The position numbers and the translations under genes are program-made. This document shows positions 1-64,000 of a stretch of 64,000 nt of DNA, in pieces (within the stretch, counting starts at the first letter, position 1; every line of letters begins with the position of its first letter). Where the stretch lies: contig MU858048.1 in NCBI GenBank assembly GCA_033297075.1, forward strand, positions 558,001-622,000. The letters are read 5' to 3'. The notes under the pieces were generated by a model. It was not told the DNA's origin, ran no database searches, and saw nothing but the letters and a program-made list of their open reading frames with translations. The DNA comes from Rhypophila decipiens. Taxonomy: Eukaryota > Ascomycota > Sordariomycetes > Sordariales > Naviculisporaceae.

Positions 1-2160
1 GACGGGGCAAAGCGTGATCGCATGGTTTGGCCGGGGGACATGTTCATCGCCATCCCCGGCATTGCTGTCTCAACAAACGATATGCCCTCCGTGCGCAACG
101 CCCTCGACGTGTTGTACAACTTTCAGTACGAAGACGGGTCCCTCCCTTATGCGGGGCCGCCGATGGGATATCACCGTGAATTCAGCGATACCTACCATTT
201 ACACACCCTCCTGGGGACATACAATTACGTCCTCTACTCGGGTGACCTTAAATACCTGCGCTCGAAATGGAATGCCTATCAGAGAGCTCTAAGCGTTAGC
301 ATCGCAAAAGTCGATTCCATGGGCCTGTTACACGTCTCGTCCGTGTCGGATTGGCTTAGGCCAGGCCTAACAGGACACAACGTGGAAGCAAGCGCAATCT
401 TGCATACGACCCTCGCAAAAAGCATCGTCTTGGCAAACTGGCTTTTGGACGACGACGACGCAGATGAGACTGAGATTTTTGCTATGTTCCGCAATGAATA
501 CTTGATAGATTCCTGGCGAAAAGTCCAAAAGGATATTGAAAAAGGTCTAGCGAGGTTGTATTGTCCTTCTACGGGGTTATTCTCTGATAACATTGGACAA
601 CGGTCTTGTAAAGGGGCATATCACGTTGATCCGCAGGATGGGAATTCCTGGGTGTTGATCAGCGGGTTGGATCTCTCTGAATCGAACTTGCCTTTTACGG
701 ATCCGAAATCTGAGGAGCGGGAATCGAATCCCCTGCCGGAAGGCGTCCCTTCTGCGCAGAATATCTCGGACAATTTGGTAAAAAGATGGACCAAGTTTGG
801 CGCGCCCGCTCCAGAATTTCCGAATGTTATATCGCCTTTTGCTTCGGGGTTTGAATTACTTGCTCATGCAGCAAGTGGGAATATCTCAGCGGCGGTGGAA
901 CTCATGCTGCTGGAATGGGGATACCTGCTTGACGGGCCGGGGTTCACAAATAGTACCCTGGCAGAAGGGTTCAGAGTGGATGGCCATATGCAATATCCCG
1001 CTTATCCTTCTGCGGCGAGGAATTCCCATGCGCACGGGTGGTCTAGCGGTCCTACTTCGGTGCTGATTAGTAGTGTTGTGGGCATTCAGGTCACGAAATA
1101 TGGCGGGTCGGAATTGGTGGTGAATCCACGGTTGCCTGGTTGGTTATCGTTTGTGAGGGGCGGGTTTGAGCTTGCGGATGGGTGGGTTGAGATTTTGGTT
1201 TGGCGGGTAAAGGAATGGGTCGTCCATCCTTCTCTTGATTCTGAGGATGTTGAGGGGGTCGGGGAGCAGTATGGGAATAAAGATAAAGGACAGAAACCCC
1301 TTCTTATGGCTAGAAGGAGCGGTAAAACTGGAGTCAGGAACTCAAAGGGCCAGAAGATGAAAAAGACGGACGGAACGGGGATCATCGTCACGGTTACGAT
1401 TCCGAAGCAAACTGTCGACGGGGTCATTCAGTTCGGCGGGTTATTCAAGGATCTGTGGGAGGATGAATTGCGAAAGGGACATCGGGTTGTTCCTGGCTAC
1501 TGGAGTGAGGATGTTTTTGACAGGTTGTACGATGAGCTACACCTTGAAATCATCTCGGAGTTTGGATTTCCCGGATCACACAAACGGAAGGTGAGTAGAG
1601 GGTCTGCGACTTGGTGGTTACGATGGGCGAGAGAAGAGGTTGGTGAGGAAAGTGAAGGTCAACGTGGGAGGTTTATGGAAAGGCGGTTTCATGATGCCGA
1701 GACTGGAAAGTTATATCGAGCTTGGCCGGAGATCGTACCTTTGCCAGGCGCGCCAAAGGTCCAGACTCCAGCGGGGGTAGTATATACACCCGAGCCAGAG
1801 GAAGATTTATTCAGGCTACCGGTCGAGGTTGATTACTACAAAGCAGCAACAAAAGGGGGCGAGCACGGGTTCGGACCATTCATGGAAACAGGTAAATTCT
1901 TGAAAGGGTGGTGTGAGTCCCAGAACTTTGTTTTGAAGTTCGACGAGGATTATGTACCGCTTGAGATGGACAATACCCGTCCACCCGGGGTGGTCGATTG
2001 GGATATTATGGAGAAGAATTTCAGGGGGCCTGTCTATAAAGGTTGGAGGGTTGATCATTTGAAGACGGTGGCTGAAAGGGAAGAGGAAGAAGAAAATCTG
2101 TTTGCAAGAGCAATGGAGAGTGGTATGGGTATGGATGGCGATTTTGAGTATTTGGATTAG
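1..2160 (+). CDS. GH78 alpha-L-rhamnosidase-like protein, 5' end outside window
   Basis: The frame is open from base 1 (codons before the first ATG at 22 read DGAKRDR), so this is the 3' part of a gene that starts upstream. The first 400 residues look like the (alpha/alpha)6 catalytic barrel of family 78 glycosidases: the RDRMVWPGD block at the very start matches the acidic RDR..W.GD motif of that family, and HAHGWSSGPTSVL near residue 340 is the typical last-helix motif. Known members release L-rhamnose from pectin or flavonoid glycosides. From about residue 385 a beta-sandwich tail follows, then about 240 charged residues (from about 470) that I do not recognise, including WWLRWAREE and an acidic end. 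No intron is needed. The family assignment is fairly sure; substrate is unknown. It is convergent with samB, 1.3 kb away. Confidence 0.75.
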   Translation, partial: DGAKRDRMVWPGDMFIAIPGIAVSTNDMPSVRNALDVLYNFQYEDGSLPYAGPPMGYHREFSDTYHLHTLLGTYNYVLYSGDLKYLRSKWNAYQRALSVSIAKVDSMGLLHVSSVSDWLRPGLTGHNVEASAILHTTLAKSIVLANWLLDDDDADETEIFAMFRNEYLIDSWRKVQKDIEKGLARLYCPSTGLFSDNIGQRSCKGAYHVDPQDGNSWVLISGLDLSESNLPFTDPKSEERESNPLPEGVPSAQNISDNLVKRWTKFGAPAPEFPNVISPFASGFELLAHAASGNISAAVELMLLEWGYLLDGPGFTNSTLAEGFRVDGHMQYPAYPSAARNSHAHGWSSGPTSVLISSVVGIQVTKYGGSELVVNPRLPGWLSFVRGGFELADGWVEILVWRVKEWVVHPSLDSEDVEGVGEQYGNKDKGQKPLLMARRSGKTGVRNSKGQKMKKTDGTGIIVTVTIPKQTVDGVIQFGGLFKDLWEDELRKGHRVVPGYWSEDVFDRLYDELHLEIISEFGFPGSHKRKVSRGSATWWLRWAREEVGEESEGQRGRFMERRFHDAETGKLYRAWPEIVPLPGAPKVQTPAGVVYTPEPEEDLFRLPVEVDYYKAATKGGEHGFGPFMETGKFLKGWCESQNFVLKFDEDYVPLEMDNTRPPGVVDWDIMEKNFRGPVYKGWRVDHLKTVAEREEEEENLFARAMESGMGMDGDFEYLD

Positions 2161-3471
2161 GACTGGAAGTGTGTATTGTATCTGTCTTTTTCATCTTATT
2201 GTCTGTCACTATATAAATCAACCTTTCGATGCTAGCTTTCATCAATTGTGCCAGCTTTCTCAATTTCCTTTGGTGCAATTGGTGGTGTCCACCCTCACTT
2301 CCGTGATGTAAATTCCCTTGGGAATGTGGTAGGTCATGTTAAGAGCAAGAATAGTCACAGTCATTTAACAAGATAAGTAAGCAACCTTCAAGAAGCATCG
2401 GAGAAATACGCGAACTCGATGGTTCTTATTGTTTGTGTGTCGGTCTGCCTAGACAGGTGTTTGGCTTGATGAGGTAGCTGTCTTGATATGGATAGCATTC
2501 CCTTCTCCAAAACCAAATCCATGGCCGTATATGGCCATCATCAGACTCCATTCCAAAATTTCATCCCCAAAAAAGTATCCAATGGGCCAAAAGAAAAACA
2601 CGGCACACAAAAAAAGGCACACCGCAATGCGTTACCAAAGCCAATAAAAATCAACATGAGGACAAAGGAATCAAGTCGGGAAAACAAAGGAAACAAGGCC
2701 CCAAGACAAAGAGCACCCAGGCTCGTAACCAAAGAAAACGGACATGCACGAGAAAGAAGACCAGGAGATAGTGAATAAAGAACATTTCGTATGTGCATAA
2801 TGTTGCCTACTTCGAGTTGGTGTGCGCTAAAACTATACGATCGTAGAAAGAAACCAAAAAGGGGAACCAAGAGAAAAAGAAAACCGCGTTAACTAATGCA
2901 ACAATCAACACAAAAGAAAAGTCCACATAAAACTATTTAGCATAAGAAAGACAAAAAAAAAGAGACGTCAAGTCAACCAGAGTCACCAATTACTTCACGG
3001 CCAACTTGGTCATGCCTGCCCTCCCCTATATCCCCGGGCCCATTGTGGTATCGTCGTGGTGATGGTGATTTGGTATAGCAACGCCATGCAAAAAGAGGAC
3101 GCAACTGATGGAGCAGATCTGAAAAAGGAAAAATAATGCTTTGCAAACTTTCAACCCCTGGTTCGTTGCATGTGTAGATTTTTGATTGCTTCGCAAAACA
3201 AATGCCCGCTTTCTTCCGATTCGTTCGTTTCATGTGTCGGCTTCTTGCCTCGTTTCGTTAAAAGGGAAAAAGGGATGTGGTCTGGTGTGTGTTTTGTTCT
3301 TGGAGATGTGTCGATGTATGATGCGCGCCATGCCAGTGAGTAGACATTATGAATAAACGCCAATACAAAAGAGAAAAGGGAAGAGAGGGCAAGTATCCCG
3401 GGAGGAGGAGATCCGGGGGGTATCAATGTCGACGACCGTGGAAATTAGCGTATTATCGTCAAAGCGGTGGA
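2161..3471. other. Intergenic region between convergent genes
   Basis: This stretch holds the 3' flanks of the GH78-like gene and of samB. It is A-rich on the plus strand (about 2580-2970), which fits the 3' UTR of samB read from the other strand. The open frames here are short, lysine-rich and show no domain. No gene, tRNA or element is seen. Confidence 0.6.
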
Positions 3472-5361
3472 TTATTGTGTTGCGGCAATGCACCAGTGGC
3501 GGTGGAAGGCCCAGGCGCTCTTCTGGCATTCCTTACTGCAGTACTTGGTACGCCGGCACCGACGGCATTTTGCAAACTGTCGGGTATACTCTTCCCACTT
3601 GCCACACTGGTAGTAGGCGCATTGTCGGATGCCCCCTCGGGTATCGTCCTTTCGGCACAGGTTTCTCATAACCACCCCGGCCCAGTACTGCATATCAGTG
3701 CTGTGATACCGGACCGTGAACTTCTCCACGAGCGGGAAAATGTTCTGGTCGTTAGGAAGCAGGTACTCCTCCTCACACTCGTCGTCTTCCTCCATCTCGG
3801 CCTCCACCACAGCAGAGTCGACGCCATCAAGCAGCTGGAGCTCCTTGCCGATCTTGAGCTTGGGAACAAGATGGCTCTTCTGGAAGTATTTGCGAAGATT
3901 GCAGTATTTCGAGACATAGGCCAGCAGCTGTAGCGACATCAAAACATCTTCCTCTCTAGGCATGGCCGCGAGCATCTGAGGGTTCGGCGTGAGGTGGCGG
4001 TCAAGAAGGTATCGAGGAACGCTGGCGTTGGGCAACGTGGGCTGTGGCGGGCTGACCATTGTCGGCCGGTTAGGAGACAACCCAATGGTCGGCCCAGGAG
4101 TGGGCGTGTTGTTGTTCACGATGCTTCCGTCAACCGGGCCTTGGTGTGTGATGTTGAAGGTACCGGCGTCTTGGGTTTCCGAGACGGTGGGAGTGGTCAA
4201 TTCGATGGCTGCACCGGCAATAATAGCATCACCCTCCTCCATGGTAATATCTTGCATTCCCACTCCGTCTTGAGCTTCACCTGTTCCAGACATATCAGCG
4301 TCGGGCGACTCATCGGAGGCCATGCTATCGGCAGTCATATCGTCAGACTCGACTGCGGTCGAGTGTTGGTGGCGAATGGAAGGGCGCCGTCGTGAGCGAG
4401 CGGCTGTAGCCATAAGCGAAGCGGGGCGCACGGTAGGGGACCGAATTTGCGGGGGCGGGAGAGGAGTCGTCGGCGATGCAGGTTGCGACGTCAAATTCGG
4501 GTGGGCGGCGAAAGGCATCATAGACGCCAAGCGGTCCACATCTCGTACAGGGCGAATGAAGCCATCGGTGGTGTCCATTGCCTCCCTTGAGGTAACTGAG
4601 GTGGCAAGAGGTTGAACGACCGGGCGACTAGGAGAAGAGATGCTGTGGCGTGATTCTTGTGATCTGCTGCCATGATGGTGGTGATGGGGTCGGTGGGCAG
4701 AAAAAGGGGTTCTCTCAGCAGGCGATGTGATCTGAAATGAGGATGCGGTTGGGGTGGCATCGGGATTGGTCTGAACCACCGTCGTGGCTGGGCTAGGGAG
4801 TCTCACGGTCACGTCAATCGACGGGGGCGGAGCTTGTCGGCGGAATGAGCGTTGGTCGACATCCAAAGTGCCCGACCTCGTAGAGAAGGACGACGATTTG
4901 TGAACTCGGCTGGTGCCGCTGCGATGGCGATGGTGAGGATCCGACTTTTGTTTGGCCTCCTCGGCCTTTTCGCGGACTCTCTCGATGACTTTGATGTAAT
5001 TATCCAAAATAGTGGCGATCACGGGGACCATGTCGGCTTCAACCACCCTAGTCCTGACAGCTTCTGTGCCCCTAACTCCTATGTTGACGACGCATTGAAA
5101 TGCCAGATTCCATTTCCACATGTCCATCATGTCTTTGCTGCGACCCTGCTTGAGGATGCAGACAAGTCGCTCGATGCCGCCATCGACCGTGAGGATATCG
5201 CGAATGCGTGCGGACGAGGTCGTGAGGTAGGCGAGGTGGTTCAGCGAGTTGATCAATGGTAGGGTCGATGTGCAGTCAAGTGCTCGTCGGTCGTACAAGG
5301 CGGTGGTGATGCCCACCGACGCCTTGTTGACGTTGGGTATGCTGAAGTTGACTTCCCTCAT
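3472..5361 (-). CDS. samB: MYND zinc-finger protein SamB/Mub1
   Basis: This is a 629-aa, intronless protein. I chose the ATG at 5361 because the product then begins MREVNFSIPNVNKAS, as I recall for Aspergillus SamB; the frame runs a few codons further upstream only through a GTG. Residues 1 to about 130 form the conserved armadillo-like N-terminal part (ALYDRRALDCTSTLPLINSL). A long Ser/Pro/His-rich middle follows, with an acidic stretch. The C terminus is a MYND finger of paired Cys (CAYYQC, CRRCRRTKYC, CQ..W..H..WC) ending HWCIAATQ. Yeast Mub1 works with the Ubr2 ubiquitin ligase to degrade Rpn4; SamB affects polarity and conidiophore form in Aspergillus. No key residue looks missing. Confidence 0.92.
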   Translation of the reverse strand: MREVNFSIPNVNKASVGITTALYDRRALDCTSTLPLINSLNHLAYLTTSSARIRDILTVDGGIERLVCILKQGRSKDMMDMWKWNLAFQCVVNIGVRGTEAVRTRVVEADMVPVIATILDNYIKVIERVREKAEEAKQKSDPHHRHRSGTSRVHKSSSFSTRSGTLDVDQRSFRRQAPPPSIDVTVRLPSPATTVVQTNPDATPTASSFQITSPAERTPFSAHRPHHHHHGSRSQESRHSISSPSRPVVQPLATSVTSREAMDTTDGFIRPVRDVDRLASMMPFAAHPNLTSQPASPTTPLPPPQIRSPTVRPASLMATAARSRRRPSIRHQHSTAVESDDMTADSMASDESPDADMSGTGEAQDGVGMQDITMEEGDAIIAGAAIELTTPTVSETQDAGTFNITHQGPVDGSIVNNNTPTPGPTIGLSPNRPTMVSPPQPTLPNASVPRYLLDRHLTPNPQMLAAMPREEDVLMSLQLLAYVSKYCNLRKYFQKSHLVPKLKIGKELQLLDGVDSAVVEAEMEEDDECEEEYLLPNDQNIFPLVEKFTVRYHSTDMQYWAGVVMRNLCRKDDTRGGIRQCAYYQCGKWEEYTRQFAKCRRCRRTKYCSKECQKSAWAFHRHWCIAATQ

Positions 5362-8300
5362 CTTGGATCGCCTCCACGGAGTCACGAGGTAGGCACCAGA
5401 CGGGGAGAGGGAGAAAGAGAATCGAGTTGGGCTACAGTAAGCCGATCAATGCGTTATACGGCTGGGATTTCTCAGAGACCCCTGTCTGGAAGACTGGAGA
5501 TGAGATCGGTTTGGTAGTTTATGCGAGAGTGGGCAGAGGGTGGGTGTCGATGGCACCGATCCGCGATTGATCTTTCCCTGGCTGTGACAAAACAGGAGAA
5601 CGGGCGCCGATGCAATTTGGTTGGGGTTCGGCTGTTCGATGATTTGGTAGAACACGATCAAAACTAATCGTTGGACGTCGAGACTCGAGAGATCGGATCG
5701 AAGGAGTATTGTGTATAGAATGTCGGGGCGGACGGCTTTGCGTTTCGGACGAGAACGTATGCCAGACAAGATGGTTCTTGTGCGTGGTTCGGAGGTTGGT
5801 TGATGAACGGAGGAGGCGAGTCAGTGTGCCAAATGCCTCAAGTCGCGGTCTCGAGGGTTTCGGTTTTCCCACGTCAACCTGGTTGACGATTTCCACCCAG
5901 ACTCTCGGTAAAATCACGTTAAGCGTCAAAATACTCAATGAAGTAAACAAAACGTCGAGATGATGAAATGCCGCCACGCAGAAAAATAAAACAGGAAGAG
6001 GAATCAAGAGCTTGGGTGGGTGGCAAGCAAGCTGCTGGCGGCTTGTCGAAGGAATGGAAATGTTGGAAAGGGAAGATTGATTTCGGCCGTGCCTGGGTTG
6101 AGAGGCTGGGTAGCGTGTGCTTTGCTTGGTCTTGGTCCTGCTGGGGTCAGGGTCAGATGGGGCCTGGAAGGGCGATGCGGGCACCTGAACCGCTAGATTT
6201 TGCCTGGCCCTCAGTGCAATTTTACTGAGACGAGGGATGAAGATTGCTGCCTGAGGATACAACAGTCACAACGGTACCCAATCCATTGCCCAGGATTGGG
6301 CCATTTCGTAGGTACCTCCTTCACGCTGGACTTTTATAAATTGTTTCCACAACGCCCCATCCCTATATCCTGAACTTTCACTAATAATTGACACTTCTTT
6401 GCATCCCTCCATAAATTTTACTTATTCCTACAAGTTATGCCGAGCCCGATGAGGTGTGCTCGGACGACAGAATGGACGAGAAAAGAGGGAACAGCTTGCA
6501 ACGGTGGTGGTGTGGTGGTGCAGCTTACAATATCCTCATTATGCAAGCAATGGATATCGGCCCTGAGAGGCGAAAGCGGAGATCAACGTGAAGTGGGAGC
6601 TCCAACAGGTCGGTGAGGAGAAGAGGGGGCAAAAGAGAAGTCTCTGAAATCTCGGTGGAAGATGCATTGAAGACATCTGACTAGTGATTTTGGCGACGAC
6701 TGTTATTTTTCCATCTTATTTGACCGCATCCAGACATTGCATTGAGACCTATTGCTGGATCTTTATGCTGAGCCGCCGCCTGACCTCTTTTGTTTACCTG
6801 CAACTTTCAAAGTACCCTTTCCAGAGCTTCAAGTGCAGTAAAAAACGTCGACAATTGTGAAAGCTTGCCGAGCTGAAGAACTTGTGCCGAGTCCTCAGCT
6901 CTGCTGTCATCGATCTTCAGAGGTTTCAGTCCAGCTGCCTCCGCGTGTGGAGAGCAAATCAGCTCCGTGATTTCGCCATCAACCCATTGTGCCGATGCGC
7001 CGGCCCCCATCATGTCATTTGGTCTCAATTCGACAAATGTCTCTCTTCACAAACCCTCCTGCCTGACTTGACAGCTCAACAATTCATTCGCAGTTCTTTC
7101 GACCGCTCTTTATCTGATATGTGATGCAGAAGAGGTCCGTGTTTTTTGTGGCAGCCCCAGGTGTGAAGTGCCCGCGCAAGAAATGGCTTGGCTACGGGGC
7201 CGTGGGTTTCTTGGTCCTCTTGGTCCGCCACCTTCCGAGATCTGCATGGGCTCACCCGCCTGGCTTTTGGTAGGTGAGAAATGAAATGGTTGGTGGGTGG
7301 GTGACCAAGCAAACAATTATTAATGAATGGGGTTCCATGTGTACAGAATTCTCTGGTTGGAATTATATCAGCATCGTTGAGCTGTTGTTACGGGTTGGGT
7401 GAGAAGAAATGTTCCCGGTTGGCCTGAGTACACTAGTGGTTCCCAAGACGATCTTCCCGTTGGTGAGAGCTTATCCTCGTTACGCTTATGGTCGTGCGTA
7501 CCATGCCTTGCCCCCGCCGCTTCTGACAGATGATACTTGAGTTTTGCTCGCTCTCCCCGCTCCAGGGAGTCCAGGCGGGGAGAGAAGAGATTTGATGAGC
7601 GATCTGGTCAACATTGGGAAGGACGGGAGGTGGTCAACGGTCCGCCGGCGGTACGGGTAGTGGAGACCGACATCTCATCGAGTTCTTTCCGTCAAACAAA
7701 CTCGCGGTTCGAGAACCTTGCCGACTGATCTCCCGCCAGAGGCCCCATTCAACTTTGCCTAACCCCCACTGACTGCTACGGACCCCGACTTTTTAATTCT
7801 TTTGACGTGATCGTCCATGTTCCAGCCCGAGTTCGATCTCTGACCTCTGAAGACTTTCTTGCCCGCCACGACACTCGCAACCACTACAGCACAAGCAACC
7901 GGCAGCTGATTGGGTGTCTTCTTGGACAAATGTGTGTCCAACTAGACGGGTGTGGTCTAGAAGTCTTGACCATGGCAAACTCGTGGTCACCGCCATGCCA
8001 CCAGTTAAACGGTACGAACCTGTTATCAGCCGTCAAGAACCGACACCAGGAACACCACAGTTTGTCACTTCACCACAGATCGATCGGTGGTTACACAAGA
8101 AACCGGTGGCTCCCCCAAAGGGCTGTAGCTCTGACGAGGTGGCTGAAAACTGTGGATTCACCTCAAACGGCGGCTGGCCTGGCTGCTTCCTTGTCTTTTT
8201 TCCCTTCAAGGCTGAGCAAAGCTTGACCCTCCTTTTAGCTCTGCATTCGCAAATAAAAGAAGCTGGATAATAAGAATGATTCCCGTAGTGCTCTCAGCGT

Positions 8301-10995
8301 TGTACGGCATATGCTTAATCTACGAAACAGTAGTATCCTTCCCTCATAGCTACTACTTTCCACGGACTACGGAGTACCGGAGCAGCATATTGATGACAGC
8401 AACCAGCATCAAGTGGCAGCGTAAACTTGCCGAGTCTTACCAGGTCAAAGATGTCGCTTGGCGCGCCCGCTGGCATGGAACCACCATCAGGGCAGTACTC
8501 CTGTGGCGGGGGTGAGGCTGCGGCGGTTGAGGCTCCCAGCTGAACCTGTCTTGGGCGAGCCTGGGTCCCTGGGATGAACTCTTCCCCCTCTCTCACGGCG
8601 TGTAATGTGCATGCAAACACGCGCGCGATTGTTTGAAAGTCAATATGACGCCAGGGAAACGAATAACACTGGGGAAAGCAACTTTGACCAGCAACCCATC
8701 ACGTTATGGTTCTTGATTTAGAAACATCCATGCGGTGGAGGTCGGGAATCGGAAGGCTAGAGGATGGCTACAGGCTAATTACCGCCCCAGTTGCAGGGGT
8801 GCTGCCCCCCCGCATAGCAAGCGCAGCGCTTAACTTGGTGATGATTGGGCCAGTGACGAAAGGAGGAACAAGCTGTCATGGAAAGCCACCAACGGAGAAA
8901 ACAAACCTTTGTCATCAACATCACCAGAAATGGAATCGACAGCAACGAATTACTGATTCGGACTATATTCGCGGCACGGGACTAGAGGTGTGACATTCCT
9001 CGGCTTGCCCTATTCTGATATGGACACCAGAAAGAGTCTCGGCGGGAGTTACCAACAAGGACTTCCTTATCTCCTGTCTCTGTGTTCCCAGACCATTCCA
9101 TTTCGTGTCTTGTAACACATCGGTCAGATCGTCTCGTGGCCCAGTTCTGCGGAGAATCTCTGTCGGTAATGTTTTATGGCCGATAGTGAGGAGCAGAGAC
9201 TCTGAGGACGGATGATCGACGCCAAATATCACCAGTTTACCAGCGGCCGGAGCAGTTCACACGACGAGAGCAACACATTCAGGGGAAGGAAAAAATGAGC
9301 CCATAGACAACAAAACAGAAGGGCCCAAGATCACCTCGGGGCTTGCCGGCCGAGAAAGAAATTCCAAACCCTTCCACGGGAAAGTGGAGTTCACGGACGA
9401 CGACATCACCATGCCATGCGGTACACCCGGCTGAATGCATATTTTTGGTGGTTCGACCTGGGATTTCCGTCGCCGTCCGAGTCCGTTCTTGGCTATCGGA
9501 GCTTCAGAGTATCCAGGTTTGCCGTGCGCTCGGGCTTCTGTCAATATCTGCCACAGCCAGCTTTTCCAATTTTTGTGTCTATGGTTTACCCCTTAATATC
9601 GCCATCTGCAAATGTCGCCATCAATATCATCCCGGTACTGTAGCATTACAAGTGGTCTTCTAGAACAGTCCCCGGTCTAGGATCCTTCAACTTGGGTGTC
9701 TGCCTTTTCTAACAGAACTGATATGTAGGTACCGTCTCAGATATATGTTTTCGTCACTAAACTATGTAACGGCGTGTCCAGCATACCTAGGCATTTTCCA
9801 GGTAAGCCACCCATTCCCTAGGTATCTAATCTTGAGATTTTCCTCCTAGACCAAGTAAAGATTTGTGCGTTGGCGGAGATATCATTGAACCATCCCGCCG
9901 TGCAACAACCAACGTGCTGCCCGGCCACGGGGGTGAAACACATATAACCACCTTATCCATACACTTGTAGAACCCAACTCCCGCTCTTGTATCTTGTTCT
10001 TGCGGGCCGTGATAATCTTTTCACATTACGTACCCAGTCCAGTCGATAGATCCCAAGAAATAGAGTCTAGCTGAATATCCACAGACCAGTCAACGCCAAC
10101 ATCTGAATTTGAGGGAAAGACATATAATCCATCCTCAAGGACCAAGGTAACCATGTATTCGTATGAGATCATGTGAAGCTTTCCATCTGCTGTGCAACCT
10201 ACCTACCTTACCTACCAACTTGCTAATCAGTGTGGTGCCTCGAGGTGAGGTAGGCACTCAGAACCGGTGATATCAAAGACACACACACACAGACAGACAA
10301 ACAGAGAAAGGGCAAAGAAATAGGATCTACCAACATCGAGTTTCCGTACGACGAGTTGACATAAGTAGGCATCATATCCAACAATACATACCTGGTATTC
10401 ATCTAGTATCTAGGTAGGTGTCCATGGGTAACGTCGGTAGGTAAAGCATTGTTGCGTATGTACCTTATGTACATATGTGGCTAGGTAAAAGACCTTTGCA
10501 TATCCCGGGTTTTCATCGCCATGCCCTTTCGTGTGTAGGCGGGTGGCGAGTTCTAAGAATCTCACCAGCAGAATCGGGTAATATGTAGAGGAGTAAGCAT
10601 CCGGCATGGATACTCAAGTAAGTCAGGTGGCCGACTGAACGACCAAGTATCGATTCCCGTCAGCCCCAGAGGGCGGATGATGATGCAGTTGGAAAATGGC
10701 AACGAGACAGAAATTTTGAAATTCATAAATGTGTAGTCCATATGGTGTTTCTCACAATGTAAAAAGGTCAACCATACCTTATATACCTGGGATTGAAAGA
10801 GAAATAACAACAACAAGGAAGGATGGACATATTTGGGTGTGTTTGACTACATAGAAAAATAACCAAGAAAAATAAAAAGTGAAATGGAAGTAGGAATTAT
10901 TGGAAAAAGTAAAGCAATCCCTCAAGAGGGGAAGGAAGAGCGTTAAACAAAAAGACACTCTAACCGGCGACAAAACAACAAGGAAAGATATAAAA
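5362..10995. other. 5.6 kb region without a recognisable gene
   Basis: The first kilobase upstream of samB is open on the minus strand (5519-6262) but only from a TTG and with a low-complexity, Pro/Arg/Ser-rich product, so it is more likely a long 5' leader or promoter. The rest has only short frames in all directions. Around 9720-10480 the words CCTAGGTA, GGTAGGTA and ACCTACCTTACC recur many times, and an (AC)6 tract is at 10279-10290. No tRNA, transposon ends or conserved coding stretch is visible. A non-coding RNA cannot be excluded. Confidence 0.55.
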
Positions 10996-11077
10996 GGCGT
11001 GGTGGCAGAGTGGTCTAATGCGCAAGACTAGAAATCTTGTCTCTTCGGAGGCGTCTGTTCAAATCAGGCCCACGTCG
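10996..11077 (+). tRNA. tRNA-Ser (anticodon AGA)
   Basis: It folds as an 82-nt type II tRNA. The acceptor stem GGCGTGG pairs with CCACGTC (one G-U), followed by discriminator G. The D arm is closed by GCA/TGC. The anticodon stem CAAGA/TCTTG encloses loop CTAGAAA, giving anticodon AGA. A long variable arm (CTCTTCGGAG) and the T arm GTCTG-TTCAAAT-CAGGC follow. A T-rich tract soon after 11107 could serve as the Pol III terminator. No intron is present. Confidence 0.93.
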
Positions 11078-11685
11078 TAATATAAAGGACAAGTTCCTCA
11101 GCTCTTTCCAATATTTTTTGCTCTTCCTTTTTTTTCTACACTTTCTTTTAGTGGTGTGGGGGAATGGATGGATATCGGTGTTGGGGTGGGGCACGGGGAC
11201 CCTCCTTCGCTTCAAGTTTGCCCCTGATTCTGAAGGTCTATCTATGTACAACACGTAGCTGAGAGCTTGAGGCTTGCTCTATGGGAGAAAGACTTGTGTT
11301 TACATAATATCTCGTGGTGAAATTGAAGTCATATACGTATTTTCCAAGCTCATGTACAATCTCGATAGAGAGGGAATCAAACCAGCTATCTTGGGTCGGG
11401 ACTTGACTGTCCACTCAGAAAGTAAAGTACATGCATGCTATGATACTACTTGGACATCCTCCTCTGCAGATAGAGAGACATTATACCATTTGAGATTATA
11501 TACAATAAACCAAAATATCTTGGGATAGTTCTGTATCCAATAAGCACCATGCCTGCTTTCTATGGCAAGGTTCTTTTGCTTTCGGAAATAAAATAGGGGT
11601 ATAAAAGAAGTAAGACTTAACACAGCCAAAAAATCTGGTTTATCGAAAGAAGAAGAAAGAAGAAACTATGATGCCCAAGAATTAC
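11078..11685. other. Intergenic region
   Basis: An AT-rich spacer between tRNA-Ser and the 3' end of the two-span membrane protein gene. Only short frames are present and none has recognisable features. Confidence 0.6.
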
Positions 11686-13041
11686 TCATTCCAATACTCG
11701 AGCATGCCTGAAATACTTCATGCCCATCCACGCAACGACAACCCACACCCAGGCCATCACTCCCGTTAATATGATCAAGGCTGGATAATAGCCCACGATC
11801 GGCAGCGTCGGGTCGTCCTCCAGCTCGGGCGGCGCATAGGGTGTGGTGCCCACGTCCCACGCCCAGCTCCAGACTCCGAAACAGGACCCGATGCCAATGA
11901 CAAACACGGTCCAGGTCACGATGAGTATGATCCACCCCCACCACTCGGTCTCTGAATAATCCCAGTCTGCATCTTGCGGCGGTATGGGTGTCGTGGCGAG
12001 GCCTGACAGACTGGTCAGCGCCAGAGGTGATTTTGCGCGCTGGACCGTACTTCGTCGGCGCTGTATCGAGGGCAGAGGGGTGGCACCGTTGGCGGAGCTG
12101 CCTATCCCCAACGGGCGGGGAAGCGTATGTGATGTGGTTGGAAAGTAGCCTTCTGATCCAGACGAGAGCGAGGCACGTTCTGGGCGGAGTAGGTTGACCG
12201 ATGTCGAGGAGACGGACGCTGAGGGTGGGGAGGGCCGGGATCCTGACCCGGCCATGTGTAAAGTGTCCTCATCGTCGGTGGTACTGTAACTGATTGTGGG
12301 GCTTGTGATGCTCGAGTCTGTCGCTGAGGAGTCGCGAAGATTGGAGACCGTTATTGGCGCCGTGGCGGCTTTGGGTGTTTCTAGCGAGTTTTCCGGCGAG
12401 GAGGCGGGAGCTGCGACAGACCGGCTGGCGTACCCGTCCATGCTAGGACGCGGTGTAACGTCTGAGATGCCCAGGCCGAGAGCGTCGAGCCCGCCGGAAT
12501 ATATATTTGGATCCAGTCGGCCCAAAGGCGTCGAAACTGTTGGTATTGAACCTTCCACCGCTCGGCGTCTGTCGGATGTGGTCCCGTCGGGCTGTTTTTG
12601 GCTCTCGACCACTGGAATGCCAGCTCGACCCTCCCGCTTTTCCCTCTGTGCGCCGCGACCCAGCAGCGCAACCTTTCGCAACGAACCCCTTCGGCGCCTC
12701 GTTTTTTGCTGTTGTTGTATTTGTTGTTGGAGGATGGTGTGCGAGAGGGGCGGCGGGGAAGAGACTCTGGGAGCATCTGATATATTGTCGGCAGTTATGG
12801 TATGGAAGGAAGGAACTGGCGGGAATGTTGAGGATGAGTCGGCCTCCTCGGTGCTACGACGAGACCGCGGTCGATGGTGCTCTCCCGAGGAGCGCATGAA
12901 GGAGAACTTGGACAGCAGGCCGCCTGCACCAGACGTGCTCCGCTTGCGCGTAGGTGCCGATGATGCTGATGGCTGCGTTAGCCCAATGGCCGAGGCATCA
13001 GCGGCTACTGCGGCTGCTGTTCCAGAAGTAGACGGATCCAT
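11686..13041 (-). CDS. Conserved fungal two-span membrane protein, function unknown
   Basis: A 451-aa intronless protein with a true ATG (MDPSTSG). Residues 1 to about 355 are low-complexity and Ser/Pro/Thr-rich, with poly-Gln (QQQIQQQQ) and basic patches, so probably disordered and cytosolic. Two hydrophobic helices lie near the C terminus at about 367-392 (WWGWIILIVTWTVFVIGIG) and 418-441 (YYPALIILTGVMAWVWVVVAW), separated by a short conserved-looking loop with GTTPYAPPELEDDPTLP. The Trp-rich, tightly packed C-terminal part is the likely functional core. I do not recognise a named family. It shares an 818-bp divergent promoter region with the Zrg17-like gene. Confidence 0.8.
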   Translation of the reverse strand: MDPSTSGTAAAVAADASAIGLTQPSASSAPTRKRSTSGAGGLLSKFSFMRSSGEHHRPRSRRSTEEADSSSTFPPVPSFHTITADNISDAPRVSSPPPLSHTILQQQIQQQQKTRRRRGSLRKVALLGRGAQREKREGRAGIPVVESQKQPDGTTSDRRRAVEGSIPTVSTPLGRLDPNIYSGGLDALGLGISDVTPRPSMDGYASRSVAAPASSPENSLETPKAATAPITVSNLRDSSATDSSITSPTISYSTTDDEDTLHMAGSGSRPSPPSASVSSTSVNLLRPERASLSSGSEGYFPTTSHTLPRPLGIGSSANGATPLPSIQRRRSTVQRAKSPLALTSLSGLATTPIPPQDADWDYSETEWWGWIILIVTWTVFVIGIGSCFGVWSWAWDVGTTPYAPPELEDDPTLPIVGYYPALIILTGVMAWVWVVVAWMGMKYFRHARVLE

Positions 13042-13859
13042 GGCTTTGGGAGACGACCCTTCGGTATGACGCTTTTGCTGTCGGATAACATAGAGTTTGA
13101 ACTAGTCGGCGTTTCGCTCCTAGTCAGGCACCTGGCGATTTTCCACAAACGAGCTCGGGCGTTGCCTTGGGCCTGTTCTGGGGAAAGCCGGACACTATAA
13201 CACTTCCATGGCAGGGAGACTGGCGCCGGGATCGAAATTCGATTCGATGATGTCGAGACGGAATATAGGTTTACGTTAGAGTCGTCCGCAGTTGACGTCG
13301 TTGTTTTTTCAATGGTGCCGAATTGGATTGGATATTGACACTTCCAGGGGTTGATGTTCTGATTGGAGATTGGAGCAGCACCCCCACCACCATCCCCGGT
13401 CTCCCAGCCTGGAAAACGCCAGAGACAGAAACCTGGAAGCGGAAAGGATTCCAGCCCCTGGGTTTCGGCGCCACAGTTCAGCCCCACCCCTGGTACCGCT
13501 GGACAACAGTGGCTGACCGCATTCTTCAGGTACTGAGAACGAGTTTGGATCGAACCAGTTGAAACAAAGTTGATGATCTGAGATGTCGTCTTTTTTATGT
13601 TTTAGTTGGGATACCCAGTAGTTGCAAAGTGCAGCGTTCTTTTTCTCGATGCACCAGATTTCCTAGCTTCTCCTTCCGGCGCAAGGTAACGACCCCACGT
13701 TTGCGCTAGGCGGAATCAGACAGGAGATTGCGATCCAGCTCCACTCTGCTTCAGGGATCATTAACGGCATCTCCAGGGATCAACGCCGGTGGCCGACTGC
13801 CACGGCTGCCAGTAAATTGCGACAACACCCGCGATAACGGCCATTCTCGATATGGGCAC
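13042..13859. promoter_or_regulatory. Divergent promoter region
   Basis: This is the 818-bp spacer between two genes transcribed away from each other, so it must hold both promoters and 5' leaders. The plus-strand frame of the transporter is open back to 13728 but only from a TTG. No specific binding site is assigned. Confidence 0.5.
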
Positions 13860-15512
13860 ATGGCTCCAGGCCTTCCCAATTCTGCCATTGCACCACCGCC
13901 CAAGAAGTCGACCTTGGAGGCGCCGAGCATATCAATAAACGAGGGCGGCGGCGACGATTCTGTGTCGTTTTCGGTTTCCTTTACTTGCGCCGATAGCGAC
14001 AACGATCGAGGGCATGAGCAGGCGACAACATCTACGGCCTCGTCCTCTCACCTTCACCCCCACTCCCGGCAGAACAGTCTTTTGCGCCCTCCTGGACACG
14101 AGGTGACATATACCGACTTGAACATGTCGTCCGAAGATGGAGGCGGTGCTCAGGGGGCAGTTTCCAGCTCCCCGCCCAAGAATCCGTTCAATTTCCAGAC
14201 GCAGTTTATGGACGCGGCGCCAGTGAAATCTGTAGGTCTGTGAGACTTGTTACTGCCAGTATCACCGACTAATCAAAATCCCCTCGACGCACAGAACATC
14301 GGACAACGGCGCGGCCATCGCTACAAACACAGCTCCATCAGCGCCTCTCACTCCTTTTTCCAGGAACCCCCGCCACGACCGCCCCCCGTCCTCCCCGCCT
14401 CTCTTCCCATACCGACCTTCAAAGAAGCATGGGCGAGCATGCAACGAGAGCAGCGCTTCCGGTTGCTCTGGGCCTGTTGCCACGCCGCGGTAGCCGTTTA
14501 CGTCTTCTTCAGCGCCGAGAACTCGCTGGCCATGACCGCCCTCTCCCACCTCGTTTTCTTCGATGTCGGGTCCGCCATGGTCTGTGTGGTCGTCGATGTC
14601 CTGGGAAACTTTGAAGTCTGGCGAAGATCCAGCATCCGCCACCCGTTTGGTCTCCAGCGCGCCGAGGTCCTAGCCGGGTTCGCCATGTCCATTTTCCTCG
14701 TCTTTGGCGGCTTCGATCTCATCTCGCACAATCTCAAACACGCGCTAGAGACAGTAGGCGACCACAGCCCGCACCATAGCCACGCCGATGCCGCGCGCGT
14801 CAGTCCCGGCACCGTTGACATGGCCAGCTTGGCCGCCGCCGCGAGCACCCTCATGAGCGCCTACGGTCTGCGTAACCACACCCGCATCCGCCGGGTCATG
14901 CGCGTGCCGCTGCCGTACCTGAGCAGTATCCTGCCCGGCGCGGGCATCCTCGCCAACCCGTTCCACTTCTTGACCTTGTGCTTTTCATTCTTGATGCTCC
15001 TCCTCCCGCTCGTGAGCGTCCCGTACTTTGTCTGGCTGGACCGAGCTATTTGCGCCGCCATAGCGGGGTGCATGTTCATACTCGGGACCCGGCTGGCCAT
15101 TGCGCAAGGGCTCATGCTATTGATGAGCTACAGCGGGGAGGTTGGCGCTTCGGGTGTCAACAGCAAAACCTCGAAAGATAAGAAGGACGGACCCATCGGG
15201 AGCAAGGACAACACGACCGTTTCAGCCGTCGTCCGCGAGATTGAAGCCGAGCCGCAGGTCGCTCGGGTCGAAGAGGCCCAGTTCTGGCAGGTCCACTACG
15301 GGCTGGCGATGGCGAATCTGAAAGTGTGTCTGGTTCGGGGGAGCAATACGTCTGGCAGTACCGGCGGGATGATTGGGCATGATGATAGCACCATCAGCCA
15401 GCTGCGGAGTCGGCTCGCGAGGGTGGTGCAGAATCGTCTTGGTGAGGGTTACGGACGTGGCGGGTATCTGAGGTGGGAGGTTACCGTGCAAATGAGCACT
15501 GATGGGAAATGA
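13860..15512 (+). CDS. zrg17: Zrg17-type cation diffusion facilitator (zinc transporter subunit)
   Basis: Two exons, 13860-14231 and 14295-15512, separated by a 63-nt intron with a GTAGGT donor and a GCACAG acceptor, join in phase 0 to give 529 aa. The junction reads PVKS/NIGQRRGHRYKHSS, a continuous stretch I recognise from fungal homologues. A disordered N terminus leads into a CDF membrane domain with several hydrophobic helices; HPFGLQRAEVLAGFA is the characteristic CDF block after the second helix. In yeast, Zrg17 pairs with Msc2 to carry zinc into the ER, and Zrg17 itself lacks the usual His/Asp zinc site. The start at 13860 is the first in-frame ATG; a missed upstream exon is possible. 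Confidence 0.85.
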
Positions 15513-16304
15513 CCCGAGGGAAGGTCTTCCGGTGGCGTGTAAATGATTCCCTTGGGAGCGGTACTGTGTGTATCTCTATACCTTGTCTATTATGGTTGAA
15601 AGATGTGAATATATTATGTGTCGCAATCTCAAACGCTGTGTGAAGTATCAACGCTGCCGCGCTCTGACCACTGAGCTACGGGGGCTTTTTGTGGCTTTTT
15701 GTTAATACCCCCTACGTTGGAAGTCATTTATATACCCTATTCTTTCTCTGCAGGTCTGGAAAGGAGGAGCAGGAGAATACAAGGTTTGGATCAGGTGAGA
15801 TGGGGGTAAAGTTTGTTTGACCCCGACATGTGTTTTGCTTGGGATTTTCAAGGTCCTTTCTAACCTTATTTCGTGGTTAACCGAGGTACGATCATTCGTA
15901 CTCAGCGTTGGAGTTCTTTTAAAATACTTTGATGGGCACTTGGATAGGCGAGCAAATCACGGTATAAGCAGTGGTGTTTCTCTCATAGGCGTTCTTAGTC
16001 TTCATATATGTCTTTATACGCCCACAGTGACACTTGAACTTTGTTACTACTCGGTGTGAGGGCATATATTGTACGATTACAAGATCTTGGCCATACTTCT
16101 GAATTTTTGTTTTGCCATTGCGTGACGCTTATGATCAAGAGGCTGACTCATGGTGAGAAGCTGCGAATCTCTCAGCAGCTGGTTCCTGTGGATGGGTCTC
16201 GAACTAGGCTCCTGTCCTTTCCAGACACTCCCACTGTGGTCCTGACTTGATATTGAATCTGCTAAATCCTTTAAGTTCTGAAATACTGTCCGGCGGTCGT
16301 TGTT
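15513..16304. other. Intergenic region
   Basis: Spacer downstream of the zinc transporter gene. Apart from the tRNA fragment listed separately, it holds only short frames without recognisable features. Confidence 0.55.
15645..15685 (-). pseudogene. Truncated tRNA (5' half only)
   Basis: Reading the minus strand from 15685, the sequence begins GCCCCCG-TA-GCTCAGTGGTCAGAGC, which is a tRNA acceptor 5' strand, the two linker bases and a complete D arm. After that the similarity stops: the next bases do not form an anticodon stem, and no T arm (GGTTCGA..) occurs within the following 150 bases, so an intron does not rescue it. The amino acid identity cannot be read because the anticodon is missing. 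Confidence 0.7.
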
Positions 16305-16373
16305 CTTGTCATCGTCCACGTTGACATAATAAATCGACCAACATGCCACCGAGATACGTAGGAGGACACACCG

Positions 16374-16388
16374 CCCCCCCCCCCCCCC
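16374..16388. repeat. Run of 15 C
   Basis: A mononucleotide run directly after the candidate ATG codons of the 16.3 kb locus. Its length sets which downstream frame that ATG enters. Such runs are prone to both real slippage and sequencing error. Confidence 0.9.
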
Positions 16389-16889
16389 TCCACCAGTTCA
16401 TTACCCAGGAGGCCAAGAACAACCGACGAAGTAAGCCGGTTCGTCATTAGTAAGGCAGTCGGGCCCCGCAACGGATCGGAAGCCCAAGTCCAGACCCTTC
16501 AGCGTGAGGTTCAATCGAGAGATAGCAAGGTCAAGGCACTTGAGGACGAGGCGAAAGACCTCAGACAAAACCCTAAGACCTCAACAACTGTCGCTTCAAG
16601 CTGGGAGGACGTCTGGTTTGTATGCAAGTTCGCAGTTCGCGGAGGCGGTGGGAGATTCGGGCGCCGTGGTGACTATGCCGACTCAGTAGCTACTAGCTGG
16701 CTGGCTCTGCTCCTGACGAGCCCGCGCTTGCTGGAAGAGTCAATGACTGGCACAGCGTGCGAGATGATGATTGCCCATGCGATAGTAGGAGAACTCATAG
16801 GTGCCGGGGTGTTGCCGATTCATCTTGTCGTCGTCCACGTTGACATGGTGGTGGTGGTGGCCGGGGTGCCAAGCTGTGTCTTGTTGATC

Positions 16890-16949
16890 ACCCAGGAGAT
16901 GACCCAGGAGATGACCCAGGAGATGACCCAGGAGATGACCCAGGAGGTC
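16890..16949 (+). repeat. 12-bp tandem repeat, five copies
   Basis: The unit ACCCAGGAGATG is repeated four times exactly and a fifth time ending GTC instead of ATG. In the open frame it encodes TQEM repeats. The related upstream segment near 16402 has a single ACCCAGGAGGCC, so the array expanded in one copy of the duplication only. Confidence 0.95.
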
Positions 16950-17306
16950 AAGCTGCGTCTATGGAGAGGAGGCAGGACAGCATCAAAATACCGCCGAGGA
17001 TTTCAGATCCCTCGAATGGGTTTCTCATTCTGGTTAGGTGGTGGCGAGGGCGCACCGAGGCCTAAAGAGATAATGAAATATGGTCAACCTAGTTGGCGAA
17101 GAGGCGGTTGGAGATGCGGCCGGCTGTGTCACGGGTACACCCGTGGCGACTATGTCGACTGCAGCGGGCTGGCTCTGCTACTGGGGAGCCTCGGTCTCTT
17201 CCGAACTTGGCGTTGTGGCCGGGGCAGAGTCAACCTGAATCGTTTCGGTGAAGGATATAGTCCACCAACCTTTGCGGGCTGGGTGGTTCCTGGCCCAAGT
17301 CATTAA

Positions 17307-17911
17307 CATACAAGTAGCAGAAAGCGTACTCATTATCTTCTGAAGTGCGAATTGCGTTAGTGGGCCATATTATGTTACGAAAACATCGTCGAATCGTTCG
17401 CTGAATTCGTAACCGTCACCTGGGCTCAGGGAGGAGACTCGGACCTACAAGAGGGCGACAAGGGGGACGAAGAAGATCGCCATTTTGCAGTGGGTTGGTA
17501 AAGAGTGAGGTTCAAGAAGAAAAGTGGCTCTGTGGAGAGTATATTGGAAAGTATAGGCATGTGGGAAGATAGGGGGAGATGAAGAACAGTTAGAACATTG
17601 AGTTTATTATCTCGATTGTAAAATCAGATCGAATTAGCAAAATCAGATAGGAGCTATAATTTGGATAAAATAAGCTTCAGATAAAAGTGTCCATCGTTTG
17701 AGAAGTCTTTTAGAGTCTGTTTGTCTGTTTACTAAGAAGGATGGGAATACAAAGTGAAAAAGAAGGAGCTCGGGGTGAAGGGAGTACTAGGTATTGTATA
17801 AGCGTATGCTAGAATAGTCGAGGAGCTATAGTTGATGAAGCTATGTTGAAGGAGGCCTTGCTGATATGTTCAGCTGCAGCCCAACAAGAGACTGTTATTC
17901 CATGCTCCTAT
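17307..17911. other. Intergenic region
   Basis: AT-rich spacer before the 3' end of the oxygenase gene on the minus strand. No gene seen. Confidence 0.6.
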
Positions 17912-19003
17912 CTACTGAGCCTCAGAAGCCCACTTCTCCTTCAACGCCCGCTCTGGTCTCAAAAAGTAACTAATATAATACCTCTCCATGAAACCATCAC
18001 CAATCTGAGTGACCCGATGCCGTGGAGAATGCAAAACTCCGCCCGACAGCCGTGCCAACGAGTCAGCCACGTTAACAAGGGCACATCCCTCAGGTAGCAA
18101 GGGGGCAAATTCCCATGATGTCGTGTTGGAGGTCTTGTCAACTAGCTCAAATTCCAGCCCTACCCCGTCGTAGAATAGCATGGTGAAGGTCCCGCTGTCG
18201 GTGTGCAGGTTATCGACTACCTCGCTGAGGAGGGGTTTGCAGGCCTCGTAGATCAACTTGAGGCCCGAGTCGCTTTTCTCGGATTCGCGGTGGAAGGTTG
18301 AGAGTGCCTGGTCTGGTGGGAGGGATAGAGAGGTTGAGAGGCAGGAAAGAAGGGGTAGCAGGGCGCGGTGGCATTCGTGGGAGTAGTAGTGGCAGAGGTT
18401 TGATTTCTGGACAAAAATAGGGGGAAGGTGCTTTGTATTTATGTTTGTGGAGCCCGTGACATGGAACTCGTCGAGGGACATCTGACGATTACAAATTTTA
18501 TTATTAGTTCTAATACGGTTTCATGGTGGACTATGGTAGACATGAAGGAGGCTTATCAGGAAGCCATGTGTAGAAAGTACCTACCTCGAAAGTCTCATCG
18601 CATTCGCTTTGCTTATACCTGGATGACGAATTAACAAGATTAGTTGATATCTTTCAAGTATTTTAGCCGCGGATATCTCATGATTTTCATTCCCCTCTGT
18701 CTTGGGAATTATGGGAAGCGAGAGATCACCCTACCCCCGATCTTGATCTGGTTGCTGATCAAGCCTTGCGTCTTTCATCTTGTCATCTGGAGACTGAGCA
18801 AAGTATGTCTTGGCCAGAGAGTAAATTTCAGATTGCTCTTCGAGTACCAATAGGCTGCCTAGGCGAAGGTCGAGAAAGAAGACGCCCGGTGCTGTTGACA
18901 CTTGCAGGAGCTTCTGCATTTCTGCCTCATCTCTGTTTTTGAGCTTTCTGAGGTTCACGACCGACAAGTTGGCCATCTTGGGTTCTGAAGTGGAGGAGGC
19001 CAT
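17912..19003 (-). CDS. 2-oxoglutarate/Fe(II)-dependent oxygenase (isopenicillin-N-synthase-like fold)
   Basis: Three exons, 18735-19003, 18585-18618 and 17912-18481 (complement), join in frame to a 290-aa protein. The 34-nt middle exon supplies YKQSECDETFE and joins directly to MSLDEFHV. Exon 1 is the N-terminal DIOX domain (APGVFFLDLR). The catalytic half shows the metal triad His194-x-Asp196 (NLHTDSGTF) and distal His256 (SPRHRV), and the 2-oxoglutarate Arg268 in RYYISYF. This class oxidises small molecules in the cytosol and is common in fungal specialised metabolism. At 290 aa it is slightly short for the family (about 330). It is divergent from the M20 hydrolase gene. Substrate unknown. 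Confidence 0.82.
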
Positions 19004-19876
19004 TATAAAGGCAGCAAGGGGGTTGTTTCTTTGATCTGTGGTCTGATGTGCATGAAGCTGCTCAACCACCGAGGGGGAGAAAAGGGGTTAAGAAGACGAG
19101 CCCATAATGTGAATTACGCTATCCAAGCTTTGTACATATGAAATATAACCATGGTAGATCTATCCGTAGAATCATCATATTCCCAAATGCTGAATGCTAG
19201 GCCAAACTGTTATACAAGAATGCGGAGGAATGAACACAATGTAGTGCAGAATTGAATCTCAAACACGTGTTCCCGCATACAAGTAATGGACCATACGAGA
19301 AAGGTTGTGCAATGGTGGCTGACTATGCTCACTAGGCCATGTGTGTATGACGCGGTGTATGAGGGTGTTGTGACATGTTGCAAACTCTAAATCCGATGTG
19401 ATCCTGAGATGGATGTAACGGTCACTAAGAAGTTGGTATTGCGTTGGAAGCTATTCCGACTTGTGGAAGTTGCAAGAGGTTGGACAGAGGAGGCGTTGTA
19501 ACGGGTATCACAGGATACTGACCGATGGAACGAGATTAATTCGGATACCCCACAGCCGTTGAGTGGCCTTTCTTACTCCCGGATCGGATGGCACACCGAT
19601 AAACGGTGCCGGTACCGTGTTACAAATGCTTCGGCAGGTGCACGGCACGGGATTGCCAGGCCCGCTTGGGCAGGTACATCCCGCTCCCACTTCCTGCAGT
19701 TATCTCCATCCGATCTGTGACCAACTGAGCCAATGCGAAAGTTAAAACCGATATCGGGGCCAGAGTTGCCCCCTGGTCTTCCCTCTCTTCCATGAAGACC
19801 AATCTCCATTATCATTATCACTACACAACTCAACAACCGCCAATTTGCATTCCATCGCTCGCTTGAGACTTTCACA
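19004..19876. promoter_or_regulatory. Divergent promoter region
   Basis: The 873-bp spacer between the minus-strand oxygenase and the plus-strand amidohydrolase, transcribed away from each other. A shared promoter would allow co-regulation, but no specific site is identified. Confidence 0.5.
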
Positions 19877-21220
19877 ATGTCGCATCTTATTTCCAGATTC
19901 AGACCCGACTTTGGCCCCTACGAAGCCCTCTACAAGAAGCTTCATGCAAACCCAGAGCTCTCCTGCTACGAAGGGTCCACAGCTTCTGTGGTCGCCCAAC
20001 AGCTGCAGCTTCTCGCAGGAGTCGAGATCAAAACTGGAATAGGAGGTCACGGGGTAGTTGGTGTGATGAGAAACGGCGAGGGCCCAGTGGTTATGCTTCG
20101 CGCTGAACTTGACGCACTCCCAGTCCTCGAACAGACGGGACTCCCTTACGCCAGCACGAAGCGCACGCCCACTGGAGAACCCCTGATGCACGCTTGCGGC
20201 CACGACATGCACATGACTGCTCTGCTGGCATCCGCTCAACTACTCCACATGGCTCGTTCGTATTGGCGAGGCACCGTCGTCTTCGCCTTCCAGCCCGACG
20301 AGGAGAATGGAGCTGGTGCTAAGAGAATGGTGGACGACGGACTGTACGACACCCAGAGGCATGCAGTACCCCCGCCCGATATTGTGCTTGGCGGTCATGT
20401 CATGCCCATGAGGTCCGGGACGATATCCACACGGAAAGGCCCCTTCAACAGCGCATCCGAGTCGTTCCGGGTGACTTTGTATGGACAAGGCGGCCATGGA
20501 GGCAAACCTCATCAGACGATAGATCCAATCGTAATGGCTTGTAGCACCGTCATGAAGCTACAGACCATCGTCAGTCGAGAGATAGACCCTCAGGAGGCTG
20601 CCGTGGTCACGGTTGGGTCCATCGCTGCAGGACGAGTCGCCAACGTCATTCCCGAGGTGGCTACCTTGCTGGTCAATACCAGGTCCTTTACCGATATCAC
20701 AAGAAAGCATCTCCGAGCCTCCATTACCAGGATTGTCGAGGCCGAATCCATGTCGTCCGGCAGCCCCAAAGCACCGGTGATTGAGAAGATATCCTCCTTC
20801 CCTCTGCTTTTCAATGATTACGCCGCCACAGAGAAGGTTGAGCAAGCCATGATGGGCCATTTCGGCGGCGAGGCCTTCTCGACAGATATTCCCATCTCCA
20901 CTGGCAGCGAGGACATAGCCAACCTGGCGAATCCGGTTTCGGCCGCTGTTTGCTTCTGGAACTACGGAGGGACCGATCCCAAACTGTTTGACGATGCAGT
21001 GAAACAAGGTGGTGCAGGACAGATTCCAGGTGAGCCCCTTACAGCCAGCCCCAACGCCGACTTCGAGGCTGACAATACTATCATGGAAACAATAGCAAAT
21101 CACAGTGCTAAATTTGCGCCTGTGATTCAGCCTACCATGACTGTGGCCACGGATGCCTACGCTCTGGCGGCTTTGACGTTTCTTGAAACACGGCCAGAAT
21201 GCGTGTCACGGTCTATCTAG
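19877..21220 (+). CDS. M20D amidohydrolase (IAA-amino-acid hydrolase-like)
   Basis: A 447-aa intronless protein with an ATG in context ACAATGTC. The metal-binding residues of the M20 family are in place: His105-x-Cys107 and His109-Asp110 in HACGHDMH, Glu142-Glu143 in QPDEENGAG, His174 in GGHVMP, and the late His in NHSAKFAPVI. The M20D subfamily removes acyl or aromatic groups from amino acids, as in auxin-conjugate hydrolases, N-acyl amino acid hydrolases and some fungal detoxifying or biosynthetic enzymes. No signal peptide is seen, so a cytosolic role is likely. It runs towards the oxidase gene on the other strand, with 132 bp between the stops. Family sure, substrate unknown. Confidence 0.9.
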   Translation: MSHLISRFRPDFGPYEALYKKLHANPELSCYEGSTASVVAQQLQLLAGVEIKTGIGGHGVVGVMRNGEGPVVMLRAELDALPVLEQTGLPYASTKRTPTGEPLMHACGHDMHMTALLASAQLLHMARSYWRGTVVFAFQPDEENGAGAKRMVDDGLYDTQRHAVPPPDIVLGGHVMPMRSGTISTRKGPFNSASESFRVTLYGQGGHGGKPHQTIDPIVMACSTVMKLQTIVSREIDPQEAAVVTVGSIAAGRVANVIPEVATLLVNTRSFTDITRKHLRASITRIVEAESMSSGSPKAPVIEKISSFPLLFNDYAATEKVEQAMMGHFGGEAFSTDIPISTGSEDIANLANPVSAAVCFWNYGGTDPKLFDDAVKQGGAGQIPGEPLTASPNADFEADNTIMETIANHSAKFAPVIQPTMTVATDAYALAALTFLETRPECVSRSI

Positions 21221-21352
21221 GTAGAGAGAGGTTCTAAGAAATGCGTGGTTTGTTTGGGGATATTTTATCTCTGTTGAGGGCGCTGCCTGCGACCAACGCT
21301 CAAATAATCTTCGATCAGCAAGATCTCGCGGACCCGGCCTGCCATCTACATC

Positions 21353-23728
21353 TTATCCAATGCAAGACTGGATCTGCCGCCTTCCCCAGGTGTATCCCTT
21401 CCAGATCTCGCGCGGATGTGTGCTATCAGGTTCCATATTCTCTACATACTGAGCCAGGCTGTCTCTCTCGCGTCGACAGATCTCCCGAAGTGCCCCATGG
21501 CTCGTTTGAGAGAGATATCGGAAACAGGATTTACCGTCCCCAGAACAAAGGCTATCATGCATATCAACAAATGCCCAGGTAATTCCAATAAGGAGTCCAG
21601 CGCTTCTTTTAGGTAGCATGGCCAGATGAAGCATTGTCACCGCGGCTTCGGAAGGCCACTCATTGATCGCGTCAGCTAACGACCCGGGCATCGTCAATCC
21701 GACAGCTTCTGTCATCTCAAGGCCAAGCTCGAGGATCCCGATGACATTTCTCCGCATGGTTTCATCCGTACCAGCGACGGCCGACCCTTCAATCTCGAAC
21801 CCCTCCTGGGCCCGCAAGAACCGGAGGACTGCGCATCCTGCTTGGGTTGCTGATCTGGCTGGGATGCTGATTAGAGACTGAAGAAGCGACATTTGCGCAA
21901 ACCACAGAGGAAGGAGTTTGGTCATGTCGATGTTATCAGTGTCAAGTGGTTGGGGCCTGCGGCGAATAGACTTTGAAAGAGCGACGATGTCATCGTGATC
22001 CTCGCCGTCGCCGTCATCGTTATCGTCACCACATATCGCCAAAACAGACTTGAAGGACGACTCAGGATGACCGCTGACCAGGCTTTGGTACAACGGAGGG
22101 TATCCTTCGACAACTGGTTTCGATCTCCCCGAGAAGGACCAATACAGGGATCCGGCCTGAGTAACTGTCTCCTCCTCTTCCTCTTCTCCATTGCCACTCA
22201 GGGATTCGATCCAAGACTTGACGATACCCACCTCGGAATTGGTAAAGGACCCAAACATCCTTCCGCCCCATGATAGTTCCTTGATGAGTCTGCTATTGGC
22301 ACTGTCGCCTTTTTGAACCCACCAGCGGGCATTGGCCAGGCACCTGACAAACTCGGACTGCTTCTCTCGATATGACAGGACCTCCGGGTCAAGCCAATCA
22401 CTAAGCATCCTGTCACCAAGCTTGGCTCGGCTGCTGCAATGGAGTTTCTCGGCTGAGATGCATTTTCTTTGCACTAATTCCACGAATCTGGACTCGATCT
22501 CAGTCATGGCCGTATTCTTGGATGGCCCGCCGTTGTTATATTGTCCCTTGGAATACATTGTGCTGCCATCGTCCAGGGACAGGGTCTCGCACAAGTACTG
22601 GGATAATGAGAAGCCGATTTGGATTCTTCTCCAGTCTCGCTGCATGGCCGCAGCCCCGTACTTGCTCTCGACCTCTGCTAAATACCGCTCTACGGCCTGA
22701 ACCGCCATGGCTGAGTGTCCCGAGTCGGCGTTGTCGATGGAGACATGAAGATGGAAATACGCCGGATCCATGTCGAGCTCGCCTAGTTCCTTGGCCGCAA
22801 TGAGGGTCTGCAAAGTAATGCCCTCAAAGTGCAAGTTGAAGCCAACAACCTCGGGGAGGAAATGGTGGGCAAATAGGGAAATTAACAACTGCCCTACCGC
22901 TGCCCTCCAGACAGGCAACGTGGTGTCCAAGCCCCCAGACTGGTCTATAAAGTCCGGCGAGTCGGCCCGTGGCAGCTCAGGGACGGCGTGGGTCTGGAGA
23001 AGTTGGCGGTAGACGTGGACGTGGTGCTTCTTCAAGTCGCCATCCCCATATTCTTCTGACAGGATCTGCCATAGTGTTTTGGTCACGTCGCTGAAGTGGA
23101 AGGGTGCTGTGGCGGCCCTGCTGATATGTCCGAGCCAGGCTCCATCGACGAATTTCAGGGGAGCCATTTGTTTGAGCCACCGTATGGCGGACGGTCTGTC
23201 TGTGAACATCACCCGGTTGCCCCCGCCCTCACGCTGCGCAATATACTCCTCCCACTTGGCAAATACCTCATCTTGACTGCACTTCAGAACGGTTCGCAGT
23301 TCGTGAGAGTCATACTCCTTGGACAAGTGAAAAATACCGGAATTCTCCCTGGAGCCTCCAACACCAGCCTGACTGAACTTGATCGCCAATGGAAATAGAT
23401 CGAGGAGGGTGTTCAGAGCCTGGGGGATGATATCGAGATGATCCTCAAGATTGTGGAGCTTGTGGTATAGGCTCTTGTACAGGCTCTCTGGGCTGGAATC
23501 ATCTGTCTGTGTTGTTGTTTTATCTTTCTCTCGCTCTCCTGGCCTCGACTTTGGCTCAGGGTTGCCGTCAGACACGGCGTCATGTCTGGTACTGACATAT
23601 GGCCCTTGAAGACCTCGATTCCAATGAAAAATATTTCCTGGAAAAACCAGGCCGGCCAATACCAACGCGATCGAGATGGCGGGAATGGAGCAAAGCAGAG
23701 AATAGAAAGGACTATTTGCTGTTGACAT
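21353..23728 (-). CDS. Membrane-anchored haem-oxygenase-like (iron-containing redox enzyme) protein
   Basis: A 791-aa intronless protein. Residues about 10-33 are a hydrophobic signal anchor (IPAISIALVLAGLVF). Residues about 215-350 match the iron-containing redox enzyme family (haem-oxygenase fold with a diiron site): SEEYGDGDLKKHHVHVYRQLL around 224-244, HHFLPEVVGFNLHFEG around 288-302, and YFHLHVSIDNADSGHSA around 325-340. These give the expected Glu, His, Glu, His, Asp and His ligands. Known relatives carry out oxidative C-C or C-N cleavage and N-oxygenation. The C-terminal 440 residues have no domain I recognise, and include an acidic stretch (GNGEEEEEETV). It starts 1.2 kb from the divergent TyrRS-like gene. 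Family fairly sure, reaction unknown. Confidence 0.75.
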   Translation of the reverse strand: MSTANSPFYSLLCSIPAISIALVLAGLVFPGNIFHWNRGLQGPYVSTRHDAVSDGNPEPKSRPGEREKDKTTTQTDDSSPESLYKSLYHKLHNLEDHLDIIPQALNTLLDLFPLAIKFSQAGVGGSRENSGIFHLSKEYDSHELRTVLKCSQDEVFAKWEEYIAQREGGGNRVMFTDRPSAIRWLKQMAPLKFVDGAWLGHISRAATAPFHFSDVTKTLWQILSEEYGDGDLKKHHVHVYRQLLQTHAVPELPRADSPDFIDQSGGLDTTLPVWRAAVGQLLISLFAHHFLPEVVGFNLHFEGITLQTLIAAKELGELDMDPAYFHLHVSIDNADSGHSAMAVQAVERYLAEVESKYGAAAMQRDWRRIQIGFSLSQYLCETLSLDDGSTMYSKGQYNNGGPSKNTAMTEIESRFVELVQRKCISAEKLHCSSRAKLGDRMLSDWLDPEVLSYREKQSEFVRCLANARWWVQKGDSANSRLIKELSWGGRMFGSFTNSEVGIVKSWIESLSGNGEEEEEETVTQAGSLYWSFSGRSKPVVEGYPPLYQSLVSGHPESSFKSVLAICGDDNDDGDGEDHDDIVALSKSIRRRPQPLDTDNIDMTKLLPLWFAQMSLLQSLISIPARSATQAGCAVLRFLRAQEGFEIEGSAVAGTDETMRRNVIGILELGLEMTEAVGLTMPGSLADAINEWPSEAAVTMLHLAMLPKRSAGLLIGITWAFVDMHDSLCSGDGKSCFRYLSQTSHGALREICRRERDSLAQYVENMEPDSTHPREIWKGYTWGRRQIQSCIG

Positions 23729-24967
23729 GGCGAGCAGATGTTGACTCCTTGAGTTTGGAGTTTTCGGTGATAACAGGTCCTGTCAGGCTCAGAGAGAAAC
23801 AGACCGGGGAAATGGAGGCGTGACCCCTTCTACCATCCTCCGGCTACGGTGCCCTGTATAGTCACCTGAATAAATATCACCTTGACGAGCAAGTCCAGTC
23901 AAGTGTCGAGGAACGAATCTGATTTTTTCTTGTCCCTGCCTCCTTTCACCACAGACGAATCAGGAGGACGGCGTCGCCATCCAGCCACACGATGTAGCAC
24001 CTTTGTTTACAACATGTAGGTATGGCGACACGAACAACAGAAGCTGGGGTCAATATAAACGCCTCGAGAATGGACAGAGGACCCTTAATCTATTCGGTCT
24101 TTTGTGTCGCCTTGCGTATGCCCATCTCGAGCATCTCGAGCATTTGACATGCCACCAATATGTACATACACAAACACAGGAGCTGCCCAACCACCATTCG
24201 AGCCAATGACATACGTTTCATGTCAGTTTAGTTGGACCCGAGAGAATATCGCCGAGAAGAAATCGTGGTACTTGACTGCTTTTGTGACCGAACAGGGGAG
24301 AAGCCCGTGTGCATATACGACGATTCGATCTTGAGGAAACGATATTTTCGGGACGGACCGCATACGGAGGACATTCGAGTAGCTGATCACGACCTTTTCC
24401 CCCTCTTCGATCGGTGCGCTGTAATATATGGCTCATCTAAAACCGACGGCGAGATACATGATCCGAAGCACTGCTTGAACTCCCCATGCGTGTGTCCCTC
24501 CACAGCTCAAGTATAGGATTTTGGCTCATCCCCTTCTCGCACCAAACCGGCCAGCCAGTGCCGGCATATGCGACCAACATAGTTTTCGTGGATAGGCAGT
24601 CTCCTATATTGATGGAAAGGGACGACAGTATCCGATGCCGGCAAGTCTAGCACAGATGTGTCCCAAGAGTTGGCCCACAGCAGCAAATGCGTCTCGACCA
24701 GGAATGGGCTGTTGGCATACCCTTTCATCAAAAGCCATGACTACACCTGCTTTGTTGTACTTGAGGAGTATGAGATTGCTATTTCTTAACATATTAGCCC
24801 GGCTCATATCGACTGCCATCGCTATTCTAATCCCAAACCTCACCAATCCTATTATTTCGTCCTGCTCCTATTTAAAACTCCTTTCTCTTTGCGTGGAGAA
24901 GCCACTGGTCCCTGTTGGTATTCAGCAAGTTGCCCTGGCGAGCTGCTGAAACCAGCCCACGTTTACA
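23729..24967. promoter_or_regulatory. Divergent promoter region, 1.2 kb
   Basis: Spacer between the minus-strand oxidase and the plus-strand TyrRS-like gene. The frames in it are short and shadow-like. It is large enough for two independent promoters; no binding site assigned. Confidence 0.5.
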
Positions 24968-26720
24968 ATGGCGACCACACAAACACCAAAGACCACCGCC
25001 GAAAGGCTAGATCTTATCACTCGGAGAATTCCTACTCAGGATGTCTGGGGCTTGGATCTCATTAAGGAGCGGATGGATAATGAGAGCAAGCTCAGGACCT
25101 TGAGGACTCTTTGGGGTGAGTCAACTGTCATTTTCCCCAGATCACCTTTTTATCTCCTTTATTCGGAAGTGGCACTCATTTTACGTCACAAGAGCTAATC
25201 TTTGTCTAATAAAGCTACATCACCGACTGGCCGACGTAAGTCTCATTATAGTTTCCATTTTACCCTTGCCAAAGTGCTCTTGCATAAATCTTTCAAGTAG
25301 GAGATGAAAAAAAAAATACATTCTTTGGGTCCTAATGCAATGTTAACCTGTTCCGTGGTGATCAAAAGCCCACGTTGGCTACTTTATTCCTCTCTTGAAG
25401 ATGGTTGAGTTTCTGGCCGCCGACGTCGAGGTATGTCTATCTTCATGCCCTTAACCCATCCTTCATACCCTTAACCCATCCTTCATACCAACAACCTCAC
25501 ATGTTACAAAGACACTCACTTACATGGCGAAATCACACCCTGTAGGTAGTCATCTACCTCCTGGACGTGTACTCCTTCCTCGACAACGTGAAATACCCAA
25601 TGGAGCAGGTCCTCCACAGGATGGAGTACTACAAGTACACCGTGCACGCCATGTTCGAGATGCTACTAGGCAGACCCATCTCTTCCAACATAGACCTTCA
25701 CGTCGGCAAGAAAGATACCCGTAGCTATGCCACCTCAGCTGGCGTCAAGTTCTTCCAGGAGTCGACCCTCCACTTTATGGACGGGTTCATCAAGGACCAG
25801 TGGCGGCTCTGGGCCGTCACGCCCCAGCAGGCTGTTCGCGAGTCCTGGGACCGTGCCTATAACCCGGACATGCTGAGTCCCATGCTCTGTCCCGGCTTGC
25901 AATCTCTGGCCGAAGAGTGGCTGCATGTTGATTTCCAGTTTGGCGGCACTGATCAGGTACGTCTATCTACATGTACCTTCCTACCCTTTCCAACTAAACA
26001 TATGCTGATTTATACCCACAAAAAAAGCGCGGACTCTTCACCTACGCAGAGCGTTTCCTCCCGCAACTGGGGTATAGCCGCCGCGCGCACCTCATGAACC
26101 CCATGCTGCCGAACCTCTTTGGCGACAAGATGTCGTCTTCACACCCGCCAAACACCAAGATCCGTCTGCTAGACGACGAGGCAACCGTCAAGGACAAAGT
26201 CGCAAAGGCACATGAGCGTTCTGTTGCTGCTGCTGCTGCCGCAGACAACACCACGGAGAACAGTAACGGCACAAGTGATGACCTGGTGATCGAAAAGGAC
26301 AACGAAAATGGTATCCTCGCCACATTGCGGGATATTCTCATCCCAATTAGCCAGCTCCAGGACGAAGGAATCGTGTCGTCGCAGATTGCTACATGTCCTG
26401 AATCCAACGAGAGTGTGGATGAGAAGAAAATATCATTCTGTCCGCGATTCACCACGCCTGACGCACCAAAAGGGAGCGTATTCACTGTTACCATCAACAA
26501 AACCGCCGACGGCGGCGGTGAGGAAGAGAAGAAGCGTGTACACTTCAAGAGCTTCGAGGAGATCCAATCTGCCTTGCAGGACAAGACTCTTGACATGGAC
26601 GTCTTGGTGCAGAATATCGCAGACGCCATTGACAGCCTTATGAGGCCTCTGCGGGAGGCGTATGAGACGAATGAGGACTGGCAAAAGGCAGATCGGTTGG
26701 GGTATCCGGAGGAGTCTTGA
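24968..26720 (+). CDS. Divergent tyrosyl-tRNA-synthetase-like protein with altered amino-acid pocket
   Basis: Five exons (24968-25115, 25215-25235, 25369-25430, 25546-25956, 26028-26720) join in frame to 444 aa; the second is a 21-nt microexon coding the start of the signature motif. The class I motifs are kept: PTGRPHVGY (53-61, HIGH box) and KMSSS (248-252), plus HVDFQFGGTDQ and HLMNPMLPNL typical of archaeal/eukaryotic TyrRS. However, the residues that hold tyrosine are replaced: Leu48 (Tyr39 in human, Tyr32 in M. jannaschii), Cys192 (Tyr166/Tyr151) and Ala199 (Asp173/Asp158), while Gln196 is kept. An Ala-, Asn- and Thr-rich insertion follows KMSSS. It is unlikely to be the housekeeping enzyme. 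It may charge another amino acid, act without tRNA, or be a resistance copy. Fold sure, function open. Confidence 0.85.
25448..25487. repeat. 20-bp perfect tandem duplication in an intron
   Basis: The 20-bp unit CCCTTAACCCATCCTTCATA occurs twice head to tail within the third intron of the TyrRS-like gene. It does not change the protein. Confidence 0.95.
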
Positions 26721-27535
26721 TTTCAGTTTGGCATAATTAACTCAAACTAACTCAACTCAGGTCAGGTCAACTCCAGTAAATAAGTAATGTTATAAGATAG
26801 GAGTATGTCTGGACTGGTCTTTCTTTACTGGGCTTGAGGATTGTCTGCCATTTGGTAGGTAGTCATTGTCTTTAAAAAATCTGATGTTTGTTTGTGATTT
26901 TAACAAACCAGTGGATTATCTTTAGAAGAGGTAACTGGATTGAAGATAATATTTTCCTTTAGTCCGTTAATTAAGCTGGTTTGATCTAATGTCTTAATGA
27001 AGCGGTACAGGGTGATGCAGATAGTTTAATCTAGCTGTATATTGGATGGAAGAATAAATAAGCTTGTGATGTTTCATCTCATGTGTTTGTATGTACAGTA
27101 CATACAATCTCATTGTTCATTCTCCGGTGGGAGAATAGTTGTATACCATTACAGATCCTTTGTGCTGTTTAGAGGGAAAGGACGAGGAGAAGCCAGCCTG
27201 TAGAAGACGGCGAAATGGACTTCCAAGTCGTGTTTCCTTGTATATTGCAAGGCAGAGAAGGAGGTGAGGAATGCAAACGAAGAAAGTATCGTTTTTATTT
27301 TCCCGTAGAAGGCGGGTGTGGCCAGGCCAAATTACCATGGTCGTTTGGTTGGTTGCTACAGTGACGATCAGTGGATCCTTGTTTGGTGTCTGTTGTAAAT
27401 TTTTGCCCCTTTTTTAAAACTCCACCTTGCTCCCTTTGTACATGGAAGCTTGCCAGTGCACCAAAATAAAAGTGTATTCCATATCCAAAACTTACAATAA
27501 TCACCGTAGTTCCCCATCGCATTCAGTTTCAAATC
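26721..27535. other. Intergenic region between convergent genes
   Basis: AT-rich 3' flanks of the TyrRS-like gene and of the DUF7580 gene. Only short frames; no gene seen. Confidence 0.6.
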
Positions 27536-29644
27536 TCAGCCAACAGCAGTGCCCACCCCTCCCCAGGCCCTTAAGAATTCTTCCAACGGCTGCACGACGT
27601 TTGACCACACGGCTAGTATAAAAGCCGCGCTGCCCAGGTCAGCGGCTGGCTCGAAAGCGCAGACGATACACTTCCTGATGGCCTCGGCGATGCCATCGCC
27701 AAACTCTTCTTCAACGCGTCGCTGCCATGTAAGTGCTGTGCATAAAAGTACTGTATTGGTGTAATCTGGCTGGCTGAGCTTGTCGACGAGGGTGTTGCTG
27801 AAGAGGAGCTCTAGGAGGAGGACGCCTAGTGTGAAGAGGCGTTGTCGTGCTTGTTTTGTGTCTGAGACTGGAGGTGTTGTCTGGTTGGAGATACGGGTAT
27901 TGTTGGACAGGTGTGGCGATGCGGACTGGGGTAATTCGGGGCTCTTCAAGTATGGCTGCGATATAGAGCCGTCGGTGCTGTGACGATAGATAAAGACATC
28001 ATCTTTGCGCCAGAGACTGGGAATCAAGGGCGTTTTTCCAAGGTTGAGCATGTTTAGTACAATGGAAAGCCCGAGCCGAATGCGAGCGTCCCGGCGTGGT
28101 GTCATTCTGATGTAGGTCTCTAGATCTTCTATCTTGTAGTCATGTAATGCTGTCTGATCTGCGGGGTCAAGATGAAAGACAACACGGGAGGCCCCAACGG
28201 ATGGCAGGGTTTTCGTCATTTGTAAAAATCCTTGGCAGCTTTCGCCGCAAGAGGGACTCTTTAATATCTGACAGAAGTTGGTTATCTTTGTTATGTCATC
28301 CTTGACGGCCGTGGTCCTAGTGGTTGTTGCGGAAGGGGGAGGATGTTCATCTGCAAATCGGACATGTGGAAGGAGAGGAAGTTCGTAATTCAGCTGAGGT
28401 GTGCTATATTCCGGGGCATGTTAGAAAGGAGTGCAAATGAAGTGTAATGGAGGCAAGTCCGTTGTGAACGTCTTTTACGGCAACAGGCGGGGGACACTTA
28501 CAGATTTGTTTGTGATTCCGGGGGGTCATGGCGAGACTCGTCCCGTCGACGAAGACGCTGTTGAAGCCCAGAAAGACTCCCCGCCCTGGTTCTGTCCGAT
28601 TTTGAGACTGGTCCTGCTCCGGGCCGTCCAGCGAATAGTATAGTTGATGTGGCGAGTACAGAGATTCCTTTAGAGTACAGAGATTCCTTTAGAAGACTTT
28701 TCTCTCAGCTCTTTTAGCCTCGTCCTCAGCGTGAGTTCCTGCCGTAAAGCCGTTATTTCGGACTGCTTGGTTGTTGGGGCTTGTGATAGCGCCTCCTTTG
28801 TTTCGGGGATAGCCACAACCTCTACTCGAAGCTGAGTAGGAGCATTGATGGAGAGAATTCCAATATGAGGCACGTCCTTGAAAGAATGCCGGCCGAGTCG
28901 CTGTGTTGTGATGGTATATGAATGCCGATCACTGCCATCGCAGGAGCAAGACCAAGATGATCTCAGAGTCTCATGCAAAGTGAGAGCTTGCTGCTGTAGT
29001 TCCAGAAACGACTTGACTTTCCGCTTGTCTGGTCGAGGAGGCCGTGATGGTCGGAGTGACGCACGACTGAAGAAAAGGTATATGTTCTCATTCTTCTCCG
29101 CGATCAAAGCAAGGAGCTCGTCTTTCCGGGGAAAGAAGCTGTGACGCAGCCTATAAATATGGCTTTCAAGTGTTTTGGTATCGGGTGAAGACTGGGTATA
29201 TTGTCAGTGGCAATGCACAACCATACATATTTGCCTCGTAAGGAGATACATAATTACCCTGACAATGGGAAGCAGTTGGTGTAGTTGAGTAAGCGCATCA
29301 TTGATATCGACGAGTTGTCTGATGAACCATTCATAGTAGCCTTCTTGAACTCCCTGCCGAAGCTCTTGCTGGATGCGAGGTAAGTGCCAGAGATCAGAAT
29401 GAAGACCACCTTGAAGAAGTTCCCGCTCGTGTGCCGACAGGTCTTCCAAAGGGGCCAGAAATATCTCGAGATTCTGTGAAAATGCGATTTGCTCACGCTC
29501 AACCGCCCAAAGGAACTTTTCGAACTCCCGCTCAAAACGCCACAATGTCTTGAAGTGTTTGCATGTCTGGCCGACTTGTTTGCCCGCCTGGCAGAGTAAA
29601 GGGAATGCCCCGAGCACCAATCCAGCGATCTCGACGCCCGACAT
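27536..29644 (-). pseudogene. DUF7580-type fungal protein, frame broken by a 19-bp duplication
   Basis: Three exons are clear on the complement: 29258-29644, 28502-29191 and 27536-28403. Exon 1 (MSGVEIAGLVLGAFPLL) is the usual N terminus of DUF7580 proteins; the last exon has the degenerate kinase-like part (ARIRLGLSIVLNMLNLGKTPLIPSLWRKDDVF) and the RFADEHPPP linker. Exons 1 and 2 splice in frame (LLPIVR/SSPDTKTLESH). Exon 2 then meets TAA at 28670, inside a perfect 19-bp tandem duplication. Counting only one copy, exon 2 stays open and joins exon 3 in the correct phase. Such proteins often sit beside NACHT and heterokaryon-incompatibility genes; function unknown. An alternative intron (donor at the first copy, acceptor CTTCAACAG) would also restore the frame but is weaker. 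Confidence 0.7.
28654..28691. repeat. 19-bp perfect tandem duplication
   Basis: The unit GAGTACAGAGATTCCTTTA is present twice in direct succession. On the coding (minus) strand this adds 19 nt, shifts the frame and creates a TAA in exon 2 of the DUF7580 gene. Confidence 0.97.
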
Positions 29645-30093
29645 ATGGACGAATACCAGGTTTTTAAGAGAGAACACGGAACCCAATTCACGGGAAGGAA
29701 CAAACTAGTTTCGTAACTTCTGTTGAGTGTGAAAGGTGAGGAGGTGCGGAGCAAGAGGGTCCAACTTCCGTACGGAGTGGTGAGGCTCTGAGTGTGTGGA
29801 AGGAACGACTGGGCCTGCAGACTGTTAGTCGGCAGGCGCAGTCTCGCTCTCCTCAGCAACAGAGGCTTCGGCAAGCACCCACTGCCCAAGAATCGATTGC
29901 CCTGCATGAAGAATCCCCGAACTAACTGATTTGGGTCGGTATGAAGTTAATCTTCCCCGCTCATTACCCATTGGTCTTCAAACCAGCTGGCCTGATGAAT
30001 ACGCCCACATCATACGGTTATGTCGACAAGATCCGTCTTTGGTTTTCACGCCCGATAACCAGCAGTAAATCATCTGTAAAGAAAAATGTACTC
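29645..30093. promoter_or_regulatory. Divergent promoter region
   Basis: Spacer between the minus-strand DUF7580 gene and the plus-strand C2H2 gene. The C2H2 frame is open back to an ATG at 29941, which may be the true start instead. No site assigned. Confidence 0.45.
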
Positions 30094-31801
30094 ATGGCAA
30101 CCACCGAAGAGACATCGGCTATTACCATCTCATCTGAGACTCAGAGATGTTTTTTATGTCTCAACAGTCTCTGTTCGCGATTGGAATTGGGCGCCGACGA
30201 CAAGAGTAGTGACGAGGAAAGTCAGACTTTGGCATCCTGCCAGGATGCTCTGGGCCGGTTCAGAGTATGGGCGTCCAATATAGGTGCTGCACAACCTGCA
30301 AGATCGAACAAATCTCTCGATTACCGACTTCGAGATGCCTTGAAGATGAAATCGGCTGTTATTTCTGGTCTTAAAAGGCTTCGTATTAGTGCGAACCAAG
30401 GTATGTCAGGAGGACCTCGAGTACTTGGTACAAAGTCTGTTGACCGATTCGTTGTTTTCTTGCTGATGTGGAGGTTCCAACCCGCCTAGTATTGGCCATT
30501 CTGTCAGGACTCGCACCAAATAGGGAGACCGATATGGGCATAGCGGATTCAGACGACAATACAGGCCCCCGAACCCCAACATCAACAGAGCTCCAGGAGT
30601 TGTTATTGACTGTTCAAGACCTGCTCAGACATCTGTTCAGTCTGTCCATTTTGATCCGGAGAAGACGACCCAAGGGAAGGCTCCCACCTTCGACTCCCTT
30701 CGAGCACCCCGAGAGCTCACCAGATGTCATCAACGTAGGAGACAGATTTCCAAAGCTCAAGCAACGTCCTTGGCTTCCACGAAGGCTAGGCAATGTAACA
30801 GCACAACGACGACATACAATACAATATAGGCAGACTCATAGAGAAAGCCTGGCCCAGATTCACAGCCATGATGAAACAAAAACACTGACCGGAAGTGGAT
30901 CAGCAACAACATTCGAGGAACCCTCGCTCATATCGGGCCTCGACTGGCCACTTCCTACGTCGGGATCTAGTCGACTCTCGGTGCTAACTACGGCCACGTA
31001 TTTCAACTCAAACTTTGACGGCGAAGGAATTATGGGCCGCAAGATCCCAGACCTCTCTGATATGGTCTTGGAAGGTGTTCGGTTAGAATACGGATCGCTC
31101 TTTGAATGTCCGTACTGCCGAACTATCCAGGTTGCTGAAAACCGACTGGATTGGAAGTAAGAGTGCTTAAGAGCCAACCCATCCCAAGACAGGGCTATAT
31201 ATGGCTATTTTCCGCTGACAAGTTGTATAGACGACATGTATACGCCGACCTCCAGCCCTACGTGTGTACTTTTGAAGACTGCCGATCGGCCACCACGTAC
31301 TTTGAAACCCGGCACGCATGGTTCGACCATGAAACAGAAGTCCACCGTCAAAAATGGTATTGCCATCTATGCTCCCGGGACGGGGAGGGTGCCAAACAAG
31401 CCTTTACCTTCACTGAAGAAAACGAATTGAAGACGCACTTCTTAACAAAACACCAAGACGAAATCACGGCCGGTCAATTACCCTTGATTTTAGCGGCGTG
31501 CAAGGTTCCGTTGAGCAACTTCGGACCGTCATCCTGCCCGTTTTGTGATGAATGGCTGAACCAGACGGAGACGCCATCCCTTGCTGATTACGACAACAGC
31601 GCACAATTTTGCCGCCACCTGGCCAGACATTTGCAGCAGATTGCTCTGGACGCGCTTCCAATTGCGATTGAGGGTCTCGAGATCAATTCGCCCGAGAACT
31701 CGGATGAAGCTGACAGGACTGATGCAGCTGAGTCCAACCATGATTCAGACTCAGATCATCTAGATAGAATATTCGAAGAGGCATGGGAACCATTATCATA
31801 G
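30094..31801 (+). CDS. Fungal C2H2-type (acuF-like) zinc-finger protein
   Basis: Three exons, 30094-30400, 30490-31156 and 31231-31801, join in frame to 514 aa; introns are 89 and 74 nt with GTATGT and GTAAGA donors. The N-terminal half carries the helical region (SLDYRLRDALKMKSAVISGL, WLPRRLGNVTAQRRHTIQYR) typical of a large fungal family annotated as oxidoreductase acuF-like C2H2 proteins. The C-terminal half has Cys/His pairs in order: ECPYC, RRHVYADLQPYVC, RHAWFDHE..H, WYCHLC, H..KH, SCPFC and FCRRHLARH-like FCRHLARHLQQIAL. The acidic tail ends WEPLS. I prefer the ATG at 30094 (MATTEETSAIT) because family members start just before this helix; 29941 would add 51 residues. Molecular role unknown; usually found near NLR-type genes. 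Confidence 0.8.
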
Positions 31802-32083
31802 TTTGGTCGGGGTCTCGGGTTGTCTGGGACCTCCTGCATACTCGTCCATTTCAGTCAAAAACATGAGCAGGGTCGGGTGAGTTGTTAGATGCCCAATGAC
31901 CTCTCAGCTGGACGCAACCGCGGCAAATCCCCGCCAACCACAGCAGCGCTGATGGTCGTGTGGGTGGTATGTACAGATATCTCAGAGAGCCTTACTTGTT
32001 TCCCACTTCACGTATCATGGACAGCCGTCGCCTTCCTCAAATCTTCCTCGGGAGCAGCTTCCATTTAAGCTCTCCACCGCGCC

Positions 32084-35000
32084 ATGTCCGGACTCGAGAC
32101 CCCGGTAGCCCTCGGGCTAGCCTGCAGTGTTTTCCAAGTCATTAGTTTCGCAAGAGATGTCTGCACGATTGGACGAGCGATATGCGAAAAGGGGGAACCG
32201 GGCGACTCCGCAGCCTCGCTCACCAATTCGATGAGCAACCTGACCGCCATAATCGAGGATATTAAGACTGCGGTCGGCAGCGCATCGCCATCCATGAGCC
32301 CAACCGACAAGCGAATGTTCGGCATCGCCCAAGACTGCAACAAGGCGGCCCTTGAGCTCAAAGCCGAGATCGACAAATATTCGGGCGCCGCGTCTTCCGC
32401 CCAAGGCAGTAAACTCCGATCGACCTGGGTCGCTGTTAAGTCGGTAGTACGTTCAAGAGCCAAGTTGGTGGACAAGTTGGAGAAACGATTGCAAACACAT
32501 CAGAATACACTCGAAACAGAATTATTGGTCAAGATCTGCAGCAAAGCCGATGCAGCGAGGCTCTGCCAGCAGGACGAGTTCAAAAAGCTTGACGGCACGC
32601 TTCGTGATTTCGTCAAGAGGTTTTCTGATGGAGAGACTCGTATGGCTGCGTTGCTGGTCCAGCACTCTGAGTCAGTCAAGGACCATGTTACAGAGGAGAC
32701 TGCGGCTGTCAAGGTCCATGTGACAGAGGAGACTGCGGCTGTCAAGGACCATGTTACAAATGGGACTGCGACTGTCACGGCGGCGATCAGCGACTCGGCA
32801 CTGGACTCGAAGAAGGCCGTCCAGGAGGTGCACAGCACCATGAGACATTCGAACATTCGTGCAGATATGAAAAGGAGGCGCAAGAAACTTATCAAGAGCT
32901 TGAAATATCCTACAATGAACGGTCGGCGCAATCTGATTGAGGATCCTCACGCAGAAACATTTGAATGGATATTTACTGGACGTCCCCTTCCGAATGCTGA
33001 TGCCTATTCCGATTCCGATTTGTATGAACAGTTTGATGATGGGGTTGATGATGAGGTTGATGACGATGGTCAAGAGTTTGATTACCAGTACGACGACGGG
33101 TTCTTTCTGATGAAGGACGCCTCGTCTCGGATGGAGGAGGCCTCGTCTCGGTTATCTGCTTGGCTTCGAGATCCAGCCCAGCAACTCTTTTGGATTACGG
33201 GGAAGCCCGGGTCAGGAAAGAGCACCTTGGTCAAGTTTCTGGTGGACGACCCAAGAACTCGGGACGGCCTTACCTCTTACGAATGCGGCGCTCGAGATGT
33301 CGTTATTCTGTCACATTTTATCTGGAGTGCCGGGCAAGCGATGGAAAGGTCCGTCAGGGGCATGCTCTGCAGTTTGATTTACCAACTGATCGACGAAAAT
33401 GGCCCGATGAGTGATAGGGTTCTTGAAAGGTTTCCCCAGACAAAAGCCAAAGATTCTTGCTCGGACTGGTCGGAGAAAGAGCTTCGAAATGTGCTGCACT
33501 TTCTCCTCGGTGACTCAAGAAAGGCGTTCTGCTTCTTCATTGATGGGCTGGATGAGATCAGCGAGACGGATGGCCAACCCAAGCTCATAGAGCTGATCAG
33601 GGAGATGCGAGCGGGATCGAATATGAAGATGTGTGTTTCGAGCCGGCCAGAACCGATACTGAAGAAACATCTTGGCGTGTTTCCCATGATTCGTATGCAG
33701 GATCTGACTGAAGCGGACATCTTCAAGTTTACATCTAGTCTTCTTCGGAGAAGGCTTTTAGATAACAGTATCGATCTGAACACGTCAGAGTATCAGACGC
33801 TGGTGGACGATGTTTGCTGGAAGGCAGAGGGTGTGTTTCTTTGGGTAGTACTGGCGGTCAGGAATCTACTGGTGGGCATAGAAAAAGGAGATGAGATGGA
33901 GCAACTCCAACGACGACTCGACCTGATGCCATCCGAGCTCAAAGATCTATATCGAGCCATGTGGATTCGCCTGGGGGCAGAAAAACAGATATACCAAGAG
34001 GATGCTGCATCGTACTTCAACCTCATCCTCCTTATCAACGATACTAGTAGTTTTATGACGCGGGCATCGAAAATTTTCAGCACTTCTCTGCAACTCCTAC
34101 TCGCAACAGACAGTAAACTTGCCGACCGAGCTCTGTTGACCACCCCTGAGCCTCTCCCTTCTGACGATGAACTTCGGACACTGGCAAACAAGATGGCACA
34201 TCGAGTAGAGACCAGCTGTCTGGGTCTTCTCGATATTAAAACCTCGGACACGCATCCAAACGAGATGAAACTAGAATTTATTCACGGCTCGGCAAAAGAA
34301 TTTCTCGAGACTGATGCTGAGGGTCGGGCACTGTTAGAGCTTGATAACTCGACGAAACAGGAGCGTGTCTTCAGAATGGTAAAAGCTCGACTTGCAATGT
34401 CCTTCCTGGTGTACCTCGGGAACAGCAGGTTTGAAGGCTTCTACACACCCGATGAAGCGTCGGAATTTATATCGAAGATCGTGAGACTGTGGGAGATGAA
34501 TCACATCTCCGAGACACAGAAACTGCAGCTGGCCTTGTTATCCCGGCCACTGTTCAAACCATACCTCCGGCTCTGTACTGGTGTACCTTTTGAGGGTCCT
34601 TCACCATATTACGCAGACCTCTTGGGTGCCGCGGCGCATACAGGATTTTTGAGTTTCCTCGAGCAAGCGATGAGAACAGAACCATGCTGGGGGGTGACAG
34701 CTGGACCAGTTTCGGTCCCGTACATGAGCTACCTTGTTGCAATGGCTCTAGAAGGCTTGGCTCAATCCTCCAAGTGGGATGATGGAGTCAAAACAGTGCG
34801 CTGGCTCCTGAAGCACGATGTCAACCCCAACTTTCCCACCCGACCATACGACTATGGCTCGGCTTGGAAGCTCCCAATTAGCCCCCTGAAAGCAGCGGTG
34901 TCATTCCTGGTGAAGCAAGGTTTACCCCTAGACCAATATGCTCCGGTTGTAGATATTCTTAGTTGTATGCTACAGGCTGGGGGTGATCTCTCAAGTCCGC

Positions 35001-35596
35001 TTATTCTTGTCGTGGAAAGGAATTGGTGGGACGATAGGCCAAAGCTGCAGCTCGAAATTATGCGGTCGGGAGTGCCATATCTCAGGGTATATATCGAGGT
35101 TGAGACCGCGCTGGTCATAGAGTTGTTCGTGCGCAAATATGTCAGGCACAACGCGACAAATGCGGCGAGCGTCAAGCAGCTACTTGCAATGCTAGAAAGC
35201 TCTCCCAGGTCATATTTGCCAGTAAAGAGGATTGCGGTAGCCAACAACTTCTCAGTTGAGGAAGATAGGCCGCTTGGACATCCAAGTGGAGTGGACCATG
35301 AAAAATCATTCTGGGCAACCAGCGATCCGGCTTGTCTGTCGCGAATACAGGAGCACCTGAAGGGTGATCTGGAATCGAATTGCCCATCAGAACCCCACGA
35401 TGGCTCTGATTGCGAGGATTATCCTGCTAATTTATTTGAGATCTCCACGTCTTGCATACATCACATGGTCAAGGAAGTTACAGAAACAGGGAAACAGACC
35501 TCCTGGGCTGATGTTTGGGCGGATTGGTTTTCTAAAGATATCGTTTGGAGAAAAAGGGACCCGCGCCTGGGGATCCCAGAGGCATGGCCTAGTTAG
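32084..35596 (+). CDS. NACHT NTPase (NLR/STAND-type) with fungal N-terminal helical domain
   Basis: A 1170-aa intronless protein. Residues 1 to about 150 are an N-terminal helical domain (MSGLETPVALGLACSVFQVI) of the kind seen on fungal NLR-like proteins. Residues about 198-230 are three 11-aa repeats (VKDHVTEETAA), then a basic helix and an acidic linker. The NACHT domain has Walker A GKPGSGKST at 373-380 and Walker B FFIDGLDE with Asp487, followed by the SSRPEP sensor motif. The C-terminal 500 residues are helical, without clear ankyrin, WD or TPR repeats. Fungal NACHT proteins act as signal-responsive switches in non-self recognition and regulated cell death. It follows the DUF7580 and C2H2 genes. 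Domain call sure; partner unknown. Confidence 0.88.
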   Translation: MSGLETPVALGLACSVFQVISFARDVCTIGRAICEKGEPGDSAASLTNSMSNLTAIIEDIKTAVGSASPSMSPTDKRMFGIAQDCNKAALELKAEIDKYSGAASSAQGSKLRSTWVAVKSVVRSRAKLVDKLEKRLQTHQNTLETELLVKICSKADAARLCQQDEFKKLDGTLRDFVKRFSDGETRMAALLVQHSESVKDHVTEETAAVKVHVTEETAAVKDHVTNGTATVTAAISDSALDSKKAVQEVHSTMRHSNIRADMKRRRKKLIKSLKYPTMNGRRNLIEDPHAETFEWIFTGRPLPNADAYSDSDLYEQFDDGVDDEVDDDGQEFDYQYDDGFFLMKDASSRMEEASSRLSAWLRDPAQQLFWITGKPGSGKSTLVKFLVDDPRTRDGLTSYECGARDVVILSHFIWSAGQAMERSVRGMLCSLIYQLIDENGPMSDRVLERFPQTKAKDSCSDWSEKELRNVLHFLLGDSRKAFCFFIDGLDEISETDGQPKLIELIREMRAGSNMKMCVSSRPEPILKKHLGVFPMIRMQDLTEADIFKFTSSLLRRRLLDNSIDLNTSEYQTLVDDVCWKAEGVFLWVVLAVRNLLVGIEKGDEMEQLQRRLDLMPSELKDLYRAMWIRLGAEKQIYQEDAASYFNLILLINDTSSFMTRASKIFSTSLQLLLATDSKLADRALLTTPEPLPSDDELRTLANKMAHRVETSCLGLLDIKTSDTHPNEMKLEFIHGSAKEFLETDAEGRALLELDNSTKQERVFRMVKARLAMSFLVYLGNSRFEGFYTPDEASEFISKIVRLWEMNHISETQKLQLALLSRPLFKPYLRLCTGVPFEGPSPYYADLLGAAAHTGFLSFLEQAMRTEPCWGVTAGPVSVPYMSYLVAMALEGLAQSSKWDDGVKTVRWLLKHDVNPNFPTRPYDYGSAWKLPISPLKAAVSFLVKQGLPLDQYAPVVDILSCMLQAGGDLSSPLILVVERNWWDDRPKLQLEIMRSGVPYLRVYIEVETALVIELFVRKYVRHNATNAASVKQLLAMLESSPRSYLPVKRIAVANNFSVEEDRPLGHPSGVDHEKSFWATSDPACLSRIQEHLKGDLESNCPSEPHDGSDCEDYPANLFEISTSCIHHMVKEVTETGKQTSWADVWADWFSKDIVWRKRDPRLGIPEAWPS
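32675..32773 (+). repeat. 33-bp coding tandem repeat, three copies
   Basis: Three 33-bp units encode VKDHVTEETAA, VKVHVTEETAA and VKDHVTNGTAT between the N-terminal domain and the NACHT domain. The first two differ at only two bases, so the expansion is recent. Confidence 0.93.
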
Positions 35597-36244
35597 GAAT
35601 GCCTCTATATCTCGGGCTGTCGCCATCATCAGCTTTCAGGGTCTCCCGGACAATATAACATAGTTCACAGCGTTTTTGACATTTTCAGAATTTCAATAAT
35701 GGAGTTACTGTTGGGTATCCGTACTATGTCATAAATGGTGAAACAAAATGATGAGATCGTTATACGTAATAGCAACCGGGGGAACCAAAAGCTCTATGAC
35801 TAGGGTCAAGAGCAATAGTAGTTTATGCACAAAAGAGAAATTGGATCAAGCTTTGCGGTCCGAATTGAGCTTGTACAACGGGACGGAAAATGACTTGAGA
35901 TAGGACACTTGGACAAGCATGACACGAAGAGCTCACCACCGAATGCATTGGATTTAGTAAATACAAGCCACCGCTTAGCGCGACTCCCGCTCTTGACATG
36001 TTTCCTCAAGACAAAGTGAAGGAAACAGATTCCATTCTCATCATCTCATGATCAGTATGTGGATTGTGTGGGTCTGGGAGTGAGCTCAGACAATGACTAA
36101 GCCACCCGCTGTCTTATCGCTCTTATCAGATCACTGATGAACAGCTCCACAGAGGCAAATTCTGACAGCCAAACACCGCATATAATGCAAAGACCCGCAC
36201 CCATTCTCCAACAATCATCTCACAGCGACACTGAAATATAAGTG
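35597..36244. other. Intergenic region
   Basis: Spacer between the NACHT gene and tRNA-Arg. Short frames only; nothing recognised. Confidence 0.6.
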
Positions 36245-36327
36245 GGTCGGGTGGCGCAATGGTAGCGCGTTACTTTCCGGTTAACAACTGCTGGTAAAGG
36301 CTCTGGGTTCGAGTCCCAGCTCGATCG
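36245..36327 (+). tRNA. tRNA-Arg (anticodon CCG) with 11-nt intron
   Basis: The acceptor GGTCGGG pairs with CTCGATC (two G-U), discriminator G. The D stem is GCGC/GCGC, the anticodon stem TTACT/GGTAA, and the T arm CTGGG-TTCGAGT-CCCAG. The loop between the anticodon strands is 18 nt: TTCCGG, then TTAACAACTGC, then T. Removing the 11 nt at 36281-36291, at the usual position one base after the anticodon, leaves loop TTCCGGT with anticodon CCG. A T-rich terminator (TTTCTTTTT) follows at 36328. Confidence 0.93.
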
Positions 36328-37284
36328 TTTCTTTTTGCTATTCTGTGCGAGGTATCTATCCTTTTTGATGCAACTAGTTGCTTGGGTGCACTATTTTGTT
36401 CCCTTGTATTCTGGATCTTTGAAGAATTCTTCACTTCAGTTAGCATCTTGATCTCAAAGAGCGCGCGATCACGCACAGCTGATCGCATGGACACCCGTTT
36501 CAATGCATTTTTAGAGGTCACGAGACAGGTTTGAGTCTTAGCGACGGTGAATATAGATAGTATTTGGAGTTTCGACAACTCATTCTCTCTATTCTACAAA
36601 AACGCCGACATGGCACTCCCTGTTCGGGTTGTGATGCGAGGAACGATGTTGACTCGATATAGGGGCTTGGTTCCCGAGCGACGCGCTGCTTGCCTCCAGA
36701 CCAGCAACTTAGTAAGCCACCTTACGCCGTACGGTCCTGACCACCAAGACATACGTACACAGCGCACTCCGTACAACTGAACAAACGGAAAGAGCGTTTC
36801 ACGGGGTGGACACCAGCTTCAAATATTCAGTGGTTTTAGAACCAAAACATTTAGTTATCCCAATAGCCTTCTCCTCGGCACATGTTCTACCACCAGGTGC
36901 AAACACATCGTGAAGTTCGATACGGAGGTAGGTACCTACTTACCTTAGCTATCAGACCGCTGAGACTCCAAAGACTACATGCAGGTGAAGTGCACTCCCT
37001 TCTCCATTCGTCGACGAGACACGTCTGGCTCTCACCCTTCTTGCTTCAAACACCCAGGCACACCTTGAGTCCTGCCTACCCCTCTGGTCACATCATAACG
37101 GTATAAACATCTCTTCGTCATTATACCATATTATACCTAATTATCAACTGTGCCAAACATATGTACATGATTCCAAAACTTGTAATTATACATAAACCAC
37201 CCAGTTTGGTCAATAAAACCCAAAATGAACAAGTACGCCAAGCAGCTACTCACCCGATAGAAGACCGACTCCCAAACGCCATAA
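36328..37284. other. Intergenic region
   Basis: Spacer between tRNA-Arg and the 3' end of the GH3 gene. Only short frames; the last part is probably the GH3 3' UTR. Confidence 0.6.
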
Positions 37285-40067
37285 TTAAATAGTAAACTCC
37301 CCAGAAAGCGGCAGTTTCCTCGAACTATTCCCAACACCAACCACATATTTCCCCTTATCCAGCCTCCAAGCCTGCGCTTCAATATCCCAAACACTCAAAT
37401 CCCGCCGCGTAAGCTCAAACTCCACACTGGCCGTCTCTCCAGCCTTGACAGATGGCTTCTCAAACCCCCTAAGCTGTTGAACAGGTGTCTTTTGACTCTC
37501 AGAATTCGCCTCGCTCCCCCCACTCGACGACGAAGGCAATCCCACATATACCTGCACAACCTCCATCCCATCTACATCCCCCTTATTTTCAACCTCAGCC
37601 CTGACAGTAACCAAAACATCCCACAAATCCTCCTGCCCGCCCTCGACAATATTTCCAGTGGGAAACTCCCCAAAGGTTCCATTCCCAGACTTTTCGACGA
37701 CTAAAGAGCTATACCCAAACGTCGTAAAGCTCAATCCAAATCCAAACTCAAACCTAGGCTCAATACCCCGTTCATCAAAGTGCCGATAATCAACCCAGAC
37801 CCCCTCAGAAAAATTACTCTGCGGGAACTTCTCAAACCTCCCTCCTCCTCGTCCAAAATCAGGCCCCAACAAATCCCCATAATCATTCTCATTCATAGCA
37901 ACCGTGTACGGCAACTTGCCACTAAAATTCTCCCTCCCATACAACAATTCCACCAATGCCTTGCCCGACATTTCCCCAGGCAAATGCGCAAATATCACAG
38001 CCGTAACGTTGACATGCTCAATGAACTGATCTACCAGCCTTATTCCTGCATTATGTAATACCACAATAGTATTATTACACCTCTCCGCAACGTGCTTGAT
38101 CAGTCCATCCGTGTAATCATCCCTTAAAGAAGGCCGGTCGAGCCCTTCAGTGGCAAAGGCATTCCCAAACACGAGACAAGCGTCAGACATGGGATTCACG
38201 TCCGGCGCAGGGGCGACAAAATCCCAGAAAAGGGCGGTTCCATCTTCATAGGCCTGCTGTACAATCGCGTCAAATGGGGAAATGATAAGGGATTGCGACG
38301 TCGCGCCTGACCCGCCGCCAGAGTAGATTGTTCCGTTAATCGCAATCGGGGACTGGTTTTCTCGGGAGGAAGGTGTAGAAGCGCTGTTGAAGATGAACGA
38401 GTCTTGAAACTCGGTGTAGTTGAATGATGAGACTCCAAAGGTCCACGGGGAGATGAATCCGCCTGGGTTGTTCAGGTCGGGATTCTTGGCCGAGTATCCG
38501 AACAGGGAGAGGAGCTTGGGTTTCTTCAGGGGCAACGACTTGTTGACGTTCTTGACTAGCACGTGGCCTTCTATCGCGCCGTCTAGGAGGGTCTGGCGAA
38601 AGGTCGAGTTGCGCGCGTCGACGATCTTGTGGGGTTTGGTCAGGTCCTGTGGCATGCCCACACCGGGAGAGGGGAAGGCTTCCTGGTCTTGGCCCATTTG
38701 GTACCATGAAGCTATTATCCTGGTGACCATGTCGTCGATCCTGGTCTCGGGTACCGAGCCGTTACTGACAGCGGTCGAGAGCTGCGAGCCCCAGAGGCCT
38801 TCGCCGGGCATGGTCATATCCATACCTGCTAGAGCCGTGGCGACGCCTGCATGCTGTGCGCCCCAGTCCGAGACGACAAAGCCTTGAAAGCCTAGCTCAG
38901 TCTTCAAGAGGCCGTTGAGGGTCTTGCTATTGGCGCACCCGTACGAGTTGTTGATGCGTTGGTAGGAGCACATGATATTTCCTGTCCCAGCGCGGACTGC
39001 ATCTTGGAATGGCCAGAGGTACAGCTCGTGCATTGTACGGTCGTCAATATTGGACGATAGTGACTGCACATCGTTAATGGGCATCCGGTTCGTTTCTTGC
39101 TCGTTGGCGATAAAATGCTGGGACTCCATGTCAGTCTCCGTCTTGTCTCGCGATCTCGTCGTGGGACCTTACCTTGGTACTGGTGATGACTCCTGCACCC
39201 TGAATCGCGGATACAGTCTCGGCAACAAGAGAGCCGGCCAAGTATGGGTCGACCGAGAAGCCTGGATTTACACGAAATTCGTTAGCAAACCTTCGCCCTC
39301 AAAGTAAAAAGTGATCTAACAAGTCAGGTGTGCGTACCCTCCCAGTTCCTGCCCCCTGATACCACTCGCCCGGCAGGTCCAACAACAGGCCCCAGCAAAA
39401 CATTCACGCCCTTGGTCCTAAACTCCCCGGCCATTCCCGACCCCCTATCCCTCGCGAGCTTCTTGTTCCAGCTGGCACCAACATGAAGCCCGCTGGGCCA
39501 TGAACTCACAAAGTCCGTATTCCTCAGCCCGTTTCCAGCATCGCTCAGACACATGCCGGTAAAGTTGAGTCGCTTAATGGCCGGTATGAACCCGCTGCAT
39601 CCCGTTCTCGACGGGGCTCCCGCGGTGAGACTCAGTTTCTCCTCCAGAGTCATTTTCCCGACCAAAGCAAGTGCCTTGGTGTGTGAATCCTTCCACGTCC
39701 CGGAGCCGGTCATGTTTGGCGACGGCGATACATCCGGGGACTGGCCGTAGAAGTAGGCATCATCGGTTATAGCCTCGCCGGCCTGTCCATTGGGCCCGGA
39801 ACTGCCACCGCCGTTGTTGTTGCCTTTTGGCAGGGCAGCGAGCCCGGCTAGACCGCCGCCTATTATCAGGAGGATGACGATGACTGTTATGATCTTGCCA
39901 CGGCGGGTCCTGAGGAAGGGTAATTTTCTCGTGAGCCACGAGTGTGATTGCTGTCCAGATATAGCGCCTTTGGCCGAGGTCGAAGCTGGTCCATCAAATC
40001 CTCCTGGTTCTCCTGAGTGAAGGGGTGTCGCTGCGCCGACTCTCTCGTCCTCTTTGGTTGATGCCAT
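37285..40067 (-). CDS. GH3 beta-glucosidase with N-terminal membrane anchor
   Basis: Three exons (complement 39338-40067, 39173-39261, 37285-39117) join in frame to 883 aa; introns are 76 and 55 nt. The ATG at 40067 ([10 protein letters not shown]) is used because upstream codons only offer a GTG. A cytosolic tail of about 55 residues precedes one transmembrane helix ([19 protein letters not shown]), then a Gly/Asn linker and the GH3 domain. KHFIANEQE and the nucleophile Asp357 in GFVVSDWG are present; the second lobe and a fibronectin-III-like end ([16 protein letters not shown]) complete it. It therefore resembles the type II membrane-bound class of fungal beta-glucosidases, facing the wall, and should hydrolyse terminal beta-glucosyl residues from cello-oligosaccharides or wall glucan. 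Family sure; exact substrate not. Confidence 0.92.
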
Positions 40068-42752
40068 TTTTGTGGCGGGTTCTTTCCCTGCCTCTTTTCT
40101 CTCCACAGCCAGATCCCCGTCAGTGATAGCTCGACGGCTGTTAGTCTCGAGGTAGGTATTATGTTGTGACCATGCAAAGGCTCGGTGATTGGCGGTTCGT
40201 CAAATATTTCCAATTCTGGGGTTTGTCAATGGTTTCTTGTTTCAATCTTCCACCCGCGAGGGAGATCCCGTCTCGGCTGAGAAGAGCCAGAGTCCAATTC
40301 TTGATCCTGCAAGCTTGGTTAATTCCCGTAGATCTCTGGTCTGAGATGTTCCGTCGTGAAACACTGTCAAGCAGAGTTACTTGTTCGTTGCCGTTCTTTA
40401 GATTGTTCCAGGTTTAGACCAAGATCGGTGTTCAACAACCAAAAAAAAAAGACAAGCGTTCCGTTCATGTGGTGAATGTTCAATGTTGACATGCAAGATG
40501 CTCAGGACATCCAACAAACAAAATGCACTGCACGAGCCCGTTGCCTGTCCCAAAGCGTGCAGGAGCAATCAGAAAACTCGGGATTGAATACAATTAAACC
40601 TCCAATGCGTCATCGACAGGGAAGCAAGTTGGTGAACAACAACAAAAACAAAATGTAAATACATCTTGCCTGCCCTCTCCTCTCGATCAGGAAGTTCAAT
40701 CTAGCGTGACGCATCTCATTGGTCAGTCTTGGCTTCCAACCAGCAATCCAACACCAATCAGGCCACCCCTTTTATCTCATCACTCAACTCAACTCACCGG
40801 GCTTCACTCACCGACGAATCGAGCAACGGTTCAAGCGTTGTCGCTGCACGAGTATGGTACATGTAGTCGTCTGAATCCTCGACCTGTCAAGAACCTATCT
40901 GTCTAGTCAATAACAGCATCATTGTTTTGTTCACATATTCGTGCAGCATCACCCGTTGCACCTCCAAGCAGCAAGGCTCACTGATCGAACTGTATGGATG
41001 CGAGCAAAGTCCTGCTTGAACTGGATGCACTTGAATTGAAACAACGGCGTTGTCATCGCAACGCTTTACCAATGCTGCACGAATAAGCCGCCCACAGTGC
41101 CATAGCGTATGCAATAGTGACAAGTTCCCGTGAGGTACAGTACTGTACGTGAAAGGGGCTGTATCGTTCTGTATCATTATAAACGCCCAAGACAGGTAGG
41201 TAATTTACCTCGGATTATAGAAAAGCCACCATCACGACAATCCAAGCTAGGTAAATGACCTGCTAATAAGTGTACCGTTATCCGTACAGCCCGGAGGTAA
41301 GAAACCATCAAAGCCTTATTCACCTCGGTGAAGTCTGCGCCTAGTGACGGTATGCAGGTGTGGATCGTGGTTTCGGCAGGCGCCGCGGAAGACGGAAGCC
41401 ACATCCCACTGTCACCTCCCGTGTCCCATCTCCCGTACCCGTCTCCTCAACTCCCGTACCCGTCATCGATCCATCGCCATCACCAACAGGCGGGCACCCA
41501 CAGCACACAACCCCCTCGGAGCCCTTCGGCTTTCACATTGTTGGGCGCAGCCACTTCGGGGATAAATACTTCGATGCGCCGAATACTAGCACAATATCAA
41601 AGATCGAGGAGTGAAAATTGTTGCTGCATTGCATATGCATGTGGCTGTCTGTATCGAGTGGTGGCACGACATACCAGATCATAGGAGACCCAGGGAAAAA
41701 AAAAGGAAAAGCAGGTTTTAGGTGTTGCGCGTAGGTAGGTAGTTGTAATCCAAGTACTATTTTATCTTAATAATATCCAGCGTCCATCGGCCATCACTTG
41801 ATACTTGTCCAAAATCGACAGAAAAAGCTGAGACCAAGACTTCCAGTCTATATATATACAACACAGCCCGATGGTAATTGCCTTTTTAAAAACACCTTCC
41901 CTTTGAAGTCAAGAAAGACGATAACAAACCATCCAAGCCCATCATTTCGAGATTGCTGTTTCTCCGTATCCATCCCAGAGTAGCTCCTGCGCCCTGCTCC
42001 TTCATTCATTTGCTTGATCCATCAGATAAAACAAACATACACCGCAAAGCCAAACGCTTGGATTAATTCGGCACGGGGGAGAACTCAAAGCAAAACGAAA
42101 AAAGGATGTCTCGGGCCAAACAAAAGAAAAGCACACACACGCCTATTTGCTCGCCTGCCTGCCTGAAATCCGCATCTATCCAGCCAAGAAAAAACCAAAT
42201 CCTTTCATATTGCAAACAGCCCACACCAGCAAACCCTTGAGAGCTCCAAGGAAAAAATGCATCGAGAGGTGAAAATGTGGTAGAAAATCGTATCGGCCGT
42301 CATCGAGGCGAGATTGGGGTTGTGTCTTGACGGCGAATAAACATCGTCTCCTTAATCAGGAAAACAAAAGAGGTATATAAACAATATAGAGTAAACAAAA
42401 AAATAGCGTGCTCTGAAATGGTAGTATGGCTACAAAAGCGGAGAGAATTACGGGGGTGGGGAGTGGGCGACCAAACGATGGTAAATCCTCATCCCGCGAA
42501 GCAGTCCGGTAAGAGATTCGGGTCGCATTGGGTAGGGCTCGGTGATCGGCGCCGGTATCAGACACTATCAATCATATTAGGTCCCAGAACCAGGATGATT
42601 CGAACAGATTTGGTCGAACGCCTTTTGGGATAGCCGTGACGAGATCCGCAGCAGCGTTGCCCAGATCATCCGCCAGGTGCGGGACAGGGACCGATCATCG
42701 CGACGGATTCACCCAAGAAAGGTACGATCCAAGGATATGGGACGTCGGTTCC
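40068..42752. other. Intergenic region, 2.7 kb
   Basis: This contains the GH3 promoter side (40.1-40.7 kb) and the 3' flank of the G-alpha gene. A run of A (40440-40450) and several short frames are seen, none with a domain. No gene recognised. Confidence 0.55.
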
Positions 42753-44094
42753 TTACAGGATAAGCTTCTTCAGGTTCCGCTGGATGATCATGTCTTGTAC
42801 CGAGCCCATGGTAATCTTCAACAAGTTCGTGTCCGTGGCGTTGGTGAAATGACCATAGATCTCCTTCTCTTGGTTGCGATTGAGAGCCCGGAACTTGTCC
42901 ATGAAATACTTGCTCGCCTGCTTCCAGTCGTCCGGCGGTCCGTGGTAGTCGGTGAAGCCGTGGTCGGTAATCGGGCTCTTGGCGATCTTTTCCTTGAAGA
43001 GATCCATCTTGTTGAGGAAGAGAATAAGTGCCGATTTTGTGAACCAGTGCGAGTTCGCGATCGATTCCCACAGCATCAAGGCCTCGTTCATTTGGTTCTA
43101 GGTTGGAACACAGGTTAGCATATGCATCCGGCGTTGGTGTCTACTTAAAAGTCAGTGGCGGGAGACAAACCCCGTCTTTGTCCTCAACAAGACATTGGTC
43201 ATAACCTGAGATGGCTACCAAGAACAAGAGGCACTCGACATTCTCAAAGCAGTGAATCCACTTCTTTCGCTCAGACCTTTGACCACCAACATCAAACATG
43301 CGGTAAGTGAGTTGGCCGAGGTCGAAGATGGTCTCGGTGATACCAGTGGTTCGTAACCTGGAGCGGAGAAGATCTTGGTCCGTTGGCACATAGTTCTTGT
43401 CCCAAATCCGATCTAAATCGTCGCAGAAGCTGCACATGTGTTAGATGGCGTGTCTTGTAGCATTTCTGTCGTATCCGTAGACTCACTAGTCGAGGTTGTC
43501 GTGGAGCGCAAATTCGTTGCCCTTAGCAATCGCCTTTTTAACGCCCTGGTCAACCCAGAGTTCTTTTACGGGCTCCAGATACTCTGATGGGAGCGGTTCG
43601 TCCGCTCGCATCTCGTAGTCCACCAATATTTGTGCCATATTTTTCTGTTGTCATTGTTAGCGAGTCAAGGTTCCTCCTCGAGTCCCAGGGATCCCGGGAG
43701 TTAGGGTTCTTGCCTCGTTGTCGGGGTTCTCGAACTTGATGTTCAGCTCGTTCATCGCATCAAAGATCAGACGGAAGGATTGGACGATATTAGTAAAGAC
43801 GACGGGCTTCCACTCCAGCTTCTCGTTTTTGCTGAAGCCCTGTGCATATATCAACTTCATTTGCTTCAGAACCGTCGACTTTCCAGACTCGCCAGCACCT
43901 GCAACAGCACCAGGTTAGTTTCAAAGAAACCGCAAACGTCGATATGGGACCGGAATTTCACAAAACGTACCCAGCAGCAGAAGCTTCACTTCTTTTGACA
44001 ACCGCTTCTCATCGGCGCGAATAATCTTATCGAGCTCGCGCGAGCGGGCAACGCCCGACTCGTCATCGCCCTTGCCGCGACCTCCAAAACACAT
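42753..44094 (-). CDS. gna-2: Heterotrimeric G-protein alpha subunit, group II (GNA-2/GanA)
   Basis: Five exons (complement 43971-44094, 43714-43898, 43487-43644, 43171-43429, 42753-43097) join in frame to 356 aa, the usual length. The start [14 protein letters not shown] and the end RNLKKLIL are those of fungal group II alpha subunits; like them it lacks the Gly2 myristoylation signal and the pertussis-toxin Cys, while Cys2 could be palmitoylated. Motifs: P-loop GAGESGKS (42-49), switch [11 protein letters not shown], switch [18 protein letters not shown] and TNATDT. It would relay receptor signals at the plasma membrane; in Neurospora GNA-2 overlaps in function with the other alphas. The second intron (43645-43713) starts GC, not GT. 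Assignment is very sure. Confidence 0.96.
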
Positions 44095-47000
44095 ATTGAT
44101 CGCGTGTATCCAAAAATTGTATTATAAGGGGGATGCGGTAGTAGGGTGTAGTCGCAAGTACCGGGACAAGAGCCTAGCGTCGAGGTGGAGCTCTTGGTCC
44201 AACGTAACTTTTATCGCTCGGGTTTAGGCGAACGGCTGGGGCGGACGAGGGACGGTGTAACGGGCAGCCAAGTGTAGAGATGCAGACCCGCGGAATGATC
44301 TATGGCGGATGGTTGTAGATGATGTTCTTGAGGATGCAACTTGGCCGGTCGCCGATGGTGTGGGGATTAATTGGGCGCTGAAACCGTCACTGCTCCATTC
44401 GCAAGAACCGCTACGACAGTCGGGGTCGGTAAATCAATTGAGTATGGGGTTTCGGGCGGAATGCGGGCTTTCTCTTCCCTAGAGAGACGATTCCCGGGAG
44501 CCAAAGTTGTTGCTCAAAGAAAGCGATGAAGCGATGGTGGGAATCGAATCAGCAGGTGAGATGACCGGGCACCAGTAATTCCAAGGTTCCAGGTTCCACA
44601 AGACGGAACGGGGAGAACACCAAGCGAGAAGCAGCTCCAAAAGTGGACGGGAATTTCTTTGAAAGAAATGAAATCTCGTGGCGATGACGAGCTCGAGGTA
44701 GGCCGACTGGAAGAGGTCAAGGGCGGTCCGGGAGGGAGGGAACAAAGAAAACGAAGGACAAAAATCCGCAACAAATCAGCGCGAGGAACTGGAATATGGA
44801 CACAGCCTGAGAATTCGCAGAGGTGATGATAAGGGCCAAAAAAGTCGGAGGCCAGCAGTAATAATGGTCATGCCGTTTTTTTCCCTATAAAAAGGTGAGA
44901 GCGGGAACAGGAGGGAGAAAACTGGAGGGTAAGGGCCACAAGGAGATCGCTGTTATTAATTGGCTGCTCCTTCTCCTGCGTAGCAGACCACCCCATCCCT
45001 CATCCATGCCTGCCTCGTGCCTTTCCTGCTTGGCGCAGCCTACCTGCCAGAGCCCACACCACCCACATTTCAGTATTGCGTAGGGTATGGGTCCTTTTGC
45101 GGGTCCTGTACAATACACTACGGCAGAATATGCGTATTACAGTTGGTGCATGTGTGAAATATGCACGTAATTCGTACTCAAGACCGAGCTGGCCTGTATC
45201 AGGAACGTACTGAGCTGATTAGTAGACGGATACCGGTATGAACAGCCACGAACCGGTTGCAGGTGAGGTGTGAACCTCCCATCCTTTGCCGTCCCGTAGG
45301 CCAATGGTCGACTTTATTACAAGCAGGTGCAGTGCAGTAGCGCAACACCCAACAGCAACAGCTGCAGCAAAAAGTTGCATGCATGTTTTTGCCATGTGGG
45401 GCTGTTGAGATGCTGGTGGTGGAAGGGGCAGCGCCCTTCTCTCGCATGCATCACGAAAAGAAGGGAATTTTACCACGGGCACGAAAGTATACACCTGTCA
45501 CTTGTTAGCCTGTCCTGGAGCCGCCTCTCTTGCCAGGCAAAAAGACTTTGGACAGAGTGGTGCCCAGGGCTGGTTCAGCTATTTCCAAATATATTGCCGT
45601 ACCAGAGAATATGAAATAGCACAAGAGCCACGCGAGAGCCCACAGCCCGGTACGGAATACTACGCACAAGGCCGGCCAGTTTGAGGTTCAATGTTTTGAA
45701 CTTGCTACCGTTACAGCGAAGAACACTTTAATATCCGCATACTTACTACGACATCGCCAAATGCCCGAACCCTCTTTTGCCCATAAACGAAATTTGAATC
45801 CAGCTTTTCCTTCCCAGTTTAGACCTGCTAAAAAGTTTCAAGTCGATGGAGTTTTTCGTTGATCTCTCTTTAACACTTGCACTGAACAGCAACTTTTTTC
45901 GCTTGTGAAGCTCCTCCCCGAGCCCCAGGGATCAAGGTTCTTCGGCAGACACGAGGAAAAGAGACAAGTCCTCTTCTCCAGTTCTTGGTTTTTCCCTAGT
46001 TTTACGTGTACTCCGTACTGTAAGCCGGTATTCGGTTACCCTTTCCAAACCTCGAACACTGTTGCGGCTAACAAAACCCTTGTCTTCCCGCCCATCGGTC
46101 CACATTAGCTCCAAAACCACAGCGATCATGTTGACGATCTTGACTAAAAACCTTAGCAAAGCAATTTACCTGCTCAAGGGTTCCATGGAATGGTTCATCG
46201 GCTTTCCCACGAGCTTAACGGCCCTCGCGCAATCGAACCATTTATTCTTTTCAGCTGGCCTTGTCAGAATCTGGAAAGGCTGATGGTTGATCTTTTACCC
46301 GCGCCTCCAGGTTCCTAGGTCCAGTATGAAACCGCGCCGTACCTGTCCAATGACGGGAGCTGCTTCATCTTACATGTACTCATTAGACAGAGACCCAAAT
46401 GGCGATGACTAATCGCTTTAAAATCTTTAACATTCAGGATCAGCAAACATCGAATAACAAGACCTGCCGATAGATATGAGTATCCCGATCCCGAGACGCC
46501 CGTCCAGACATTTGGAATCACGGAACCGAAAACCACGAGACTTGTTGCTGGAGGTCTTTGTTCGGCCCCCTTCTTTCAACCATCTGGGAACACGTACCGT
46601 GCCGAAAGAACTTTCCACGGCCTTGTTCGTTTTCCAAACCCCCGCTACGGGGTAGATTCTGGACATTATTGGATCTGGGACAGTGCGTCCAGAGCTGGAC
46701 CTAAAGCCTTCTCATATCTGTGTGGTTCGGACTTCTGCCTACATGCTTCCCACCCGCACCGCCACGACCACGCAGATGCGGCCGGTTATCTCTCGGTTTT
46801 ATAACCCGTTGAGAGGAAAGGATTGGACGGTGTAGGCCCGACAAGAATTCTGCCCTTTCGTATAGGTACGCATGTTTTGCTCGTTCCAAAACGAAGCTGG
46901 ATACGGTACGGTATGGACGACGGGACCGCGAGGCGTGGTGGGCAAAGGTGGTTCAGGTACACTGCCAGCCGCACACCAGGAAATCGATGCAGCTCATCAG

Positions 47001-50000
47001 AATTATGCGGTCCGTGTAAAACAAGAAAAGAAAAGAAGCATGAAATTTGTTCATTCCTTCCTTTCTTCTTTTTACTTACCCCTATTTGGATTTGTGTGCT
47101 TGTTTTGAGCCATTCGGTCGGTGCGAAACACACCCCTAAGCCATGAATGATCTGCCTCCTTCCAAATAGGGGCGGTTATGGGAAGCCGTTTGGTTCTGAA
47201 TTCGGCCCCCTATTATGAGGTGGGAGGTTAATAATGCTCAGGTACGGGCATGAGACTGTACCTGCGAAGCCGGAGATATCTGCCATGCGAAATCTAGCAT
47301 TCCCCTGATTCAGCCTTTTTTTTATTTTATCAAACTGTGTAGGAGGAACATCGTGATCAAAGTGCCAACCCATTGTTCTCAAAGTGCCCGCTCGGTGCTG
47401 TCCACAAGCCCGGGAACAAAGGAAAAAGGAACTGTCAACGGTACCTCCCGTGCCTTATTAAGCTCTCCATTGCAACCTATGCCCTATCATGAGAAGAAGA
47501 ACGAGACGGAAACATCCATGAATGTATGATGAGGGCACATTGCATTGTTAGAGAAGCAAGTCGAAGGGTTCGGAGGATTGCACCAATGCCAGTCAGCCAA
47601 TAGAGTCCCCTGGTCTGATTTTGAACGTTACCAGTCTGGGGTGCTACAAGGGTCGCGGATGCGGCCACTGCAGTTGAAAAGTCTGGTTGAGCACGGTTCA
47701 TATTGATGTCGAGGAATAACAAAAAGCCCCGTTCCTTGAACTTGTGTATTTGCAATCTTATGAAATGCTCAAAAGATGAGAAGGCTGGCGTCTCTACAGA
47801 GTATCGTGTTGCTCAATTTGTTTGTAATGGTAGGTATTGCTGTTGTTGACCTGGTGGTTTCATCTTCCGAGAGGAAGCGAACGATCGGGCGCCCAGGCTT
47901 CTTCTTTCAACTCTTGAGTCTTGAACGGTTAACGTTAGCTGAGAAGATAAGGATGTTCTTACATATATATAGTTCAGCATTGCCGTCCTTGCATCAAGAG
48001 TTCAAGATCTAATGTGGGTGAGATTGCTGTGGACGCACAAACCGATATTTATCTGCTTCCCATGTTTGACGTTGCCCTTTTGTGGCTCAAACACGTACCT
48101 GAATGTCGAGACATGTAAAACAAAGTCCAACTTCCTTTTACTACGACGCCGACATACAATACCAAGCCCCAATCCGATGCTTGCCGTTTCCAGCCCTGGC
48201 CTGGCTTGAAAACCCTGCAGCTTGTTCATGCCCAGCGTTTCTTGCTAACGGAGACTAGAAAGCCTTCAAATTTTCAATCGCTCAAGACTGAGGGTGAGCT
48301 AACCCGGGCCGACTTTACCCTCTGTAGAAAGCTTTGACGAGGGCAAGATTTGATATCAAAACATGGACAGAAATCTTGATCATAAGATCGGTAGTAACTT
48401 CCCTGGCCTCCGACCGACCATCTGATATGCCATCCGATCTCATCTCGGCCGTCAGGCTGGGCGGTTACAGGCACGGACGCCGCTTAGATCTGATATGGCC
48501 GGCAAGTAATAACAGACAGACAGACAGGGAACGAAGCTGCACTGGGGGCCAGTACGGATATCGAGGTGTTACAGTGCCATGTTTTTCAATGGGGGCTGTC
48601 TCACCAAGATGTGTAATACGGGGTAGCAAGAGAGTACAGAATGGGTTTCTGACCCTAAAAGGCATTGCTCGCGGATAAAGTCAGGTAGACGCCAATTCGC
48701 GGCACCGACATGTTTCTCCCCCAGATATGGCAGTTAGGGCTCACAGTTGAGACACATGGCTGAGGGGTAAATTACCTGAATGGTATATGCGGTCAGATGG
48801 GATGAGGATCGATAAAAGCAGAGAGACAAGACACCGTCACCAACAAGAAGATGGGATCATCTCCTATTCTCCTCTACACCCAGTCCCGGACATGGTTAAG
48901 CGATCGCCATTCCCGCACAGCTGCACCTGATTATTATCAACCAAGGTCCAAGGTCCAATTGTCGGTGCGGCAGCGGTCATGCCAGCCCATGGCGTCGGTC
49001 GTGATTGTTATGTTCGGATTGGTGCGAGAAAGTGCGAGTCCACGCACGGAACGTCTGTTCGCTCCAGGCTACCGGGCGTGCCTCCTGACTTTGGCGTTAG
49101 ATTCGACGACAGTACACATGCCCGTGGGTCTGAATCCGACGCAGTGGACGACTACTGGACTGATCTCCAGATCGATGGCACGTTAAAGAGTGGACGACTA
49201 GAATCTTAGCTCAGGAACTCGGGTGAACACTAGGGCAATTTGGTGATAGTCCTCGTCGTGTCGCGTGTGGCTGTGGGCTGGTGAACGGTGATGCGCAGGC
49301 TTGCAAGAATTTAAGCATCAGCTCCCTGTGGAAGGAGAAAGCCCAGGTAGACTTGGCGGGGGGTCCAAGCACCCAAGCCTCCGAGGTCCTACGACGACAC
49401 CTTTCCCTCGTGCAGCCTCCGGAACGCCATGTGGACAGCCCCCGGGTAATTGACGTGACCGGCGGCGTTACCTAACCGCACCCGCTGTTGGTGGTGTAAG
49501 AGACGTTCGGGCTCCCGCTGCCGGCTGCCCGTGGCTGACTGGAATCCTTGGATCACTGATATGCGCACTAATCTACTTTCTGAACCACGGATAACCTTGA
49601 CTTGCGTGCAATAAATACCATACAAATTCTGGCTGTTTCCGTGATTGATGCTTCTGGAGTGCGCGGGTTCTTCCGAAGGATCATCAAACGGCAACTGCCG
49701 TTGAAAGGTTGACGTTGTCGCTGAAAGAGGGGTGAAATCTAAGGGTTTACGCTAAGCTCAAACAGGAAACTGGGAATGGCTGCAAAAGTTGCACCGATTT
49801 GATAAACAGCACTTTTTGTTAACGAACCAAACAAGCAGCTTGTGATGTCTTGCCTGCTGCTTGGATCCAATTTCGAAGCATCTGTAGTTACTACATGACT
49901 TTAGCGGAGGTGAGTAATCGACAATCCACGTGTAGGTCTTCACCGGTGCGATTGATGGTGGGATGGCACGGGTTGGAAGGTGACGCCGCCGGCCCACACA

Positions 50001-50371
50001 TAAACCTCAAACACCACACACAAAAAAACAGATGGAAGCTGCGTTGAAGAGCCATGAAATTTGTACATATCGTAGTGGGCATAAAAAAGACTCTCCACAA
50101 AGATTGCAATGGGCGTTATTGGCTGAGCTTTTTTGACCCCAAACAACCTTCTTATTCGCTCATAGACATGTCAATTACTCCGCAAAAAACTCTACCCGCC
50201 GACCCCTCCAAAAAATATTAAACCGACAAGACTTACAACATTTTCAATATCTCGACATTCACATTGGCTCTTCTCTGGACCAGTCGTCGTTGTCTCTTGT
50301 CGACTTACACAACCCTCCTTCCACCATCCACGCATATTTTGAGGCAAAAGAGCCTCGGCCGCTATCGAAAA
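44095..50371. other. 6.3 kb region without a recognisable gene
   Basis: Frames are short on both strands and none shows a domain, signal peptide with follow-on, or credible exon chain. The first kilobase is the G-alpha promoter and leader; the last few hundred bases hold the spermidine synthase promoter and leader. The middle (45-49.7 kb) is mixed-composition sequence without terminal repeats or transposase remnants that I can see. A non-coding RNA or a fast-evolving small secreted protein cannot be excluded. Confidence 0.5.
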
Positions 50372-52375
<2,004 letters not shown>

Positions 52376-52669
52376 ATGGGAGGAGGAAGAATGGGTGGGA
52401 GTGTTATCGGGGGCTGGACTGTTGGCCCCATGAAAAAAAGGAAGCGGACGGGCACTATAGACCATATAGGTCAAATATGCTTGCCAGGTTACGACGATAG
52501 ATGACATGAATTCTAGACATCTCATGATAACAAAAAATAGAGAATGGAGGGTATGGTATCATGACGCGAAAAAGGAAAACAAACCACAAATATGCTGAAC
52601 TCCCAAGCCTCCTTTTTAACTACGCACTGTATTCCTCGTGACTCGTATATACAAAGATGGTCACTTTGT

Positions 52670-53740
52670 CTAAGGTTTAGACCCTGTCTGAGCCTCCTGG
52701 CTCACATCAGGGTAGACATCAAACCTCCTCTGGGTCCTCAACGGGATACCCGTCCTCGCCTTTTCAATACTAGCACCATCCAGATCGGCAGTGACAATCG
52801 TCTCATTTTCATCTGCCTCTACAAGAACCTGCGCCATGGGGTCAACCACCAAGCTGTGACCCCACGCATGGTAGCCGGCGCTCATGTCCCGGGAGGGACT
52901 GCACAGCGCCACGTAGATCTGGTTGTCCATGGCCCGAGCCTGGCCTTGCAAACGCCAATGGAGCGGGCCCGTAGTGGTGTTGAACGCACCCGGGTAGATG
53001 AGCGCGAAACAGCCCTTTCGCGCAGCGATCATGGCCAGCTCGGGGAATCGGATGTCGTAGCAGATTGCCACTGCTATCCGGCCGTACTCGGGCAGGTCAA
53101 CCAAAGTAAGCGAGTTGCCTGGTGATAGCACGTCTGATTCTTTGAATGTAATTCCACCTGGGATGTCGATGTCGAAGAGGTGGACTTTGCGGTGGGTGGC
53201 TAGGAGGTCACCTTTTGGGGAGAAGGTCAGGGAGGTGTTGTAGTATGTTGGTTTTTTGTCATTATCTGAGGGGACGAGCTCGGGGATGGACCCGCCGACT
53301 AGGTAGATGTTGTTGTCGCGCGCCATTGCTGCGAGGGCATGGTAGCTCGGGCTCTGCTCGGGGCTTGGGGGGGAAGGGAGGAGCTGTTCGGCGTAGGAGG
53401 GGAAGAAGTCGCATCCGTAGGGCGAGTTGAAGCATTCTGGCAGAACGACGATCTTGGCGCCTGTCTGTGCTGCTTCGCGGACCTTGGAGGCTGCGTGGGA
53501 GAGGTTTTGCGGTTTGTCGGCGCCGCTGGATAGTTGGATGCAGGCTATCTTGACCGGCTGGCGGAGGAGCGTCGTGCCCGGGGTGGTGGAGGGGATGGTT
53601 GTCATTTTGCGGAGGAGGGGGAGGAAGTGGCAGCGCTGGGTTTGTTGGTATTGCTGGGATGGTGATGATAAAGCTTGAAATGAGCTGGTTAGGGTTCGAA
53701 GAGAGGTGCGCCAACGGCAAAAGGTGCTTCTCGTGAGCAT
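52670..53740 (-). CDS. Carbon-nitrogen hydrolase, omega-amidase type (Nit2/Nit3 family)
   Basis: A 356-aa intronless protein. The nitrilase triad is Glu102 (LPECFNSPYG), Lys185 (HRKVHLFDID) and Cys227 (AICYDIRFPE). Overall it matches the omega-amidase branch (human NIT2, yeast Nit3), which hydrolyses alpha-ketoglutaramate and alpha-ketosuccinamate left after glutamine or asparagine transamination. The first 45 residues are Arg/Ser/Thr-rich without acidic residues (MLTRSTFCRWRTSLRTL), which suggests a mitochondrial targeting sequence; Met46 (MTTIPS) could start a cytosolic form. It is convergent with spermidine synthase, with 294 bp between the stops. Confidence 0.93.
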   Translation of the reverse strand: MLTRSTFCRWRTSLRTLTSSFQALSSPSQQYQQTQRCHFLPLLRKMTTIPSTTPGTTLLRQPVKIACIQLSSGADKPQNLSHAASKVREAAQTGAKIVVLPECFNSPYGCDFFPSYAEQLLPSPPSPEQSPSYHALAAMARDNNIYLVGGSIPELVPSDNDKKPTYYNTSLTFSPKGDLLATHRKVHLFDIDIPGGITFKESDVLSPGNSLTLVDLPEYGRIAVAICYDIRFPELAMIAARKGCFALIYPGAFNTTTGPLHWRLQGQARAMDNQIYVALCSPSRDMSAGYHAWGHSLVVDPMAQVLVEADENETIVTADLDGASIEKARTGIPLRTQRRFDVYPDVSQEAQTGSKP

Positions 53741-54070
53741 TTTGGTGGGATGAACCTGAGCTGTGGGTAAGGCTGGCGGAGGGGTCTACTGCGGAGTATT
53801 TGTGGTGATGTCAAAGTGCTAATCCCGGCCGGTTATCGGCGGGGATAGATCGGGGCCGGGGAGAGGTCCTTGCCAAGCTTTTCAACGGTCACTAAAAGCC
53901 GCTGTGTAAGGCTTTCAGGGGCGTTTGTACAGTACATACGGAGTACACCCAGCACATCATGTTGGCATCTCAACGTAAACAGTGCCCCTTTGGGACTTTA
54001 TCGAAAGGTTTTATTTGAATTCCAGCTAATTCAACGCCATAAGATGTGATTGAAAGGCATATCAAAGCCA
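53741..54070. other. Short intergenic region before the bacterial insert
   Basis: Promoter side of the nitrilase gene. It contains a TACGGAGTAC word (53938-53947) of the kind scattered through the window. The composition is fungal-like and less GC-rich than the sequence that follows from about 54070. Confidence 0.5.
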
Positions 54071-54255
54071 CTCGAAAAGGAACTTCTGCGCCGCCGGTTC
54101 GGCCCGCCCGTCCGGCTTGAAGTAACCCCGGACATCAATCCCAGCGTCCATCCCGTCAGCTGCTCATCCACGAGCTGGGGGTGGAGGCCGACGAGGTCTA
54201 CACGCTTCCCGGCCCGCTGGACCTCTTCGTGCTCGAGCGGATGGAAGTCGACTAG
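54071..54255 (+). pseudogene. ppk: Internal fragment of bacterial polyphosphate kinase 1, frameshifted
   Basis: The frame reads LEKELLRRRFGPPVRLEV then TPDINPSV, and after a frame change at about 54149-54154 continues RQLLIHELGVEADEVYTLPGPLDL. Both pieces match the middle of bacterial PPK1, where this block lies several hundred residues before the catalytic histidines. Everything upstream and downstream of it is absent, so it cannot be functional. A TAG at 54253-54255 ends the second frame and overlaps, on the other strand, the stop of the acetyltransferase gene. PPK1 is a bacterial enzyme that polymerises phosphate from ATP; the wording is closest to what I know from actinobacteria. The fragment plus its neighbour indicate transferred bacterial DNA or an assembly error. 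Confidence 0.75.
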
Positions 54256-54779
54256 CCTGTTTCCCCGGTTCCGGCGGGCAGGTCCAGCTGCATCCAGCTG
54301 ACATCCTGCCAGGCGCCGTGTTTCCAGCCCACGCGGCGGAATACGCCAACGGGCGTGAAACCCAGTGCAGTGTGCAGCCTTTCACTGGCCGGATTGGGCA
54401 CCGTCATGCCCGCCACCACGGTTCGGAAGCCCAGTTGTCCGAGGCGCTGAAGCAGTGCTTTGTAGAGTGCTGCCCCCAGCCCCCTGCCAGTAGCTGACTG
54501 CGCCAGGTAAACGCTGGTTTCTGCTGTCCTGCCGTAGGCCGCCCTGCTCCGCCAGCATCCGGCATACGCGTAGCCGGCCACCTCGCCGTCGTGCTCTGCC
54601 ACGAGCCACGCGTGCCGTTCCTGCGCTGCGGCAATCCGCCGAGCCATGTCTTCGGCCGTTGGCGGCTCCGTTTCAAAGGACACCGCCGTCTCCAAGACGT
54701 AGTGGGTGTAGAGGGCGGCGCAGGCGGCGGCGTCCGCGGCCGTTGCGTCCCGGATGGTAGCTGGCATGGCCTTGATCAT
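54252..54779 (-). CDS. Bacterial-type GNAT acetyltransferase, phosphinothricin N-acetyltransferase family
   Basis: A 175-aa intronless protein, with a likely bacterial start at Met5 (54767, MPATIRDATAADAAA). It follows the PAT-like GNAT pattern throughout: ALYTHYVLETAVSFETEPPT, AWLVAEHDGEVAGYAYAG, ETSVYLAQSATGRGLGAALY (acetyl-CoA loop), GMTVPNPASERLHTALGF and GWKHGAWQDVSWMQLDLP. Such enzymes acetylate phosphinothricin, methionine sulfone or related amino acids with acetyl-CoA. The gene is strongly GC-rich with C/G-ending codons, unlike its neighbours, and lies tail to tail with a bacterial ppk fragment. It is clearly different from the bar and pat marker genes, so it is not vector. Whether the fungus expresses it cannot be seen; no motif is lost. 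Confidence 0.85.
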   Translation of the reverse strand: MIKAMPATIRDATAADAAACAALYTHYVLETAVSFETEPPTAEDMARRIAAAQERHAWLVAEHDGEVAGYAYAGCWRSRAAYGRTAETSVYLAQSATGRGLGAALYKALLQRLGQLGFRTVVAGMTVPNPASERLHTALGFTPVGVFRRVGWKHGAWQDVSWMQLDLPAGTGETG

Positions 54780-55277
54780 TGATGCTAGCGAACTCCAGCA
54801 AGCAAAGGTTGGGGGAGCTAATTGTAAGTTCCGGTATTGGCCTTGTGAAGGGCAAAAGATGCCGTTCCATGAATTTGAATTGGAATTGTGACTCCGGAAC
54901 GGTCTTTTCTACGGTGAAAGCGGGGGATGAGCCACCTAGTGAAAAGCCTGCCATGATGTCTGAATGCATTGTTCGTTGTGCTATTTCAACGTTATGGAGC
55001 GCCGATCGCTCTTGCCCAGATAAGCCGTGCCTCCTTCTCACCACCACGTCAATAGTCATCATCCCCAAGGAAGGTGCTCGCCAGTCCGCGGTACCCCATT
55101 TCGACTCAGTCAGTCAAAAGAAAAATGGAAAGGACTGATCTTTAACAATGGAAAGCTCCAACCCTCTTATCACCAAGTCCCTTTTCTTCGGCCGACCTGC
55201 CTCCGGGTATCTAAGGTACGTACCCAACGGATCTCTGCGGCAATTGCAAAGGGCAATCGCCCACCAACCTGCCCAAG
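54780..55277. other. Intergenic region
   Basis: Sequence returns to fungal-like composition. A short frame from ATG 55148 (MESSNPLITKSLFFG) ends at a good donor (GTACGT at 55216), so it may be an upstream exon or an upstream open frame in the leader of the next gene; the join cannot be shown. Confidence 0.4.
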
Positions 55278-57951
55278 ATGAGTCGAGCGGGAAGCCTGCA
55301 AGAGGAATTCGTCCGCGCAAAACTTTCGAGCCTCGCCATCATGAACTGGACTGACGGAATGCTCTACCAAAACAAACGTGCGAGGGGGGCCAAAGCCAAT
55401 GGTGACCGCCGTCGGCCCAAGGAGCTCTTTCCCAATCCTCGTCCGCGCCCGTCAAACGTCAGGAAATTCGCCGGGGGCCTGGCAGATTTGTATCCGTTTC
55501 GCTCTGTCTCCCCAGAGCCTCATACTTTTCATCCTCATTCTCAGCCGGGCTCATCGCAAGCCCAAAGGGTTGAAATACCAAATAAGACAACCCAATCCAC
55601 TGCCTACCAAAATTTACCAACAATAGTCGATGAGTTTATGAAACAATGGAACATTGAACCGAAGCCTGGCGGAGACGCCCGCCAGACAGCGAAACCGGAG
55701 GTCGATGCAGATATTGAGAAGTTGAGACACAAGATCATGACCAGACCGCCGCTGGTTCCGCCTCGCCTTCCACCGATGGTCCCGACGAAGAAACGCCGCT
55801 TGAGGGAAACCAAGATTACTGATATGGAGGAGTTCATGCGGCAGAGGAGAGAAACATTGTCACATATTGTTTCAGGCCGTCAAGAGCTTCGAAGAATCCT
55901 GTCTGGCGGTCGCAATCCACCAAAAATCCAGGATGTAAAAGTCCGCATCGGCAGTCAGGAGAAGAGACTGGGCGCTAGTTCAACAAACATGGCCAGATCC
56001 AGCCAGACGTTCCCAACTGTCTCGGCAGCCCGTACAAGAGTTGATCAAAGTCCCGTCCCTTCCATCACCAGAAGCTCAAGCTGTAAGATCTTCTTCTTGT
56101 TACCCTAGATGGGTGCCTTGCTAACGATACTTAGACGGAAGTAGTGTGGCTTCACGACGAAAAAGAGTGAAGCGACGGCTCTCTGCGACTTCTAGCTCGC
56201 AGCCGCATGGTGCCTCGGACGAACCCGAAATTCGGAGCCGTGTCTTGACGCATTCACCCATCATTCACGCTCCAGTCCCAATCAGACATGCTACCAGGTA
56301 TTTTGGTCTGTCGGATGCATATGACTCTCAAGATACAAACAGCACTATTGCACAACCTGCTCGGGCTGTCCCACTCGTCCCGACCTCCCAACGATCGGGG
56401 AACAACATCTGGAGAAATTGGTTAGAATCTGCGAGTGGCAGTGTGCAGACTGACAAGGCTGTCGAAGGAAGCGTGCCCTCGATTTACTGGCCGCCAGTCA
56501 GCCCTGGTATAAGCGAAACACTGGAAAAGACCAGGGGACGGGTTCGCTCCCTACCTGATCCTTCAGAAAGTTCTCCCAGAGCCATCTCTCAGGCGGGTCA
56601 GAATGAGGAGTACGCTTCTGACGATATGATATCGAGCGGTTCTTCGTTTATTATCAATCCAAAGCATGACCTAGCTGGCCCAGAGGAAGTCGAAGAATCC
56701 AGGCTCGGGATTGAGCGTCCATTCAGATTCGACCCAGTCGACAAGGAGGCAGCTGAACAACACAAAATCATGATGGAGCGTTCATTCGGATATGACCCAG
56801 CCAACAAGGAGGGAGTCGAAGATTACCAGTTCAAAACCGAACGCCCATTCAGACGTGTCCCAGATAACAAGGAGGAAATCCAAAACCACAAGCTCAACAT
56901 TGAGCATCCATCCAGATACTCGCCCGAGCCAGTTGGATATCAGAGTCTGGCCAAAACTGATCGAAATGGTTACGACCTTCGAAAGGGTTCTTTGAAGGAA
57001 CAGCCAAGCGATCCGGTGCCTAGTACTGAAGATCCAGAAGAGGCATGGAAAGCATTTGTGCTTAGAGGAGTTGATAGTGATGATCTTGAACAAGCCGCCT
57101 TTGAGGAAGCCAAACACGACGCAGCCATGTATATTCGGCCATCAGACCCTTATTGTGCCGACAGTGATCAGCACATGTCTGATGCCATCAGCAATGTCGC
57201 CACGGTTGGGACTCAACCAGCGGACCAGGCTTCGCATTTCACACCATCGAATGAGGACGAGGAAGACAGACCTGAAACCGATTCAGGTCTCGGATGCGTG
57301 TTGACTTCCTCGTCAATAGATGTTGAAATGAGCACCGACAGCTATGAAGAGCCTGAGCAGATCTCTTCAACTCCTTCTGCAGCTTCTGCCGACTCAGTCG
57401 TCTCTGACCCAGCTTATCAGACATCGGTCTCGTTCACCCAGGCCACCACAATGAAGGTGCAAGTGAGCAGCAGCAGTCTTGATTCGGAAGACACGTTCTC
57501 CTCGACTCGTGCTCCGATCAAACGCCCTGACATTTCTTCGCAACCTCCATCCAGCAGTTCGCCTGAGCCACAGCCACCCTCTACGACATCAGCTTTGGCT
57601 CCATCAAGCAGCTTGTCCGAGGCACAACCAGAGTCTACCGCGTCAGGTTTGGATTCTGTGGCAGTTCAGCCTCCAAACCTGGAGACCAAGAAAAGCGAAC
57701 CAAACAACTTCCGGTTTGCGCCGCCAAAGTTGTTTGTTGGCAAGCGTTCCACTCAGCTGAGACAACCTGCTCCGCTCCAGACTGTAAGTTTGAGAAAAAC
57801 AAGGAGAGGCCGCCAGAGGGCACGAGCGAGCGATGGCAGGGCGAGCATTCGGGCTCTTCCGAACTACAACAGTGATCCAATAGAGGAATTTGAGGATGAG
57901 GTTCGTGATCCATTGTTTCCGCCATTGGAGATGGAGTCAGAGTCGAGTTGA
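55278..57951 (+). CDS. Large disordered fungal protein with 21-aa repeats, function unknown
   Basis: Two exons, 55278-56082 and 56135-57951, are joined by a 52-nt intron with a GTAAGA donor and a CTAAC branch site; the join (SSSYGSS) keeps the frame and gives 873 aa. A start at the second ATG, 55341 (MNWTDGMLYQNKRARG), giving 852 aa, looks as likely. The N-terminal third is basic with a short helical block (ITDMEEFMRQRRETLSHIV). The second exon begins with a bipartite basic stretch (RRKRVKRRL) that could be a nuclear signal, then has three and a half 21-aa repeats, a Ser/Pro/Thr-rich acidic region, and a basic segment (RKTRRGRQRARASDGR) before an acidic end. No domain recognised; a nuclear scaffold-type protein is a guess. 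Confidence 0.75.
56710..56931 (+). repeat. 63-bp coding tandem repeat, three full copies and a partial fourth
   Basis: Units at 56710-56772, 56773-56835 and 56836-56898, with a fourth beginning at 56899, each encode a 21-residue motif of the form (I/M/T)ER(P/S)F..xPxxKE.....(H/Y)K. The copies have diverged at the DNA level but keep the Pro, Lys-Glu and aromatic positions. Confidence 0.88.
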
Positions 57952-58588
57952 GAGGCCATTTATTGTAAGGTATTTCAAGTCTCATTGATCTAAGGGCCGA
58001 TATTTCCGAGATCGAACTGAGATGTAGTCCGGGCCAAGACATCCAGCAGGGTAGGTAGCAATGACGAATATAACCGGGCGGGGAGGTGAGGTGGCGATCT
58101 CCAAGACACGTGCAACCCTTTAACCGGACAAGTTCCTGGTGAACCGTACCGGCGGCCGGGTAGGAGGAATATAGCATTCTTGGGCCTTATGCAATTGCTG
58201 GTTCGGCTGAATGAAGATCTCTGTTGCCTCCCGATCTTGAGGGGGCGTTACACCCATTGGAGGGCGGAGGATGCAGTGAGTTACCACACAGCATTAGACC
58301 GTGCAATATACAGCTGCGATTGAGCGTGCCTTAATATATTCCACGGGACGAGTCTAATTGAGATGTGTTTCCGTCCCCACGGAGCTGGGTAATTCAGTGG
58401 AGGTGTCCGCGATTCCGCGTCATGGGTTCGCGTTGTTGCTCTTGATTAAAAGGAGGACCATGCCCGTCCTTTGGATCGTGTCCGTCCTTTCTCTTTATCT
58501 CCTCTGTCCGTGAGAAGATCGCAGTCTTCCCTATCCGGCTATAGCCTTTACTTGAATCTTATCTGTAAAGCTGAAGCTCTTGCCTACC
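57952..58588. promoter_or_regulatory. Promoter region of the xylanase gene
   Basis: 637-bp spacer between two genes on the same strand. No gene is seen. It ends in a CT-rich leader just before the xylanase ATG (CTACCATG context). Specific activator sites are not assigned. Confidence 0.45.
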
Positions 58589-59692
58589 ATGCGTCTCACC
58601 TCCCCCGTCCTCGGGGTAGCAGCAGCAGCCCTCCTGCCCATGCTAGCCACAGCCCAACTCGACTACTGGGCCAAAAAGACAGGCATGATGTACTACGGAG
58701 CAGCAACCGACACGCCCGGCCAGCGCGAACGAGCAGGCTACGAAGCACAGTACGCAAAATACGACGAGATCCTCAAGGACCCCAAGCAATTCGGCCAGAC
58801 GACGCCGACCAACGGCATGAAGTGGCTCTTCACCGAGCCCGAGCCGGGCGTGTTCAACTACACCGAGGGCGACTTTGTCGCGAACCTGGCCAAAGACACG
58901 GGCAAGATCCTGCGCTGCCACGCGCTGGTCTGGCATTCTCAGCTCGCGCCGTGGGTCGAGGCGCGGACGAACTGGACTAAGGCAGAGATGCGCGAGGTTA
59001 TTACAAGGCATATCACGAATGTTGCTGGGTACTGGAAGGGGCAGTGCTATGCGTGGGATGTCGTCAACGAGGCGCTCGACGAGGATGGGAGCTATCGCAA
59101 GAGCGTGTTTTATAATGTGCTCGGGGAGGAGTATATCAAGCTTGCGTTTGAGGTTACCGCGCGGGTGGACCCGGGGACGAAGTTGTATTATAACGATTAC
59201 GGGATTGAAAGGCCTGCGAGCGTCAAGACTGCGGGTGCAAAGAGGCTGGTGCAGATGTTGAAAGATGCTGGGGTGAGGATTGATGGGGTGGGTATGCAGG
59301 CGCATTTGCACGCTGATAATCACCCCACTGCGGAAGATCACGAGAATACCATGCGCCAGTATCTTGAGCTTGTCGAGGAGGTGGCGTTCACCGAGCTTGA
59401 TGTCAGAATTACGGATCCTGCGAATGAGACTAGCTTGGAGTGGCAGAAGGATAGTTATGTCCAGGTTGCGAAGGCTTGTGCGAAGGTGAAGGGGTGTGTT
59501 GGGATTACGGTCTGGGACTTTTATGATCCGTTTAGCTGGGTGCCGTATACCTTTCCCGGCAAGGGGGCTGCGGGATTGTGGTTTGAGGACTTTACGGAGC
59601 ATCCTGCTGTTCAGGGGGTTGTGCAGACGCTCAAGGGGCTTGTTTGTGGGTCGAGGAAGAAGAGGGGATTGCGGAAGAGGGTTGAGGCTTGA
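58589..59692 (+). CDS. GH10 endo-1,4-beta-xylanase, secreted
   Basis: A 367-aa intronless protein; the ATG at 58589 (MRLTSPVLGVAAA) is chosen over an upstream TTG. Residues 1 to about 22 are a signal peptide ending ATAQ. The GH10 barrel follows with TPTNGMKW, the acid/base Glu161 in WDVVNEALD, the nucleophile Glu269 in FTELDVRI, and the late WDFYDPFSW. It cleaves internal beta-1,4 bonds of xylan outside the cell. There is no carbohydrate-binding module; the end is a short basic tail (SRKKRGLRKRVEA) that may be trimmed. Potential N-glycosylation sites (NYT, NWT, NET) are present. Family is certain; the loss of introns usual in GH10 genes is not itself unusual enough to imply transfer. Confidence 0.96.
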   Translation: MRLTSPVLGVAAAALLPMLATAQLDYWAKKTGMMYYGAATDTPGQRERAGYEAQYAKYDEILKDPKQFGQTTPTNGMKWLFTEPEPGVFNYTEGDFVANLAKDTGKILRCHALVWHSQLAPWVEARTNWTKAEMREVITRHITNVAGYWKGQCYAWDVVNEALDEDGSYRKSVFYNVLGEEYIKLAFEVTARVDPGTKLYYNDYGIERPASVKTAGAKRLVQMLKDAGVRIDGVGMQAHLHADNHPTAEDHENTMRQYLELVEEVAFTELDVRITDPANETSLEWQKDSYVQVAKACAKVKGCVGITVWDFYDPFSWVPYTFPGKGAAGLWFEDFTEHPAVQGVVQTLKGLVCGSRKKRGLRKRVEA

Positions 59693-62600
59693 TGAGGGGG
59701 GTTATGGGGAGGTGTGTAAAGATGGGAGTGAGGCCTGAGTATTCTTGAGTAAATATTGGAAGATTTAACTCGTATCCCCATTCTGATGTAAATGTGCTGG
59801 TGTGACCTACGTTGGTATGTTCTCTGTGTTTGGACGTTGCACGTTCTTTCTGTCTAGTTGCATTTGGCTCGAGTTCCGACTGTCTCCCAAGGAAGCAAGT
59901 GTTGCTAATTATGTGCCTGTTTCCCACTTGCTCATGGAGTCTGTTGTCTAGAGCGGAGTCGAGAGCTAGGATGGCTGTGTCGGAAGGAAGGCGAGAACCA
60001 GACATCCCGTGGACGAATGGAGCAGTAGAATGTACTTGTTCAAAACCGGTACATCACCTGGACTTGCCCTGATAACAACTATCCTGCCCAGATTGGACAG
60101 GAAGAATTTACTTTTGTTGTGATGTATGATTGGTTGGTTGAGCTGTATCATGATGATGGTTATCCAACTCCATGGCGGTTCCTGGTTATGTATCAAACTT
60201 CAAGATGTGTCTGCCCTTTGTGATGAACTTGCCGCTGGGCAGTGGCGCTATCTCAATGTGTTGGATTCACTATTTCGAGTCTTGGTTGAGTTCATGATTG
60301 GCTCGCGGAATTTTGTGCAGGTGCCACGATTAAACATTCTTCTCGGCGTCATAGGGCTTGGGATCGAGGTGTTTCTCTCTGTTACGGATGTCGCTTCTAG
60401 ATAGGGACAAGCATTGTTGATTCGATGCAGATACCACATCAGCCAGCCATAACTGAGGCTGAACTTTGGTTACTGAAGCAACCCATTCTGATCCGAGTAT
60501 TTCCAATTGTGTTGGGGCAGGCCTTAAACATGTATGAGGCAGCCAGTTCAAACTGCTCAGTGGTAAGACAGTGGGACCCGAGTAGCCGGCATGAACAGAT
60601 CGTGTGGATGGGATGACTGGACACAGTCACGACAGTGTCGACTATCATGAATAAAATATCTCTGGTCCGTTCAGCAGTTCATGATGTCGGTCCCTGACTG
60701 GCTGGCGGACTGGCATCACGAAGAAAGCCGAAGCCGAAGAAGCCCCTCGTCGTAAAGCTTCTGTGGCACAAAAGGAAAAGGGGGTAAAGCAAGCAGCCAT
60801 TGAGATTCATCAGCTGCCTGCCTGTTCAACATCCAAGGCCGGATCATAAAAAGGGGCCAAGGAAACACAATCGGAATACCGCCCTTACCCACATGACAGC
60901 AGCATGACAATGAATTGTCCCGTGTGAGAATTCCATCTTGTTGGTCCACATGCATGAATTCGTTACGTGAATTTCCGAGCATCATAACAACCAGTAGAGA
61001 AGTTGAAACAACAAATGCACGTAATATGTCGAAAGCCGGAAGGAGCAAAGAGGTCTCGGCTGGTACCATATGTTTCCAACGTAAGCCGGAAGCAAGAGCG
61101 GGCTGGCTGACTTTCTGACCTGCGCCAAAGATCCAACCAACCATTCATCGAAGAGCATGTTGTGTACTCCGAGTCGAAGATTCACCGCCTCGAAAGTACA
61201 AACCGCCCATCTGGATAATCTGGCATTAGTCTCCCCAAAGAGCTGGTAAATTGAACGAACCAGAGCGTCGGGACGGCTAGAAACGTACAACACATGCCGG
61301 GACTTCCAAACACGCCACTTCCAAAAGTGCACCTTCCATACAGCGAATCACTATTCACATGCAGTGTTCCATGTGGAATTCTGAACCTGAACCTTCAGTG
61401 GGCCAGAATGCACCGTATGTACAGTGCTGCAGTGATTTGAACCAATCCGCCGACGATAACGGCCCGCAGCGGCGTCACTTCCTGCCGTCACTCATGCAGT
61501 GAGCAGCACCTGCAAGCCAGCACGTGTGTGGCTCAACCGTCGTACATGACTGGACATTAAAATACTTTCCCGAGGTTCTGATAGTAAAGCAAAATACACC
61601 AAGAACGGATGGGGGCTGAAAGATGAAAGAGCTTGCTAATCCTTTGAGTGTTCAAGCTGTCAGTTGACTTTGCTCTTATATCCTCTTAGGTACGGTATGC
61701 TTATAACTGTACATACATATCTTCGTTTGATTTTTTTGGACGGTCACCAGCATGAAGCAAGTACATGTACCACGGCCTCATGGTCTCACTCAGTATGTAT
61801 CTTCTGCTCACGTTTGACGGACACATACAAGATATCTCGCTCTCTCCCGCCTTGAGCCCCCAAGTAAGTAAGCAAGCGGGTACAACCTAAGAAGTAATCG
61901 CCGAGCTCGGACAGATCAAGTAGGAAAAGCTGGACTGGAATTCCATCCGCCTTTCTAGTTGATTTAATCGTTTCGTCCGGGTGACACAGCGTCGTGACGT
62001 CCCGTCCCTCACTGCATGTAGGTGCTTATGGGATATTATATATCCCCGACCGGTGATGGCCCCCAACCTGCAATCGGGAGGATAGATTTCACTTGGAGCA
62101 CAAGCGGGAAGGATGAGTGGAAACGAGGTCAGATATATAGAGAAGAATAGTGACCCTTCAAGAGCTTCAACGTGCCGGTGTCGTGCCGTCATCTCGGACC
62201 GCCTCTCGCAAAGTTAATCGTTCATTGATGGACTACTTACTCGGGCCACTTTCTCACTTACAGATGATGCTGACCCATACATAGGTAGTGCCATTCCATG
62301 TCTGCAGCAGAGACTTGGCCCCTGATCCGGGCATGAAGATGAACATGAACTTGCTTGCCGAGAGAGTTAAAAGTCCGAGTTGTCGATATCTGAGATGGAT
62401 ACTCACAACTTTTCGCAGCGAAGAGCGGTTCCGTCAGCACGGAATCAACGCCGCTAAAGTACAAACTCAAACCGAGCTGATAATGGAACTGTTACACGAT
62501 AAGGGAGCAGTTACACCATAAAGGACCCGACATTGACAAAGACACATGGAAAATGGAAAATGGAATTTGGAACATGGAAGCTTTTACCTACCCAAAGGGG

Positions 62601-64000
62601 GAAATTCCCCGAGTGTCTGTCAGACGGCCATCGGTCCGGAGTCGGGACATAAAAACAATGGATGACATTCGAATTCCTGACTTCAAGTGAAAAGTGTGAT
62701 GTAACAGGAAACATTAAACATGATCTTTGAAACCTCATTGACGGGATGTTTTGTGGCAAACGGCCCAATCACCTTTACATACCAAACTGTTCAGAGAGGG
62801 TCATGCATGGTATAGCAACTGGTGATATAGGATGGCAGAGATGACGATCCATGTAACCAATGGGACACGAAAGATTGACACCAGGTAGTGAGTGTACCTG
62901 CACACCAAAGGTAGGAATTCTCAAGTCTTCCAGAACATATGAATCCAGAAGAGGACATATGCTGCATGTTTCGACGACATTTTGAAACCATACATGTAAT
63001 CACTTCCACTGGACAGGTTCAGATGCAGGTAATAGAAGGCGTTACTTGTGATATGTGTAATTGTAATAATTTGTTTTGAGAAAGCTCTCGATTTGAGCTT
63101 CTGTCCTTGATACGTTCTGTATCCATTGCCTTCCAGGCTCCGACCTTGCCTAATGTGGATATTCCTTCCTTTTCTGCCTTCCTCCCAATATGTAATATAT
63201 TTCCCAGTGGTATCATTTGGTAACTGTGCCTTCCATTCCTGGTCCCAATCGCAACGGGTACCTAATAGGTACCAAGTACAGTACATACAAAATGAAAAAG
63301 GTTCCAATTTCTCGCACATATTAAGTGAACTTGGAATCCTTCGTGTTTCAATTTTTCCCTTTGGCAATCTCCTGGGGGAGGTGGATAGTAAATAAAGAAA
63401 AGATATAGTAATAAGTAGTAGTAAGAGTACTACCTGCTGGTAGTACTGATGAAAGGGTACGTAGTAATGATAGGCCGTTGAGACATACAGTGATGCACAA
63501 GATGATGGTATGGTGTAAAGAAAAAGCCGCCAACTCCGGGTATGGCTTGTAACAAACAAAAAGAACAAGTTTGATGCAAGTAAATAAATTCGATAAATGG
63601 AGTTACAAGAAATAAAGCGCTCGATGCGAGGATGATGTACTTGAGACCATCAAATGGTTCAGACATGTATCCAAATGATATGATTGATGTGCTAATACAA
63701 TGAGGCTGAATGAGTAAAAAAAGACAAGACAGTACAATGCTGAATTGAATAATTCGTCATCAAGAGAAAACAAAATGCAACTTCAAGGAGGGTATAAGGG
63801 TCGGCCGTTGGCATCGTAAGATGGAATAAACAAAATAAAAAGTAACACAGTAAGATATGTCGTACATGACATAATGTGGTATCAAGAAGAGAAGATGAAT
63901 GATAAAAAAACTAATATGGAATCAAGGGGCTTGTTGCCTGCAAAACAAGAGCTACAAGAATTGAAATTGCCAGTGTTGCGACAGGCGGTATTGACGGAAT
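59693..64000. other. 4.3 kb region without a recognisable gene
   Basis: Frames on both strands are short or start only at TTG/GTG, and none has a domain. The longest (215 codons on the minus strand, 62921-63568) is a Tyr/Leu/Ser-rich read-through of AT-rich DNA. CCTAATAGGTACC-like and GTACAGTACATAC words recur near 63260-63290. No tRNA or transposon ends are seen. Confidence 0.5.

Follow-up and report, generated by a model that had tools for sequence, protein, structure and literature searches.

A tyrosyl-tRNA synthetase-like protein with a rewritten amino acid pocket beside two oxygenase genes in Rhypophila decipiens

The window, i.e., the whole stretch of 64,000 nucleotides of the Rhypophila decipiens genome analysed here, encodes a tyrosyl-tRNA synthetase (TyrRS)-like protein in which both hydroxyl-binding residues of the tyrosine pocket and a third tyrosine ligand were replaced, and the gene adjoins genes for a heme-oxygenase-like diiron oxygenase (HDO) and a 2OG-Fe(II) oxygenase. 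In the best explanation, given a probability of roughly 0.58, the protein is a TyrRS-derived class I amino-acid-activating enzyme which left translation and passes a non-tyrosine aminoacyl group to a small acceptor in a pathway involving the HDO and the 2OG oxygenase. The TyrRS-like gene and the two oxygenase genes look like a small specialised-metabolism gene cluster. The open-licence papers searched contained no description of such a TyrRS-like family, nor of TyrRS-like and HDO genes occurring together.

Gene model and pocket residues of the TyrRS-like protein

The five exons (Table 1), joined according to the predicted splice model, encode a TyrRS-like protein of 444 aa. The product was identical (100% identity over 100% of the length) to the public 444-aa protein P0005, named 'tyrosine tRNA ligase [Rhypophila decipiens]', and the five-exon model proposed by the sequence-only reading thus agrees with the annotation of the submitters. 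Alternative splicing restoring Tyr and Asp was ruled out, as the three codons concerned lie inside exons and the spliced product equals the public annotation. The open exons, the existence of three Rhypophila sequences and the conserved clade likewise ruled out a pseudogene. Downstream of the gene (window 27536-35596) were a DUF7580 match and a long open frame of the NACHT/NPHP3_N (NLR-like) type.

Table 1. Positions of the TyrRS-like gene and its neighbours in the window
Feature	Position	Strand	Remarks
Recoded TyrRS-like gene, exon 1	24968..25115	+	ATG at 24968; Leu48 codon 25109-25111; sequence and splice model
Recoded TyrRS-like gene, exon 2	25215..25235	+	Splice model, public protein
Recoded TyrRS-like gene, exon 3	25369..25430	+	Carries PHVGY, the HIGH-type motif
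Recoded TyrRS-like gene, exon 4	25546..25956	+	Tyr81, Leu83, Tyr86, Gln196; Cys192 25888-25890; Ala199 25909-25911
Recoded TyrRS-like gene, exon 5	26028..26720	+	KMSSS 26127-26141; stop 26718-26720; C-terminal domain without anticodon-reading residues
HDO (PF14518)	21353..23728	-	PF14518 E 8.7e-30; predicted N-terminal helix, residues 7-27
2OG-Fe(II) oxygenase	17912..19003	-	Inferred exons 19003-18735, 18618-18585, 18481-17912; PF03171 E 8e-09 on last exon
M20 amidohydrolase (TIGR01891)	19877..21220	+	Between the two oxygenase genes; cluster membership uncertain

PF00579 was the only domain found in the protein by the domain search, and the TyrRS fold with the HIGH-type and KMSKS-type motifs was present. 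The signature blocks were TLWATSPTGRPHVGY and MLCPGLQSLAEEW, as claimed earlier; Leu48 aligned with yeast Tyr43, Cys192 and Ala199 with the conserved Tyr and Asp, and Gln196 was kept. Tyr81 and Tyr86, also pointed out from the sequence alone, indeed differ from the canonical Leu and His. Beyond these positions, the alignment revealed that Leu83 departs from the canonical Ala and that Gln214 was kept. The protein scored 86.1 bits against NF006330 and 47.2 bits against TIGR00234, below the equivalog cut-offs for tyrosine--tRNA ligase (220 and 113.8 bits, respectively). All four recoded proteins tested fell below both cut-offs, and all five canonical ones, including that of the same genome, were above them.

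Other TyrRS genes of the genome

A search of the genome with PF00579 gave ten matches on seven contigs. The separate canonical TyrRS that the sequence-only reading had proposed to look for was present on contig C118, as indicated by its placement in the tree and by the curated models (238.8 bits for NF006330 and 158.8 bits for TIGR00234, above both cut-offs), which ruled out the window gene as the only TyrRS of the genome. Contig C118 is taken to encode the canonical cytosolic TyrRS and C215 a putative second copy with a canonical pocket; C10 was assigned from translated motifs to a probable mitochondrial-type TyrRS, and C16 and C85 to probable TrpRS. The tree placement covered C118, C215 and the public orthologue of the C275 protein, and the curated-model check of genome copies with a canonical pocket covered C118. 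The C215 gene (C215:3-1250 (-), L012), located at the contig end and adjoining an amino-acid permease gene, encodes a TyrRS with a Tyr/Tyr/Asp pocket, a long branch and an apparent frame break, and is apparently a decaying or specialised copy. Contig C275 encodes a second recoded paralogue, with Ala, Cys and Ser at the three pocket positions.

In the available text of PMC4301749, duplicated fungal aminoacyl-tRNA synthetases (aaRSs) are treated as presumably cytosolic and mitochondrial versions.

A family of recoded proteins in fungi

Two protein searches for TyrRS-like sequences were used, with the best 120 of 197 and the best 120 of 556 matches, so that the distribution described here is incomplete. 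The resulting alignment, with rows longer than 480 aa left out, comprised 170 rows: 111 canonical (Tyr at the second pocket position, Asp at the third), 51 recoded (Cys or Thr together with Ala, Ser, Gly or Met) and 8 unclassed fragments. At the position of Tyr151, the recoded rows had Cys (40/51) or Thr (11/51), and at that of Asp158 one of Ala, Ser, Gly and Met; the counts at residues 192 and 199 are not independent evidence because the family was recognised by those positions. Two other positions are independent of the class definition: Tyr was retained at the Tyr32 position in a single recoded row (10 of 51 had gaps), and the His70 equivalent was Tyr in 45/51 (5 gaps and 1 Phe). The Ala67 equivalent was mostly Leu (29/51). 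The positions kept were KMSSS and the Gln173 equivalent, each in 50 of the 51 recoded rows with one gap, and the Gln155 equivalent (46/51).

The Leu-Cys-Ala combination at residues 48, 192 and 199 was common to 14 aligned sequences, from Rhypophila, Fonsecaea, Cladophialophora, Lasallia, Glutinoglossum, Stromatinia and Sclerotinia, so the pocket changes of the window protein are not due to chance or decay. The clade of the C275 protein was characterized mostly by Ala-Cys-Ser, with Thr-Cys-Ser in Diplodia and one Ala-Cys-Ala in Macrophomina. Gln- or His-Thr-Gly was found in Purpureocillium, Ophiocordyceps, Hirsutella and Aspergillus avenaceus, Phe-Cys-Ala in Aspergillus clavatus, A. pseudoviridinutans and one Mollisia protein, and Ala-Thr-Ser in Geoglossum, besides single variants such as Val-Thr-Ala, Leu-Thr-Met and Phe-Thr-Ala. 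The Paecilomyces lecythidis member retained Tyr at the first position, which was missing from several partial recoded sequences. Three annotated recoded models (P0015, P0246 and P0258) had no PTGK stretch before the HIGH-type motif, probably because of a missed small exon, which is present there in the window gene.

A tree was built from 67 chosen rows (46 of the 51 recoded and 21 of the 111 canonical). One branch with a support of 100/100 split the 46 recoded from the 21 canonical sequences, and conservation of the pocket changes in a clade, which the sequence-only reading had proposed to check, was thus observed; as the tree was rooted at the midpoint, the term clade presupposes that the canonical enzymes are ancestral. 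The recoded rows still formed one branch (SH-aLRT 100) after removal of the pocket and anticodon columns, and this second tree implied at least 10 changes at residue 48 and at least 6 at residue 199 within the family. Prokaryotic relatives, identified by a scan of genome contigs, came from five loci, all archaeal, and all five had the canonical Tyr, Gln and Asp and the DQRK stretch. The listed members carry the database names tyrosine--tRNA ligase or tyrosyl-tRNA synthetase, aminoacyl-tRNA synthetase, nucleotidylyl transferase and hypothetical protein. Housekeeping annotation thus conceals a fungal enzyme family whose pockets have been rewritten.

Recognition of tRNA and the question of catalysis

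The aromatic residue that we take to stack on the anticodon in M. jannaschii (Phe261) and yeast (Phe296) corresponded to a gap in 49/51 recoded rows and to Tyr, Phe, Trp or His in 96/111 canonical ones, this column being the least sure because the loop is gappy in the alignment. The presumed anticodon-reading Asp (286 in M. jannaschii, 321 in yeast) was kept in 14/51 recoded versus 105/111 canonical rows. The Lys175 equivalent, Lys in all 111 canonical rows, was Gly in 46 of the 51 recoded ones. In the window protein, the aromatic position aligned with a gap and the Asp position with Val406. The C-terminal part could still be aligned to the domain with which yeast TyrRS binds tRNA, and the protein may therefore bind some RNA. 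From the counts of kept and lost residues in the 51 recoded and 111 canonical rows, the enzyme therefore looks competent toward an alpha-amino acid and not built for tyrosine or for the anticodon of tRNA-Tyr.

The strongest competitor, to which we would give between one chance in five and one in four, is that the protein still charges a tRNA with another amino acid and feeds the pathway or the ribosomes with an unusual aminoacyl-tRNA. The retention of the whole TyrRS fold, C-terminal domain included, speaks for it, as do the precedents of SbzA (aaRS-like, aminoacyl transfer from tRNA) and VlmA (seryl-tRNA in valanimycin biosynthesis), but most members are devoid of the anticodon-reading residues and of Lys175. 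Moreover, ARAGORN detected no tRNA-Tyr or odd tRNA at the window or C275 locus, although intron-bearing tRNA genes could be missed; it identified tRNA-Ser(AGA) and tRNA-Gly(UCC) in the window and tRNA-Glu(CUC) and tRNA-Arg(ACG) at C275. The whole-genome tRNA search listed 62 matches, with the two window tRNAs not among them.

Some TyrRS proteins acquired signalling or splicing roles elsewhere, and the loss of the tyrosine-binding residues would fit a non-catalytic or regulatory paralogue of this kind. The conservation of KMSSS and of the Gln155 and Gln173 equivalents at the frequencies given above would be unexpected if catalysis were dispensable, which makes such a role improbable, at about one chance in ten.

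The neighbouring HDO

The HDO gene is oriented divergently to the TyrRS-like gene, with about 1.2 kb between them. The public model, P0125, has 780 aa; starting at its first ATG, the open frame would be 11 aa longer. The best fold matches of the predicted model were RohS (20.5), HrmI (20.3) and SznF (20.0), followed by the weaker FlcD (15.7), CADD (13.4), BesC (13.2) and AetD (about 10). The metal-ligand-like residues E226, H236, E302, H328, D332 and H338 were invariant in 122/122 aligned sequences and comprise a set of three His and three carboxylates, assigned by pattern and not by superposition. The spacing of the E-H and H-D pairs resembles that of SznF, whereas the last His is spaced differently. 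In the comparison of the HDO profile with solved structures, no HDO was matched and three chance matches were obtained. The window HDO differs from RohS, HrmI and SznF in being fungal, in its 780 aa with an N-terminal helix, in the lack of a sequence-level match to a solved HDO, and in a large C-terminal helical part (about residues 410-780) outside the matches.

The best 120 of 645 matches of the HDO protein were considered. Among them, the Orbilia proteins P0229 and P0238 combined the HDO with an aminotransferase class I/II domain (PF00155) in one protein, which hints at an amino-acid substrate there. In the available text of a review of HDOs (PMC13108848), the superfamily is placed in bacterial species, and a term search of that main text gave no mention of fungi; the fungal HDO is thus of interest in its own right.

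Linkage of the TyrRS-like gene with the oxygenase genes

The HDO and the 2OG-Fe(II) oxygenase, a PF03171-domain protein with the HxD...H facial triad, are the most informative surroundings of the TyrRS-like gene. At least three genes of the 45.7-Mb genome matched PF14518, namely those in the window and on C275 and C3, and two of these genes adjoin the two recoded TyrRS genes, the C275 HDO being located about 3 kb from the second one. The window 2OG oxygenase had one strong homologue in the genome (50% identity, 155.6 bits; next best 38.7 bits), which lies on C275 as well, at a distance of about 3.7 kb from the second recoded TyrRS gene. As PF03171 overall gave 15 genome matches, the linkage argument concerns this 2OG subfamily and not the domain. 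The TyrRS-like, HDO and 2OG oxygenase genes, and no others, were shared by the two loci at E 1e-4 in a comparison covering C275 except for 0.9 kb. No relative of the M20 amidohydrolase was found on C275, hence its uncertain membership of the cluster. The C275 region (C275:15343-28523) also carries a Pyridox_ox_2 gene and two MFS matches, for which no counterpart was found in the window.

For three of the four introns in the window TyrRS-like gene, the C275 TyrRS-like gene has one at the same position and phase. The two loci may descend from one ancestral cluster, so they may not be fully independent. Within the family, the window and C275 proteins belong to separate branches, and both branches contain members from several fungal classes; the arrangement, if inherited, would thus be old. 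The third HDO gene, on C3 (L025:7717-9900 (-)), belongs to an apparently separate cluster spanning L025 and L026 with a more distant 2OG oxygenase and UbiA-type, methyltransferase-type and ABC transporter genes, and no TyrRS-like gene is present at this locus.

Outside this genome, linkage was judged from equal contig sizes of the listed TyrRS-like and HDO matches (the latter being the best 120 of 645). Four sizes were shared among the matches listed: 806,513 and 170,728 (Rhypophila), 112,195 and 3,318,606. The lichen Lasallia pustulata proteins P0010 and P0189 were both on contigs of 112,195 bp, which suggests that its TyrRS-like and HDO genes share a contig; the size shared in Xylona heveae is uninformative at 3.3 Mb (3,318,606). 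None of the metagenome contigs agreed in size among the matches listed.

It could be argued that the linkage is coincidental and that the TyrRS-like protein acts alone, as the listed HDO and TyrRS-like proteins of Endocarpon pusillum, Geoglossum simile and G. umbratile were on contigs of different sizes. Such a coincidence is nevertheless very unlikely, at clearly longer odds than a regulatory role: both recoded genes of the genome have both neighbours, the Lasallia contigs are equal in size, and the chance of an HDO within 10 kb of both recoded genes was about 2e-6, a value for the HDO alone which assumes uniform placement and ignores possible shared ancestry.

Proposed function

The presence of the fold, the HIGH-type motif, KMSSS and the Gln155 and Gln173 equivalents led us to propose that the enzyme most likely binds ATP and an alpha-amino acid and forms an aminoacyl-adenylate. 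As neither the two hydroxyl-binding residues nor the Tyr151 equivalent are retained, this amino acid would not be tyrosine. The aminoacyl group would then pass, probably without tRNA-Tyr, to a small acceptor in a pathway also using the HDO and the 2OG-Fe(II) oxygenase, such a shared pathway being suggested by the linkage at two loci of one genome. Going by fold similarity alone, the HDO would most likely oxidise a nitrogen of the substrate or acceptor. Speculatively, the M20 amidohydrolase could later remove the aminoacyl group.

The view of the window protein as a paralogue with a changed substrate, put forward by the sequence-only reading, was strengthened by the altered pocket, the canonical TyrRS elsewhere in the genome and the conservation in a clade. 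Among the options it offered, tRNA-independent (or tRNA-divergent) ligation is favoured, with the anticodon aromatic, the Asp and Lys175 mostly lost; a modified aromatic amino acid may be the substrate; and a resistance copy is disfavoured, as the protein no longer has the residues with which tyrosine is bound and tRNA-Tyr is read. A second copy of a housekeeping target within a biosynthetic cluster can bring resistance, and an altered pocket might protect against a cluster-made TyrRS inhibitor, but a self-resistance copy must make Tyr-tRNA-Tyr and retain the residues for its cognate amino acid and tRNA, whereas the window protein has lost the hydroxyl, amino-group and anticodon residues and falls below both curated TyrRS cut-offs, which leaves this the least probable of the explanations, with the canonical-pocket copy on C215 fitting it better, although no HDO match was found on that contig.

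Within the preferred reading, an amino-acid-activating enzyme acting on a small acceptor, the boldest version is built on fold similarity and analogy and is tentative, at perhaps one chance in seven. The cluster might encode a fungal pathway forming N-O or N-N bonds, convergent with the bacterial hydrazine synthetases and the valanimycin route. The HDO would N-oxygenate an amine and the recoded TyrRS would aminoacylate the resulting hydroxylamine without tRNA, which would be chemically natural if the HDO is an N-oxygenase. The 2OG-Fe(II) oxygenase, with a double-stranded beta-helix as in cupins, would complete or oxidise the product. The TyrRS-like family would then comprise naturally diversified amino-acid selectors, with residues 48, 192 and 199 as a specificity code.

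If the family is indeed one of ligases, it would give access to fungal chemistry that searches for NRPS or PKS genes miss, supply genetic-code work with TyrRS pockets evolved in nature, and serve to test how a biosynthetic enzyme can arise from one essential for translation.

Comparison with known systems

Compared with canonical cytosolic TyrRS (yeast 2dlc, human 1n3l), the window protein has both hydroxyl ligands and the Tyr151 equivalent replaced, lacks the anticodon-reading aromatic and Asp, and is below the curated cut-offs. M. jannaschii TyrRS has been engineered for non-canonical amino acids; the window protein is natural and fungal, and is further changed at the equivalents of 67, 70 and 151 and in the tRNA-binding part. 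Cyclodipeptide synthases have a class I aaRS-like fold without HIGH/KMSKS and the use of ATP, and this identity was ruled out by the presence of both HIGH-type and KMSKS-type motifs. A hydrazine synthetase, in which a MetRS-like domain is fused to a cupin, was also ruled out, as the window protein contains only PF00579.

Two precedents come from the available text of published work. SbzA of the SB-203208 pathway is an IleRS-like aminoacyl transferase passing an amino acid to a small molecule (PMC6331615). It is likewise a class I aaRS paralogue in a biosynthetic cluster with HIGH and KMSKS kept; unlike the window TyrRS-like protein, it is bacterial, IleRS-derived and dependent on Ile-tRNA (PMC6331615). 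In the hydrazine synthetases, which are MetRS-like and cupin didomain proteins, a class I aaRS-like domain likewise uses an amino acid, and the pathway involves an N-hydroxylated one (PMC11705231). Those enzymes are MetRS-like and cupin-fused, whereas the protein described here is TyrRS-derived and single-domain, with separate HDO and 2OG oxygenase genes. Both of these precedents for aaRS-derived biosynthetic enzymes, as presented in the text of the two sources, are bacterial.
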